64,000 nucleotides of DNA from Actinosynnema sp. ALI-1.44 (GTDB lineage: Bacteria > Actinomycetota > Actinomycetes > Mycobacteriales > Pseudonocardiaceae): assembly GCF_001984155.1 (NCBI RefSeq), contig NZ_MTQO01000042.1, forward strand, positions 186,001 to 250,000, read 5' to 3'. Positions 1 to 64,000 of the stretch are shown in pieces (within the stretch, counting starts at the first letter, position 1; each line of letters starts with the position of its first letter). The notes beneath the pieces were generated by a model that had not been told where the DNA came from, made no database searches, and worked only from the letters and a program-made list of their open reading frames with translations. The position numbers and the translations under genes were made by a program.

Positions 1-3000
1 TGCCCGCGAGAGACGAGAACACCACGAAGGCCGAGACGTCGGGGCATAGCTCGTGCAGGTTGAGCACGGCGTTCACCTTCGGACGCAGCACCGGGTCGAG
101 GCGTTCCGGGGTGAGCGACGTGAGCAGGGCGTCGTCGAGTGCTCCCGCTGTGTGCACCACGGCGCGCAGGGGCCGGTCGGCGGGGATCTGTGCGAGGACC
201 GCGGCCAGCGCGTCCCGGTCGGCCACGTCGCAGGCCACCAGCGTCACCGAGGCACCGAGGTCGGTCAGGTCGTCGACCAACGCGGCGGCAGCCGGGGACT
301 CCTTGCCGCTGCGGGACAGCAGCAGCAGATCGCGGGCGCCGTGCGTTCCGGCGAGGTGCCGTGCCACCAGGCCGCCGAGGGTTCCGGTGGCTCCGGTGAT
401 CAGCACCGTGCCGTCTTCGACGTCCCAGTGCGCAGCCTCTGTCGGCTGTGTCCGGACGAGCCGGGGCACGTGCCGGGTTCCGTTGCGGACCGCGGCCTGC
501 GGCTGCTCCCCGGCGAGGTCGGCGGGACCCGGTGTGGTCGTGTCGAGGTCTAGCAAGGCGAACCGGCCCGGGTGCTCGGTCTGCGCACTGCGGAGCAAAC
601 CCCAGAGCGCAGCGGTGGCAAGGTCGAGCGGTCCGATGTCCGTGGGCACGGCGTTGTGGGTGACGACCACCAGCCGCGCGGGGTCGAACCGTTCGTCGGC
701 GAGCCAGGCCTGTGCCAGTTCGAGCACCGATGCGGTGATCGCGCGCACCGAGTCGGCCAGCTCGCCTTCCGGTGCCTCCGGCGTGACGAACACCTGTTGC
801 GGCAGTGCACGTCCGTTGTCCACCGCGGTACCGAGTGCCGTGAGGTCGGTGAAGGTCTGGGCGCCGAGGCACGCGGCCAGGCCGAACGGGTCACGACCGA
901 CCACGACCGAGTCGATCTCGTTCGCGACCGCGTCCACGGGCTTCCACTCGACGTGGAACAGGTTGCCGCGCTGCCGGACCTCCTGCGGGCCGGGCGCCTG
1001 CCGCAGCACGAGGGAGTCGATCGCGGCGACCGGCTCACCGGCGTGGTCGGCCACGCTGATCGAGAGCGCGTTCCCTCCGGTGGGCGAGATCCGGACACGC
1101 AACGATGTGGCACCCGTCGCGTACAGGGCCACGCCACGCCACGCGAACGGCAGCCAGGGACCGGTGCTCTCGTTGCCGTCGCCGGTGCTGGCGATCGGCT
1201 GCACGGCGGCGTCGAGCAGCGCGGGGTGCAGGCCGAACCGGGACGCGTCGACACCTGCGGGCAGGGCGACCTCGGCGAAGACTTCCTCGCCACGGCGCCA
1301 GATTTCGCGGACGCCACGGAAGGCGGGGCCGTATTCGACGGTCATCGCGGCGAACCGCTCGTACAGCTCCGCCGCTGCCAGGGGTTCGGCGTCCGCTGGC
1401 GGCCATTCGGCGAGGTCGGCGTTCGCGCTCGGCGCGTCGGGGGCCAGCACGCCGGTGGCGTGCAGGGTCCAGGTCTGTTCGGTGAGGGGACCGTCGGTCG
1501 ACGACCGGATCCGCACCGGGCGGTGCCCGTGCTCGTCCGGGGCGTCGACCCAGACCTGCAACTGGACCGCTCCTGGTTCGGGGAGTACCAGCGGTGCTTG
1601 GAGAGTGAGCTCTGCCAAGGTGGGGCAGCCCACTTCGTCACCGGCACGGATGGCCAGGTCGACGAGGGCTGTCCCGGGGATCAACAGGTGCCCGGCCACG
1701 CGGTGGTCCGCCAGCCACGGCAACTGGTCCACCGACACACGCCCGGTCAGCAGCACCCCGCCGGTCCCGGGGATCGAGACGGCCGCACCCAGCAGCGGGT
1801 GCTCCACCACAGCCAGCCCCAGCCCCGAGGCGTCTCCGCCGGGGCCACCTGCGGAGGGCCAGAACCGCTGACGCTGGAACGCATACGTCGGCAGCGGCAC
1901 GCGCCGCGCATCGGGCCACTGGGTGAGGTATTCGGCCCAATCCACCGGCACACCCGCGGCCCACAGTTGCCCCGCCGAACGCAACACCTGGGTCATGTCG
2001 CCCTGGTCACGCCGCAATGTCCCTGCCACCACGCCGTTGTCGGCGATAGTGTCGCTGATCGCGGTGGTCAGCACCGGATGTGCCGAGGACTCGACGAAGG
2101 TGGTGTAGCCCTGCGAGTGCAATTCGGTGATTGCTGCGGAGAACTGCACTGTGCGGCGAAGGTTGTCCACCCAGTACTGGGCGTCCATCTCCTGACCCGA
2201 CAACCACTCACCAGTCACCGTGGACACCACAGGAACCGCACCCTTGACCGGCGTGATCGGCCGCAAGATTTCCAGCAACTCATCGCGGAGGGTTTCCACC
2301 TGAACGGAGTGCGAGGCATAGTCCACTTCGATCCGGCGTGCCCGCACACCCCGCCGCTCACAGTCGCTGATCATCTGGTCGCAGGCCGCGACCGTGCCGG
2401 AAACCACGATCTGCTCAGCGCCGTTGACAGCTGCGATCGACGCGCCCGAAGCCACACACACTTCTTGCGCGATTTCCAGCGGACACGACAGCGAGACCAT
2501 CCCGCCTTTGCCCGCCAGCTTCAAGATCGCCCGACTGCGCAACGCCACAACACGAGCGCCATCTGCAAGTGACAACGCACCCGCGACACACGCAGCAGCG
2601 ATCTCCCCTTGAGAATGGCCAACCACAGCAGCAGGAACCACACCCAACGAGCGCCACAGCTCAGCCAGCGACACCATGACTGCCCACAACACCGGCTGCA
2701 CCACGTCGACACGAGCCAAGGCCGCCGGATCGGCCACCACCTCACGCAGCGACCAGTCAACATGCTGTGCCAGCGCCTCAGCGCAATCCTGCATCCGCGC
2801 GGCGAACACCGGAGACGATTCCCACAACGCGTCAGCCATCCCGACCCACTGCGAACCCTGACCCGGGAACACCAACACAACCCGGCCACCCGGCCCGGCA
2901 GCGGTGGGAACCACGTCATCGAGAGCCGCCAGCAGCTCGTCCCGCGACGAACCCGCGACCACAGCGCGTGATTCCAGCACAGCGCGCGACGACACCAGCG

Positions 3001-4525
3001 AGTAGGCGACGTCCGCAATGGACAGATCGGGACGCTCAGCCACGAAGGACTGGAGACGGGCCGCCTGTGCCCGAACGGCCTCCGCGTTCTTCCCGGAAAG
3101 GATCCACGGCACCGCACCGGAAACCGGCGCGGGCGCCGCACCGGGAACCTCGGGCGCCTCCTCCAGGATGACGTGTGCGTTCGTGCCACTGAAACCGAAC
3201 GAGGAAACACCGGCCCGGCGCGGACGCCCCGGAGATTCCCATACCCTCGGTTCGGCGAGGAGTTTCACCGCTCCTGCCGACCAGTCCACGTGTTCCGTGG
3301 GCTCATCGACGTGCAAGGTCCGCGGGAGGTGCCCGTGGCGCATCGCCTGAACCATCTTGATCACGCCAGCCACACCAGCAGCCGCCTGGGTGTGCCCGAT
3401 GTTCGACTTGATCGACCCCAACCACAACGGCTCAGCGCGATCCTGACCATAAGTGGCCAACAGGGCCTGCGCCTCGATCGGGTCACCCAAGGGAGTGCCC
3501 GTGCCGTGCGCCTCCACCGCGTCCACTTCGGACGGCGCGATCCCGGCACTGGCCAGCGCCTGCCGGATCACCCGCTGCTGCGACGGGCCGTTCGGCGCCG
3601 TGAAGCCGTTCGACGCGCCATCCTGGTTCACCGCCGACCCGCGCACCACCGCCAGGATCTGGTGGCCCAGGCGTTGCGCGTCGGAGAGCCGCTCCAGCAG
3701 GAGCAGCCCGACGCCCTCGCCGAAGCCGGTACCGGTGGCGTCCGCGCCGAACGCACGGCAACGGCCGTCCATCGCCAGGCCGCCGAGGTGGCCGAAGTCG
3801 ATGAACTGGCCAGGGGTCGAGATCACCGCGACGCCACCGGCGACCGCGAGGGAACACTCGGCCGACCGCAGCGACCGCATCGCCTGGTGGATCGCGACCA
3901 GCGACGACGAACACGCCGTGTCCACAGTGACCGCGGGACCCTCGAACCCGAAGGTGTAGGAGACGCGACCGGACAGCGCCGCGCCGCCGACGCCGGTCAT
4001 CAGGTAACCCTTGGCCTCGCTGGTGATGCGCTGCACCACGGTCAGGTAGTCGGCGCTGCTGGCGCCGACGAAGACACCGGTTCGGCTGCCGCGCAGCGAA
4101 GTGATGTCGATCCCGGCGTCCTCGAAGACCTCCCACGAGGTCTCCAGGACCAGCCGCTGCTGCGGATCCATGGCCAGTGCCTCACGCGGCGAGATCCCGA
4201 AGAACGCGGGGTCGAAGTCCACCGCGTCGTAGACGAACCCGCCCGCGTCCAGCAGCGGGGACGGCTGGCCGTCGACGCGGGCCTGGAACTGGTCCAGGTT
4301 CCAGCCCCGGTCACGCGGCAGGGTCGAGATCGCGTCCCGCCCGCTGTGCACCAGGTCCCAGAGCCGCCCGGGATCGGTGATCCCGCCGGGGTAACGGCAG
4401 GCCATGCCGACGATGGCGACCGGCTCGTTCGGGGCATCCTCGGCCTCCTTGAGCCGCTGGCGGGTCTGGTGCAGGTCCGCGGCGACTTTCTTCAGGTAGC
4501 CGACGAGCTTGTCGTCCTCGGTCAT
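1..4525 (-). CDS. PKS-F, modular type I polyketide synthase (3' end outside window): KS-AT-DH-KR...
   Basis: The frame opens at ATG 4525 with the docking peptide MTEDDKLVGYLKKVAADL and stays open for 1,508 codons to the left edge, where it is cut. KS: residues about 33-460, active Cys at 205 in DTACSSS, HGTGT near 340 and NIGH. AT: FPGQGSQ near 553, GHSQG near 638 and YASH near 736, the methylmalonyl-CoA signature. DH: HRVAGHLLIP with His941 and the Asp motif LLDAAVQ near 1104. There is no ER. KR: TGATGTLG near 1380, LDD near 1463 and the catalytic Ser1505 in FSSLAG; the Tyr lies beyond the edge. The module should give CH=C(CH3). It directly follows PKS-E and probably receives its chain. Whether the protein has more modules or a thioesterase cannot be seen. 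Confidence 0.95.
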   Translation of the reverse strand, partial: MTEDDKLVGYLKKVAADLHQTRQRLKEAEDAPNEPVAIVGMACRYPGGITDPGRLWDLVHSGRDAISTLPRDRGWNLDQFQARVDGQPSPLLDAGGFVYDAVDFDPAFFGISPREALAMDPQQRLVLETSWEVFEDAGIDITSLRGSRTGVFVGASSADYLTVVQRITSEAKGYLMTGVGGAALSGRVSYTFGFEGPAVTVDTACSSSLVAIHQAMRSLRSAECSLAVAGGVAVISTPGQFIDFGHLGGLAMDGRCRAFGADATGTGFGEGVGLLLLERLSDAQRLGHQILAVVRGSAVNQDGASNGFTAPNGPSQQRVIRQALASAGIAPSEVDAVEAHGTGTPLGDPIEAQALLATYGQDRAEPLWLGSIKSNIGHTQAAAGVAGVIKMVQAMRHGHLPRTLHVDEPTEHVDWSAGAVKLLAEPRVWESPGRPRRAGVSSFGFSGTNAHVILEEAPEVPGAAPAPVSGAVPWILSGKNAEAVRAQAARLQSFVAERPDLSIADVAYSLVSSRAVLESRAVVAGSSRDELLAALDDVVPTAAGPGGRVVLVFPGQGSQWVGMADALWESSPVFAARMQDCAEALAQHVDWSLREVVADPAALARVDVVQPVLWAVMVSLAELWRSLGVVPAAVVGHSQGEIAAACVAGALSLADGARVVALRSRAILKLAGKGGMVSLSCPLEIAQEVCVASGASIAAVNGAEQIVVSGTVAACDQMISDCERRGVRARRIEVDYASHSVQVETLRDELLEILRPITPVKGAVPVVSTVTGEWLSGQEMDAQYWVDNLRRTVQFSAAITELHSQGYTTFVESSAHPVLTTAISDTIADNGVVAGTLRRDQGDMTQVLRSAGQLWAAGVPVDWAEYLTQWPDARRVPLPTYAFQRQRFWPSAGGPGGDASGLGLAVVEHPLLGAAVSIPGTGGVLLTGRVSVDQLPWLADHRVAGHLLIPGTALVDLAIRAGDEVGCPTLAELTLQAPLVLPEPGAVQLQVWVDAPDEHGHRPVRIRSSTDGPLTEQTWTLHATGVLAPDAPSANADLAEWPPADAEPLAAAELYERFAAMTVEYGPAFRGVREIWRRGEEVFAEVALPAGVDASRFGLHPALLDAAVQPIASTGDGNESTGPWLPFAWRGVALYATGATSLRVRISPTGGNALSISVADHAGEPVAAIDSLVLRQAPGPQEVRQRGNLFHVEWKPVDAVANEIDSVVVGRDPFGLAACLGAQTFTDLTALGTAVDNGRALPQQVFVTPEAPEGELADSVRAITASVLELAQAWLADERFDPARLVVVTHNAVPTDIGPLDLATAALWGLLRSAQTEHPGRFALLDLDTTTPGPADLAGEQPQAAVRNGTRHVPRLVRTQPTEAAHWDVEDGTVLITGATGTLGGLVARHLAGTHGARDLLLLSRSGKESPAAAALVDDLTDLGASVTLVACDVADRDALAAVLAQIPADRPLRAVVHTAGALDDALLTSLTPERLDPVLRPKVNAVLNLHELCPDVSAFVVFSSLAG

Positions 4526-4535
4526 CTGCTTGTCG

Positions 4536-4542
4536 TCCCTCT
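4536..4542 (-). promoter_or_regulatory. Ribosome binding site of PKS-F (AGAGGGA)
   Basis: AGAGGGA lies 10 nt before the ATG at 4525, in the 28 bp gap after the PKS-E stop. Confidence 0.55.
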
Positions 4543-4553
4543 GTCGGCGGCCA

Positions 4554-7500
4554 TCAGGAGATGCCGAGTTCGTTGGTGATGAAGTCGAGGACCTCGTCGG
4601 TGGACGCGGTTTCGAGGCGTGTGGACACGTCCTCGTCCGCAGGGGTGACGGTCGACTCCTGCCAGCTCGCGAGCAGGTCCTGCAACCGGGCGGTGATGGC
4701 GAGACCCGTTTCGGCGTCGACCCGTAGACCGGCCAAGGTGGACCGCATCCGGTCGAGCGAGCCGAGCGCTGCCGCCGCCGGATCGGCCGCCGCGGGCGCC
4801 AGTTGCCGTTTCAGCTCGGCCGCGAGCGCGGCGGGGGTCGGGTAGTCGAACACGAGTGTCGCGGGCAGCCGCAGACCGGTCGTGGCGTTGAGCCGGTTGC
4901 GGAACTCGACGGCGGTCAGCGAGTCGAAGCCGACCTCGCTGAACGCGCGTTCGGCCTGGATGGCGTCCGTGCTGCTGTGGCCGAGCACGGTCGCGACGTT
5001 TCGGCAGACGAACGACAGCAGCGTCGCGTCGAGTTCGTCCGGCGACAGGCCGGTCAGGCTCTGCTGGAAGGTTTCCGCGCCCCGCGCATCGGTGTGCACG
5101 GTCCGGCGCGCGGTCGATGTCACCAGGCCGCGCAGCAACGGCGGCACGGCGTCGGCTGGCATGTCCCGCAGCTGCCGAGTGTCCAACCGGATCGGCACGA
5201 GCAGCGCGTCGTCCATGTCGAGCGCGCGGTCGAACAGCCCGAGGCCCTCGTCCATCGGCAGCGCGGCCACGCCGGACCGCGAGATCCTTGCGACGCCGTC
5301 GTCACCGAGGTGCCCGGTCATCGCACTGGCGTCCGCCCACAGGCCCCACGCCAGCGATGTCGCGGGCAGGCCCTGGGTGCGGCGGCGCTGCGCCAAGGCG
5401 TCCAGGAAGGTGTTCGCCGCGGCGTAGTTGCCCTGTCCGGGACCACCGAAGACACCGGCCGCCGCGGAGAACAGCGTGAACGACGCCAGGTCCTGGCCTT
5501 CGGTCAGCTCGTGCAGGTTCCACGCCGCGTCCACCTTGGGACGCATCACGACGTCGAGCCGTTCCGGGTTCAGCGACGAGATCACGCCGTCGTCGAGCAC
5601 ACCGGCCGCGTGGACCACCGCTGTGAGCGGGTGTTTCGCGTCCACCGAATCGAGCAACTCGCTTAGCGCGGCCCGGTCGGCCGCGTCACAGGCCGCCACC
5701 CGCACGTCGGCGCCGAGCGCGGTCAACTCCTCGGCCAGTTCGGGAGCGCTGCCGGTGCGGCTGGTGAGCAGGAGGTTGCGGGCGCCGTGCCGGGTGACGA
5801 GCTGCCGGGCCACGGCAGAACCGAGCGTCCCGGTGCCGCCGGTGATCAGCACAGTGCCGTCCGGGTCCAACGCGCGCGGCACGGTCAGCACGATCTTGCC
5901 CGTGTGCAGGCCCTGGGTCATGTGCCGGAACGCGTCGGCCGCGTCCCGGATGTCCCACGTGGTCACCGGCAACGGCTCGAGCGCGCCCTGTTCGATGAGC
6001 GCGAGCACTTCCCGCAGCACCACCGCGGTGGCGGGCGGGCCGATCTCGCTGAGGTCGAACGTCCAGTACTCGACACCGGGGTACCACCCCGCGATCTCGT
6101 CGGGGTCCCGGACGTCGACCCGGCCGAGCTCGACGAATCGCCCGCCGCGCGGCAGCAGGCGCATCGAGGCGTCGACGTACTCCCCGGTCAGCGAGTTGAC
6201 CACGAGGTCGAACCCGTCGCCACCGGTCGTCTCGGCGAACTCCGCTTCGAAGTCGAGGGTTCGTGAGGAGGCGATGTGGTCCTCGTCGAGCCCGGCGGCC
6301 CGCAGCGCGGCCCACTTGCGGGGGCTCGCTGTTCCGTACACGTCGGCGCCGAGGTGCCGGGCGAGTTGCACGGCTGCCATGCCGACCCCGCCCGCGGCGG
6401 CGTGGATCAGCACCGACTCCCCTGCCTGGAGGTCCCCCAGGTCGACGAGCGCCTGGTAGGCGGTGGCGAAGACGATCGGCGAGGCGGCGGCCTGCTCGAA
6501 GGTCCAGGAGTCGGGCATCTTGGCGAGCATGCGCCGGTCGGCCATGGCAACGGTCGCGAAGGCGTACGGGAACATGCCCATCACCCGGTCACCAGGGGCG
6601 AGGTCGGTCACCGCCGAACCGACCTCGAGCACGACGCCTGCGGCTTCTCCGCCGATACCACCCGTGCCGGGGTAGATGTCCAACGCGATCAGCGAGTCGC
6701 GGAAGTTCATGCCCGCGGCGCGCACGGCGATCCGCACCTGGTGTTCGGTCAACGGCTCGAACGCGCGCTCGTTCGGCACCAGCACCAGGTTGTCGACCGT
6801 GCCCCGCTCGGAGAGGTCCAACCGCCAGTCCTGGACACCCGGCGGCGGCACCAGCCGCCCCGACGAGGTCGCCCTGGCCAGCCGGGGCGCCTGATAGCGG
6901 GTACCGCGGCTGACCAGGTCGGGTTCCACGTCGGTCGGCGCCGCGGTCAGCACACCCGGGCTGGTTGGCGCCGAGTCAAGGTCGAGCAGCGCGAGACGTC
7001 CAGGGTTCTCCGAACGGGCGCTGCGCACGAGGCCCCAGACCGCGGCGGACGCCAGGTCGGGTGCGCCCCCACCCCGGCCCGTGCTCACGGCGTTGCGCGT
7101 GACGACGACGAGCTGTGCCTGCTCGAACCTTTCGTCCGCCAGCCATTCCTGGATCAGCCGCAACACCCGCGCGGTGGCCGAGCGCACCGCACCGGGGACC
7201 TGTCCGCTCTCGTCTGCCGTCGACACGAAGACCCGTTGCGGGATTCCGGCGTCCGCGAGTGCGGTGAGGTCCGGGTACGCGGTGACGCCGAGGACTGCCG
7301 CGAGCCCGAGCGGGTCCGCCCCGACCACGGCCACCGGGCCGGAGTCGGTCACCGGCTCGTCGGCCAGAGTCTCCCAGGTGAGCCGGAACAAGTGGTCCTG
7401 CCCCGAATCGACCTCCGGCAGCGCACCCATGGGGCGGAGTGCCAGTGCGGCCACCGAGGCCACGGGCTCTCCGGCGTGGTCGGCGATGTCCACGGACACC

Positions 7501-10500
7501 GCGTGGTCCCCGGACGCGACGAGCCGTACCCGTGCCGAGACGGCTCCGCTTGCGTGCAGCGAGACACCTTGCCAGGCGAAGGGAAGCCAGGGTCCGCCCA
7601 CGCCGTCGCTCGACGCTGCCATCGGGTGCAGTGCGGCGTCGAACAGGGCGGGGTGCAGAGCGAAGCGGGAGACGTCAGTGCCTTCGGGGAGTTCGACCTC
7701 GGCGAAAGTCTCGTTGTCGCGACGCCAAACCTTGCGCATGCCTGCGAAGACCGGGCCGTAGGAGATCCCGATCTCCTCGAACCGCCCGTACAACTCGGCC
7801 GGTGCCACGGCAACCGCTCCGGCTGGTGGCCATTCGCGTAGCGCCTGTGGGACAGCGGGTGCGGTGCCGAGGATTCCGATGGCGTGCTGGGTCCACGGGG
7901 TGGTCGGGTCGTCGAGCCGGTGCGCCCGCGAGTAGATCCGGACCGGTCGTTGTCCGTGCTCCTCGGGGTCGTCGACCCAGACCTGCAACTGCAACGCCCC
8001 GGTTTCGGGGAGCACCAGCGGTGCTTGGAGAGTGAGCTCTTCGAGGGTGGGGCAGCCGACTTCGTCACCGGCACGGATGGCCAGTTCGACCAGGGCCGTG
8101 CCTGGGACCAGCAGGCGCCCGGCGACACGGTGATCAGCCAGCCACGGCACCAAGTCCACTGACACGCGCCCGGTCAGCAGCACCCCACCGGTCTCCGGAA
8201 TCGGAACGGCCGCTCCCAGCAACGGGTGCTCCACCACACCCAGGCCGAGACCCGAGGCATCTCCCCCAGGACCGCTCACGGTGGGCCAGAAACGCTGACG
8301 CTGGAACGCATACGTGGGCAGATCGACTCGAGTCGGCTTGTGAGGGGCGAGGAAAGCCGCCCAATCCACCGATCCGCCCGCGGCCCACAGTTGCCCCGCC
8401 GAACGCAGCACCTGGGCCATGTCACCCTGGTCACGCCGCAATGTCCCGACCACCACACCGTCAGCGATCGTGTCGCCAATTGCCGTGGTCAGAACCGGAT
8501 GCGCCGAGGACTCAACGAAAGTCGAGTAGCCCTGAGCTTGCAAGTCCGCAATAGCTGCGGAGAACTGCACCGTGCGCCGAAGATTGTCCACCCAGTACTC
8601 GGCGTCCATCTCTTCGCCCGACAACCACTCACCCGTCACCGTGGACACCACAGGAACCGTGCCCTTGACCGGCGTGATCGGCCGCAAGACATCTAGCAAC
8701 TCATCGCGAAGACCTTCTACCTGAGGCGAGTGCGAGGCATAGTCCACCTCGATCCGGCGTGCCCGCACCCCCCGCCGCTCACAGTCGCTGATCACATGAT
8801 CGCACGCCGCGACGGTCCCAGAGACCACGATCTGTTCAGCCCCGTTGACAGCCGCGATCGACGCACCCGCGGCCCCGCACACCTCTTGCGCGATTTCCAG
8901 CGAGCAAGACAGCGAGACCATCCCACCCTGACCAGCCAACTTCAAGATCGCCCGACTGCGCAACGCCACAACACGAGCACTATCACTCAATGACAGTGCA
9001 CCAGCAACGCAAGCAGCCGCGATCTCACCCTGAGAATGGCCAACCACAGCAGCAGGAACCACACCCAACGAACGCCACACCTCAGCCAACGACACCATCA
9101 CAGCCCACAACACCGGCTGCACCACATCAACACGAGCCAACGCCACCGAATCAGCCACTACCTCACGCAACGACCAATCAACGTGGGGCGCCAACGCCTC
9201 CCCACATTCCCGCATCCGCACGCCGAACACCGGAGAGGACTCCCACAGAGCATCAGCCATCCCCACCCACTGCGAACCCTGACCAGGGAACACCAACACA
9301 ACCCGGCCACCTGCCCCGGCAACCGCAGCAGGGTCGTCCAGCAGCGCGTTCAGACTCGCCAGCAGCTCATCGCGGGACGAACCCACTGCCACCGCACGCG
9401 ACTCCAACGCCGCACGCGAAGAAACCAGCGAATACGCGACATCCGCGACCGACACGTCAGGCCGATTTTCCACAAAGGACATAAGCCGCTCGACCTGGGC
9501 CCGCAGAGCATCCGAAGTCCTACCGGACAACAACCACGGCACCGCACCACTGGAGACCGGCACGTCCGCCACAACCTCAGCGGGCGCCTCCTCCAGGATG
9601 ACGTGAGCGTTCGTACCGCTGAAACCGAAAGAGGAAACACCGGCACGACGCGGGTGGCCTGAAGGCTCCCACGCCCGTGACTCGGACAGGAGCCGCACCG
9701 CGCCAGCCGACCAGTCCACGTGCGGGGTCGGCTCGTCCACGTGCAGGGTCTGCGGCAGGACACCGTGCCGCATCGCCAGCACCATCTTGATCACACCGGC
9801 AACACCAGCAGCCGCCTGGGTGTGCCCGATGTTCGACTTGACCGACCCCAACCACAACGGCTCAGCGCGATCCTGACCATAAGTGGCCAGCAGAGCCTGC
9901 GCCTCGATCGGATCGCCCAGAGTGGTGCCGGTGCCGTGTGCTTCCACCACATCCACTTCGGACGCGGGAACACCGGCATTGGCCAGGGCCTGCCGGATCA
10001 CCCGCTGCTGCGACGGACCGTTCGGGGCCGTCAACCCGTTCGACGCGCCGTCCTGGTTGATCGCCGAACCCCGCACCACAGCCAAAACCTGATGCCCGTT
10101 GCGCTGAGCATCCGACAACCGCTCCAGCAGGACCACACCAACGCCTTCGGACCAGCTCGTACCGTTCGCGTCGGCGGCGAAGGCCCGGCAACGGCCGTCC
10201 GGGGCAAGCCCGCGCAGACGGCTGAACTCGATGAACGCACGCGGAGTGGTCATCGCGGTGACGCCGCCCGCGGCGGCGAGCGTGCACTCGCCGGTGCGCA
10301 GCGCCTGGATCGCCTGGTGGATCGCGACCAGCGACGACGAGCACGCGGTGTCCACCGTGACCGCGGGCCCCTCGAACCCGAAGGTGTAGGAGACGCGGCC
10401 GGAGGTGACGCTGTAGGCGTTGCCGGTTCCGATGAAGCCGCCGAGACCGTCCCCGCCGGAGTTGAAGAGCATCGCGTAGTCGTTGTTGTTCATGCCGGTG

Positions 10501-13500
10501 AACACACCGGTTCGGCTGCCGCGCAACGAGGCCACGTCGATCCCGGCGTCCTCGAAGACCTCCCACGAGGTCTCCAGGACCAGCCGCTGCTGCGGATCCA
10601 TGGCCAGTGCCTCACGCGGCGAGATCCCGAAGAAGTCGGCGTCGAAGTCGGCGAGGCCGTCGATGAAGCCGCCGTCCCGGACGTACGAGGTGTCCGCGGA
10701 GTCGGGGTCGTCGTCGAAGAGGCGGTCGAGGTCCCAGCCGCGGTCGTTCGGCAACGGGGTGATGCCGTCGCCGCCTGCGACCAGCAGGTCCCACAGTTCG
10801 CTCGGCGTGGTGACACCGCCGGGGAAGCGGCAGGCCATCCCGATGATCGCGATCGGTTCGTCACCCATGGCGGTCGTGGGGGCCACGGTGTGGTCGGCCG
10901 GGGCGTCGTCGAACAGCAGCTCACGCAGGAAGGCCGCGAGGGCGAGCGGGGTCGCGTGGTCGAAGATCAGGGTCGCGGGCAGCCGCAGCCCGGTGGCGGT
11001 GTCGAGCTGGTTGCGGAATTCGACCGCGGTCAGCGAGGTGAATCCGAGGTCGGTGAACGCCCGCGCCGGGGCGACGGCGGAGGAATACTCCAGCACGGCG
11101 GCGATCTGGCCGCAGACCAGGTCCAGCAGTGCGCGTTCGCGCTCAGGGTCGGTCAGCCCGGTCAGCCGCTCCCGCAATGCCCGCGCGGTGGGCGTGTCCG
11201 CCGCTGCGGGGCCGCGCTTCACCTGGGCGCCGGGCAGTTCGTCGAACACGGGGATCGTGCGTCCCGCCGCGAACGCGGGGGCGAACCGGGACCAGTCGGC
11301 GTCGACGATCGCGACGGCGGTTTCCCGTGCCAGCAAGGCGGCTTCGAGCTCCGCGACGGCACGAGCCGGGGACAGCGGTGTCAGGCCCAGGTTGTCGATG
11401 GTCGCGCTGACCGTGGTGTCGTCGGCCATGCCGTCGGCCCAGGGGCCCCACGCGATCGCTGTGGCGGCGAGGCCGTCTGCCCGGCGCTGCCGGGCCAGGA
11501 GGTCCAGGGCGGCGTTGGCCGCGGCGTAGTTGGCCTGGCCGACGTTGCCGAGCACTCCGGCGATCGAGGTGAACAGGACGAACATCGTCAGGTCGTGGCC
11601 CGCGGTCAGCTCGTGCAGGTTGTGCGCCGCGGTGATCTTCGCTGAGGCCACGGCGTCGAGCCTGGCCGGGGTCATGCCGTCGAGCAGGCCGTCGTCCAGC
11701 ACACCCGCGGAGTGCACGACGCCGGTCAGCGGGTATCGCTGGGGAATCGCGTCGAGGACGGCGGCCAGCCGGTCGCGGTCGGCGGCGTCGCAGGCGGCGA
11801 TCGTGACTTCGGCTCCGAGGCTGGTCAGTTCGGCGGCCAGCTCGGCCGCGCCGGGGGCGTCCTGGCCGCGTCGGCTCAACAGCAGCAGGTGTTCGGCGCC
11901 GTTGCCCACGAGCCAGCGTGCGACGTGTGCGCCCAGCGCTCCCGTGCCGCCTGTGATGACCGTGGTTCCCGGCGCGGTCCACCGGCCCTCGTTGGCGACG
12001 CGCGGTGCCCGGACAAGCCTGCTGCCGAACAGACCGGACGGCCGGACCGCGACTTCGGGTTCGCCACCGGCGAGCGCCTCACGGAGGCGCCGAGCGGACA
12101 CCGCGTCGACCGTGCCGGGCAGGTCGATCAGACCGCCCCAACGGCGGGCGTGCTCAAGGGCGGCGACGCGGCCGAGGCCCCAGATCTGGGCCTGGGCGAC
12201 GGCCGTCGGCCGCTCGGTCTCACCGACCGCGACGGCACCGGACGTGACCATCCACAGTGGAGCATCCAGATCCCCGAGTGCCTGCACCAGGACCATCGAC
12301 AGGACCAATCCGGTGGTCACCGCGCCGTGCGGCCGTTCGTCGAGCCCGAGGAACGACACCACACCGGCGAGTTCGGCGTCACCCACCACGGCCCGGATTT
12401 CGGCCGCGACGGTCTCCCGATCGGCGTCCTGACCGAGGACCAGGCGGATCGCGGAATCACCGAAGGTGTCGGCCCATTCCCCGCCCGCTCCGCTGTCGAC
12501 CACGAGCCACCGGCCGGTCGCAGTCCCGGCAGCGGTGACCGGGCGCCACACCATCCGATAGCCGAGCCCTTCGCGCAGGCTGGCCTCGCCGAGCAGCTGA
12601 TCGGGGGTGAAGAAGGGACTGTCGATCCAGTAGCGCTCACGCTGGAAGGCATAGGTGGGCAGGTCGACGCGACGAGTGCCGGAGAAGTAGGCGTCCCAAC
12701 GGATGGGGACGCCACGCGTGTGCAGGCGCGCGACGGCGGTGGTCAGTGCTTCGAGGTCGTCCCGATCAGCCCGCAGCACCGGCACCAACTCGGCCTCGCC
12801 GGGTTCCGCGAGGCAGTCCTGTCCCATGCTGGCCAGTACGGCGTCCGGGCCCAGCTCGACGAACGTCCGCACCCCGTCGGCCTCCAGCGCACGGACACCG
12901 TCTGCGAACCGGACTGTCTCGCGGACGTGCCGCGCCCAGTACCCGGGCGACGTCAGTTCACCTGGTTGCGCGAGCGCGCCAGTGACGTTGGAGACGATCG
13001 GCAGCATCGGCTCGGCGAAGGACAGGCCGGACAACACCGCGCCGAACTCCGCGAGCATCGGCTCCATCAGCGGCGAGTGGAACGCGTGGCTCACCCGCAG
13101 CCGCCGGGTCTTGTACCCCGCCGACGCGAGCTCGTCGGCGATCTCGGTGACGGCTGTGCCCGCCCCGGAGATCACCAGGGACGCTGGCCCGTTGACCGCG
13201 GCGATGGCCACGTCGGACCGGCCTGCCAACAGCAGGGCGACCGCGTCTTCCGGTGCCGCCACCGACACCATCACCCCGCCGTCGGGCAGTCGAGCCATCA
13301 GTTCGCCGCGGGCCTTGACCAGGGTGCACGCGTCAGCCAGTGACAACACACCGGCGACGTGCGCGGCGACGAGTTCGCCGATGGAATGCCCGGCGACGTG
13401 GTCCGGCGTGATCCCCCAGGACTCGACGAGCCGGTAGAGCGCGACCTCGGTGGCGAACAACGCCGACTGGGCGTTGTCGGTGCGGTCGAGGTCACCCGCG

Positions 13501-15278
13501 GTGAACACCAGTTCCCGGTCCAGCCCGAGCAGTCCGCACGCCTCGTCGAAGGTTTCGGCGAAGACGGGGTGGCGCTCGTGCAGCTCGCGGCCCATCCCGG
13601 TGCGCTGGCTGCCCTGACCGGTGAACAGGAACGCCACTTTGCCCGTTGCGCCAGTGCTTCCACGCACGACACCGGGCGCCGCTGCACCACCAGCCACCGC
13701 GGCGAGCCCAGCCCGCAGGTCGGCCAGGGTGGTACCGACCACGACCGCTCGGTCTTCCCAGGAAGTCCTTGTCGTCGCCAGGGAAGCGGCCACGTCGGCC
13801 GGGCACAACGTCTCGTGTTCGGCGAGGAAGGCGTCCAGCCGCACGGCCTGGGCGCGCAACGCCTCCGGCGTCCGCCCGGACAGGACCCACGGCACGATCG
13901 AGGACGGCGTGTCGGCCGGTGTGTCCTCATCGGACTCGGGCACCTGTTCGACGATCACGTGGGCGTTGGTGCCGCTGAACCCGAACGACGAGACCGCCGC
14001 CCGGCGCGCCCGCCCGGTGTCCGGCCACGCCACCGGTTCGGTGACCAGCTCGACCAGTCCTGCCGACCAGTCCACGTGCGGTGACGGCTCGTCGACGTGG
14101 AGGGTCTTGGGCACCACGCCGTGCCGCATCGCCATGACCATCTTGATGACGCCCGCGACCCCGGACGCCGCCTGGGTGTGACCGATGTTCGACTTGACCG
14201 ACCCGAGCAGCAGCGGACGATCGGCCGGGCGGTCCTGCCCGTAGACCGCCAGCAGGGCCTGGGCCTCGATCGGGTCGCCGAGCACAGTGCCGGTGCCGTG
14301 GCCGTCGACGACGTCGACCTGGTCCGCGGTCAGGGTGGCGTCGACGAGCGCCTGCCGGATCACCTGTTGCTGGGCGGGTCCGTTGGGCGCGGTGAGGCCG
14401 TTCGACGCGCCGTCGGAGTTCACCGCCGAGCCCCGGATGACGCCCAGCACCGGGTGACCGTTGCGTCGAGCGTCGGAAAGCTTTTCCAGCAGCAGGACCC
14501 CAGCACCCTCGGCCCAGCCGGTGCCGTCCGCGGCCCCGGCGAAGGACTTGCACCGGCCGTCGGCCGACAGCGCGCGCTGACGGCTGAACTCCACGAACGT
14601 CGCCGGGCTCGCCATCACGGTCGTGCCACCGGCCAACGCGAGCGGGCACTCACCACGCCGCAACGCCTGCACCGCGAGATGCAGCGACACAAGCGAAGAC
14701 GAGCAAGCCGTGTCGACGGTGATCGCCGGGCCCTCGAAACCCATCGTGTACGCGAGCCGTCCGGACACCAGGCTGCCGGAACTGTTGGAGCCGAAGTAGT
14801 CGTGGTACATCACACCGGAGAACACCCCGGTCCGGCTGCCGTGCAACGAAACCGGGTCGATCCCGGCGCGTTCCAACGCCTCCCAGCTGATCTCGAGCAA
14901 CAGCCGCTGCTGCGCGTCGACGGTCGGGGCCTCCCGGGGGCTGATCCCGAAGAACGCGGGATCGAACTCCGCCGCGTCGTGCAGGAAACCGCCCTGCCGG
15001 GTGTAGGAGGTGTACTCCCGCTCGGAATCCGGGTCGTACAGCCGGTCGAGGTCCCAGCCACGGTCGCCCGGGAACTCGGTGATGGCGTCCCCGCCGGACT
15101 CGACCAGCTGCCACAGGTGCTCCGGCGAGCTGATGCCACCGGGATAACGGCAGCTCATGGCGACGATCGCGATCGGCGCGGTGGCGCGTTCCTCCGCCGC
15201 TCGCAGCCGCTCCCGCGTCTGCTGCAGGTCGGTCGTCGCCCGCCTGAGGTACTCGCGGAGCTTGTCCTCATTCGCCAT
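4554..15278 (-). CDS. PKS-E, bimodular type I polyketide synthase (3574 aa)
   Basis: The start ATG at 15278 opens the docking coiled coil MANEDKLREYLRRATTDL. Module E1 is KS-AT(malonyl)-KR-ACP (about residues 33-1470). Module E2 is KS-AT(methylmalonyl)-DH-ER-KR-ACP (1472-3500), followed by a docking tail ending ASTDEVLDFITNELG. KS, AT, DH, ER and ACP motifs look intact in both. The KR of E2 lacks the catalytic Ser: the position after FS is Ala3272. E1 should give a beta-hydroxyl. E2 gives CH2-CH(CH3) if its KR still works, or a ketone if it does not. The gene follows PKS-D after 34 bp and ends 28 bp before PKS-F. Confidence 0.97.
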   Translation of the reverse strand: MANEDKLREYLRRATTDLQQTRERLRAAEERATAPIAIVAMSCRYPGGISSPEHLWQLVESGGDAITEFPGDRGWDLDRLYDPDSEREYTSYTRQGGFLHDAAEFDPAFFGISPREAPTVDAQQRLLLEISWEALERAGIDPVSLHGSRTGVFSGVMYHDYFGSNSSGSLVSGRLAYTMGFEGPAITVDTACSSSLVSLHLAVQALRRGECPLALAGGTTVMASPATFVEFSRQRALSADGRCKSFAGAADGTGWAEGAGVLLLEKLSDARRNGHPVLGVIRGSAVNSDGASNGLTAPNGPAQQQVIRQALVDATLTADQVDVVDGHGTGTVLGDPIEAQALLAVYGQDRPADRPLLLGSVKSNIGHTQAASGVAGVIKMVMAMRHGVVPKTLHVDEPSPHVDWSAGLVELVTEPVAWPDTGRARRAAVSSFGFSGTNAHVIVEQVPESDEDTPADTPSSIVPWVLSGRTPEALRAQAVRLDAFLAEHETLCPADVAASLATTRTSWEDRAVVVGTTLADLRAGLAAVAGGAAAPGVVRGSTGATGKVAFLFTGQGSQRTGMGRELHERHPVFAETFDEACGLLGLDRELVFTAGDLDRTDNAQSALFATEVALYRLVESWGITPDHVAGHSIGELVAAHVAGVLSLADACTLVKARGELMARLPDGGVMVSVAAPEDAVALLLAGRSDVAIAAVNGPASLVISGAGTAVTEIADELASAGYKTRRLRVSHAFHSPLMEPMLAEFGAVLSGLSFAEPMLPIVSNVTGALAQPGELTSPGYWARHVRETVRFADGVRALEADGVRTFVELGPDAVLASMGQDCLAEPGEAELVPVLRADRDDLEALTTAVARLHTRGVPIRWDAYFSGTRRVDLPTYAFQRERYWIDSPFFTPDQLLGEASLREGLGYRMVWRPVTAAGTATGRWLVVDSGAGGEWADTFGDSAIRLVLGQDADRETVAAEIRAVVGDAELAGVVSFLGLDERPHGAVTTGLVLSMVLVQALGDLDAPLWMVTSGAVAVGETERPTAVAQAQIWGLGRVAALEHARRWGGLIDLPGTVDAVSARRLREALAGGEPEVAVRPSGLFGSRLVRAPRVANEGRWTAPGTTVITGGTGALGAHVARWLVGNGAEHLLLLSRRGQDAPGAAELAAELTSLGAEVTIAACDAADRDRLAAVLDAIPQRYPLTGVVHSAGVLDDGLLDGMTPARLDAVASAKITAAHNLHELTAGHDLTMFVLFTSIAGVLGNVGQANYAAANAALDLLARQRRADGLAATAIAWGPWADGMADDTTVSATIDNLGLTPLSPARAVAELEAALLARETAVAIVDADWSRFAPAFAAGRTIPVFDELPGAQVKRGPAAADTPTARALRERLTGLTDPERERALLDLVCGQIAAVLEYSSAVAPARAFTDLGFTSLTAVEFRNQLDTATGLRLPATLIFDHATPLALAAFLRELLFDDAPADHTVAPTTAMGDEPIAIIGMACRFPGGVTTPSELWDLLVAGGDGITPLPNDRGWDLDRLFDDDPDSADTSYVRDGGFIDGLADFDADFFGISPREALAMDPQQRLVLETSWEVFEDAGIDVASLRGSRTGVFTGMNNNDYAMLFNSGGDGLGGFIGTGNAYSVTSGRVSYTFGFEGPAVTVDTACSSSLVAIHQAIQALRTGECTLAAAGGVTAMTTPRAFIEFSRLRGLAPDGRCRAFAADANGTSWSEGVGVVLLERLSDAQRNGHQVLAVVRGSAINQDGASNGLTAPNGPSQQRVIRQALANAGVPASEVDVVEAHGTGTTLGDPIEAQALLATYGQDRAEPLWLGSVKSNIGHTQAAAGVAGVIKMVLAMRHGVLPQTLHVDEPTPHVDWSAGAVRLLSESRAWEPSGHPRRAGVSSFGFSGTNAHVILEEAPAEVVADVPVSSGAVPWLLSGRTSDALRAQVERLMSFVENRPDVSVADVAYSLVSSRAALESRAVAVGSSRDELLASLNALLDDPAAVAGAGGRVVLVFPGQGSQWVGMADALWESSPVFGVRMRECGEALAPHVDWSLREVVADSVALARVDVVQPVLWAVMVSLAEVWRSLGVVPAAVVGHSQGEIAAACVAGALSLSDSARVVALRSRAILKLAGQGGMVSLSCSLEIAQEVCGAAGASIAAVNGAEQIVVSGTVAACDHVISDCERRGVRARRIEVDYASHSPQVEGLRDELLDVLRPITPVKGTVPVVSTVTGEWLSGEEMDAEYWVDNLRRTVQFSAAIADLQAQGYSTFVESSAHPVLTTAIGDTIADGVVVGTLRRDQGDMAQVLRSAGQLWAAGGSVDWAAFLAPHKPTRVDLPTYAFQRQRFWPTVSGPGGDASGLGLGVVEHPLLGAAVPIPETGGVLLTGRVSVDLVPWLADHRVAGRLLVPGTALVELAIRAGDEVGCPTLEELTLQAPLVLPETGALQLQVWVDDPEEHGQRPVRIYSRAHRLDDPTTPWTQHAIGILGTAPAVPQALREWPPAGAVAVAPAELYGRFEEIGISYGPVFAGMRKVWRRDNETFAEVELPEGTDVSRFALHPALFDAALHPMAASSDGVGGPWLPFAWQGVSLHASGAVSARVRLVASGDHAVSVDIADHAGEPVASVAALALRPMGALPEVDSGQDHLFRLTWETLADEPVTDSGPVAVVGADPLGLAAVLGVTAYPDLTALADAGIPQRVFVSTADESGQVPGAVRSATARVLRLIQEWLADERFEQAQLVVVTRNAVSTGRGGGAPDLASAAVWGLVRSARSENPGRLALLDLDSAPTSPGVLTAAPTDVEPDLVSRGTRYQAPRLARATSSGRLVPPPGVQDWRLDLSERGTVDNLVLVPNERAFEPLTEHQVRIAVRAAGMNFRDSLIALDIYPGTGGIGGEAAGVVLEVGSAVTDLAPGDRVMGMFPYAFATVAMADRRMLAKMPDSWTFEQAAASPIVFATAYQALVDLGDLQAGESVLIHAAAGGVGMAAVQLARHLGADVYGTASPRKWAALRAAGLDEDHIASSRTLDFEAEFAETTGGDGFDLVVNSLTGEYVDASMRLLPRGGRFVELGRVDVRDPDEIAGWYPGVEYWTFDLSEIGPPATAVVLREVLALIEQGALEPLPVTTWDIRDAADAFRHMTQGLHTGKIVLTVPRALDPDGTVLITGGTGTLGSAVARQLVTRHGARNLLLTSRTGSAPELAEELTALGADVRVAACDAADRAALSELLDSVDAKHPLTAVVHAAGVLDDGVISSLNPERLDVVMRPKVDAAWNLHELTEGQDLASFTLFSAAAGVFGGPGQGNYAAANTFLDALAQRRRTQGLPATSLAWGLWADASAMTGHLGDDGVARISRSGVAALPMDEGLGLFDRALDMDDALLVPIRLDTRQLRDMPADAVPPLLRGLVTSTARRTVHTDARGAETFQQSLTGLSPDELDATLLSFVCRNVATVLGHSSTDAIQAERAFSEVGFDSLTAVEFRNRLNATTGLRLPATLVFDYPTPAALAAELKRQLAPAAADPAAAALGSLDRMRSTLAGLRVDAETGLAITARLQDLLASWQESTVTPADEDVSTRLETASTDEVLDFITNELGIS
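4800..10863 (-). other. Module E2: KS-AT(methylmalonyl)-DH-ER-KR-ACP, KR missing catalytic Ser
   Basis: AT: RVDVVQ, GHSQG near residue 2081 and YASH near 2182, the methylmalonyl pattern. DH: HRVAGRLLVP near 2383 and LFDAALH. ER: MNFRDSLIALDIYPG and the NADPH loop AAGGVGMAAV near 2963. KR: TGGTGTLG near 3145 and LDD present, Tyr in NYAAAN near 3285, but FS-A-AAG in place of FSSAAG (Ala codon 5463-5465). ACP: VGFDSL near 3453. Confidence 0.9.
8575..8756. repeat. 182 bp perfect repeat, copy 1 (E2 methylmalonyl AT)
   Basis: Identical to 29300-29481. It covers the YASH specificity motif and the following part of the AT of module E2. The flanks are also nearly identical. Confidence 0.9.
10864..15182 (-). 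other. Module E1: KS-AT(malonyl)-KR-ACP
   Basis: KS: DTACSSS near residue 191; the first catalytic His lies in VDGHGTGT (usually VEAHGTGT), so the His itself is kept. AT: GHSIG near 630 and HAFH near 732. No DH follows; the linker leads into the KR. KR: TGGTGALG near 1112, LDD, catalytic Ser in LFTSIAG, Tyr in NYAAAN near 1250. ACP: LGFTSL near 1412. Predicted outcome: a beta-hydroxyl. Confidence 0.9.
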
Positions 15279-15286
15279 CGGTGTTG

Positions 15287-15295
15287 CCTCTCCTT
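15287..15295 (-). promoter_or_regulatory. Ribosome binding site of PKS-E (AAGGAGAGG)
   Basis: AAGGAGAGG ends 8 nt before the ATG at 15278. This strong site decides for ATG 15278 (MANEDKLREYLRR) over an in-frame GTG 33 nt upstream at 15311. Confidence 0.8.
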
Positions 15296-15312
15296 GCCCC
15301 AGTGTCTGCACG

Positions 15313-18300
15313 TCAGGCGTCGCCGTCGATGAAGGCGAACATCTCGTCGTCGGTGGCGGTCGCCATCCGCCCCGCGACGGCGTCGGCGGTTTCGGGTGCG
15401 CTGCTGAACAGTGCGAGCAGGTCCCGCAACCGGCCGGTGATCCGGTCCCGCGCGATCACGTCGTCGATGCCCGCCAGCGCCGACTCCAACCGGTCGAGAT
15501 CGGCGAACGCGGTCAGCGCGGACGGCTGCCCGGTCTGCGCGCCGACGAGTTCGGCGTGCAGGTACCGGCCGAGCGCCTCGGCGGTCGGGTAGTCGAAGAT
15601 CAGCGTGGCCGGAAGCCGGAGCCCGGTCTGCCCGGTGAGCCGGTTGCGGAACTCGACGGCGGTCAGCGAGTCGAATCCGAGGTCGTTGAAGGACGCTGCC
15701 GCGTCGACGCTGACGTGCCCGAGCACATCCCGTACCGCGGACAGCACGAGGTCCAGCACCGTGGCAAAGGCTTCCTTCTCCGGCATCGCACCAAGCCGTG
15801 CGCCCAAATCCGCGCTCGACACCGCTGCGGACGCCGTCCGTCGCCGGGCCGCGCTGGGCAGAACTCCGGTGAGCACAGGCGGCAGCAACCCAGCGTCGGC
15901 GTGTGCACGCAACGCGGCGATCTCCAGCCGCACCGGCACCGGTCGCGCGTCCGGCATACCGAGCGCGGCGTCGAAGAGCGCGACACCTTCGGCCGAGGAC
16001 AACGCGCCCATTCCGGAGCGGGCCATACGTTTCTCGTCCGCGTCGGACAGGCCGCCGGTCATCGCACTGGTTTCGGCCCACCGTCCCCACGCCAGCGCAG
16101 TGGCCGAAAGACCAGCGGCCTTGCGATGACTGGCCAGCGCGTCGAGGAACGCGTTCGCCGCCGCGTAGTTCGCCTGCCCCGGACCGCCGAGCACACCGGA
16201 AACCGAGGAGAACAGGACGAAAGCGCGCAGCGGCAGGTCAGCGGTGAGCTCGTGGAGGTTCCACGCGGCGTCGACCTTAGGGCGCAGGACGGTGTCGAAC
16301 CGCTCCGGCGTGAGCGAGGCGAGCACGCCATCGTCCAGCACGCCCGCGGTGTGCACAACGGCCGTGATCGGGTGCTCCACACTGTCCAGCAGCGTCCGCA
16401 AGGCGTCCCGGTCCGCCACGTCAGCGGCCGCGACAACGACTTCCGCGCCGAGGCCGGTGAGATCGTCCACGAGTTCGCCTGCGCCTGGGGCGTCCGACCC
16501 GCTGCGGCTGACGAGCAGGAGCCGTCGCACGCCGTACTCGCTGACCAGGTGCCGGGCGAACCGCCTGCCGAGAACACCGGTCGCACCGGTGACCAGCACT
16601 GTGCCGTCGGTGTCGAGTTCGATCCGGGACGGCCGTCCGGCCACCTTGACCAGCCGTGGCACGAGGACTTCCGAGCCACGCACGGCGACCTCCGGCTCAC
16701 CGGAGGCGAGGACCGCGCTGAGAACGTCCGCTGTCAGACCCTTTTCGTCGATGTCGACGAGCACGAACCGACCGGGGTTCTCGGACTGCGCGGACCGCAC
16801 GAGCCCCTGTACCGCAGCCGAAGCCAGGTCGTCTGCCTTGGTCACGACGACCAACGGCACAGTCTCACCGCGGTCCTCGGCAAGCCACGCCTGCAGAGCC
16901 GCCAGTGTCCGGTGCGTCAGCGTGTGTGCCGATGCTGCCGGGTCTTGTTCGCTGGCAGCGAGCGAGAGGAACGCAGCGTTGGGTGGTTCGTCGACTGTGG
17001 ACAGTGTGTCCGCAAGGCCGAGGTCATCGACCTCGAACAACCCGACCGCGACCGGATCTCCGGCGGCGTGCGTGCTGGGACGCCATTCGACCCGGTACAT
17101 CGGCTGCGGGGCGTGTTGCAGCTGTCCGAGCGGGAGCGTCCTGGTCAGCAGCTCGTCCACTGTGGCCAGTTCGGCACCGGTGCTGTCAGCGAGCAGCAGC
17201 GTGCCGTCAGCCCGGGCATGAACCCGCAGGCCGGACGCGCCGCTGGCTTTCAGCGCCACACCTCGCCAGGAGAACGGCAGCGACGGACCCGGCTCACCGG
17301 TCTCCCCCGCCTTCAGCAGGAGGGTGTGGAGTGCGGCGTCGAGCAGCGCCGGGTGGATACCGAAAGCCTCGGTGTGACCGGAGTCGTCGAGCGTGACCTC
17401 GGCGAAGAGGTCTTCGCCGCGACGCCATGCCTGCCGCAGTCCCTGGAACACCGGCCCGTAGGTCAAACCGTGGTCGGCGACCTGGTCGTAGAAGCCGTCC
17501 ACCTCGATCCGGGTGGCTCCGGCAGGCGGCCACTCCGTCAGGCCCTCCCCCATACCCGCGGCACCGTTGCCGAGAGTTCCGGTGGCGTGGTGGGTCCATT
17601 CCGGCTGGTCTTCCGGTCGGGAGTAGATGTCGATGCCGCGACGGCCGTTCTCGTCGGGTTCGCCGAGCGTGACCTGGAGGTGCACAGCACCGGACAACAC
17701 GAGCGGGGTCCGCAGGGTCAGTTCCTCGATCAGGTCACACCCGACCTCGTCACCAGCTCGCACAGCCATTTCGACAAACGCCGCACCCGGGAACAGAACC
17801 ATCCCGGCGACCACGTGATCACCGAGCCACGGCTGCTCCCGCAACGAGATTCGGCCCGAGAGCGTTACACGGTCCAAGTCCGCCGACGTCATCACCGCAC
17901 CCAGCAGCGGGTGCTCCACAGCACCCAGGCCCGCAGTGGCCACGTCACCGCGCAGCGGTGCTGCGGACGGCCAGTAGTGCTGTCGTTGGAAGGCGTAGGT
18001 GGGCAGGTCGACCCTGTTCGGCTTGTAGGGGGCGAAGAACGCCTCCCAGTCGACGGTCACGCCGTGGGTGTGCAGCCGCGCCAACGCCTGGACCAGGTCG
18101 ATCTCCGTGTCGCGATTGCGCCGCAAAGTCGGGACAAAGGCCACATCGGGGACGTTGTCCGGCCCCATCGCCGACAACACCGCATCCGGCCCGATCTCCA
18201 AAACCGTGCCCACACCCGCCGCAAAAGTCGCGATGGCATCCGCGAACCGAACCGGCTCACGAACCTGACGCACCCAATAACCCGGGTCACTCCACTCATC

Positions 18301-21300
18301 CGAGACCGCGGCACCGGTAACCGTGGAAACCCCGTTGAGAATCGGTGTCCCGAACTCGATACCCGAAATCGCGTCAGCGAAGTCCGCCAGCATCGGCTCC
18401 ATCAACGCCGAGTGGAACGCGTGACTCACCCGCAGCTTCCGGGTCTTCACATCCAACCCGGCGAGTACCTGGTCAACCGCGGACTCGATGCCGGACAGCA
18501 CCACTGAAGCCGGGCCGTTCACTGCAGCGATCGACACACCATCGACCACCAGCGGAGCCACGGCGTCCTCGCTGGCGGCAACGGACACCATCGCGCCACC
18601 CTCGGGCAAGGCCTGCATCAACTTCGCCCTGGCTGAGACCAGAACACAAGCATCTTCCAGCGACAACACCCCGGCCACATGAGCAGCCGAGATCTCACCC
18701 ACCGAATGCCCCGCAACAACCTCAGCCTTCAGGCCCCATGCCTGCAACTGCCGCCACAACGCGACCTCGATCATGAACAGCACCCGCTGTGCGATACCGG
18801 TCGGGTCCACCACGGCATCCGGGTCAGTCACCACAGCGGGACTCAGGTCCATCAGGGCGCAGATCTCGTCCACAGTCCGGGTGAACACCGGGAACTTGCC
18901 GTAGAGACCTGCGGCCATGCCCGCCCACTGAGCGCCCTGACCCGTGAACACCACACCAACCCGGCCAAACCCACCAACCACATCCACACTCGCAAGGCCC
19001 GCCACAAGATCCTCACGTGTAGGGCCTACAACAGCGGCCCTCTGATCCATGACCCCACGCGTAGTCGCTAGCGAGTAGGCCACATCCACCACGGACAACC
19101 CAGGACGGTCCTCCACAAACGACCTCAACCGCAGAGCCTGCGCCCGAACCGCCTCCGAGCTCTTGCCCGACAGAATCCACGGCACCACACCAGAGGAAAC
19201 CGGCCCCGGCACCACAGGCGTATCCGGAGCCTGCTCCAAGATGACATGAGCATTGGTGCCACTGATCCCGAACGACGACACGCCCGCGCGGCGTGGCCGA
19301 CCGTTGGTGTCCCAAACACGCGACTCAGTCAGCAACTCGACATTGCCCTCAGACCAATCCACATGCGGCGTCGGCTCATCGACATGCAACGTCCGCGGCA
19401 ACACACCATGCCGCATCGCCTGCACCATCTTGATCACACCAGCAACACCAGCAGCCGCCTGCGTGTGCCCGATATTCGACTTGATCGATCCGAGCCACAG
19501 CGGCTCGGTGCGATCCTGGCCATAGGTCGCCAGCAGAGCCTGCGCCTCGATCGGGTCACCCAAGGTGGTGCCGGTTCCATGCGCCTCCACAGCATCCACA
19601 TCAGACGCTGACACACCAGCATTGGCCAAGGCCTGGCGGATCACGCGCTGCTGCGACGGACCATTCGGAGCGGTCAAACTACTGGAAGCACCATCCTGGT
19701 TGACCGCCGAACCCGCGACAACAGCCAGAATCGGGTGCCCGTTCCGCTTCGCGTCCGACAGCCGCTCCACCAGCAGCATGCCCACGCCTTCGCCCCAGCC
19801 GGTGCCGTCCGCCGCAGCCGCGAAGGGTTTGCAACGACCATCGGGTGCCAACCCACGCTGACGGCTGAACCCGACGAACACTCCTGGGGTCGCCATGACC
19901 GTCACACCACCGGCCAACGCGAGATCGCACTCGCCCTGCCGCAGGGCTTGCGCAGCCAGATGCAGGGCCACCAGTGAGGACGAGCAGGCCGTGTCCACCG
20001 TCACCGCAGGACCCTCGAACCCGAAGGTGTAGGACACACGGCCGGACAACACACCGCCCGTCGCACCGGTCCCGACGAACCCTTCACCGGACTCGATCGC
20101 GTTACCGACCACCGAGGCATAGTCGTAGTGCATCACCCCGGCGAACACCCCAGTCTTGCTACCCCGAACCAACCTCGGGTCGATCCCAGCACTCTCAAAA
20201 GCCTCCCACGACGTCTCCAGCAACAACCGCTGCTGCGGATCAGTCGCAACCGCCTCACGCGGAGACAAACCGAAGAACCCAGCATCGAACTCCGCAGCGT
20301 TGTGCAGGAAACCACCCTCACGGGCATACGACGTCCCAGGGTGATCAGGATCCGGGTGATACAAGCCCTCGACATCCCACCCACGATCCGTGGGGAACAA
20401 CGACACAACATCACCCCCGCCACACAACACAGACCACAACTCCTCAGGCGAACCGACGCCACCCGGATACCGGCAGGCCATCCCCACAATCGCGATCGGC
20501 TCCCCTACAGTCGCGGACTCCGCCCCCACAACCAACCCCAGACCACCCCTACCCACCACCAGCTTTTCAACCAGCAAACCGGCCAGCGCCTCAGGATTGG
20601 GGTAGTCGAACACCAAGGTCGCGGGTAGACGGACGCCGGTAGCGGCACTCAGCCGGTTACGCAACTCCACCGCAGTCAACGAGTCGAAACCGATCTCGCC
20701 GAACGACTGCGCCGGGTCGACCTGCTCGGACCGTGTGAACCCCAGAACCGCAGCGGTCTCCGCGCACACCATGTCCATCAACACCGCATGCGCCCCAACA
20801 GCATCCAAACCGGACAAACGGGTAGCAAGTTCAGTGTCATGGGATCGGCTCACCCGGCGGGTCGGGCGGCGCACCAACCCCCGCAGCAATGCAGGAACCT
20901 CGGCAGCCCCGGCCGTGAACCCGGCGAGGTCCAGGTGAGTGGGAACCCACACCCCGCCAGCGCTGGCTAGCTCAAAGAGAGCCATGCCCTCCTCATCCGA
21001 CAACGCGCGTCCAAGTCGGCGGCGGTCGCTCTCGTTGAGCGAATCGGCCATACCTCGCTGCCACAGACCCCACGCCAACGACGCCGCAGGCAAACCTCGG
21101 CCAATCCGATACGCGGCAAGAACGTCAAGGTACGCATTCGCCGCCGCATAATTCGCCTGCCCAGCATTGCCGAACACACCCGCAGCCGACGAGAACAACA
21201 CAAACCGCGACAAATCCAGACCCAAGGTGGCCTCATGCAGATTCCACGCAGCGTCGGCCTTCGGCGCCAGAACCGCCTCAACCTGCTGCGGAGTAAGAGA

Positions 21301-24300
21301 TTCCACAACCCCGTCATCCAGCACACCAGCCGCATGAACCACCGAGGTCACCGGCAGACCCACAGGCGCCAGCCCGAGGACCATCTCGACGTGCTCGCGG
21401 TCGGCCACATCCGCCGCCGCGACAGACACCTGCACACCACGGCCACGAACCCACTCGACCAGCTCAGCCATCCCCGGCGCATCACCACCCCGACGACTCA
21501 CCAACACCAAACCCGGCACACCCTGCTCAACCAGATGGCGAACGACCACGCCACCCAGTGCGCCCGACGCACCCGTAATCAAAACGGACCCGTCGCCCCA
21601 ACCGCCGCCTGCATTCGCAGTAACTGAATTCAGGCGAGCTGAATACAGAACACCACCACGCAGGACGAGTTGGGGTTCACTGGTGGCCACAACCTCGGCA
21701 AGATCGAGAGTGTCCAGGGCCTCTGGGGTGTCGGTGTCCAGCAGAACGAACCGGCCCGGGTGCTCCGACTGCGCCGACCGCACCAAACCCCACACGGCAG
21801 ACCCAGCCAGATCAACGATCTGGTCACCGTCCAGCGCGGCGACCGAACCACAAGTCGCCACCACCAGAACACCCTCACCAGAACGCAACCACTCCTGCAA
21901 CTCTCCCAGAGCCCACACCGTACGAGCCCGCACATCAGAATCACCAGTCGCACGCAACAAGTTGCCAGTGACATCGCCAGCCACCGCAGAAACCGGCGAC
22001 CACGACACCGCAAACAGCGACTCGGTGCGCACGGAGGCCTGTAGAGACGCAGCGTCGAGCACACGCGTGACCAACGAATCCACTGTAGCCAGTTCCGCAC
22101 CGGTGCTGTCAGCCAGAAGCAGAGCGCCATCGGCACGAACATGCACCCGCACACTCGATGCCCCACTGGCCGTCAACGACACACCACTCCACGAGAACGG
22201 CAACGACGGACCCGCATCGGCCGCCTTTCCGTCCCTCAAAAGAAGAGTGTGCAGCGCAGCGTCCAGCAAAGCCGGATGAATCCCGAACGCCCGCACATCC
22301 CCGTCGGCCGAATCGTCGAGGGCAACCTCGGCGAAGAGTTCTTCGCCGCGACGCCATGCCTTCCGCAGTCCCTGGAACACCGGCCCGTAGACCAAACCAT
22401 GGTCGGCGACTTGGTCGTAGAAGCCGTCCACGTCGATCCGAGTGGCACCGGCAGGCGGCCACTCGACCAGCCCTTGCCCCACACCGGCAGCGCCATTGGT
22501 CAACGTGCCGCTCGCATGCAGAACCCACTCCCGCTGAACACTGTCCGCAGGACGCGAGTAGACATCGATACTGCGCCGACCGGTCTCGCCTGGTTCGCCA
22601 ACGATAACCTGTACGTGCACCGCACCGGCGTCAGGCACAACAAGCGGGGTCTGCAAAGTCAGTTCTTCGACCAGGGTGCACCCGACCTCGTCACCAGCCC
22701 GCACAGCCATCTCAACGAACGCAGTCCCCGGCAACAACACCACACCAGCGACCACATGATCAGCAAGCCACGACTGTTCGCGCAACGAGATCCGGCCCGA
22801 CAGCACCACACGGTCCGACTCCGCCGACGCCATCGCCGCACCCAGCAATGGGTGCTCCACCACGCCCATACCCAGTCCGGACGCGTCGCCGCGCGACCGC
22901 CCCGCGGTAGGCCAGAACCGCTGCCGCTGGAACGCATACGTCGGCAGCTCAACCCGGGAAGGTTTGTAGGGAGCGAAGAAAGCCTTCCAGTCGACGGTCA
23001 CGCCGTGGGTGTGCAGCCGCGCCAACGCCTGCACGAGCTCGGTTTCGGTGTCGCGGTTGCGGCGTAGCGTCGGGATGAAGGCCACGTCACCGGAAACGTT
23101 GTCCGGACCCATCGCCGACAACACCGCATCCGGCCCGATCTCCAACACCACGCCCACACCCGCAGCGAGAGTCGTGATGGCATCGGCGAACCGAACCGGC
23201 TCACGAACCTGACGCACCCAATACTCCGGATCACTCCACTCACTTGTGACCGCCGCACCGGTCACCGTAGAAACCCCAGCGAGACTCGGTATCCCGAAAT
23301 CGATACCCGAAATCGCGTCAGCGAAGTCCGCCAACATCGGCTCCATCAACGCCGAATGGAACGCATGACTCACCCGCAGCTCGCGAGTTTTCACACCTCC
23401 GGCAGCCAATGCGTCCGCCACTGCGGTGACCGATGCTTCAGGGCCAGAGAGCACCACCGACGTCGGCCCGTTGACCGCGGCGATCGACACACCATCGACC
23501 AACAACGGAGCCACGGAGTCCTCACTGGCGGCAACGGACACCATCACGCCACCCTCGGGCAAGGCCTGCATCAACTTCGCCCTGGCCGAGACCAGAACAC
23601 AAGCGTCCTCAAGAGACAACACCCCGGCCACATGAGCAGCCGAGATCTCACCCACCGAATGACCCGCAACAACCTCAGCCTTCACACCCCAAGCCTGCAA
23701 CTGCCGCCACAACGCGACCTCGATCATGAACAGCACCCGCTGCGCGGTACCGGTCGGGTCCACCACGGCATCCGGGTCGGTCACCGCCGACGGCTCGAGG
23801 CCCATCAGAGCGCAGATCTCGTCCACGGCCTCCGTGAACACGTCGAACTTGCCGTACAGGCCAGCAGCCATCCCGGCCCACTGCGCACCCTGACCCGTGA
23901 ACACCACACCAACCCGACCAGACTCACCAACCACACTGACACTCGCAAGGCCCGCCAGAAGATCCTCACGCGTAGGGCCTACAACAGCGGCCCTCTGATC
24001 CATGACCCCACGCGTAGTCGCTAGCGAGTAGGCCACATCCACCACGGACAACCCAGGACGATCCTCCACAAACGCCCGCAACCGTAGAGCCTGCGCCCGA
24101 ACCGCCTCCGAGTTCTTGCCCGACAGCACCCACGGCACCACACCGGAGACATTCGGTGCCTCCGCCGCAAGGCTGTTAGGAGCCTGCTCCAGGATGACGT
24201 GTGCGTTGGTGCCACTGATCCCGAACGACGACACACCAGCCCGACGCGGCCGACCGTCGGTGACCCAAACACGCGACTCAGTCAACAGCTCGACATTGCC

Positions 24301-27300
24301 CTCAGACCAATCCACATGCGGAGTCGGCTCATCGACATGCAACGTCTGCGGCAACACACCATGCCGCATCGCCTGCACCATCTTGATCACACCAGCAACA
24401 CCAGCAGCCGCCTGCGTATGACCAAGATTCGACTTGACCGAACCCAACCACAACGGGTCACCGCCGCGATCCTGGCCATACGTCGCCAACAACGCCTGCG
24501 CCTCAATCGGATCACCCAACGTGGTACCAGTGCCGTGAGCCTCGACAACGTCGACGTCCGAAGCAGCAACACCGGCATTCGCCAAAGCCTGACGAATCAC
24601 CCGCTGCTGCGACGGACCATTCGGCGCCGTCAAACCATTCGACGCACCATCCTGATTGATCGCCGAACCCCGCACCACCGCCAAAACCCGATGCCCCAAC
24701 CGCTGAGCATCGGACAACCGCTCCACCACGAGCATGCCGACACCCTCACCCCAACCGGTGCCGTCAGCAGTGCTGGAGAAAGCCTTACAACGACCGTCAG
24801 CGGCCAAACCACGCTGCCGACTGAAATCGACGAACGCCGTAGGCGTGGCCATGACGGTGACGCCCCCGGCCAACGCCATGGTGCACTCACCGCTACGCAA
24901 CGACTGCATCGCCCAGTGCAATGCCACCAACGACGACGAACACGCCGTGTCCACCGTCACCGCAGGACCCTCGAACCCGAACGTGTACGAAATACGGCCC
25001 GACACGACACTGCCGGAGTTGCCCGACCCCACGAAACCGTCGATCGCGGTGTCCGATTCGTCTTCCAGACGGCTGCCGTAGTCGTGGTAGGTCAGGCCCG
25101 CGAACACACCGGTCCGGCTGCCACGCAGCTCGTCGAGGTCCAGACCGGCTCGTTCCAGTGCCTCCCAGGAGACTTCGAGCAGCAGCCGCTGCTGCGGGTC
25201 CATCGCGAGTGCTTCACGCGGGGAGATCCCGAAGAACGCGGGGTCGAAGTCACCGGCGTCCTGCAGGAAGCCGCCTTCGCGGGTGTAGGAGGTGCCCGGG
25301 TGGTCGGGGTCCGGGTGGTACAGGTTCTCGACGTCCCAGCCCCGGTCGGTGGGGAACGGGGTGATCCCGCCTTCGCCGCGGACGACCAGGTCCCAGAGTT
25401 CGTCCGGGGTGCGCACGCCGCCGGGCAGGTTGCAGGCCATGCCGATGATGGCGATCGGCTCGTCCGACGCGGTCACCGTCGGCACTGTCGCCACCGGGGC
25501 CGCCGTGGCCCGCTCGTCACCGATCAACTGGGTGACGAGTTCCGTGGCGAGCGCGGTGGCGTTCGGGAAGTCGAAGACCAGGGTGGCCGACAGACGCAGA
25601 CCCGTCGCCGCTTGCAGCCGGTTGCGCAGTTCGACCGCGGTGAGCGAGTCGAAACCCAGGTCCTTGAAGGCCAACCGGGGCGAGATCTGGTCGGCCGACC
25701 CGTAGCCGAGCACGGCTCCGGCCTGTGCCCGGACGAGGTCCATGACCAGCTCGACCCGGCCTGGCTGGTCGAGTACTTCGAGGCGGCGCCGCAACGCGTC
25801 GAACGAACCGGGTCCCGCTTCGACGGTACGGCGGTTCGCGCCGCGTACCAGCCCGCGCAACAACGCGGGCGTCGCGGCGGAAGCCGGTGGGAGTCGCAGG
25901 TTCATCGGGATCACGACCGGGTCACCGAGCGCCAGTGCGGCGTCGAACGCCGCCAGGCCCTCGGCTTGGGACAGGCCACTGGACCCGACCCGGCTCACGT
26001 CCCGCTCGGTCATCTGGCCGGTCATCTCGCTGGCGTCGGCCCACAGGCCCCAGGCCAGCGAGGTCGCCGGGAGCCCGGCGGCACGGCGTCGCGACGCGAG
26101 GGCGTCGACGAAAGCGTTTGCCGCCGCGTAGTTGGCCTGCCCACCGGTTCCGAAGGTCCCGGCCGCGGAGGAGAACAGCACGAAGTGCGTGAGGTCCAGC
26201 CCGGTGGTGAGCTCGTGCAGGTTCCAGGCCGCGTCCACCTTCGGCCGCAGGACCGCGTCGATCCGCTCCGGGGTCATCGAACCGAGGACGCCGTCGTCGA
26301 GCACGCCCGCCGAGTGCACGACACCACGCAACAACCAGCCTTCCGGTAGTCCTTCGAGGACACCGGTCAGGGCCGCGCGGTCGGCCGCGTCACATGCCGT
26401 GACGGCTACTTCGGCGCCGAGCGAGACGAGCTCGTCCCGGAGTTCGGTCATGCCCGGTGCGTCGATGCCGCGTCGGCTGAGCAGGACAAGACGGCTGACA
26501 CCGTGTTCGCGGACGAGATGCCGCGCGATGACACCGCCCAGCACGCCGCTCGCACCCGTCACCAGGTACGCGCCCTGCTTGTCGTAGTCGGACGGCGTGG
26601 TCAGGACCAGTTTGCCGGTGTGCTTCGCCTGGCTGAGCTGACGGAACGCTTCCGGCGCTTGCCGGACGTCCCATGCCGTGATCGGCAGCGGCCGCAACGC
26701 GCCCACCTCGAACAGCCGCATCAGTTCGGCCAGGATCTCGCCGAGCCGTACCTTCCCCGCGTCCAGCACGTCGAATGCCTGGTACCGCACGCCGGGATAG
26801 GCCACCGCGACGTCGGCCGCGTCCCGGATGTCGATCTTGCCCATTTCGACGAACCGGCCGCCCCGGGGCAGCAGCCGCGCCGACGCGTCCACGAACTCAC
26901 CCGTCAGCGAGTTCAGGATCACGTCGACACCCGCGCCCCCGGTGGCAGCGCGGAACTGCTCCTCGAAGCCCAGGTCACGCGACGACGCGAGCCGTTCGCC
27001 CGACACACCGCATGCGTTGGCTGTGGCCCACTTGCCCCGGCTCGCGGTGCCGAAGACGGTGGCACCGAGGTGGTGGGCGAGCTGGGTGGCGGCCATACCG
27101 ACCCCGCCGGCGACGGCGTGGACCAGCACGGATTCGCCTGCCCGCAGGTCCGCGAGGTCGACCAGTCCGTAGTAGGCGGTCGCGAACACGACGGGCACGG
27201 ACGCGGCGGTCACGAACGACCAGTCGTCCGGGATCTTCACCAGCAGGTGGTGGTCGGTGACGGCGACGGTGCCGAACCCGCCGCCCATGATGCCGGTGAC

Positions 27301-30300
27301 GCGATCGCCCGGCACGAGCCCGGTGACGCCTGGACCGATGTCGAGCACCACGCCCGCGGCCTCGGCGCCGAGGTCCCCTGGATCACCCGGGTACATGCCC
27401 AGCGCGTTGAGCGCGTCCCGGAAGTTCATCCCGGCGGCGTGGACCTCGATTCGCACCTCGCCGTCGCCGAGCGGCTCGGCGGCCTCGGTGAAGGGGAACA
27501 GGCCGAGGTTCCCGAGCGAGCCGCGCTCCGACACCCCGAGGTGCCAGTACTCGTCGGCAGGGGGTACGAGCCCGTCGCCCGAGGCGGCCCGGGCCAGCCT
27601 CGGCGCGTACGTGACGCCCCCGCGCAGGGCGAGTTCCGGTTCGCCGGTCGCGAGTGCGGCAGGCAGGGGTGTGCTGTCGTCGTCGAGATCGACGAGCACG
27701 ATCCGCCCGGGGTTTTCGGTCTGCGCCGTCCGCACCAGGCCTATGACAGCGGCCTGGGCGAGGTCACGGATGTGCTCGCCGGGCTGGGCGGGCACCGCGC
27801 CGGTGGTGAGAACGACCAGTCGGCTGCTGTCGAAGCGCTCCTCCGCGAGCCAGTCCTGAAGGAGGCCGAGCATCTCGGTGGTGGCGGCGCGGACGTTGGC
27901 CGCCATCGAGTCGTCGCCGGACGTGCGGACCACGGCGAACACGAACTCGGGCACGACGTCGAGGTCGCGGAGCGCGTCCAGGCCGGTGCTGGTTTCGAGG
28001 TTCGGGAAGGCCGCGGTGAGTCGTGCGTCGCTGCCGGAAATGACCGCGCAGGAGACTGGCTCTGCTTCTCCGAGCGGAACTTTCACCCAGTTCACCGTGA
28101 ACAGCGACTCGGACCGGGCCGGGCCGTCCAGTCCGCCTTCGGCCAGCGGACGCACGGTGAGCGAGTCGGCCGAGGCCACCGGGGCGCCTGCGGTATCCGC
28201 GACCAGGACGGCGTACCGGTCGGTGCCTTCCGGGGTCAGTTTCACCCTGAGCGCGGTGGCACCGGTCGCGTACAAGGCGACACCGGCCCAGGCGAACGGC
28301 AGACTGAGAGTCCCGCCTGTGGACTTGGTGGTCAGCAAGGGGTGCAGGGCCGCGTCGAGCAGGGCGGGGTGCAGTGCGTAGCGGGAGGCGTCGGTGTCCT
28401 CGGGGAGGGCGACTTCGGCGTAGAGGTTGCCGTCGTGTTCCCACGCGCTTCCTAGACCTTGGAAAACCGGCCCGTACGCCAGGCCAGCGGACGCGGTGTG
28501 TTCGTAGAAGCCATCAAGATCGATCGGCGTCGCGCCTGCCGGTGGCCACGCGTCGAGCGGTTGCGGGGTGGCGGGAGTGGTGTCTGTGAGGGTCCCGGTG
28601 GCGTTGTGCGTCCACGCGGTGGTCGGGTCGTCGGGCTGGTGCGCCCGGGAGTAGATCCGGACCGGGCGGCGGCCGTGCTCGTCGGGGGCGTCGACCCAGA
28701 CCTGCACCTGCATCGCCCCGGACTCCGGCAACACCAACGGCGCCTGAAGGGTGAGCTCATCGAGGCTGGGGCAGCCGATTTCGTCACCGGCGCGGATGGC
28801 CAGCTCGACCAGGGCTGTCCCCGGCAGCAGGAGATGCCCGGCGACACGGTGATCAGCCAACCAGGGCAACAGATCCACGGACAGGCGACCGGTCAGCAGG
28901 ACGCCACCGGTTTCGGGGATCGAGACGGCCGCACCCAGCAACGGGTGCTCCACCACACCCAGGCCCAGCCCGGACGCGTCTCCGCCAAAACCACCGGCAG
29001 CGGGCCAGAACCGTTGCCGCTGGAACGCATACGTCGGCAGTGACACCCTGCGCGCCTCGGGCCAACCGGTGCTGAGATACCCGGCCCAATCCACCGGTAC
29101 GCCCGCAGCCCACAGCTGCCCCGCCGAACGCAGCACCTGCGCCAGGTCACCCTGGTCACGCCGCAACGTCCCGACCACCACACCGTCAGCGATCGTGTCG
29201 CCAATTGCCGTGGTCAGAACCGGATGCGCCGACGACTCAACGAAAGTCGAGCAGCCCTGAGCCTGCAAATCCGCAATAGCTGCGGAGAACTGCACCGTAC
29301 GCCGAAGATTGTCCACCCAGTACTCGGCGTCCATCTCTTCGCCCGACAACCACTCACCCGTCACCGTGGACACCACAGGAACCGTGCCCTTGACCGGCGT
29401 GATCGGCCGCAAGACATCTAGCAACTCATCGCGAAGACCTTCTACCTGAGGCGAGTGCGAGGCATAGTCCACCTCGATCCGCCGCGCCCGCACCCCCCGC
29501 CGCTCACAGTCGCTGACCACCTGATCGCACACCGCGACAGTGCCGGAAACCACGATCTGCTCAGCACCATTCACCGCCGCGATCGACGCGCCAACACTCG
29601 CACAGACTTCCCGCGCGATCTCCAGCGGACACGACAGCGAAACCATCCCGCCTTGACCCGCCAACTTCAAGATCGCCCGACTGCGCAACGCCACAACACG
29701 AGCACCGTCCTCCAGTGACAGCGCACCCGCGACACACGCAGCAGCGATCTCACCCTGGGAATGGCCCACCACAGCAGCAGGAACCACACCCAACGAACGC
29801 CACACCTCAGCCAACGACACCATCACAGCCCACAACACCGGCTGCACCACATCAACACGAGCCAACGCAACAGAATCAGCCACTACCTCACGCAACGACC
29901 AATCAACATGCTGTGCCAGCGCCTCAGCGCAATCCTGCATCCGCGCCCCGAAAACCGGTGAGGACTCCCACAGGGCCTCGGCCATCCCGACCCACTGCGA
30001 ACCCTGACCCGGGAACACCAACACAACCCGGCCACCCGGCCCAGTAGGCGCGGTAACCGCTGCGGGATCGTCCAGCAGGGCAGCCAGGCTCGCCAGCAGC
30101 TCATCCCGCGACGAACCCACCGCCACAGCGCGTGATTCCAACGCCGCACGCGAAGAAACCAGCGAGTAGGCGATGTTCGCGACAGACAGGTCAGGCCGCT
30201 CTTCCACAAAGGACATAAGCCGCTCAGCCTGAGCCCGAACCGCTTCCGGGGTCTTGCCCGACAGCACCCAAGGCACCACACCACCGGAAACCGGCACATC

Positions 30301-31689
30301 CGCCACACCCTCAGCGGGCGCCTCCTCCAAAATGACGTGCGCGTTCGTACCGCTGATACCGAAGGAGGAAACGGCTGCCCGGCGCGGGCTGCCGTCGGTC
30401 TCCCAAACACGTTGCTCGGTCAACAGTTCCACCGCACCGGCCGACCAGTCGACGTGCGGCGTCGGCTCGTCCACGTGCAGCGTCCGCGGCATTACGCCGT
30501 GGCGCATGGCTTGAACCATCTTGATCACACTGGCAACTCCAGCAGCCGCCTGGGTGTGCCCGATGTTCGACTTGATCGACCCCAACCACAACGGCTCAGC
30601 GCGATCCTGACCATAAGTGGCCAGCAGAGCCTGCGCCTCGATCGGGTCACCCAGCGGAGTCCCTGTGCCATGGGCTTCGACCACGTCGACCTGGTCGGCG
30701 GACAACCGGGCGTTCGCCAGAGCCTGGCGAATCACCCGCTGCTGCGACGGACCGTTCGGGGCCGTCAACCCGTTCGACGCGCCGTCCTGGTTGATCGCCG
30801 AACCCCGCACCACAGCCAGAACCTGATGCCCATTGCGCTGAGCATCCGACAACCGCTCCAGCAGGATCAGGCCCGCGCCCTCCGCCCAGCCGGTGCCGTC
30901 CGCCGCGGCCGCGAACGGCTTGCAGCGGCCGTCGACCGACAGGCCGCGCTGACGGCTGAACTCGACGAAGATCTGCGGGGTGGTCATCACGGTGACCCCG
31001 CCCGCCAACGCAAGCGTGCACTCGCCGGTGCGCAGGGCCTGCGCCGCCAGGTGCAGGGCAACCAGCGACGACGAACACGCCGTGTCCACCGTCACCGCAG
31101 GACCCTCGAACCCGAAGGTGAAGGACACGCGGCCGGTCGCGATGCTGCCGCCGACCCCCATGAAGCCCTCGGCCAGGTTGTCGCCCTGGCCGACCACTTC
31201 GGCGTAGTCCTGGTACATCACACCGGCGTAGACGCCGGTCCGGGTGCCCTTCAGCGTGGTCGGGTCGATTCCCGCGTCCTCGAACGTGTCCCACGCGGTT
31301 TCCAGCAGCAGCCGGTGCTGCGGGTCCATCGCGACGGCCTCGCGGGGCGAGATCCCGAAGAACCCGGGGTCGAACTCCGCCGCGTCGTGCAGGAACCCGC
31401 CGTGCCGGGTGTAGGCCGTGCCGAGGTGGGCGGGGTCCGGGTCGTAGAGCGCCGAGAGGTCCCAGCCCCGGTCGGTGGGGAACTCGGAGATCGAGTCGCC
31501 GTTCGAGGTGACCAGATCCCACAGCTGCTCCGGGGTCCCGACGCCGCCGGGATAGCGGCAGGCCATCCCGACGATCGCGATCGGCTCCCGCGCGGCGGCC
31601 GCCAGCTGCCGATTCTGCTCGCGGAGGCGCCCCGTTTCCTTCAGCGACGCCCGAAGCGCGTCAACGACCTTCTCCGGCGAGTTCCCCAT
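15313..31689 (-). CDS. PKS-D, trimodular type I polyketide synthase (5458 aa)
   Basis: The start is the ATG at 31689, which opens MGNSPEKVVDALRASLKE, a well-known N-terminal docking form. A GTG 12 nt upstream overlaps the PKS-C stop by 2 nt and is less likely. Modules: D1 KS-AT(methylmalonyl)-DH-ER-KR-ACP (about residues 33-2075), D2 KS-AT(malonyl)-DH-KR-ACP (2076-3727), D3 KS-AT(malonyl)-DH-KR-ACP (3728-5395), then a C-terminal docking tail ending MATATDDEMFAFIDGDA. All KS, DH, KR and ACP active-site motifs look intact. By colinearity it receives the triene from PKS-C, adds CH2-CH(CH3), then builds a conjugated diene. The stop TGA at 15313-15315 lies 34 bp before PKS-E. Confidence 0.97.
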   Translation of the reverse strand: MGNSPEKVVDALRASLKETGRLREQNRQLAAAAREPIAIVGMACRYPGGVGTPEQLWDLVTSNGDSISEFPTDRGWDLSALYDPDPAHLGTAYTRHGGFLHDAAEFDPGFFGISPREAVAMDPQHRLLLETAWDTFEDAGIDPTTLKGTRTGVYAGVMYQDYAEVVGQGDNLAEGFMGVGGSIATGRVSFTFGFEGPAVTVDTACSSSLVALHLAAQALRTGECTLALAGGVTVMTTPQIFVEFSRQRGLSVDGRCKPFAAAADGTGWAEGAGLILLERLSDAQRNGHQVLAVVRGSAINQDGASNGLTAPNGPSQQRVIRQALANARLSADQVDVVEAHGTGTPLGDPIEAQALLATYGQDRAEPLWLGSIKSNIGHTQAAAGVASVIKMVQAMRHGVMPRTLHVDEPTPHVDWSAGAVELLTEQRVWETDGSPRRAAVSSFGISGTNAHVILEEAPAEGVADVPVSGGVVPWVLSGKTPEAVRAQAERLMSFVEERPDLSVANIAYSLVSSRAALESRAVAVGSSRDELLASLAALLDDPAAVTAPTGPGGRVVLVFPGQGSQWVGMAEALWESSPVFGARMQDCAEALAQHVDWSLREVVADSVALARVDVVQPVLWAVMVSLAEVWRSLGVVPAAVVGHSQGEIAAACVAGALSLEDGARVVALRSRAILKLAGQGGMVSLSCPLEIAREVCASVGASIAAVNGAEQIVVSGTVAVCDQVVSDCERRGVRARRIEVDYASHSPQVEGLRDELLDVLRPITPVKGTVPVVSTVTGEWLSGEEMDAEYWVDNLRRTVQFSAAIADLQAQGCSTFVESSAHPVLTTAIGDTIADGVVVGTLRRDQGDLAQVLRSAGQLWAAGVPVDWAGYLSTGWPEARRVSLPTYAFQRQRFWPAAGGFGGDASGLGLGVVEHPLLGAAVSIPETGGVLLTGRLSVDLLPWLADHRVAGHLLLPGTALVELAIRAGDEIGCPSLDELTLQAPLVLPESGAMQVQVWVDAPDEHGRRPVRIYSRAHQPDDPTTAWTHNATGTLTDTTPATPQPLDAWPPAGATPIDLDGFYEHTASAGLAYGPVFQGLGSAWEHDGNLYAEVALPEDTDASRYALHPALLDAALHPLLTTKSTGGTLSLPFAWAGVALYATGATALRVKLTPEGTDRYAVLVADTAGAPVASADSLTVRPLAEGGLDGPARSESLFTVNWVKVPLGEAEPVSCAVISGSDARLTAAFPNLETSTGLDALRDLDVVPEFVFAVVRTSGDDSMAANVRAATTEMLGLLQDWLAEERFDSSRLVVLTTGAVPAQPGEHIRDLAQAAVIGLVRTAQTENPGRIVLVDLDDDSTPLPAALATGEPELALRGGVTYAPRLARAASGDGLVPPADEYWHLGVSERGSLGNLGLFPFTEAAEPLGDGEVRIEVHAAGMNFRDALNALGMYPGDPGDLGAEAAGVVLDIGPGVTGLVPGDRVTGIMGGGFGTVAVTDHHLLVKIPDDWSFVTAASVPVVFATAYYGLVDLADLRAGESVLVHAVAGGVGMAATQLAHHLGATVFGTASRGKWATANACGVSGERLASSRDLGFEEQFRAATGGAGVDVILNSLTGEFVDASARLLPRGGRFVEMGKIDIRDAADVAVAYPGVRYQAFDVLDAGKVRLGEILAELMRLFEVGALRPLPITAWDVRQAPEAFRQLSQAKHTGKLVLTTPSDYDKQGAYLVTGASGVLGGVIARHLVREHGVSRLVLLSRRGIDAPGMTELRDELVSLGAEVAVTACDAADRAALTGVLEGLPEGWLLRGVVHSAGVLDDGVLGSMTPERIDAVLRPKVDAAWNLHELTTGLDLTHFVLFSSAAGTFGTGGQANYAAANAFVDALASRRRAAGLPATSLAWGLWADASEMTGQMTERDVSRVGSSGLSQAEGLAAFDAALALGDPVVIPMNLRLPPASAATPALLRGLVRGANRRTVEAGPGSFDALRRRLEVLDQPGRVELVMDLVRAQAGAVLGYGSADQISPRLAFKDLGFDSLTAVELRNRLQAATGLRLSATLVFDFPNATALATELVTQLIGDERATAAPVATVPTVTASDEPIAIIGMACNLPGGVRTPDELWDLVVRGEGGITPFPTDRGWDVENLYHPDPDHPGTSYTREGGFLQDAGDFDPAFFGISPREALAMDPQQRLLLEVSWEALERAGLDLDELRGSRTGVFAGLTYHDYGSRLEDESDTAIDGFVGSGNSGSVVSGRISYTFGFEGPAVTVDTACSSSLVALHWAMQSLRSGECTMALAGGVTVMATPTAFVDFSRQRGLAADGRCKAFSSTADGTGWGEGVGMLVVERLSDAQRLGHRVLAVVRGSAINQDGASNGLTAPNGPSQQRVIRQALANAGVAASDVDVVEAHGTGTTLGDPIEAQALLATYGQDRGGDPLWLGSVKSNLGHTQAAAGVAGVIKMVQAMRHGVLPQTLHVDEPTPHVDWSEGNVELLTESRVWVTDGRPRRAGVSSFGISGTNAHVILEQAPNSLAAEAPNVSGVVPWVLSGKNSEAVRAQALRLRAFVEDRPGLSVVDVAYSLATTRGVMDQRAAVVGPTREDLLAGLASVSVVGESGRVGVVFTGQGAQWAGMAAGLYGKFDVFTEAVDEICALMGLEPSAVTDPDAVVDPTGTAQRVLFMIEVALWRQLQAWGVKAEVVAGHSVGEISAAHVAGVLSLEDACVLVSARAKLMQALPEGGVMVSVAASEDSVAPLLVDGVSIAAVNGPTSVVLSGPEASVTAVADALAAGGVKTRELRVSHAFHSALMEPMLADFADAISGIDFGIPSLAGVSTVTGAAVTSEWSDPEYWVRQVREPVRFADAITTLAAGVGVVLEIGPDAVLSAMGPDNVSGDVAFIPTLRRNRDTETELVQALARLHTHGVTVDWKAFFAPYKPSRVELPTYAFQRQRFWPTAGRSRGDASGLGMGVVEHPLLGAAMASAESDRVVLSGRISLREQSWLADHVVAGVVLLPGTAFVEMAVRAGDEVGCTLVEELTLQTPLVVPDAGAVHVQVIVGEPGETGRRSIDVYSRPADSVQREWVLHASGTLTNGAAGVGQGLVEWPPAGATRIDVDGFYDQVADHGLVYGPVFQGLRKAWRRGEELFAEVALDDSADGDVRAFGIHPALLDAALHTLLLRDGKAADAGPSLPFSWSGVSLTASGASSVRVHVRADGALLLADSTGAELATVDSLVTRVLDAASLQASVRTESLFAVSWSPVSAVAGDVTGNLLRATGDSDVRARTVWALGELQEWLRSGEGVLVVATCGSVAALDGDQIVDLAGSAVWGLVRSAQSEHPGRFVLLDTDTPEALDTLDLAEVVATSEPQLVLRGGVLYSARLNSVTANAGGGWGDGSVLITGASGALGGVVVRHLVEQGVPGLVLVSRRGGDAPGMAELVEWVRGRGVQVSVAAADVADREHVEMVLGLAPVGLPVTSVVHAAGVLDDGVVESLTPQQVEAVLAPKADAAWNLHEATLGLDLSRFVLFSSAAGVFGNAGQANYAAANAYLDVLAAYRIGRGLPAASLAWGLWQRGMADSLNESDRRRLGRALSDEEGMALFELASAGGVWVPTHLDLAGFTAGAAEVPALLRGLVRRPTRRVSRSHDTELATRLSGLDAVGAHAVLMDMVCAETAAVLGFTRSEQVDPAQSFGEIGFDSLTAVELRNRLSAATGVRLPATLVFDYPNPEALAGLLVEKLVVGRGGLGLVVGAESATVGEPIAIVGMACRYPGGVGSPEELWSVLCGGGDVVSLFPTDRGWDVEGLYHPDPDHPGTSYAREGGFLHNAAEFDAGFFGLSPREAVATDPQQRLLLETSWEAFESAGIDPRLVRGSKTGVFAGVMHYDYASVVGNAIESGEGFVGTGATGGVLSGRVSYTFGFEGPAVTVDTACSSSLVALHLAAQALRQGECDLALAGGVTVMATPGVFVGFSRQRGLAPDGRCKPFAAAADGTGWGEGVGMLLVERLSDAKRNGHPILAVVAGSAVNQDGASSSLTAPNGPSQQRVIRQALANAGVSASDVDAVEAHGTGTTLGDPIEAQALLATYGQDRTEPLWLGSIKSNIGHTQAAAGVAGVIKMVQAMRHGVLPRTLHVDEPTPHVDWSEGNVELLTESRVWDTNGRPRRAGVSSFGISGTNAHVILEQAPDTPVVPGPVSSGVVPWILSGKSSEAVRAQALRLRSFVEDRPGLSVVDVAYSLATTRGVMDQRAAVVGPTREDLVAGLASVDVVGGFGRVGVVFTGQGAQWAGMAAGLYGKFPVFTRTVDEICALMDLSPAVVTDPDAVVDPTGIAQRVLFMIEVALWRQLQAWGLKAEVVAGHSVGEISAAHVAGVLSLEDACVLVSARAKLMQALPEGGAMVSVAASEDAVAPLVVDGVSIAAVNGPASVVLSGIESAVDQVLAGLDVKTRKLRVSHAFHSALMEPMLADFADAISGIEFGTPILNGVSTVTGAAVSDEWSDPGYWVRQVREPVRFADAIATFAAGVGTVLEIGPDAVLSAMGPDNVPDVAFVPTLRRNRDTEIDLVQALARLHTHGVTVDWEAFFAPYKPNRVDLPTYAFQRQHYWPSAAPLRGDVATAGLGAVEHPLLGAVMTSADLDRVTLSGRISLREQPWLGDHVVAGMVLFPGAAFVEMAVRAGDEVGCDLIEELTLRTPLVLSGAVHLQVTLGEPDENGRRGIDIYSRPEDQPEWTHHATGTLGNGAAGMGEGLTEWPPAGATRIEVDGFYDQVADHGLTYGPVFQGLRQAWRRGEDLFAEVTLDDSGHTEAFGIHPALLDAALHTLLLKAGETGEPGPSLPFSWRGVALKASGASGLRVHARADGTLLLADSTGAELATVDELLTRTLPLGQLQHAPQPMYRVEWRPSTHAAGDPVAVGLFEVDDLGLADTLSTVDEPPNAAFLSLAASEQDPAASAHTLTHRTLAALQAWLAEDRGETVPLVVVTKADDLASAAVQGLVRSAQSENPGRFVLVDIDEKGLTADVLSAVLASGEPEVAVRGSEVLVPRLVKVAGRPSRIELDTDGTVLVTGATGVLGRRFARHLVSEYGVRRLLLVSRSGSDAPGAGELVDDLTGLGAEVVVAAADVADRDALRTLLDSVEHPITAVVHTAGVLDDGVLASLTPERFDTVLRPKVDAAWNLHELTADLPLRAFVLFSSVSGVLGGPGQANYAAANAFLDALASHRKAAGLSATALAWGRWAETSAMTGGLSDADEKRMARSGMGALSSAEGVALFDAALGMPDARPVPVRLEIAALRAHADAGLLPPVLTGVLPSAARRRTASAAVSSADLGARLGAMPEKEAFATVLDLVLSAVRDVLGHVSVDAAASFNDLGFDSLTAVEFRNRLTGQTGLRLPATLIFDYPTAEALGRYLHAELVGAQTGQPSALTAFADLDRLESALAGIDDVIARDRITGRLRDLLALFSSAPETADAVAGRMATATDDEMFAFIDGDA
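15500..20506 (-). other. Module D3: KS-AT(malonyl)-DH-KR-ACP, with docking tail
   Basis: KS, AT and linker share long identical DNA with module C4. AT: GHSVG near residue 4330 and HAFH near 4424. DH: HVVAGMVLFP near 4625 and LLDAALH. KR: TGATGVLG near 5035, LDD, FSSVSG, NYAAAN near 5174. ACP: LGFDSL near 5341. The tail ends ATDDEMFAFID, the docking class shared with PKS-A, B and E. Predicted outcome: the second double bond of the diene. Confidence 0.9.
17969..18132. repeat. 164 bp perfect repeat, copy 1 (D3 post-AT linker)
   Basis: Identical to 34429-34592. It encodes the C-terminal part of the AT and the [20 protein letters not shown] linker of module D3. Confidence 0.9.
20285..20625. repeat. 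341 bp perfect repeat, copy 1 (D2/D3 junction)
   Basis: This block is identical base for base to 36757-37097 by direct reading. It covers the end of the D2 ACP, the linker and the first part of the D3 KS ([18 protein letters not shown] region). It is coding DNA within PKS-D. Confidence 0.95.
20507..25464 (-). other. Module D2: KS-AT(malonyl)-DH-KR-ACP
   Basis: KS starts DEPIAIIGMACNLPGG. AT: GHSVG near residue 2677 and HAFH near 2775. DH: HVVAGVVLLP near 2975 and LLDAALH near 3146. KR: TGASGALGG near 3377, LDD, FSSAAG, NYAAAN near 3514. ACP: IGFDSL near 3669. Its KR is of the C2/C3 subgroup. Predicted outcome: the first double bond of a diene. Confidence 0.9.
25465..31592 (-). other. Module D1: KS-AT(methylmalonyl)-DH-ER-KR-ACP
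   Basis: AT has FPGQGSQ, RVDVVQ, GHSQG near residue 644 and YASH near 742, the established methylmalonyl-CoA signature. DH: HRVAGHLLLP with His near 947, and LLDAALH. ER: MNFRDALNALGMYPG near 1424 and the NADPH loop VAGGVGMAAT near 1528. KR: TGASGVLGG near 1714, LDD, FSSAAG, Tyr near 1854. ACP: LGFDSL near 2015. Predicted unit: CH2-CH(CH3). Confidence 0.92.
29300..29481. repeat. 182 bp perfect repeat, copy 2 (D1 methylmalonyl AT)
   Basis: Identical to 8575-8756, within the AT of module D1. The AT of F1 (about 2050-3000) is also very similar, with scattered differences. Confidence 0.9.
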
Positions 31690-31697
31690 GTGCTCTC

Positions 31698-34600
31698 TCA
31701 CACTTCCCAGTTCGCGTCTCGTGCCCCGGCGTCTTCAAGCGCCAGCTGGATCAAGGCGTCGGTGTCCATGCCGTCAATCGAATCGGTCACATCGAAGTCC
31801 ACAACGGACTCGTTGCCGGTGCCACCGGCCATCCCGAGCAGCACGTCGAACAGTCCCGCTTCACGCAGCCGCTTCATCGGGATGTTCGCCAGCAGCTCGC
31901 GGACGGTCGTCTCGGCCTCGTCCACGCCGTCCGACGGCACCAGCTCACCGGCGATCCAGGTGGCGAGCGCACTCGGCGTCGGGTAGTCGAAGACGAGTGT
32001 CGCCGGGAGACGGAGACCAGTGGACTCGTTGAGCCGGTTGCGCAGTTCGACCGCGGTGAGCGAGTCGAAACCGAGTTCGGTGAAGCTCTTGGCCCGGTCG
32101 ATCGCCTCCGGGCCGTTGAAGCCCAACGTGACAGCCACCTGTGTGCACACGGCCGCGAGGGTGACGTCGACGCGCTCGGCTTCGGGCGTGACCCGCAGCT
32201 TGTGCAGCAAGCTTTCCGTGAGTTGCGGCCTGCGTGCGACCGTACGGACCAGACCACGCAGCAGCGGCGGCAGCACACCGTCGTCGGCGAGTTGCCGCAG
32301 CTGCCGCAGGTCGAGTGCGACCGGGACCGCCACAGCCGTGTCCGCGTCGGTGGCGATGTCGAACAGTCGCGTGCCCTGTGCGTTGGTCAGCGCCTCGACG
32401 CCCGACCGCGACATCCTGCGGACGTCCTTGTTGTCGAGGTGCGCGGTCAGCGTGCCGCTCTCGGCCCACAGTCCCCAGGCGAGTGACGTCGCGGGCAGCC
32501 CCGCTGCGCGGCGCTGGTGCGCCAGTGCGTCCAGGAACGTGTTCGCCGCCGCGTAGTTGGCTTGCCCGGCACCGCCCATGAGCCCGGCGGCGGACGAGAA
32601 CAGCACGAAGTGCGTGAGACCCGAGGTGAGCTCGTGCAGGTTCCACGCCGCGTCCACCTTCGGCCGCAGCACGGTGTCGAGCCGCTCCGGCGTCAGGGAA
32701 CCCAGGACGCCGTCGTCCAGCACACCGGCTGTGTGCACGACCGCGGTCACTGGGTGCGCGGGATCCACAGCGGCCAGCACAGAGGCCAGCGCATTTCGGT
32801 CGGCCACGTCACACGCCGCCACTGTCACCTCGGCACCGAGCGATTCCAACTCCTTGACCAGCGGCTCCATCTCCGGCGCCGCGATGCCGCGACGGCTGAC
32901 CAGCAGCAACCGCCGGACGCCCCGATCGGCCACCAGGTGCCGGGCGAAAACGCCGCCGAGCACACCGGAAGCACCGGTCAGCAACACCGTGCCCGCGGGA
33001 TCCCAGGTGCGGGGTTCCTCGGTCGGCGCCGCTGCCTTGCCCAACCGGAGCGCGTACGATTCGCCGCCGCGAAGAGCAATCTGGTTCTCCTCCAGCGTCA
33101 CGACGCCAGGCAAGGTCTGCCAGGAGACATCGTCCCCATCGACGAGCAGGATCCGGCCGGGGTTCTCGGACTGCGCCGAACGCAGCAGACCGAGCGCCGC
33201 GGCACCGGCCAGGTCGCGGATGCCCTCGTCGGCACGGGTCGCGACCGCGCCCCTGGTCACCACGACCAGCCTGCTGTCCGCGTTCGTTTCGTCAGCGAGC
33301 CAGTCCTGCGTGAACCGGAGCACTTCACCGACAGCGGCGCGCACGGCAGCGGGCACATCGCTGTCACGCTCGGACAGCAAGGGCAGCACCACGATTTCGG
33401 AGGCGACGCCGTCCAGGCTGATTCCAGCCTCGGCAAGCCCGGCGACCATCGCTTCGTCATGGTCGCCCACCAGCGCCCATGCGCTCGCCGGTGCACTGTC
33501 CTCTCCGGACACGCGCTGCCACACCGGCTCGAAGACCGGGTCACTCGCCTCCAGGTGCGCCGCAGCGAGCGGACGGACCACGAGCGAGTCCACGGACGCG
33601 ACGGGAAGCCCGGTGTCATCGGTGATCTCGAGCCCGGCTCCGCTCCCAACCGCCGACACCTTCACCCGCAGGGCCCGTGTGCCCGTCCCGTGCAGGGACA
33701 CGCCGTTCCACGCGAAGGGAAGGTTGGGTTTTCCGGTTTCCGCTGCGAAGGAGCCCAGCGCGATGCTGTGCAAGGCCGCGTCGAGCAGCGCCGGGTGCAT
33801 GTCGTAGCCGGAGACGTCGGTGTTCTCGGGGAGGGCGACTTCGGCGTAGAGGTCTTCGCCGTGTTCCCACGCCGCCCGCAAGCCCTGGAACACCGGCCCG
33901 TACTCCAGGCCCGCGTCCGCCGTGCGCTCGTAGAAGTCACCGAGGTCGACCGGCTTCGCCCCTGACGGCGGCCACACGAGCAGTGCCTGTCGGGTAACGG
34001 ATGTGGCGGCGGTGAGGGTCCCCGAAGCGTTCAGCGTCCACGCAACCGTGGGGTCGTCAGCCTGCTGGGACCGGGAGTAGATCCGTACCGGGCGCCGCTC
34101 TTGCTCATCCGGGCCGTCCACCCAGACCTGCACCTGCACCGCCCCGGACTCCGGCAACACCAACGGCGCCTGAAGAGTGAGCTCTTCCAAGGCCGGGCAG
34201 CCGACTTCGCCGCCTGCCCGCACGGCCATCTCCACGAGCGCCGTCCCCGGCACCAGCACATGCCCGGCGACGCGGTGATCCGCCAGCCACGGCGCCAAGT
34301 CCACCGACACACGGCCGGTCAGCAGCACCCCGCCGGTCTCGGGAATCGAGACGGCCGCACCCAGCAACGGATGCTCCACCGCCCCGAGCCCCAGCCCGGA
34401 CGCATCGCCACTGGAACTGCCAGGGGCAGGCCAGTAGTGCTGTCGTTGGAAGGCGTAGGTGGGCAGGTCGACCCTGTTCGGCTTGTAGGGGGCGAAGAAC
34501 GCCTCCCAGTCGACGGTCACGCCGTGGGTGTGCAGCCGCGCCAACGCCTGGACCAGGTCGATCTCCGTGTCGCGATTGCGCCGCAAAGTCGGAATGAAGA

Positions 34601-37600
34601 CGACGTCGTCGGAGACGCTGTCCGGCCCCATCGCCGACAACACCGCATCCGGGCCGATCTCCAGAACCACATCGGCAGTCAGAGCCGATACCGCATCCGC
34701 GAACCGAACCGGCTCACGAACCTGACGCACCCAGTAGCCCGGGTCACTCCACTCACTTGTGACCACCGCACCGGTCACTGTAGAAACCCCAGCGAGACTC
34801 GGTATCCCGAACTCGACACCCGAAATCGCGTCAGCGAAGTCCGCCAACATCGGCTCCATCAACGCCGAATGGAACGCATGACTCACCCGCAACTTGCGAG
34901 TCTTCACGCCCTCCTCCGCCAGAACCGCAGCAACTTGATCGACTGCGATCTCAGGACCGGACAGCACGACCGAGGCCGGACCGTTCACCGCAGCAATCGA
35001 GACACCCTCGATCAGAAGCGGAGTCACGATGTCCTCGCTGGCGGCAACGGACACCATCGCGCCACCCTCAGGCAAGGCCTGCATCAACTTCGCCCTGGCC
35101 GAGACCAGAACACAAGCGTCCTCAAGCGACAACACCCCGGCCACATGAGCAGCCGAGATCTCACCCACCGAATGCCCCGCAACCACCTCAGCCTTCACAC
35201 CCCAAGCCTGCAACTGCCGCCACAACGCGACCTCGATCATGAACAGCACCCGCTGCGCAGTCCCGGTCGGGTCCACCACGGCATCCGGGTCGGTCACCAC
35301 CGACGGCTCGAGGCCCATCAGAGCGCAGATCTCGTCCACAGTCCGGGTGAACACCGGGAACTGGCCGTAGAGACCTGCGGCCATGCCCGCCCACTGAGCG
35401 CCCTGACCCGTGAACACCACACCAACCCGACCAGACCCACCAACCACATCCACACTCGCAAGACCCGCCACAAGCTCCTCACGCGTAGGGCCTACAACAG
35501 CAGCCCGCAGATCCATGGCCGAACGACAAGTCGCTAGCGAGTAGGCCACATCCACCGAGGACAACTCAGGGCGGTCCTCCACAAACGACCGCAACCGCAG
35601 AGCCTGCGCCCGAACCGCCTCAGGGGTCTTGCCCGACAGAATCCACGGCACCACACCAGCGGCAACCGGCACCGGCACCGGCACCACAGGCGTATCCGGA
35701 GCCTGCTCCAGGATGACGTGGGCGTTCGTGCCACTGATCCCGAAGGACGACACGCCAGCCCGACGTGGCCGACCGTTGGTGTCCCAAACACGCGACTCGG
35801 TCAACAGCTCGACATTGCCCTCAGACCAGTCAACGTGCGGCGTCGGCTCATCGACATGCAACGTCTGAGGAAGCACACCATGCCGCATCGCCTGCACCAT
35901 CTTGATCACACCAGCAACACCAGCCGCAGCCTGAGTATGACCAAGATTCGACTTGACCGACCCCAACCACAACGGGTCACCGCCGCGCTCCTGGCCATAC
36001 GTCGCCAACAACGCCTGCGCCTCAATCGGATCACCCAACGTGGTACCAGTGCCGTGAGCCTCCACAACATCGACTTCAGACGCGGCCACACCGGCATTCG
36101 CCAAGGCCTGACGGATCACGCGCTGCTGGGAGGGGCCGTTCGGAGCGGTCAGACTGCTGGACGCACCGTCCTGGTTGACCGCCGAACCCGCGACAACCGC
36201 AAGGACCGGATGTCCGTTCCGCTTCGCGTCGGAGAGGCGCTCCAGCAAGAGCATGCCCACACCCTCCGACCAGCCCGTGCCGTCCGCCGCGGCTGCGAAG
36301 GGCTTGCAACGACCATCAGCAGCCAGGCCACGCTGACGACTGAACCCGATGAACACCCCCGGGGTCGCCATCACGGTCACACCACCAGCCAGGGCCATGG
36401 TGCATTCACCCGTGCGCAGGGCCTGTGCAGCCAGGTGCAGGGACACCAGCGACGACGAACACGCAGTGTCCACCGTCACCGCAGGACCCTCGAACCCGAA
36501 GGTGTAGGACACACGGCCGGACAAGACGCTGCCCGTCGCGCCAGTGCCTACGAATCCTTCGCCGTCGATCGCGTTACCGACCACCGAGGCATAGTCGTAG
36601 TGCATCACCCCGGCGAACACCCCAGTCTTGCTACCCCGAACCGACCCCGGGTCGATCCCAGCGCTTTCAAAAGCCTCCCACGACGTCTCCAGCAACAACC
36701 GCTGCTGCGGATCGGTCGCAACCGCCTCACGCGGGGACAAACCGAAGAACCCAGCGTCGAACTCCGCAGCGTTGTGCAGGAAACCACCCTCACGGGCATA
36801 CGACGTCCCAGGGTGATCAGGATCCGGGTGATACAAGCCCTCGACATCCCACCCACGATCCGTGGGGAACAACGACACAACATCACCCCCGCCACACAAC
36901 ACAGACCACAACTCCTCAGGCGAACCGACGCCACCCGGATACCGGCAGGCCATCCCCACAATCGCGATCGGCTCCCCTACAGTCGCGGACTCCGCCCCCA
37001 CAACCAACCCCAGACCACCCCTACCCACCACCAGCTTTTCAACCAGCAAACCGGCCAGCGCCTCAGGATTGGGGTAGTCGAACACCAAGGTCGCGGGCAG
37101 TGACACTCCCGTCACAGCACTCAACCGGTTACGCAACTCCACCGCAGTCAACGAGTCGAAACCGATCTCGCCGAACGACCGCGCCGGATCCACCTGACTC
37201 GCCCGCGCGAACCCCAGCACGGTCGCTGTCTCGGCACACACGATGTCCAACAAAAGTGCATGCGCCGCAACATCGTCCAAACCGGACAAACGGGCGGCAA
37301 GCTCGGTGTCGACCTGACGGGCGCTGGTCCGCCGGACCGGCCGACGCACCAACCCCCGCAGCAATGCGGGAACCTCCACGTCTCCGGCCGCGAACCCGGC
37401 GAGGTCAAGGTGGGTCGGCACCCACACCCCGCCAGCGCTGGTCAGCTCGAAGAGCGCCATGCCTTCTTCGTCTGACAACGCACGTCCTGTACGAGCGAGA
37501 CGACGCCGGTCGCTCTCGTCGAGTGTGTCGCCCATGCCGCGCTGCCACAGACCCCACGCCAACGACGCCGCAGGCAGGCCCCGCCCGATCCGATAGGCGG

Positions 37601-40600
37601 CGAGAGCATCCAAGTACGAGTTCGCCGCCGCGTAGTTCGCCTGCCCAGCATTGCCGAACACACCCGCGGCCGATGAGAACAACACAAACCGCGACAACCC
37701 CAGGCCCAGGGTGGCCTCATGCAGATTCCACGCCGCATCAACCTTCGGCCCGAAGACCTTGCCGACCTGCTCAGCAGTAAGGGACTCCAGCATCCCGTCG
37801 TCCAGCACACCAGCCGCATGAACCACCGAGGTCACCGGCAGACCCACAGGCGCCAGCCCGAGGACCATCTCGACCTGCGCACGATCAGCCACATCCGCCG
37901 CAGCCACCACCACCTGCACACCACGGTCACTGGCCCACTGAACCAACTCAGCCATGCCAGGGGCATCACCACCACGACGACTGACCAACACCAAACCGGG
38001 CACGCCCTGCTCCACCAAGTGCCGGACCACCACACTGCCCAAGGCACCGGACGCACCCGTCACCAGAACAGAACCCTCACCCCACCCACCGCCCGCGCTC
38101 GCGGATACAGAATTCAGGCGAGCTGAATACAGAACACCACCACGCAAAACAAGCTGCGGCTCGCCAGTGGCCACGACCTCAGCGAGATCGAGACTGTCCA
38201 GATCCGCAGGGGTGTCGGTGTCCACCAGAACGAACCGGCCCGGGTGCTCCGACTGCGCCGACCGCACCAAACCCCACACGGCAGACCCAGCCAGATCAAC
38301 GATCTGGTCACCGTCCAATGCTGCGACCGAACCTGAGGTCGCCACCACCAGAACACCCTCACCAGAACGCAACCACTCCTGCAACTCTCCCAGAGCCCAC
38401 ACCGTACGAACCCGCACATCAGAATCACCAATCGCACGCAACAACGTGCCACCGACATCCCCAGCCACCACAGACACCGGCGACCACGACACCGCAAACA
38501 AAGAATCCACACGCGCCTGCAAGGACGCAGCATCAAGCGCACGCGTGACCAACGAATCCACCGTGACGATCGGGGCACCCGTGGAATCTGCCAGGGCGAT
38601 CGACCCGTCGGCGCTCAGGCGTACCCGAGCATGAGTCGAGCCAATCGCGTGAACGGCAACACCCGACCACACAAACGGCAACGAAGGCCCCTCAACGCCA
38701 TCGGAAGACCGCACCACCAACGAATGCAACGCAGCATCCAACAAAGCCGGATGAACCCCGAAACCCTCCACATCACTGGAATCCTCAAGCGCGATCTCGG
38801 CGAACACATCCCCACCACGACGCCACACCGCCCGAACACCCTGAAACACCGGCCCATACGCCAACCCACCCACAGCAAGGCCCTCGTAGAAACCATCCAG
38901 CGACACCGACTCGGCACCGGCAGGCGGCCACTCCACCAGCCCTTCCCCAACACCAGCACCACTGGCCAGCGTGCCAGTCGCATGGTGCGTCCATTCCTGC
39001 TGAACACTGTCCTCAGGCCGAGAATACATGTCGACGCCACGACGACCGGTCTCGTCTGGTTCTCCAACGACGACCTGCACATGCACCGCACCGGCATCAG
39101 GCACAACAAGCGGGGTCTGCAAAGTCAGTTCCTCGACCAGGTCACACCCGACCTCATCACCCGCCCGCACCGCCATTTCAACGAACGCGGTTCCGGGCAG
39201 CAGCACGACTCCGGCCACCAAGTGATCAGCAAGCCATGCCTGTTCGCGCAACGAGATCCGACCGGACAGCACCACACGGTCCGAGTCCGCCGACGCCATC
39301 ACCGCACCCAACAACGGATGCTCAACCGCACCCAGTCCCGCGGTCGCCACATCACCACGAGATCGCCCAGCGATAGGCCAGAACCGCTGCCGCTGGAACG
39401 CATACGTCGGCAACTCAACCCGAGACGGCTTGTAAGGCGCGAAGAACGCCTCCCAATCCACAGTCACCCCGTGGGTGTGCAGACGAGCCAACGCCTGCAC
39501 AAGCTCGGTTTCGGTGTCACGGCCACGACGCAAGGACGGAATGAAGGCCACGTCGCCGGAAACGTTGTCCGGCCCCATCGCCGACAACACCGCATCCGGC
39601 CCGATCTCCAAAACTGTGCCCACATCCGCCGCAAGAGTCGCGATGGCATCCGCGAACCGGACAGGCTCGCGAACCTGACGTACCCAGTACTCGGGGTTAC
39701 CCCACTCGTCAGTGACCACAGCACCGGTCACAGTCGAAACCCCGCTGAGACTCGGTGTTCCAAATTCGATATCTGAGATCGCGACAGCGAAGTCCGCCAA
39801 CATCGGCTCCATCAACGCCGAATGGAACGCATGACTCACCCGCAACCGGCGAGTCTTCACACCTCCCGCAGCCAAAGCGTCCGCCACTGCGGTGACCGAT
39901 GCTTCAGGGCCAGAGAGCACCACCGAGGACGGCCCGTTGACCGCAGCGATCGACACACCATCCACCAACAACGGGGTAACGGTCTCCTCGCTGGCGGCAA
40001 CGGATACCATCGCGCCACCTTCAGGCAACGCCTGCATCAACCGAGCACGCGCAGACACCAGAACACACGCGTCCTCAAGCGACAACACCCCAGCGACATG
40101 GGCGGCAGCAATCTCACCGACTGAGTGCCCCGCGACAACCTCAGCCTTCAGGCCCCACGCCTGCAACTGCCGCCACAAAGCCACCTCAACCACGAACAAC
40201 ACCCGCTGTGCGACCCCAGTCGGATCAACCACCGCCTCCGGATCAGTCACCACCGACGGGTCAAGACCCATCAGGACACAGATCTCGTCCACGGTTTCGG
40301 TGAACACCGGGAAACGGCCATACAACCCAGCAGCCATCCCAGCCCACTGCGCACCCTGGCCCGTGAACACCACACCAACCTGGCCGGAACCCCTGACCGC
40401 ATCGACGGAGTCCAGCCCAGCCAGAAGCTCGTCCCGCGCAGAACCCACCACAGCGGCACGCTGTTCCAGGGACGCACGAGAAGTCAGCAGCGAGTACGAA
40501 ACGTCCACAGCGGACAGCTCAGGTCGATCGCCGACGAAGGACTTCAAACGCAGTGCCTGTGCCGCCACCGCTTCCGGCGTCCTACCCGACAGGACCCACG

Positions 40601-43600
40601 GCACCACACCAGCGGCAACCGGCTTCCGCTCAGCCACCGCGCGACTGCCGGGAGCCTGTTCCAGAATCACGTGTGCGTTCGTGCCACTGATCCCGAACGA
40701 CGACACAGCAGCCCGGCGCGGACGACCCGAAGGCTCCCAAACACGCGACTCGGTCAGCAGTTCGACGTTGCCCTCGGCCCAGTCGACGTGTGGTGTCGGC
40801 TCATCCACGTGCAGCGTTCGGGGCAACACACCGTGCCGCATCGCCTGCACCATCTTGATCACACCGGCAACACCAGCGGCCGCCTGGGTGTGCCCGATGT
40901 TGGACTTGATCGACCCCAGCCACAACGGATCCCCGTCGCGATCCTGGCCGTACGTCGCCAGCAAGGCCTGTGCCTCGATCGGGTCACCCAGCGTCGTGCC
41001 AGTACCATGCGCCTCCACCACGTCCACATCGGACGCGACAACACCGGCGTTCGCCAGGGCCTGGCGGATCACCCGCTGCTGGGAAGGACCGTTCGGCGCT
41101 GTGAGCGTGCTGGACGCGCCGTCCTGGTTGACCGCGGAACCCCGGACAACCGCGAGGATCGGGTGGCCCAGTCGCCGTGCGTCGGAGAGGCGCTCCACCA
41201 GGAGCATGCCGACGCCCTCGCCCCACCCTGTCCCGTCCGCGGCGCCCGCGAAGGACTTGCAGCGGCCGTCGGCGGCCAGGCCGCGCTGACGGCTGAACTC
41301 GACGAACGTGTTCGGAGTGGCCATCACCGTCACACCACCGGCCAAGGCCATGGTGCACTCGCCGTTGCGCAAAGCCTGCGCAGCAAGGTGGAGGGCCACC
41401 AGCGAGGACGAACACGCCGTGTCCACCGTGACGGCCGGGCCTTCCAGGCCGAACGTGTAGGCGACCCGGCCCGACAGGATGCTGCCCGCGGACCCGGAGC
41501 CGACGAAGCCCTCGGATGAGTCCTTCGCCTGGGTGACGACCTGGCTGAAGTCGTGGTACATCACGCCGGCGAACACGCCGGTCCGGCTGCCGCGGACCGA
41601 CTTCGGGTCGATTCCGGCCCGTTCGAAGGCCTCCCAGGTGGACTCCAGCAGGAGCCGCTGCTGCGGGTCCATCGCGGTTGCCTCGCGGGGGGAGATCCCG
41701 AAGAACTCGGAGTCGAACTCGTCCGCGCTGTGGAGGAATCCGCCCTCACGGGTGTAGGACGTGCCCAGGTGGTCGGGGTCGGCGTCGTAGAGCGCTTCGA
41801 GGTCCCAGCCGCGGTTGTCCGGGAACAGCGAGATCGCGTCCCGTCCTTCCGCCAGAAGCTGCCAGAGTTCCTGCGGCGAGGTGACGCCGCCCGGGTACTG
41901 GCACGCCATGCCGATGATCGCGATCGGCTCGTCGGCGCTCGCCTTGACACGGACCGGGGCCTCGGTGCGCTCCTCGGCTCCGACCAGCTCACGCTCGAGG
42001 AAACTCGTCAGCACATCGGGATTGGGGTAGTCGAAGATCAGCGTCGCGGGCAGCCGGACGCCGGTCGCGGCACTCAACCGGTTGCGCAGGTCCACCGCGG
42101 TCAACGAGTCGAAACCGATCTCGCCGAACGAGCGCGCCGGATCCACCTGCCCGGCCCGTGCGAAGCCCAGCACCGTGGCGGTTTCCGCGCACACCAGCTC
42201 CAGCAGCAGAGCGTGTGCCTCGGCGGAACCCACCCTGCTCAGCCGGGTGGCGAGCTCGGTGTCCGCTTGACGGGCACGACTGGTCCGGCGGACAGGCCGA
42301 CGCACCAAACCCCGCAGCAACGCGGGAACTTCGGCGGCTCCGGCGGCCAGGTCGACATGCGCCGGAACCCACAGCCCGTCGGCACTGGTGGCGTCGAAGA
42401 GGGCCATGCCCTCCTCGTCCGTCAGGGCGCGTCCGGTGCGAGCGAGACGCCGCAAGTCACCTTCGCTGAGCGTGTCGCCCATGCCGCGCTGCCACAGACC
42501 CCAGGCCAGGGAGGTTCCCGGCAGGCCTCGCGCGACCCGGTGCGCGGCGAGTGCGTCCAGGAAGGTGTTCGCCGCCGCGTAGTTGCCCTGCCCGGCGTTG
42601 CCGAACACGCCCGCGGCCGACGAGAACAGCACGAACCGCGACAACTCCAGGCCCAGAGTGGCCTCATGCAGGTTCCACGCCGCGTCGACCTTCGGCGCAA
42701 GCACCTCATCGACCTGCTGCGGGGTGAGGGATTCCACGATCCCGTCGTTCAGCACACCGGCGGCGTGCACCACCGAGGTCACCGGCAGACCGGCAGGCGC
42801 CACCCCCAGGACCATCTCGACCTGCTCGCGGTCAGCCAAATCCGCGGCCGCGACAGTCACCTGCACACCACGGTCACTGGCCCACTGGACCAGCTCAGCC
42901 ATGCCAGGGGCGTCGCCACCCCGACGGCTGACCAGCAGCAGGCCCGGCACGCCCTGCTCAACCAAGTGGCGCACCACCACGCCACCCAGGGCACCCGATG
43001 CGCCCGTGACCAGGACTGAACCCTCACCCCAACCACCATCAGCAGCCGGGGAAGCAGGGGTCAGGCGAGCCGCGTACGGAACACCACCGCGCAGCACGAG
43101 CTGAGGCTCATCAATGGCCACGATCCCGGCGAGGTCGAGTGTGTCGAGCGCCTCAGGAGTGTCGGTGTCGAGCAGGACGAACCGGCCTGGGTGCTCGGAC
43201 TGCGCCGACCGCACCAGACCCCACACGCCCGAGCCCGCGAGGTCGTCAACCTGGTCGCCGTCCACTGCGGCAACCGACCCAGTGGTCGCCACCACCAGCA
43301 CGCCCTCGCCGGAGCGCAGCCACTCCTGCAATTCGCCCAGCATCCACACTGTGCGGTCACGTACCGACCCCGCGTCAGAGGCACGCAGCAGCGTGGCAGC
43401 ACCATCTCGACCAGCTGCGGCAGAGACAGGAGTCCACGTCAGGGTGTAGAGGGACTGCGGGGCGCGGTGGCGGAGCTGGCCGGGAGCGAGCGTCCTCGAC
43501 AGCAGGGAGTCCACTGTGGCCAGTTCCACACCTGTGCTGTCAGCCAGCAGCAAGGCGCCGTCAGCGCGGGCATGCACCCGCAGACTGGACGCACCGCTGG

Positions 43601-46600
43601 CCTTGAGCACAACGCCGCTCCACGAGAAGGGCAGCAACGGACCTTCCTCGTTCGCTTCGTCTTCCTTCAGCAGAAGCGGGTGCAGGGCGGCGTCGAACAA
43701 CGCGGGGTGAATCCCGAACGCACGCGCTTCACTGCTCAGGGAATCCTCGATGGCGACCTCCGCGAAGAGGTCGTCGCCTCGTCGCCATGCCGCCCGCAGC
43801 CCCTGGAACAACGGCCCGTACGCCAGACCGTGCTCGGCAACGCCGTCGTAGAACCCGTCCACGGAAACCTGCTCGGCCCCGGTCGGTGGCCAGTCCGTCA
43901 GGCCGTCCCCCACTCCGGCGGTGCCGGTGGTGAGGGTGCCGGTGGCGTGGTGGGTCCACTCTGGCTGGACGGTGTCCGCAGGGCGGGAATAGATATCGAT
44001 GCCGCGCCGCCCAGCCTGGTCGGGTTCGCCGATGGCGACCTGGAGGTGCATCGCACCGGCGTCCGGCAGGACAAGCGGGGCCTGCAAGGTCAGTTCCTCG
44101 ATCAGGTCACACCCGACCTCGTCACCAGCCCGCACAGCCATTTCGACAAACGCTGTACCCGGCAACAGAACCATCCCGGCGACCACGTGATCACCAAGCC
44201 ACGGCTGCTCCCGCAAAGAAATGCGGCCCGAGAGCGTCACACGGTCCGAGTCGGCCGAGACTGTGACCGCGCCCAACAGCGGGTGCTCGACCGCGCCCAA
44301 TCCCGCAGTGGCCACGTCACCGCGCGATCGCGACACGGACGGCCAGTACCGCTGCCGCTGGAACGCGTAGGTCGGCAGCTCGACCCGAGCCGGGCGGTAC
44401 GGTGCGAAGAACGCCTCCCAATCCACCGACGCCCCGTGGGAGTGCAGCCGCGCCAACGCGTGGACCAGGTCAGTTTCGGTGTCACGGCCCCGGCGCAGGG
44501 TCGGGATGAAGACCACGTCGTCGGAGACGTTGTCCGGTCCCATCGCCGACAACACCGCGTCCGGCCCGACCTCCAGAACCACGCCAGTGTCAAGAGTCTT
44601 GACAGCATCAGCAAACCGCACCGGCTCACGAACCTGACGCACCCAATAACCCGGATCACTCCACTCATCCGTGACCACCGCACCGGTCACCGTGGAAACC
44701 CCAGCGAGACACGGTATCCCAAAATCGATACCCGAAATCGCATCAGCGAAGTCCGCCAACATCGGCTCCATCAACGCCGAATGGAACGCATGACTCACCC
44801 GCAACCTGCGAGTCTTCACACCCCGCTCCACCAGAAGACCGGCAACCTGATCCACTGCGGCCTCGACACCGGAAAGCACCACCGAGGCCGGGCCGTTGAT
44901 CGCCGCGATCGACACACCCTCCACCAACAGCGGAGTAACAGTGTCCTCACTGGCAGCGACAGCGACCATCGCGCCACCCTCAGGCAACGCCTGCAACAAC
45001 CGAGCCCGCGCGGAAACCAACACACACGCGTCTTCGAGAGACAGCACTCCGGCAACGTGAGCAGCGGCGATCTCACCGACCGAGTGCCCGGCGATCACGT
45101 CCGCCCGCAGACCCCAAGCCTGCAACTGCCGCCACAGAGCCACTTCGATCATGAACAACACCCGCTGCGCGACCCCGGTCGGATCGACCACCGCATCCGG
45201 ATCAGTCACCACAGAAGACTCAAGCCCCATCAGCGCGCAGATCTCGTTCACAGCCTCCGTGAACACCACAAACCGGCCATACAACCCAGCGGCCATCCCA
45301 GCCCACTGCGCACCCTGACCCGTGAACACCACACCAACCCGACCAGAACCACCAACCACGTCCATGGAGGCCAAGCCGAACAGAAGCTCGTCACGCGTAG
45401 GGCCTACAACAGCGGCCCTCTGATCCATGGCCGCACGGGAAGTTGCTAGCGAATAGGCCACATCCACTGCGGACAACTCGGGGCGGTCCTCCACAAACGA
45501 CCGCAGCCGTAGAGCCTGCGACAGCACGGCCTCCGGGCTCTTGCCCGACAACACCCACGGCACCACACCGGCAACAACCGGTTCAGCAACCGCCGCCGAC
45601 GACACCTCCGGCGCCTGCTCCAGGATCACGTGCGCGTTGGTCCCGCTGAACCCGAACGACGACACACCCGCCCGACGCGGACGACCCGACTCCCAGACCC
45701 GCGCACCGGTCAGCAGTTCGACACTGCCTTCAGCCCAGTCCACATGCGGCGTCGGCTCATCGACATGCAACGTCTGCGGCAACACACCATGCCGCATCGC
45801 CTGCACCATCTTGATCACACCAGCAACACCAGCAGCCGCCTGCGTATGACCGATATTCGACTTGATCGAACCCAACCACAACGGCTCAGTACGATCCCGG
45901 CCGTAGGTCGCCAACAAAGCCTGCGCCTCGATCGGATCACCCAAGGTAGTGCCGGTTCCGTGCGCCTCCACGACGTCCACTTCAGACGCCGACACACCCG
46001 CGTTCACCAACGCCTGCCGAATCACCCGCTGCTGCGACGGACCATTCGGCGCCGTCAAACCATTCGACGCACCATCTTGATTGATCGCCGAACCCCGCAC
46101 CACCGCCAAAACCCGATGCCCCAACCGCTGAGCATCCGACAACCGCTCCACCAGCAGCATGCCCACGCCCTCCGACCAGCCGGTGCCGTCCGCCGCGGCC
46201 GCGAACGGCTTGCAGCGGCCGTCGGCGGACAGCCCGCGCTGACGGCTGAAGTCGATGAACGTGTCCGGGGTCGCCATCACCGCAACGCCTCCGGCCAGCG
46301 CCATGGTGCACTCACCACTACGCAGAGACTGGACCGCCCAATGCAACGCCACCAACGACGACGAACACGCCGTATCCACCGTCACCGCAGGACCCTCGAA
46401 CCCGAACGTGTAGGAAACACGACCCGATGCGACGCTGTTGGAGTTGCCGGTGACCAGGTAGCCGCCGACCTCGTCGAGCATCCCGTTCATCTGGGTGCCG
46501 TAGTCGTGGTAGCTGACTCCGGCGAACACGCCGGTCCGGCTGCCGCGCGCGGCCGACACGTCGATCCCTGCCCGTTCGAACGCCTCCCATGCGACCTCCA

Positions 46601-49600
46601 GCAGCAGTCGTTGCTGCGGGTCGGTGGCGATCGCCTCGCGGGGCGAGATGCCGAAGAACTCCGGGTCGAAGTCCGCGACCTCCGGTAGGAAACCGCCTTC
46701 GCGGGTGTAGGTCGTGCCGGGGCGGTCGGGGTCGGCGTCGTAGAGCGAGCCCAGGTCCCAGCCGCGGTCCTGGGGGAAACCGGAGATCGCGTCGCCGCCG
46801 GTGGTCACCAGGCGCCACAGGTCGTCGGGGTTGTCGATCCCGCCGGGGTAACGGCAGGCCATGCCGATGATCGCGATGGGTTCGTCGGCGCCGCTCACCG
46901 TGACCGCGACGGGGGCGGTGGTTTCCTGGTGCTCGTCGAGCAGTTCCGCGCGCAGGAGTTCGGTGAGCGCGACCGGCGTCGGGTAGTCGAAGACGAGGGT
47001 CGGGGGCAGCCGCAGACCGGTCGCGGTGATCATGCGGTTGCGCATCTCCACGGCGGTCAGGGAGTCGAAGCCCAGGTCCTTGAAGGCGCGGCCGTCGTCG
47101 ATGCCGTCGGTGCCGGAGTAGCCCAGCACCATGGCGATGTTGGTCCGGATCAGCTCGAGCAGCACCTGGTCCTGCTCGGCCGCGGACAGGCCCACCAGTC
47201 GCTGCCGGATGCCGGTGGCCGATTCCGCGGCGGTGTCGACGACCCGGCGTCCGGTGGTGCGCACGAGCCCGCGCAGCAGCGGCGGGACGTCCCCGGTGGC
47301 GGGTCCGTCGTCGTCCCCGACGTGCATGGCGACCAGGAACGAGTCCGGCAGGCCGGATGCGGTGTCGAGCAGGGCGAGACCCTCGGCGGTGCCGATGTCA
47401 CGGACACCGGCGCGGGAGATGCGTGCCTTGTCGGCATCGGCGAGGTCACCGGTCATGCCGCTGGCCTCGGCCCACATGCCCCACGCGACCGTGGTGACGG
47501 GCAGCCCGGCCCGGCTGCGGTGCACGGCGAGCGCGTCGAGGAACGTGTTGGCCGCCGCGTAGTTCGACTGGCCACCCGCGCCGAACGTGGCCGCGATGGA
47601 CGAGAACAGCACGAACATCGCCAGGTCGAGGTCACGGGTCAGCTCGTGCAGGTGCCAGGCCGCGTCGACCTTGGGACGCAGCACGGCCTCGACCCGCTGC
47701 GGGGTCATCGACCCGAGCACGCCGTCGTCGAGCACGCCCGCCGCGTGCACGACGCCGGTCAGCGGGTGCGCGGACGGAATCCCCGCCAGCATGGCGGACA
47801 CCGCGTCGCGGTCGGCGACGTCGCACGCCACGACATCGACGGTCGCGCCGAGTGCGGTCAGTTCGGCGGTGAGCTCCGGTGCGGCACCCCGGCGGCTGGT
47901 GAGCAGCAGTCGCCGCACGCCGTGGGTGGTGACCAGGTGCCGTGCGACGTGCCCGGCGAGGACACCGCTGGCGCCGGTGACGAGCACAGTGCCGTCCGGG
48001 TCCAGTGCGCGCGGCATGGTCAACGCGACCTTGCCGATCTGGCGGGCCTGGCTGAGCTGCCGGAACGCGTCAGGAGCTTCCCGGATGTCCCACGCGGTCA
48101 CGGGCAACGGCCGCAGCACGCCGGTCGCGAACAGCTCACGCAGTTCGGTGAGGATCTCGCCCAGCCGGTCCGGTCCGGCCTCGATGATGTCGAAGTTGCG
48201 GTACCAGACGCCGGGGTGGGCGTCGGCGACTTCGGCGGGGTCGCGGACGTCGGTCTTGCCCATCTCGATGAACCGCCCGCCGCGCGGCATGAGCCGCAGC
48301 GTGGCGTCGACGAACTCCCGTGCCAACGAGTCCAGCACGACGTCGACACCGCGACCGCCGGTCGCGCTGCGGAACTGCTGCTCGAACTCCAGGTCACGCG
48401 ACGACGCGATGTGCGTGACGCCGCAGGCCCGCACCGTGTCCTGCTTGGCCGGGCTCGCGGTGGCGAACACCTCGGCGCCTCGGTGCTGGGCCAGTTGCAC
48501 GGCGGCCATGCCGACCCCGCCCGCGGCGGAGTGGATGAGCACGGACTCGCCCGCCGACAGCCCGCCGAGGTCGAACATGCCGAAGTAGGCGGTGAGGAAG
48601 GCGATCGAGGTGGCGGCGGCCTGGGCGAACGACCACCCGTCGGGGATCGTGACGAGCACCCGCTGATCGGTCACGACCAGCGGCCCGAACCCGCTGGGCA
48701 GCAGGCCCATGACCCGGTCGCCCACCTTCAGGCCGGTGACACCGGGACCGACCTCCAGCACGACGCCCGCGCCTTCGAGGCCGGGCGCGGCAGACGCGCC
48801 CGGGTACATGCCGAGCGCGTTGAGCACGTCACGGAAGTTCAGGCCCGCGGCGCGGACCGACACCCGCACCTCACCGTCCACGAGTGGGGCGTCTGCCTCC
48901 GGGAACCCGGTCAGGCGCAGGTTTTCGAGGGTTCCCTTGGCTGCGATGTCGAGATGCCACGCCTGGTCGCCGGTCGGCGGTTGCAGGGCGTCCTTGGGCG
49001 CGACGCGGCCCAGTCGCGGCGCGTACACCGCCTGCCCCCGGACGGCCAGCTGCGGTTCGTCGGTGGCGAGGGCACCGAGCAGGGCCCGGTAGGCGGCGTC
49101 GGACCCGTCGACGTCGGCGAGCACGAGCCGTCCGGGGTTCTCCGACTGGGCGGAGCGCAGCAGGCCCCAGGCTGTGGCAATGGGCAGGTCGACGATCTCG
49201 CCTGGCAGGGCGGCGACGGCACCGCGGGTCATCACAAGCAGCCGCGCGTCGTCGTACTGCTCGGCGGCCAGCCAGTCGCGGACCAGTTCGAGGGTGTCGA
49301 CGGCGGCGGCGTGGGCCAGCTCCGGCACGGACGAGCCGGTGCGGTCGATCCCCGGGCACCAGACGGCGACGAGCCCGGATTCGGCGTCGTTCACCGAGGC
49401 CAGTTCCCGGACGTCGGCGCCGGCGCGCCGGAAAGCGGCGGCGAGGTCGCCGACGGCGTCGCACGTCCCGATCGGGTCCGGCAGCCGCAGCTGGGTCCAG
49501 TCCACTCGGAACAGCGACTCGTGGAACGAGCCGCCGCCACCGGCGAGTTGTTCGGTCGACACGGGACGCATGGCCAGGGACGTGATCGTGGCGACCGGTT

Positions 49601-52600
49601 CGCCGGTCGCGTCGGCGATGTCCAACGCCATCGCGTCGTGGCCGACCGAGACGGCCCGGATCCGCAGCGAGGACGCGCCTGTGGCGTGCAGCGAGACGCC
49701 GTTCCAGGCGAACGGGAGCCACGGCTGGCCGATGTCCTCGACGAACCCGCCGAGTCCGACCGAGTGCAGCGCGGCGTCCAGGACGGCCGGGTGCAGGCCG
49801 AACTCGGCCGCTTGCTCGGCGGCCTCCGGCGGCAGCGACACCTCGGCGAAAACCTCGTCGCCGCGTCGCCACGCGCGCCGCAGGCCACGGAACGTCGGCC
49901 CGTACTCGACGCCGTTGTTGCTGAACCCGTCGTAGAGCCCTTCGAGGTCGAGGACGTCCGCACCGGCCGGTGGCCATGCCGAGAGGTCGGCTCCGTCGGG
50001 TCGTCGCGCCGCCGAGAGCAGGCCGGTGGCGTGCCGGACCCAGTCGGCTTCGGCGGGCGCGTCCTCGGCGCGGGAGTAGACGTTCACCGTGCGCAGGCCC
50101 GCGTCGTCCGGTTCGGCGAGCGTGACCCGCAACTGGACGGCGCCGTCCTCGGGCAGGACGAGCGGGGTTTCCAGGAGCAGTTCCTCGACGACGCCGCAGC
50201 CGGCCTGGTCCCCCGCGCGGATGGCGAGTTCGACCAGCGCGGTGCCGGGCACCACGGTCCGGTCGAGTACGACGTGGTCGGCGAGCCAGGCGGTGGACTG
50301 CACGGAAAGCCGTGCGGTGAAGAGGAATCCTTCCGGCATGGCGATGGTGGCGCCGATCAGCGGGTGGCCCGCGGAGCCGAGACCGAGCCCGGTGGCGTCG
50401 GCGGGGGCGAGCGAGCTTTCGAGCCAGAACCGCTGGCGCTGGAAGGCGTAGGTGGGCAACGGCATCCGGCGCACACCGGTACCGGCGAAGAACTCCCGCC
50501 AGTCCACGGCTGTGCCACGCAGGTGCACGCGGCCGATCGCCTCGATGAGCGCCCGGTCTTCGCTCTTGTCCTTGCGCAGCACGGGGACGAACGCGGCGCG
50601 TTCGGGCGTCGCCAGGCATTCCTGCCCCATGCCGGACAACGCGCCGTCCGGGCCGAGTTCGAGGAACGTCGTCACGCCCTCGTCTTCCAGCGCACGGACG
50701 CTGTCGGCGAACCGGACCGGCTGCCGGACGTGGTTCACCCAGTACTCGGGGTCGCGGAGCTGCTGCGCGGAGGCCACGGCACCGGTCACGTTCGACACGA
50801 CCGGCAGCGTCGGCGCGTGGAAGGTCAGCTTCTCCACCACGGCACGGAATTCCGCCAGCATCGGGTCCATCAGCGGCGAGTGGAAGGCGTGGCTGACCCG
50901 CAGTCGCCGGGTCCGCACACCGCGTCCCGACAGCTCCGCCTCGACAGCGAGTACCGCGTCCTCGGCACCGGAGACGACCACGGATTCCGGGCCGTTGATC
51001 GACGCGATCGCGACCAGGTCGGTGTTGTCGCCGATGATCGCCAGCACGTCCTGCTCGCTGGCCCGCACCGCCACCATCGCGCCGCCCGCGGGCAGCGCCT
51101 GCATGAGCCGCCCCCGGGCCGTGACCAACGCGCAGGCGTCTTCCAGGGACAGCACTCCGGCCACGTGCGCGGCCGAGATCTCGCCGAGCGAGTGGCCCGC
51201 GACGAAGTCCGGCCGCACGCCCCAGTTCTCCACCAGGCGGAACAACGCGACTTCCAGTGCGAACAACGCGGGCTGCGCGATGCCGGTCGGGTCGAGGTCC
51301 GCGGCGTCGTCGAAGATCACCGCCGGGTCGAGCCCCAGCAGTCCGCACGCCTCGTCGAAGGCCGCCGCGAACACCGGGAAGACCGCGTGGAGTGCGCGGC
51401 CCATTCCCGCGCGCTGGCTGCCCTGACCGGTGAACAGCAGTGCCAGCCGTGGTTCGGCGGGAACGGTGTCCCGCGGCACGGTGCCGGTGTCCTCGGCGAG
51501 CGCGGTGAGGCCCGCTTTCAGCTCAGCGAGGTCGGCGGCGACCACGACGGCACGGTGGTCCAGCGCGGCCCGGGTAGTGGCCAGCGAGTACGCGAAGTCG
51601 GCCAGTGGCGTGCCAGGGCCGATGTGACGCACCAGTTTCGCCGCCTGGTCACGCACCGCACCGGGGCCACGGCCCGAGACGACCACCGGCACCAGCGGCA
51701 GCGCCCGCGTGGCCTGCTCGGCTTCCGGTGTCTCCTCGGGGACGTCCTGCTCGATGATCGCGTGCGCGTTGGTGCCGCTCACGCCGAACGACGACACGGC
51801 GCCCCGGCGGGGCCGCCCGGTCTCCGGCCACGGGACCGGTTCGGTGAGCAGGCTGACCTGGCCCTCGGACCAGTCGACGTGCGGCGTGGCGTCCTCGACG
51901 TGCAGGGTCTTGGGCAGGATGCCGTGCCGGATCGACATCACAGTCTTGATCACGCTCGCCACGCCCGCGGCGGCCTGGGCGTGCCCGAAGTTCGACTTGA
52001 TCGACCCGAGGTGCAGCGGCCGCCCACCGGCGCGGTTCTGCCCGTAGGTCGCCAGCAGCGCCTGCGCCTCGATCGGGTCGCCGAGCACGGTTCCGGTGCC
52101 GTGCGCTTCGACGGCGTCGACCTGGTCGGCGGTCAGCCGGGCGTCGGCGAGTGCCTGCCGGATGACGCGCTGCTGCGCGGGCCCGTTCGGGGCGGTGAGG
52201 CCGTTGGACGCACCGTCCTGGTTGATCGCCGAACCGCGCAGCACGGCGAGCACCTGGTGGCCCTTGCGGCGTGCGTCCGACAGCCGTTCCAGCAGCACGA
52301 GCCCGACGCCTTCGGCCCAGCCGGTGCCGTCGGCGGTGGCGGCGAACGAGCGGCACCGGCCGTCGGCGGCGAGCCCGCCCTGCCTGCTGAACTCCACGAA
52401 CACCGCGGGTGACGCCATGATCGACACGCCACCCGCGATGGCCATCGACGACTCGCCCGCACGCAGCGAACGAGCCGCGAGGTGCAGCGCGACCAAGGAC
52501 GACGAGCACGCCGTGTCGATGCTGACGGCCGGGCCTTCCAGCCCGAACGTGTACGAGACGCGGCCCGACAACACGGCGCTGAGCCCGCCCGTCATCAGCA

Positions 52601-53120
52601 GGCCCTCGAGTTCCGCGGGCAGCTGAGCGGTGTCCGAGGCGTAACCGGAGTCGGTGGCGCCGATGAACACGCTCGCGGGCGTGCCCTTGAGCGACAACGG
52701 GTCCAGTTCGGCCCGTTCGAACAGCTCCCACGCGGTTTCCAGCACCAGCCGCTGCTGCGGGTCCATCGCCAGCGCCTCACGCGGGCTGATGCCGAACAGC
52801 GCGGGGTCGAACTGGGTGGCGTCGCGCACGAACCCGCCTTCGCGGGTGTAGGTCGTCCCGGTGCGCTCGGGGTCGGGGTCGTAGAGCGACTCCACGTCCC
52901 ACCCTCGGTCATCGGGGAAGTCCGTCACGGCGTCTGTGCCGTCGGCCACCAGCCGCCACAGCTCCTCCGGCGAGCTGACCCCACCGGGGAAACGGCAGCT
53001 CATCGAGACGATCGCGATCGGCTCCTGCTGGCTCGACTCCAGCTCACGCAGGCGCTGTCGCGTCTCGGCCAAGTCCGCGGTGACCCATTTGAGGTAGTCC
53101 CGGAGCTTGTCTTCATTCAT
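31698..53120 (-). CDS. PKS-C, tetramodular type I polyketide synthase (7140 aa)
   Basis: This very large subunit carries four complete modules: C1 KS-AT-DH-ER-KR-ACP (about residues 33-2078), C2 (2079-3729), C3 (3730-5380) and C4 (5381-7060), the last three KS-AT-DH-KR-ACP. All four ATs have GHS(L/V)G and HAFH, the malonyl-CoA pattern. KS active sites (DTACSSS, HGTGT, N-GH) are intact in every module. By colinearity it makes one fully reduced two-carbon unit followed by three conjugated double bonds. The N-terminus (EDKLRDYLKWVTADL) is the common docking coiled coil. The C-terminus is different from the other subunits: SIDGMDTDALIQLALE, preceded by a helical region (ETTVRELLANIPMKRLREAGL). 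The stop TGA at 31698-31700 lies 8 nt before the PKS-D ATG. Confidence 0.97.
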   Translation of the reverse strand: MNEDKLRDYLKWVTADLAETRQRLRELESSQQEPIAIVSMSCRFPGGVSSPEELWRLVADGTDAVTDFPDDRGWDVESLYDPDPERTGTTYTREGGFVRDATQFDPALFGISPREALAMDPQQRLVLETAWELFERAELDPLSLKGTPASVFIGATDSGYASDTAQLPAELEGLLMTGGLSAVLSGRVSYTFGLEGPAVSIDTACSSSLVALHLAARSLRAGESSMAIAGGVSIMASPAVFVEFSRQGGLAADGRCRSFAATADGTGWAEGVGLVLLERLSDARRKGHQVLAVLRGSAINQDGASNGLTAPNGPAQQRVIRQALADARLTADQVDAVEAHGTGTVLGDPIEAQALLATYGQNRAGGRPLHLGSIKSNFGHAQAAAGVASVIKTVMSIRHGILPKTLHVEDATPHVDWSEGQVSLLTEPVPWPETGRPRRGAVSSFGVSGTNAHAIIEQDVPEETPEAEQATRALPLVPVVVSGRGPGAVRDQAAKLVRHIGPGTPLADFAYSLATTRAALDHRAVVVAADLAELKAGLTALAEDTGTVPRDTVPAEPRLALLFTGQGSQRAGMGRALHAVFPVFAAAFDEACGLLGLDPAVIFDDAADLDPTGIAQPALFALEVALFRLVENWGVRPDFVAGHSLGEISAAHVAGVLSLEDACALVTARGRLMQALPAGGAMVAVRASEQDVLAIIGDNTDLVAIASINGPESVVVSGAEDAVLAVEAELSGRGVRTRRLRVSHAFHSPLMDPMLAEFRAVVEKLTFHAPTLPVVSNVTGAVASAQQLRDPEYWVNHVRQPVRFADSVRALEDEGVTTFLELGPDGALSGMGQECLATPERAAFVPVLRKDKSEDRALIEAIGRVHLRGTAVDWREFFAGTGVRRMPLPTYAFQRQRFWLESSLAPADATGLGLGSAGHPLIGATIAMPEGFLFTARLSVQSTAWLADHVVLDRTVVPGTALVELAIRAGDQAGCGVVEELLLETPLVLPEDGAVQLRVTLAEPDDAGLRTVNVYSRAEDAPAEADWVRHATGLLSAARRPDGADLSAWPPAGADVLDLEGLYDGFSNNGVEYGPTFRGLRRAWRRGDEVFAEVSLPPEAAEQAAEFGLHPAVLDAALHSVGLGGFVEDIGQPWLPFAWNGVSLHATGASSLRIRAVSVGHDAMALDIADATGEPVATITSLAMRPVSTEQLAGGGGSFHESLFRVDWTQLRLPDPIGTCDAVGDLAAAFRRAGADVRELASVNDAESGLVAVWCPGIDRTGSSVPELAHAAAVDTLELVRDWLAAEQYDDARLLVMTRGAVAALPGEIVDLPIATAWGLLRSAQSENPGRLVLADVDGSDAAYRALLGALATDEPQLAVRGQAVYAPRLGRVAPKDALQPPTGDQAWHLDIAAKGTLENLRLTGFPEADAPLVDGEVRVSVRAAGLNFRDVLNALGMYPGASAAPGLEGAGVVLEVGPGVTGLKVGDRVMGLLPSGFGPLVVTDQRVLVTIPDGWSFAQAAATSIAFLTAYFGMFDLGGLSAGESVLIHSAAGGVGMAAVQLAQHRGAEVFATASPAKQDTVRACGVTHIASSRDLEFEQQFRSATGGRGVDVVLDSLAREFVDATLRLMPRGGRFIEMGKTDVRDPAEVADAHPGVWYRNFDIIEAGPDRLGEILTELRELFATGVLRPLPVTAWDIREAPDAFRQLSQARQIGKVALTMPRALDPDGTVLVTGASGVLAGHVARHLVTTHGVRRLLLTSRRGAAPELTAELTALGATVDVVACDVADRDAVSAMLAGIPSAHPLTGVVHAAGVLDDGVLGSMTPQRVEAVLRPKVDAAWHLHELTRDLDLAMFVLFSSIAATFGAGGQSNYAAANTFLDALAVHRSRAGLPVTTVAWGMWAEASGMTGDLADADKARISRAGVRDIGTAEGLALLDTASGLPDSFLVAMHVGDDDGPATGDVPPLLRGLVRTTGRRVVDTAAESATGIRQRLVGLSAAEQDQVLLELIRTNIAMVLGYSGTDGIDDGRAFKDLGFDSLTAVEMRNRMITATGLRLPPTLVFDYPTPVALTELLRAELLDEHQETTAPVAVTVSGADEPIAIIGMACRYPGGIDNPDDLWRLVTTGGDAISGFPQDRGWDLGSLYDADPDRPGTTYTREGGFLPEVADFDPEFFGISPREAIATDPQQRLLLEVAWEAFERAGIDVSAARGSRTGVFAGVSYHDYGTQMNGMLDEVGGYLVTGNSNSVASGRVSYTFGFEGPAVTVDTACSSSLVALHWAVQSLRSGECTMALAGGVAVMATPDTFIDFSRQRGLSADGRCKPFAAAADGTGWSEGVGMLLVERLSDAQRLGHRVLAVVRGSAINQDGASNGLTAPNGPSQQRVIRQALVNAGVSASEVDVVEAHGTGTTLGDPIEAQALLATYGRDRTEPLWLGSIKSNIGHTQAAAGVAGVIKMVQAMRHGVLPQTLHVDEPTPHVDWAEGSVELLTGARVWESGRPRRAGVSSFGFSGTNAHVILEQAPEVSSAAVAEPVVAGVVPWVLSGKSPEAVLSQALRLRSFVEDRPELSAVDVAYSLATSRAAMDQRAAVVGPTRDELLFGLASMDVVGGSGRVGVVFTGQGAQWAGMAAGLYGRFVVFTEAVNEICALMGLESSVVTDPDAVVDPTGVAQRVLFMIEVALWRQLQAWGLRADVIAGHSVGEIAAAHVAGVLSLEDACVLVSARARLLQALPEGGAMVAVAASEDTVTPLLVEGVSIAAINGPASVVLSGVEAAVDQVAGLLVERGVKTRRLRVSHAFHSALMEPMLADFADAISGIDFGIPCLAGVSTVTGAVVTDEWSDPGYWVRQVREPVRFADAVKTLDTGVVLEVGPDAVLSAMGPDNVSDDVVFIPTLRRGRDTETDLVHALARLHSHGASVDWEAFFAPYRPARVELPTYAFQRQRYWPSVSRSRGDVATAGLGAVEHPLLGAVTVSADSDRVTLSGRISLREQPWLGDHVVAGMVLLPGTAFVEMAVRAGDEVGCDLIEELTLQAPLVLPDAGAMHLQVAIGEPDQAGRRGIDIYSRPADTVQPEWTHHATGTLTTGTAGVGDGLTDWPPTGAEQVSVDGFYDGVAEHGLAYGPLFQGLRAAWRRGDDLFAEVAIEDSLSSEARAFGIHPALFDAALHPLLLKEDEANEEGPLLPFSWSGVVLKASGASSLRVHARADGALLLADSTGVELATVDSLLSRTLAPGQLRHRAPQSLYTLTWTPVSAAAGRDGAATLLRASDAGSVRDRTVWMLGELQEWLRSGEGVLVVATTGSVAAVDGDQVDDLAGSGVWGLVRSAQSEHPGRFVLLDTDTPEALDTLDLAGIVAIDEPQLVLRGGVPYAARLTPASPAADGGWGEGSVLVTGASGALGGVVVRHLVEQGVPGLLLVSRRGGDAPGMAELVQWASDRGVQVTVAAADLADREQVEMVLGVAPAGLPVTSVVHAAGVLNDGIVESLTPQQVDEVLAPKVDAAWNLHEATLGLELSRFVLFSSAAGVFGNAGQGNYAAANTFLDALAAHRVARGLPGTSLAWGLWQRGMGDTLSEGDLRRLARTGRALTDEEGMALFDATSADGLWVPAHVDLAAGAAEVPALLRGLVRRPVRRTSRARQADTELATRLSRVGSAEAHALLLELVCAETATVLGFARAGQVDPARSFGEIGFDSLTAVDLRNRLSAATGVRLPATLIFDYPNPDVLTSFLERELVGAEERTEAPVRVKASADEPIAIIGMACQYPGGVTSPQELWQLLAEGRDAISLFPDNRGWDLEALYDADPDHLGTSYTREGGFLHSADEFDSEFFGISPREATAMDPQQRLLLESTWEAFERAGIDPKSVRGSRTGVFAGVMYHDFSQVVTQAKDSSEGFVGSGSAGSILSGRVAYTFGLEGPAVTVDTACSSSLVALHLAAQALRNGECTMALAGGVTVMATPNTFVEFSRQRGLAADGRCKSFAGAADGTGWGEGVGMLLVERLSDARRLGHPILAVVRGSAVNQDGASSTLTAPNGPSQQRVIRQALANAGVVASDVDVVEAHGTGTTLGDPIEAQALLATYGQDRDGDPLWLGSIKSNIGHTQAAAGVAGVIKMVQAMRHGVLPRTLHVDEPTPHVDWAEGNVELLTESRVWEPSGRPRRAAVSSFGISGTNAHVILEQAPGSRAVAERKPVAAGVVPWVLSGRTPEAVAAQALRLKSFVGDRPELSAVDVSYSLLTSRASLEQRAAVVGSARDELLAGLDSVDAVRGSGQVGVVFTGQGAQWAGMAAGLYGRFPVFTETVDEICVLMGLDPSVVTDPEAVVDPTGVAQRVLFVVEVALWRQLQAWGLKAEVVAGHSVGEIAAAHVAGVLSLEDACVLVSARARLMQALPEGGAMVSVAASEETVTPLLVDGVSIAAVNGPSSVVLSGPEASVTAVADALAAGGVKTRRLRVSHAFHSALMEPMLADFAVAISDIEFGTPSLSGVSTVTGAVVTDEWGNPEYWVRQVREPVRFADAIATLAADVGTVLEIGPDAVLSAMGPDNVSGDVAFIPSLRRGRDTETELVQALARLHTHGVTVDWEAFFAPYKPSRVELPTYAFQRQRFWPIAGRSRGDVATAGLGAVEHPLLGAVMASADSDRVVLSGRISLREQAWLADHLVAGVVLLPGTAFVEMAVRAGDEVGCDLVEELTLQTPLVVPDAGAVHVQVVVGEPDETGRRGVDMYSRPEDSVQQEWTHHATGTLASGAGVGEGLVEWPPAGAESVSLDGFYEGLAVGGLAYGPVFQGVRAVWRRGGDVFAEIALEDSSDVEGFGVHPALLDAALHSLVVRSSDGVEGPSLPFVWSGVAVHAIGSTHARVRLSADGSIALADSTGAPIVTVDSLVTRALDAASLQARVDSLFAVSWSPVSVVAGDVGGTLLRAIGDSDVRVRTVWALGELQEWLRSGEGVLVVATSGSVAALDGDQIVDLAGSAVWGLVRSAQSEHPGRFVLVDTDTPADLDSLDLAEVVATGEPQLVLRGGVLYSARLNSVSASAGGGWGEGSVLVTGASGALGSVVVRHLVEQGVPGLVLVSRRGGDAPGMAELVQWASDRGVQVVVAAADVADRAQVEMVLGLAPVGLPVTSVVHAAGVLDDGMLESLTAEQVGKVFGPKVDAAWNLHEATLGLGLSRFVLFSSAAGVFGNAGQANYAAANSYLDALAAYRIGRGLPAASLAWGLWQRGMGDTLDESDRRRLARTGRALSDEEGMALFELTSAGGVWVPTHLDLAGFAAGDVEVPALLRGLVRRPVRRTSARQVDTELAARLSGLDDVAAHALLLDIVCAETATVLGFARASQVDPARSFGEIGFDSLTAVELRNRLSAVTGVSLPATLVFDYPNPEALAGLLVEKLVVGRGGLGLVVGAESATVGEPIAIVGMACRYPGGVGSPEELWSVLCGGGDVVSLFPTDRGWDVEGLYHPDPDHPGTSYAREGGFLHNAAEFDAGFFGLSPREAVATDPQQRLLLETSWEAFESAGIDPGSVRGSKTGVFAGVMHYDYASVVGNAIDGEGFVGTGATGSVLSGRVSYTFGFEGPAVTVDTACSSSLVSLHLAAQALRTGECTMALAGGVTVMATPGVFIGFSRQRGLAADGRCKPFAAAADGTGWSEGVGMLLLERLSDAKRNGHPVLAVVAGSAVNQDGASSSLTAPNGPSQQRVIRQALANAGVAASEVDVVEAHGTGTTLGDPIEAQALLATYGQERGGDPLWLGSVKSNLGHTQAAAGVAGVIKMVQAMRHGVLPQTLHVDEPTPHVDWSEGNVELLTESRVWDTNGRPRRAGVSSFGISGTNAHVILEQAPDTPVVPVPVPVAAGVVPWILSGKTPEAVRAQALRLRSFVEDRPELSSVDVAYSLATCRSAMDLRAAVVGPTREELVAGLASVDVVGGSGRVGVVFTGQGAQWAGMAAGLYGQFPVFTRTVDEICALMGLEPSVVTDPDAVVDPTGTAQRVLFMIEVALWRQLQAWGVKAEVVAGHSVGEISAAHVAGVLSLEDACVLVSARAKLMQALPEGGAMVSVAASEDIVTPLLIEGVSIAAVNGPASVVLSGPEIAVDQVAAVLAEEGVKTRKLRVSHAFHSALMEPMLADFADAISGVEFGIPSLAGVSTVTGAVVTSEWSDPGYWVRQVREPVRFADAVSALTADVVLEIGPDAVLSAMGPDSVSDDVVFIPTLRRNRDTEIDLVQALARLHTHGVTVDWEAFFAPYKPNRVDLPTYAFQRQHYWPAPGSSSGDASGLGLGAVEHPLLGAAVSIPETGGVLLTGRVSVDLAPWLADHRVAGHVLVPGTALVEMAVRAGGEVGCPALEELTLQAPLVLPESGAVQVQVWVDGPDEQERRPVRIYSRSQQADDPTVAWTLNASGTLTAATSVTRQALLVWPPSGAKPVDLGDFYERTADAGLEYGPVFQGLRAAWEHGEDLYAEVALPENTDVSGYDMHPALLDAALHSIALGSFAAETGKPNLPFAWNGVSLHGTGTRALRVKVSAVGSGAGLEITDDTGLPVASVDSLVVRPLAAAHLEASDPVFEPVWQRVSGEDSAPASAWALVGDHDEAMVAGLAEAGISLDGVASEIVVLPLLSERDSDVPAAVRAAVGEVLRFTQDWLADETNADSRLVVVTRGAVATRADEGIRDLAGAAALGLLRSAQSENPGRILLVDGDDVSWQTLPGVVTLEENQIALRGGESYALRLGKAAAPTEEPRTWDPAGTVLLTGASGVLGGVFARHLVADRGVRRLLLVSRRGIAAPEMEPLVKELESLGAEVTVAACDVADRNALASVLAAVDPAHPVTAVVHTAGVLDDGVLGSLTPERLDTVLRPKVDAAWNLHELTSGLTHFVLFSSAAGLMGGAGQANYAAANTFLDALAHQRRAAGLPATSLAWGLWAESGTLTAHLDNKDVRRMSRSGVEALTNAQGTRLFDIATDADTAVAVPVALDLRQLRQLADDGVLPPLLRGLVRTVARRPQLTESLLHKLRVTPEAERVDVTLAAVCTQVAVTLGFNGPEAIDRAKSFTELGFDSLTAVELRNRLNESTGLRLPATLVFDYPTPSALATWIAGELVPSDGVDEAETTVRELLANIPMKRLREAGLFDVLLGMAGGTGNESVVDFDVTDSIDGMDTDALIQLALEDAGARDANWEV
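31701..31920 (-). other. C-terminal docking region of PKS-C, distinct class
   Basis: The tail after the C4 ACP ends with SIDGMDTDALIQLALE and a short extension, not the (S/T)-DDE-FDFI--ELG helix of PKS-A, B, D and E. It resembles docking tails that pair with N-termini of the EKVVDALRASLKE type, and that type is what PKS-D carries. The match of the two ends is seen directly; the interaction is inferred. Confidence 0.7.
31703..31708 (-). promoter_or_regulatory. Probable ribosome binding site of PKS-D (GGGAAG), inside the end of PKS-C
   Basis: GGGAAG lies 13 nt before the ATG at 31689 and only 1 nt before the alternative GTG at 31701. The spacing is long for the ATG but impossible for the GTG. 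A GAGAG stretch also lies 3 nt before the ATG. The signal falls within the last codons of PKS-C, so the two genes are probably translationally coupled. Confidence 0.45.
31920..36978 (-). other. Module C4: KS-AT(malonyl)-DH-KR-ACP
   Basis: KS starts [23 protein letters not shown] and HAFH. DH: HRVAGHVLVP and LLDAALH. KR: TGASGVLGG, LDD, FSSAAG, NYAAAN, of a different KR subgroup from C2 and C3. ACP: LGFDSL near residue 7017. Predicted outcome: the third conjugated double bond, completing a triene before transfer to PKS-D. Confidence 0.9.
34429..34592. repeat. 164 bp perfect repeat, copy 2 (C4 post-AT linker)
   Basis: Identical to 17969-18132, offset 16,460 bp. It encodes the same AT end and linker in module C4. 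Confidence 0.9.
36757..37097. repeat. 341 bp perfect repeat, copy 2 (C3/C4 junction)
   Basis: Identical to 20285-20625, offset 16,472 bp, same orientation. It covers the end of the C3 ACP, the linker and the first part of the C4 KS in PKS-C. Confidence 0.95.
36979..41932 (-). other. Module C3: KS-AT(malonyl)-DH-KR-ACP
   Basis: AT: GHSVG and HAFH. DH: HLVAGVVLLP and LLDAALH. KR: TGASGALGS, LDD, FSSAAG, NYAAAN. ACP: IGFDSL. The KR belongs to the same sequence subgroup as those of C2 and D2 (shared RHLVEQGVPGL and HEATLGL). The ACP-to-KS junction at its 3' end is part of a 341 bp block identical to the D2/D3 junction. Predicted outcome: the second conjugated double bond. Confidence 0.9.
41933..46886 (-). 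other. Module C2: KS-AT(malonyl)-DH-KR-ACP
   Basis: AT has GHSVG and HAFH. The DH motif HVVAGMVLLP and the Asp motif LFDAALH are intact. KR has TGASGALGG, the catalytic Ser in FSSAAG and Tyr in NYAAAN; its B-type motif reads LND in place of LDD. ACP site: IGFDSL. No ER sequence is present between DH and KR. Predicted outcome: an alpha,beta double bond, the first of three in a row. Confidence 0.9.
46887..53023 (-). other. Module C1: KS-AT(malonyl)-DH-ER-KR-ACP
   Basis: A fully reducing module. AT: FTGQGSQ, GHSLG near residue 643, HAFH near 745. DH: HPLIG near 916, the catalytic His in LADHVVLDRTVVP (949) and the Asp motif LDAALH near 1117; the Gly of the HxxxGxxxxP motif is Asp here. ER: LNFRDVLNALGMYPG and the NADPH loop AAGGVGMAAV near 1535. 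KR: TGASGVLAG near 1717, LDD, FSSIA, and Tyr in NYAAAN near 1851. ACP: LGFDSL near 2018. Predicted product unit: saturated CH2-CH2. Confidence 0.92.
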
Positions 53121-53128
53121 GGTGCGTG

Positions 53129-53133
53129 CCTTG
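53129..53133 (-). promoter_or_regulatory. Weak ribosome binding site of PKS-C (CAAGG)
   Basis: A short AAGG core lies 8 nt upstream of the ATG at 53120. It is weaker than the sites before PKS-B and PKS-E. The start is supported mainly by the docking sequence MNEDKLRDYLKWVTADL that follows. Confidence 0.5.
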
Positions 53134-53178
53134 CCTGTGCGTGGGAGTCATGGCGGAATCGGTGAACGGACGGCACGG

Positions 53179-56100
53179 TCACGACCTGCCGAGTTCGCGG
53201 TGGATGAAGTCGAAGAGCTCGTCGTCGCTGGCGGATTCGAGCTGCTCGGCGGCACTCTGCTGCTGTGTCCCGCCGAGCTTCGTCAGCAGGGTCTGCAACC
53301 TCGCGGTGACAGTCCTTGCCGTGGCCTCGCCGACCGCGCTGACGCTTGTCTCGAGCTGTTCCACCAGGTTGAGCAGGTGTTCCTCACCGCCTGACGTCTC
53401 GGTGCCCAGCCCGGCCAACAGGACCTTCGCGAGTTCCTTGGGCGTGGGGTGGTCGTAGACGGCGGTGGCGGACAAGCGGATACCTGTCGCCGCAGTGAGC
53501 TGGTTGCGGAGTTTGACCGCGCCCAGCGAGTCGAAGCCCATGTCGCGGAACGGCTGGCCGCCCGTGATGGCGTCGAGTCCACTGTGGCCCAGCACGGCCG
53601 CGGTCTGGGCGCGGACCAGGTCGAGTACGTGGGTCTCGCGTTCGTACTCGCTCAGCCCGGCCAGTTTCGTCTGCAGTGCCGAGGAATCCGGTTCGACCTC
53701 GTCCGGCGTCGCGCCGCGTTCCACGAGCTCGTCCAGCAGCGGCCGGGGCCGGGCAGCGGCGAAGACCGGGGCGAACGTGGCCCAGTCGATGTCGGCGACC
53801 GCGAGTTCCGTCTCCCGGTCCGCGAGCGCCCTGCCGAGCAGGGCGAACGCGGTTTCGGGCGCCATCATCCGGAATCCGCGGCGGCGCAGGTCCTGTTCGG
53901 CGGCCTCGTCCGGCACCATGTCGCTGCCGCGCCAGGGGCCGAGCGAGACCGAGATCGCGGTGTCACCCCGTTCGACGCGTTGACGGACAAGGGCGTCCAG
54001 CCCGGCGTTGCCCGCTGCTCGAACGGCCTGACCGGCGCCGTCCCACACGCCTCCACTGGAGGAGAACACGATGAACGCGTCCAACGGGGTTCCCGTGCAC
54101 AGCGCGTCGAGGTTGCGCAGGGAAGCCGTACTGCCGTCGATGGCCGAGGTGAACGCGTCCGCGTCGATCCGTTCCACCGCGGTCGGCTCGGGGTAGCCGC
54201 TGAGGTACACGGCCGTGCCGACCGGCTCGGGCAGGTCGGCGACCAGCGCGGCGAGGGCGTCCCGGTCGGCGGAGCCGCAAGTGGACCGGATCAGCAACGC
54301 CCCCGAGGATGTCCGGTGTTCCCCTGTTTCGGCGCAGTCGGTGATCACGACCCGGGTGGCTCCGGCGGCGGCGAGCCAGTCCGCGAGGTGCGTGCCGAGC
54401 GCCTGGTCTCCGCCGACGATCAGCGCTGTTCCCGTGGTCTTCCAGTCCCGCGCGGCCGTTGTCGCAGCAGGCGCGCGGACGAGCCTGCATGCGAGCACAC
54501 GGCCGTCGCGAACGGCCAACTGGTCCTCGCCGCCGCCGTGGGCCAACAGTTCGGGCAGCACGGAGAACGCCGACTCGTCGGGCAGGTCCACCAGGCCACC
54601 CCACCGGTGCGGGTGTTCCCAGCCGAGGACACGGCCGAGTCCCCACAGCTGTGCGTGATCGACGTCCATGGCGCTACCGGAGGTCACTATCCACAGTGGC
54701 GCGTCGATGCCCGCGTCGCCCAACGCCTGGGCCAGTTCCACCGTGGCGGCCGCCCCGCGCGTACCGAAAGCGAGCAGGGAGACGACACCGGCGACGTCAC
54801 CAGCTGCTTCGAGTGCTGCCCGGTCACCGGCCTGGACCGTGATCACCTTGGCGCCTGCGGCTTCGAGGATGAGGCCGATGTCGCCGTCTCCGCCGACCAG
54901 GAGCCAGGTTCCGGTGAGCGGACGGGATGCCCGCGGCGGCAACGTGCGCCATGCCAGCCGGTATCGCAGTGCGTCGAGCGGAGAGGCGACGAGCTTCGGC
55001 GTGGGCTCAGGCCAGAACCGCTTCCGCGTGAACTGGTAGGTCGGCAACGGGATCGAGCGCGCCGCGTCGCCGAACACCCGGCGGAAGTCCGGTTTTCCGC
55101 CGCGCACGTGCAGTTCGGCGAGTGACGTGAGGAACCGCTCGAAGCCGCCGTCGTCGCGCTGCAGGCTGCCGACCACCACGGCAGGCCGCTCACCGAGGTC
55201 GATCGAATCCTGGATCGAGGCGGCGAGCACCGGGTGCGGGCTCACGTCGACGAACCGGTCGAACCCCTCGGCCAGCAGCGCACTCGTGCTCTGCGCGAAC
55301 TGCACAGGTTCCCGCAGGTTGCGGTACCAGTACTCCGGGCCGAGGTCCTCCCCGCCCAGCCAGCCCACAGTCACAGTGGAGAAGAACGGTATCTCTGTCG
55401 CCTGCGGCCGGATCCCGGTGAGGGACGGGACGAAGACGTCACGGATCTGCTCGACGTGCCAGGAATGCGCGGCGAAGTTGACCGGAATCCGCTTCACCCG
55501 GATGTCCTCCGCGCGCAGTTCGTCGGCGAACTCGGCCAGCGCGGCGGGATCGCCCGCGACCACAACGGCACCCGGGCCGTTGATCGTGGCGATCGAGATC
55601 ACGTGCTCACGGCCGCGCAGTCGTTTGACCACAGTGGACTCCGACAGGGCGATCGAGTACACCGCTCCCGCGCCGTCGATCGCTGTCAACGCGCGGGCAC
55701 GCAAGGCGCTGACCTTGGCCGCGTCTGCCAAGCTGAGCGCACCGGCCACGCACGCGGCCGCGACCTCGCCCTGCGAGTGGCCGACGACCGCGGCCGGGTG
55801 AATGCCGTGCGCCTGCCACAGCGCGGCCAGCGACACCATCACCGCGAACAGCACGGGCTGCACCACGTCGACATGGTCCAGATCTGGCGCGCCCGCGGTG
55901 CCGCGGAGCACCTCGGTCACCGACCAGTCGACGTACGGCGCCAGCGCGCGTTCGCAGTCGGCCATGCGTTCGGCGAACGGCGGCGCGGAATCCAGCAGAT
56001 CCACCGCCATGCCCGCCCACTGCGAGCCCTGGCCGGGGAAGACGAACACGACGTCGCCCGAGGTGTCCGCCACCCCGCGCACAAGCCCTGGTGCGGGGGC

Positions 56101-57723
56101 GTCGGCGGCCAGCGCTGACAAACCGGTCAGGAGGGCGTCCCGGTCCGTGCCGATGATCGCGGCGCGGTGTTCCAGCGCGGACCGGCCAGTCGCCAGGGTG
56201 AAGCCGATGTCGGCGACGTCGGCCGTCTCGGCGCTCAGCCACGCGTGCAGGGACGATGCCTGCGCACACAGGGCGTCCCGGGACTTGGCCGAAACCAGCC
56301 ACGGCACCGCTCCATCCACAGTGGATCCATGTTCGGTCGTGGTTGACACCGGAGCCTGCTCGAGAATGGTGTGCGCGTTGGTCCCGCTGACCCCGAACGA
56401 CGACACCGCCGCCCGCCGTGGCCGATCGTTCACCGGCCAACCGCGCTGCTCGGTCAGCAGCCGCACCTGTCCCGATCCCCATGCGACGTGCGGGGTGGGC
56501 TCGTCGACGTGCAGAGTCTGGGGAAGCACTCCGACACGCAGCGCCTGCACCATCTTGATGATCCCGGCGAGCCCGGCCGCCGCCTGCGTGTGCCCGATGT
56601 TGGACTTGACCGACCCCAGCCACAACGGTTCCCCGCCCGCGCGCTCCTGGCCGTAGGTCGCGAGCAGTGCCTGCGCCTCGATCGGGTCGCCGAGCGTGGT
56701 GCCCGTGCCGTGGGCCTCCACGGCGTCGATCTGGTCCGCGGACAGCCGCGCGTTCTCGAGTGCCGCACGGATCACCCGCTGCTGCGAGGGCCCGTTCGGC
56801 GCGGTGATCCCGTTGCTCGCGCCGTCGGAGTTGATCGCGGAGCCACGCACCACGGCCAGCACCGGGTGTCCGAGCCGTTCGGCGTCGGACAGTCGCTCCA
56901 CCAGGAGCATGCCCGCGCCTTCCGACCAGCCGGTCCCGTCCGCCGCCGCGGCGAACGCCTTGCACCGGCCGTCCGGCGCCAACCCGCGCTGACGGCTGAA
57001 CTCCAGGAACGCGTTCGGCGTGGCCATCACCGTGGCCGCCCCGACGAGAGCGAGCGCGCATTCGTTACGTCGCAGCGCCTCCACCGCCCAGTGCAGTGCG
57101 ACCAGCGACGATGAGCACGCGGTGTCGAGGCTGACCGACGGCCCTTCCAACCCGAACACATAGGACAGTCGGCCGGACACCATGCTCGCCGCGTTGCCGG
57201 TTCCGACGTAGCCCGCCAGGTCTTCCTTCGAGCCCGCGGCCAGTTCCACGTAGTCCTGGCCGTTCGTGCCGACGAAGACACCGGTCCGGCTGCCCACGAG
57301 CGAGTCGGCCGCGATGCCCGCGCGTTCGAACACCTCCCACGCTGTTTCCAGCAACAGTCGCTGCTGCGGGTCCAGCGCGAGGGCTTCACGTGGCGGGATG
57401 CCGAAGAAACCGGGGTCGAACTCGGTGGCGTCGACGAACCCGCCGGACGCGGTGTAGCTGGTGCCGGGGTTGTCCGGGTCCGGGTGGTAGAGCGCGTCCA
57501 GGTCCCAGCCGCGGTCGGCCGGGAAGGAGCCGATGGCGTCCGTGCCGGACTCGACCAGCCGCCACAGGTCCTCCGGCGACCGCACCCCACCGGGGAACCG
57601 GCAGCTCATGGCCACGATCGCCACCGGTTCCGGGTTCTCGAACGCGCGCAGGCGCCGCTGTGCCTGCCGCAGTTCGCCGGTGGCCCATTTCAGGCTTTCG
57701 AGCAGCTTTTCGTCAGTTGCCAC
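53179..57723 (-). CDS. PKS-B, single-module type I polyketide synthase: KS-AT-KR(inactive)-ACP
   Basis: This protein of 1,514 residues adds one extender unit. I chose the GTG start at 57723 because it begins a typical docking coiled coil ([18 protein letters not shown]), has a good ribosome binding site, and avoids overlap with PKS-A. KS is at about residues 28-455 with DTACSSS, HGTGT and NIGH intact. AT is at about 545-830 with GHSQG and RDN-type flanks of the methylmalonyl clade, but the specificity motif is FAAH (750-753). KR is at about 900-1330, with the catalytic Tyr replaced by Arg1235 and the NADPH loop altered to VGGDQALG. The ACP Ser is in MGFDSL near residue 1397. The protein ends in the docking helix [15 protein letters not shown]. 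The gene sits 56 bp after PKS-A and 58 bp before PKS-C. Expected outcome: a retained beta-ketone with an alpha-substituent of uncertain identity. Confidence 0.96.
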
Positions 57724-57730
57724 GAGTGCG

Positions 57731-57737
57731 CTTCCTT
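57731..57737 (-). promoter_or_regulatory. Ribosome binding site of PKS-B (AAGGAAG)
   Basis: AAGGAAG lies 7 nt upstream of the GTG at 57723. It supports that GTG as the true start instead of the longer in-frame extension up to 58098, which would overlap the end of PKS-A. Confidence 0.75.
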
Positions 57738-57779
57738 GTTCGGTGGCTGAGGTCTTCGGGCCAGGGGTCTTCGGGGGTG

Positions 57780-60700
57780 TCAGTCCTTGCCGAATTCCTG
57801 TTTGAGGATGTCGAGGATGTCGTCGGCGCTCGCCGATTCGATGTCGCTGTCGCCCTGTTCGCGGTGCCGTTCGGTCCACACCGTGAGCATCGACCGCAGC
57901 CGGGCGGCCACCTGGTCCGGATCGACGACCGCACTGTCCACAGCGGACATCGCGGTCTCCAGCCGATCCAGCTCGGCGAGCACCGATCCGCCGCCGACCG
58001 GCTCGTCCGGCCCGAAGAGCTCGTCGTGCAGGTACGCCACCAACGCCTTGGGCGTCGGGTAGTCGAAGATCATCGTCGTCGGCAACTCGACCCCGCACGC
58101 CTTGTCCATGCGGTTGCGGAACTCCACCGCCCCGAGCGAGTCGAACCCGAGTTCGCTGAACGCCCGGTCCGGCCCGACCGTCTCAGGCCCGTCGTGACCG
58201 AGTGTCGCTGCCGCGTGCGTGCGCACCAGATCAAGCAGGAGACGTTCGCGCTCGGCCGCGGACGCACTCCCGAGCCGGGCGATCAGGTCCGGTTCGGCCG
58301 CCACCGACTGCGCGGTAGTGGCGTTCAGCGCCTTGACCTGTGGCAGTTCGTCGTACAGCCCGTTGTCTCCCACCGCGCCCATGGTCGGCAGGAACCGCGC
58401 CCAGTCGATGTCGGCGACAGTGACCGTGACGTCGCCCCGGCCGAGCGCGCGACCCAGCGCGGACATCGCCTTGGCCGGGTCGAGCGTGTTCATCCCGCCC
58501 GCACGCAACCGGCTCTGCACATCGCCACGGGCGGCCATGCCGTCGGTCCACGGCCCCCACGAGATCGTGGTCGCGGCCAAGCCGTCCGCACGGCGTTGCT
58601 CGGCCAGCGCGTCCAGGAACGCGTTGGCGGCGGCGTAGTTCGCCTGCCCGGCGCTGCCGAAGGTGGCCGCGATGGACGAGTACATCACGAACGCCGACAG
58701 CCCGTGGTCCTTCGTCAACTCGTGCAGGTGCCAGGCCGCCACGGACTTGGCCCGCAGCACGGCTGCCACCCGTTCCGGGGTGAGCGAGTCCAGCACGCCG
58801 TCGTCGAGCACGCCCGCCGCGTGCACAACACCGGTCAGCGGGTACTCGGCCGGAATCCCGGCCAGCAACGCGGCCACCGAGTCACGATCGGACACGTCGC
58901 ACGCGGCGACGGACACCAGCATGCCCGTCTTCGCCAATCTGGCCACGAGTTCGCCCACCCCGGGGGCGTCCTGGCCGCGCCGACTCGCCAGCAGCACGTG
59001 TTCGGTGCCGCGTTCGACGAGCCAGTCACCGAGATACCCGGCCAGCGCACCGGTGCCGCCGGTGACGAGCACGGTCCCGCTGAGGGAGAACTCGGCACCG
59101 CCGTCGGCCGGAGCAGGCACCAGGCGCCGCACGTAGGTCCCGGCCGTACGGATCGCGACCTCGCCTTCGGTGGTGTCCGCGACCGCACTGGTGAGCGCGG
59201 CCAGCGCCCGCGCGGTGGGGTTGGCGGGCAGGTCGATCAGTCCACCCCATTGGTTCGGGTACTCGATCGCGACGCTGCGTCCGACGCCCCAGACCTCGGC
59301 CTGAGTCAGGTTCTCGACGCGGTCGTCCGCGTCGACCGAGACCGCCCCGGCGGTGACCATCCACAACGGAGCCCGTATCCCCGCGTCCACCAACGCCTGT
59401 ACCGCCACCACCGACAACACCGCGTCCGGCAGGAACGACACCACGCCGGTGATCGTCCGCTGCTGCACCGCCGTGGTGATGGCCTCGGCTGTGGTTCGCC
59501 GGTCGGTCGTGACTGTCACCGTGGTCGCGCCGACCTGTTCAGCCCACTCGGCGCCGTCGCCGGTGTGCAGGACGAGCCAGTCGCCCGTGAGCGTGGCACT
59601 GCTTGAGGTGGTACGGCGCCAGACGGCGTGGTACGCCCATCCGTCCACGACAGACGTTTCCTTGCGGCGCTGACGCCACTGTGTCAGCGCGGGCAGAACC
59701 ACATCCAGCGCCGCACTGTCCACACCGAGCACGTCCGACAACGAGGTGCCGTCGCCGTTCTCAAGGACGTCCCAAAGCCTGGAATCCACACCGTCACCAG
59801 CGGCAACGGAACCTGTGCCGTCCAGCCAGTAGTGCTGCCGCTGGAACGCGTACGTGGGCAGGTCGACCCGGTTCGGCTTGTAGGGCGCGAAGAACGCAAC
59901 CCAATCCACGGTCACGCCGTGGGTGTGCAAACGCGCCAACGCCTGCACAAGTTCAGTCTCAGTGTCACGCCCCCGACGCAGGGTCGGGATGAAGGCGACG
60001 TTGTCCGGTCCCATCGCCGACAACACCGCATCCGGCCCGATCTCCAGAACAGTGTTCACACCGAGGTTCGCCACGGCATCAGCGAACCGAACCGGCTCGC
60101 GAACCTGCCGTACCCAATAGCCCGGGTCGCCCCACTCACTCGTGACCGCCGCACCAGTAACGGTCGAAACACCGCGGAGACTCGGTGTCCCCCACTCGAT
60201 ACCCGAGATCGCCTCAGCGAACTCGCCCAACATCGGCTCCATCAACGCCGAATGGAACGCATGACTCACCCGCAACCTACGAGTCTTCACATCCAACACG
60301 GCGACAACCTGGTCAACCGCAGACTCAAGACCCGACAACACCACCGAAGCCGGACCGTTCACCGCAGCGATCGACACGCCCTCGACCAGAAGTGGGGCAA
60401 CTGTGTCCTCGCTGGCGGCAACAGCGACCATCACGCCACCCTCAGGCAACGCCTGCATCAACTTCGCCCTGGCCGACACCAACGAACACGCGCCTTCCAG
60501 AGAGAGAACCCCAGCGACATGAGCCGCAGCGATCTCACCAACCGAGTGACCCGCAACCACCTCAGCCTTGAGACCCCACGCCTGCAACTGCCGCCACAAA
60601 GCCACCTCGACCATGAACAGCACCCGCTGCGCGATCCCCGTGGGATCAACGACCGCATCCGGGTCAGTCACCACCGACGGCTCCAGGCCCATCAGGGCAC

Positions 60701-63700
60701 AGATCTCGTCCACAGCCTCGGTGAACACCTCGAACCGGCCATACAACCCCGCAGCCATCCCAGCCCACTGAGCACCCTGACCGGTAAACACCACACCGAC
60801 CCGACCAGACCCACCCACCACATCAACCGTCGTCAGGCCCGCCAGCAGATCCTCACACGTAGGCCCTACAACAGCGGCCCTCTGATCCATGGCCACACGC
60901 GAAGTCGCTAGCGAGTAGGCCACATCCACCGCGGACAACTCAGGGCGGTCCTCCACAAACGACCGCAGCCGTAGAGCCTGCGACAGCACCGCCTCCGGGC
61001 TCTTGCCCGACAACACCCACGGCACGACAGCGGAAACCTGCGTCTCCACCGCGGCTGTCACCGGAGGCTGCTCGATGATCACGTGAGCGTTCGTGCCACT
61101 GAACCCGAACGACGACACACCCGCCCGGCGAGGACGGCCGTCGGTGTCCCAGGCGCGCTGCTCAGTCAGCAACCGCACCGCACCGCTCGCCCAGTCCACG
61201 TGCGGTGTCGGCTCGTCGACGTGCAAGGTCCTCGGCAGGACGCCGTGGCGCATGGCCTGCACCATCTTGATCACACCGCCGACACCCGCGGCGGCCTGCG
61301 CGTGCCCGATGTTCGACTTCAACGACCCCAGCCACAGCGGTTCGCCGCGGTCCTGGCCGTAGGTCGCCAGCAGTGCCTGTGCCTCGATCGGATCACCCAG
61401 GGTGGTGCCCGTGCCGTGGGCTTCGACCGCGTCCACTTCGGAGGGAGCGATACCGGCGTTCGCCAACGCCTGCATGATCACCCGCTGCTGCGACGGTCCG
61501 TTCGGCGCCGTCAGACCATTCGACGCGCCGTCCTGGTTGATCGCCGAACCCCGTACCACCGCAAGGATCGGGTGCCCCAGCCGCTGAGCATCCGACAGCC
61601 GCTCCACCAGCAGCATGCCCACACCCTCACCCCAGCCGGTGCCATCGGCAGCGGCCGAGAACGCCTTGCACCGGCCATCAGCCGACAGACCACGCTGACG
61701 ACTGAAGTCCACAAACGTGTGTGGTGTGGCCATGACCGTCACACCACCGGCCAGCGCCAGGCTGCACTCGCCCTGCCGCAGAGCCTGCACCGCCAGATGC
61801 AACGCGACCAGCGACGAGGAACACGCCGTGTCGACCGTGACCGCTGGGCCTTCGAACCCGAAGGTGTACGACACCCGGCCCGACACCACACTGCTCGAAC
61901 TGCCGGTGCCGAGGTACCCCTCGAACTCCTCGGGGACTTCGCTCAACCGGGTCCCGTAGTCGTGGTACGCGACACCGGTGAACACACCGGTCCGGCTCCC
62001 CCGAATCGACGCCGGGTCTATCCCCGCACGCTCCAACGCCTCCCACGAGGTCTCCAGCAACAGCCGCTGCTGCGGGTCCATCGCGGTGGCCTCCCGCGGG
62101 CTGATCCCGAAGAACTCCGCGTCGAACTCCGCCGCCTCGTGCAGGAATCCGCCATGCCGCGTGTACGACGTCCCCGCACGCGACAGCTCCGGGTCATACA
62201 GGTTCTCGACGTCCCAGCCGCGGTCGGTCGGAAACATCGAGATCGCATCCGTCCCGGACGCCACCAGATCCCACAGACCCTCAGGCGAGAACACCCCACC
62301 CGGGTAACGGCACGCCATCCCCACGATCACCACCGGCTCGTCGAGCACGGCGGCGGTGACCGGGACTTCCGTCGCCTGCCGGGCTTCACCCAGCAACTGT
62401 CCGGCGAGCATTTCGACGAGCGCTTCGGGTGTCGGGTAGTCGAAAACCAGCGTGGCGGGCAACTGCAGCCCGGTCGAAACCCACATCTGGTTGCGGAACT
62501 CCACCGCGGACAGTGACGTGAAGCCCAAGTCCGTGAACGGCCTGGTGAACGAGATACCGGCGCCGTCACGGTGTCCGAGGACCCGCGCGATGCTCGTACG
62601 AACGAGGTCCGCCAGTAGGCGGCCTCGCTCAGTCTCATCGGCGTCACGCAACTGCCGCGCAAGCTGATCACGAGTAGCCGTTGTCAGCCCGCGCACCGCC
62701 TCAACCGCATCCGGCAGCTCATTGAACACCTTGTGCGCGTTCGCTGCGGTGAACTGCGCCACGAACCGCGACCAGTCCACATCGGCAACAGTGACCGTGG
62801 CTTCCTTACGGTCAAGCGCCTGACCCAATGCTGGCAACACCTGCTCGGCGGGCAGCGTGTTCATGCCACTTTCACGCAACCGAGCCCGCACAGCATCGTC
62901 ACCTGTGTCGGCCCACGGGCCCCACGCGATCGACGTCCCCGGCAGCCCGTCAGCCCGGCGCTGCTGCATCAACGCATCCAGGAACGCGCTCGCCGCGGCG
63001 TAGTTCGCCTGCCCCGCACTCCCGAAAGTCGCCGCCGTCGACGAGAACACCACGAACGCGGACAGGTCGAGGTCCCGGGTCAACTCGTGCAGGTCCCACG
63101 CCGGACGGGCCTTGACCTGCAACACGGCCTCGACCTGTTCCGCAGTCAACGACTGCAGCACACCGTCATCCACGCCGTCCGCCGCATGCACCACAGCGGA
63201 CACCGGCGACTCTGCCGGAACTGTCGTCAACGCCGCAACGATCGCGTCCCGGTCACAGGGATCTTCGATCACCACGAAGTGCTCAGCACCCCGGTCCGAC
63301 AGCCAGTCCCGTAGCGCGTCGTCCAGCACACCTGTTACCACAACCGTGCCGCTGCAGGACCATTCCAGCTCGTTCGCCTTGGCTGAGGCCGGAACCAGAC
63401 GCCGCGTGTACACGCCCGAGTCCCGAAGCGCGACCTCACACTCCGATCCCGCCACGAGCACGGTCGTGAGCAGGCTCCAAACCCGTTCCGAAGCCCCAAC
63501 CGGCAGGTCGATCAACCCGCCCCAGTGGTTCGGGTGCTCGAGTGCGACCGTGCGTCCGACGCCCCAGACCTCGGCCTGAGTCAGGTTCTCGATCCGCTCA
63601 CCAGCGTCGACCGACACAGCGCCGGTGGTGACCATCCACATCGGAGCCCGCACACCCGCGTCCATCAACGCCTGCACCGCCAGCACTGACAACGGGGCAT

Positions 63701-64000
63701 TGGGCAGGAACGACACCACGCCGGTGATCGTCCGCTCACCCACTGCCGAGCTGATCGCCTCTGCCGTCGCCTGGCGGTCCGCGGTCACGGTCACGGCGGT
63801 CGCGCCGACCTGCTCGGCCCACGTCACACCGCCACCGGTGTGCAGGACGAGCCAGTCGCCCGCGAGCACAGTGCTGCTGGTAAGCATATTGGCCGGTCGC
63901 CACACGGAGTGGTAGGCCAATCGGTCCACAACGGAGGTTTCTTTGCGGCGCTGACGCCACTGGCTCAACGCGGGAAGAACCACATCCAGTGCAGCACTGT
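57780..64000 (-). CDS. PKS-A, modular type I polyketide synthase (5' end outside window): end of module A1 plus complete module A2
   Basis: This is the most upstream PKS subunit in the window, and it extends polyketide chains held on acyl carrier proteins in the cytoplasm. The frame stays open through the right edge: the last five codons before position 64000 read S-A-A-L-D, matching the equivalent linker in module A2. A GTG at 63983 is therefore internal and not the start. About 2,070 residues are visible. Order: post-AT linker, ketoreductase with damaged cofactor site, ACP, then KS, AT, KR, ACP and a C-terminal docking helix region ending in [18 protein letters not shown]. The stop TGA is at 57780-57782, 56 bp before the next gene. 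The post-AT linker ([16 protein letters not shown]) occurs in both modules, which suggests one arose by duplication of the other. Family assignment is certain; the product is unknown. Confidence 0.97.
57783..57990 (-). other. C-terminal docking region of PKS-A
   Basis: After the ACP comes a helical, leucine-rich tail ([12 protein letters not shown]) and a terminal acidic helix ([16 protein letters not shown]). This resembles the C-terminal docking domains of cis-AT PKS subunits that bind an N-terminal coiled coil of the next protein. Its likely partner is the N-terminus of PKS-B. Confidence 0.75.
57990..62342 (-). other. Module A2: KS-AT(malonyl)-KR-ACP
   Basis: The KS begins at [16 protein letters not shown]. 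It has the active-site Cys in DTACSSS (Cys codon 61821-61823), HGTGT and the NIGH histidine. The AT has GHSVG and HAFH, the pattern known for malonyl-CoA. There is no DH between AT and KR. The KR has [12 protein letters not shown] (B-type, usually a D-configured 3-hydroxyl), a catalytic Ser in MYSSIA and Tyr in NYAAAN, and should be active. The ACP site is LGFDSL. The predicted outcome is a beta-hydroxyl. Confidence 0.9.
62343..64000 (-). other. Module A1 (3' part): degenerate KR and ACP
   Basis: Only the end of this module is visible. The post-AT linker runs straight into the KR structural half, so the module has no DH. The KR should have a glycine-rich NADPH loop after GTVVVTG (about 63320-63350), but the sequence goes directly to [10 protein letters not shown]. 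The following stretch, which contains SRRG and the basic region in the sister module A2, is also missing. The usual HAAGVLDD is HAADGVDD. The catalytic Ser (VFSST) and Tyr (NYAAA) remain. I infer that it cannot bind NADPH and that the beta-ketone survives. The ACP phosphopantetheine site is LGFTSL near 62514, with Thr in place of the usual Asp before the modified Ser. Confidence 0.85.

Follow-up and report, generated by a model that had tools for sequence, protein, structure and literature searches.

The ketoreductase (KR) of module E2, in a large modular polyketide synthase (PKS) of Actinosynnema sp. ALI-1.44, has alanine where the catalytic serine is usual, and we predict that it is very probably a functioning B-type ketoreductase of a Ser-less kind, in a module that yields CH2. 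What we observe is the substitution in an otherwise intact module, together with Ala or Gly that recurs, and is conserved, at the equivalent position where reduction is required. The unit added by E2 is most likely alpha-methyl, beta-methylene. The window, by which we mean the whole 64,000-nucleotide stretch analysed, sits in a large cis-AT PKS cluster on the minus strand. We traced this cluster from roughly 159.5 kb up to 258.4 kb, where the contig ends; the host assembly totals 11.7 Mb in 54 contigs. The contig stops at 258398 inside the cluster, and no loading module was seen up to its end.

The variant residue is amino acid 3283 of a bimodular protein (Table 1). Its FSAAAG motif reads in frame (5471-5454) within a 3585-residue open reading frame, and the Ala lies 24 residues after Lys3259 and 13 before Tyr3296, a register that matches the spacing of Lys1776, Ser1800 and Tyr1813 in DEBS1 (PMC3422181). 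The sequence-only reading had claimed that this motif lacks the usual catalytic Ser and that the other complete KRs keep it, and both observations hold: Ser occupies the position in all 11 other scorable KRs of the window, and the remaining three DH-ER modules seen in the same cluster also have a KR with Ser. When E2 was compared with solved structures by phmmer, the Ala aligned to Ser in each of the five chains read (5 of 118 matching sequences). A second solved-structure search again gave Ser in 5/5 alignments read (of 77 matching sequences), with chains that overlap the first five.

Table 1. Features of the E2 module and its ketoreductase (positions in the window).
Feature	Position	Strand	Basis
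Bimodular PKS protein (E1 KS-AT-KR-ACP, E2 KS-AT-DH-ER-KR-ACP)	4554..15311	-	ORF, translation, HMM domain map
E2 AT, GHSQGE and YASH, read as methylmalonyl-specific	8358..9299	-	HMM, motifs
E2 DH, HxxxGxxxxP, YGP, HPALFD	7434..8231	-	HMM, motifs
E2 ER, AAAGGVGMAA	5883..6827	-	HMM, motifs
E2 catalytic KR (cofactor loop 5820-5843, LDD 5589-5597)	5208..5858	-	HMM, motifs
Ala codon at the Ser position (aa 3283), within FSAAAG 5454-5471	5463..5465	-	Alignment
Catalytic Lys codon (aa 3259), kept	5535..5537	-	Alignment, motif
Catalytic Tyr codon (aa 3296), kept	5424..5426	-	Alignment, motif
Catalytic Asn codon (aa 3300), kept	5412..5414	-	Alignment, motif
Lid Thr (+49) to His (+51), GMTxHL-like	5310..5318	-	Over-represented in Ala/Gly KRs; lead only

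Apart from this residue, the module is intact, as had also been claimed for its cofactor loop, LDD, Tyr, DH and ER. The KR keeps its TGGTGTLG loop and LDD as well as Lys, Tyr and Asn; none of the motifs listed in Table 1 is missing from the DH or ER. The best solved-chain matches, 8g7w and 9pat, are B-type KRs of actinomycete cis-AT DH-ER-KR modules; E2 resembles them in cofactor loop, LDD, Lys, Tyr, Asn, module architecture and the lack of Pro two residues after Tyr, but differs in having Ala for the tetrad Ser. Of the features of a reducing B-type KR, the TGGTGxLG loop, LDD and Lys/Tyr/Asn are therefore present and the Ser of the canonical tetrad is not, and because of that absence we describe the domain as a Ser-less variant rather than a canonical B-type member. 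We also considered the non-reducing C-type KRs, which likewise deviate from the tetrad. Those described in PMC11228615 lack the Tyr or have changes in the NADPH site, some with Gln for Tyr, whereas E2 keeps both Tyr and NADPH loop and does not fit this class. An incomplete tetrad in otherwise intact surroundings is also what a recent loss would leave, since a single-base change would spare everything else. The KR would then be dead, the beta-ketone would be passed on, and DH and ER would be idle relics, a reading that we consider very improbable on the evidence below.

Ser-to-Ala mutants retain partial activity in some SDR enzymes and not in others. In the accepted KR mechanism, the pKa of Tyr is lowered by Lys, both are oriented by Asn, and binding of the ketone is aided by Ser (PMC3962154), which binds the ketone also according to PMC3422181. 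Mutating the Tyr and Ser of KRs removed much of their epimerase activity (PMC5331325), and Tyr to Phe has been used to abolish KR reduction (PMC12636015). The latter fits the expectation that losing a hydrogen bond for ketone binding should be easier to tolerate than losing the proton donor. Applied to E2, the intact cofactor loop would hold NADPH, Tyr3296, with Lys3259 tuning it and Asn3300 orienting it, would donate the proton, and hydride would add to the beta-ketone. The second hydrogen bond to the ketone, normally from the Ser hydroxyl, would be absent, with a small residue tolerated in its place (Ala in E2, Ala or Gly in relatives), and the enzyme would work with Tyr alone or aided by a neighbouring residue or water. 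DH and ER would then act normally, giving the alpha-methyl, beta-CH2 unit. Regarding precedents, PMC6212451 contains the phrases 'catalytic serine' and 'S to A' in the text available and might report a Ser-to-Ala KR, and two 'serine to alanine' papers were set aside, as both, in the text available, concern AT domains. We found no report of natural Ala/Gly KRs in the literature searched, which placed most subscription journals outside its scope, and we do not claim that there is none.

We examined how often Ala or Gly occurs at this position among related KRs. Genome contigs were searched with the E2 KR as query and the best 80 loci were kept. In addition, 249 genomes of the host family were searched with the ER-KR-ACP stretch, which, with a few places from a search of the genus, gave 100 regions. 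Matches in a plasmid collection (537 records) did not enter the survey. Because loci were chosen by nearness to the query, they are not a random sample. HMMs built from the window were used to annotate 253 records, window included. We required at least 90% HMM coverage and dropped exact duplicate sequences; KRs cut upstream were assigned to the DH-ER or DH class if an ER or DH directly precedes them, and otherwise to a truncated class. An earlier count of 224 KRs at 80% coverage contained one low-scoring false match.

Alignment of the E2 KR with a large set of characterised KRs had been proposed with the sequence-only reading, and across the 503 distinct KRs of these related loci the substitution recurs: 476 have Ser, 27 have Ala or Gly, and no other residue was found. 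Ala or Gly was present in 15/184 KRs of DH-ER modules, 7/190 of DH modules, 3/110 of KR-only modules and 2/19 in truncated contexts (14/141, 6/161, 3/87 and 1/14, respectively, with one representative per 85% identity cluster). Loss of Lys, Tyr or Asn (one or more of them) was distributed differently, with 14/110 in KR-only modules, 1/190 in DH modules, 0/184 in DH-ER modules and 1/19 in truncated contexts. A DH-ER module requires a functioning KR. If Ala or Gly were inactivating, lesions in Lys, Tyr or Asn and drift past two small residues would be expected; neither was seen in these modules. The alternative given in the sequence-only reading, a dead KR that leaves a ketone where CH2 is expected, is therefore unsupported: in DH-ER modules Ala/Gly occurs 15 times in 184 KRs and loss of Lys, Tyr or Asn not once, with Ala and Gly the sole substitutes.

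In other respects the Ala/Gly KRs look sound. Lys, Tyr and Asn are all present in 26 of the 27 (the exception is in locus L226), and the Ser just before the variant position is present in all 27. In DH-ER modules, the ER loop is intact beside 15/15 Ala/Gly KRs versus 158/165 Ser KRs. Among full-length DHs, those beside Ala/Gly KRs carry the Asp motif in 12/12 cases (versus 157/157 beside Ser KRs). The YGP pattern matches in 10/12 (versus 145/157) and a strict first-His pattern in 9/12 (versus 123/157), which we count on the other side. By HMM score, the Ala/Gly KRs of these modules do not differ from those with Ser (p 0.84). A FastTree phylogeny of 384 KRs was built with the Ser-position column omitted; it took a single member of each 85% cluster and left out the truncated class and any KR lacking Lys or Tyr. 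On this tree Ser and Ala/Gly interchange at least 15 times, a rough figure, since strong support is limited to a few branches, which carry 3 independent pairs. An apparent enrichment of Ala/Gly in DH-ER modules (15/184 versus 10/300, p 0.03; cluster representatives, 14/141 versus 9/248, p 0.014, both before allowing for relatedness) was not seen in the contig-scan loci alone (3/44 versus 5/125, p 0.43) and is unsupported once relatedness is respected, and we do not claim it.

Recurrence in other genomes also means that no base-call error is needed. A single base separates such Ala and Ser codons, so a misread Ser codon in E2 would suffice, but Ala/Gly in 27/503 KRs leaves this among the least probable accounts of the substitution. 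Neither the 8 genomes searched for the genus, own included (best other match 58%), nor the 249 searched for the family (best other 59%) contain a close relative of the E2 module. A DH-ER-KR module of Amycolatopsis sp. A133 is like E2 in module type and in its LFSAAAGVF motif, although it is only 56% identical over the aligned module and belongs to a different cluster.

The related loci included a PKS of Streptomyces violaceusniger NBRC 13459 with Ala/Gly KRs, for which a product can be proposed. We read it over 160 kb (4515001-4675000), where a loading ACP and 27 modules extend from 4522867 to 4665070 despite draft frameshifts. Its ATs (23 with HAFH, 4 with YASH) correspond to a chain of 63 carbons if a guanidinobutyryl starter is assumed, and module 14, which is KR-only, sets C29. 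Clethramycin is C63H99N3O18S (PMC9740855), its C29 hydroxyl is sulfated, and the PKSs for clethramycin and mediomycin comprise 27 extension modules, with three of these PKSs about 96% identical and with conserved active-site motifs (PMC5704753). The module number, the C63 chain and the C29 hydroxyl all match clethramycin, and from this cluster architecture we infer that the PKS is of clethramycin type. The clethramycin strain was once named S. violaceusniger (PMC5704753). Near this PKS, the sulfotransferase gene slf had no match above the cut-off; one PF13469 match under the cut-off, at 4501610, is separated from the last PKS module by some 21 kb. A pair of genes for an ATP-grasp peptide maturase and a methyltransferase (TIGR04187, TIGR04188) is present at one end; these could be, but need not be, the peptide genes described as lantibiotic in PMC5704753.

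In five KRs of this PKS the Ser is replaced, by Gly in modules 3 and 22 and by Ala in modules 8, 12 and 23. Like E2, they keep Lys, Tyr and Asn; unlike E2, they are in DH-KR or KR-only modules, not in DH-ER modules. Four of the 27 KRs (modules 6, 18, 24 and 25), which the draft breaks into pieces, were left unscored. We compared the unreduced chain, C63H73N3O29, with desulfoclethramycin, C63H99N3O15, by a mass balance in which hydroxyls (a), double bonds (b), methylenes (c) and ketones (d) sum to 27. This gives b + c = 14 and a + c = 13, hence d = c, and because the PKS has one ER, the number of ketones is 0 or 1. The calculated [M+H]+ of desulfoclethramycin is 1138.715, with 1138.8 reported (PMC5704753); the alternatives that come close to the measured mass require nine or ten ketones and a different formula. 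Module 13, in which K-H-Q-N replaces K-S-Y-N, has the one scored KR without Tyr and, from these residues, would be the obvious ketone position of the chain. Gln for Tyr occurs in C2-type KRs (PMC11228615). With at most one ketone, taken by module 13, all five Ala/Gly KRs must therefore reduce; through the product formula we infer that they do, if the clethramycin identification holds. This counts against a dead KR in E2, and, together with recurrence in DH-ER modules, it bears out the alternative allowed by the sequence-only reading, a working variant, if the published formula applies. The balance needs 12 hydroxyls. Ten would come from the KR-only modules, one from module 12, in whose DH HGP replaces YGP, and the last from a module with an apparently intact DH, so that one silent DH is demanded beyond those recognisable in the PKS. 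A similar arrangement is present on contig 5 of Kitasatospora sp. GAS204B, in which a methylmalonyl KR-only module with a Gly KR is followed by a DH module with an Ala KR and then a DH-ER module, as in S. violaceusniger.

The Ala of module 8 is conserved. We searched for this module in 295 genomes around that of S. violaceusniger NBRC 13459 and fetched 30 loci, which included five further clear orthologues (97, 96, 95, 91 and 83% identity). Ala is present in 6/6 clear orthologues, own included, with the codon GCC in five and GCG in one, and dN/dS ranges from 0.10 to 0.42 over 15 pairs, so the Ala has been kept under purifying selection, which also weighs against a dead KR in E2. The next two loci (70 and 69% identity), whose orthology to module 8 is not established, have Ala as well, and the other 22 of the 30 have Ser. 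S. rugosispiralis has the same motif in the module matching module 8.

A special form of the preferred reading is that the E2 KR is active only through a hydrogen bond from lid residues Thr+49 and His+51. Thr+49 is present in 20/20 Ala/Gly KRs of DH and DH-ER modules compared with 172/279 Ser KRs, and His+51 in 15/20 compared with 60/279 (p 1.6e-6 among 1878 tests). In a model of DEBS1, a lid at about residues 1847-1856 touches the substrate or phosphopantetheine (PMC3422181). However, the link is not significant when relatedness is respected, with just 3 independent pairs on supported branches, and in the clethramycin-type PKS modules 3, 12 and 22 have Ala or Gly with neither residue, while 8 and 23 have Thr+49 and lack His+51. 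We therefore rejected lid covariation as a requirement and kept it as a lead; the association may reflect lineage, and activity dependent on the lid is unlikely, at about one chance in a handful. More broadly, it is somewhat probable that Ala/Gly KRs are a recurrent, natural and active KR variant that arose many times, with Ser dispensable in this branch of the SDR enzymes and lid residues perhaps substituting in some. A further alternative is that the E2 KR is inactive and its ketone is reduced by another KR of the assembly line, as proposed for tetromadurin module 12 (PMC7489565). Such help is unnecessary if Ala/Gly KRs work, and we regard it as highly improbable.

These differences matter for product prediction, in which a KR without the usual Ser may be drawn as giving a ketone or CH2; the present evidence favours CH2. 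If this is true, a reader or program that calls Ala/Gly KRs inactive will mispredict products. The natural series of Ser, Ala and Gly in otherwise intact KRs also offers a probe for the role of the second hydrogen-bond donor in SDR enzymes, and some of these KRs have products that may be assigned.

Two other KRs of the window, both on the minus strand, deviate from the tetrad in other ways. The KR at 53812-54432, in a single-module protein (53179-58098), has Ser in place of Lys and Arg in place of Tyr (S-S-R-N), and thus carries a lesion of the kind expected in a dead KR. The KR at 62802-63464 has a degenerate cofactor loop (TGVLDDAL where TGGTGxLG is usual), its catalytic Asn is replaced by Ser, and it is probably non-reducing.
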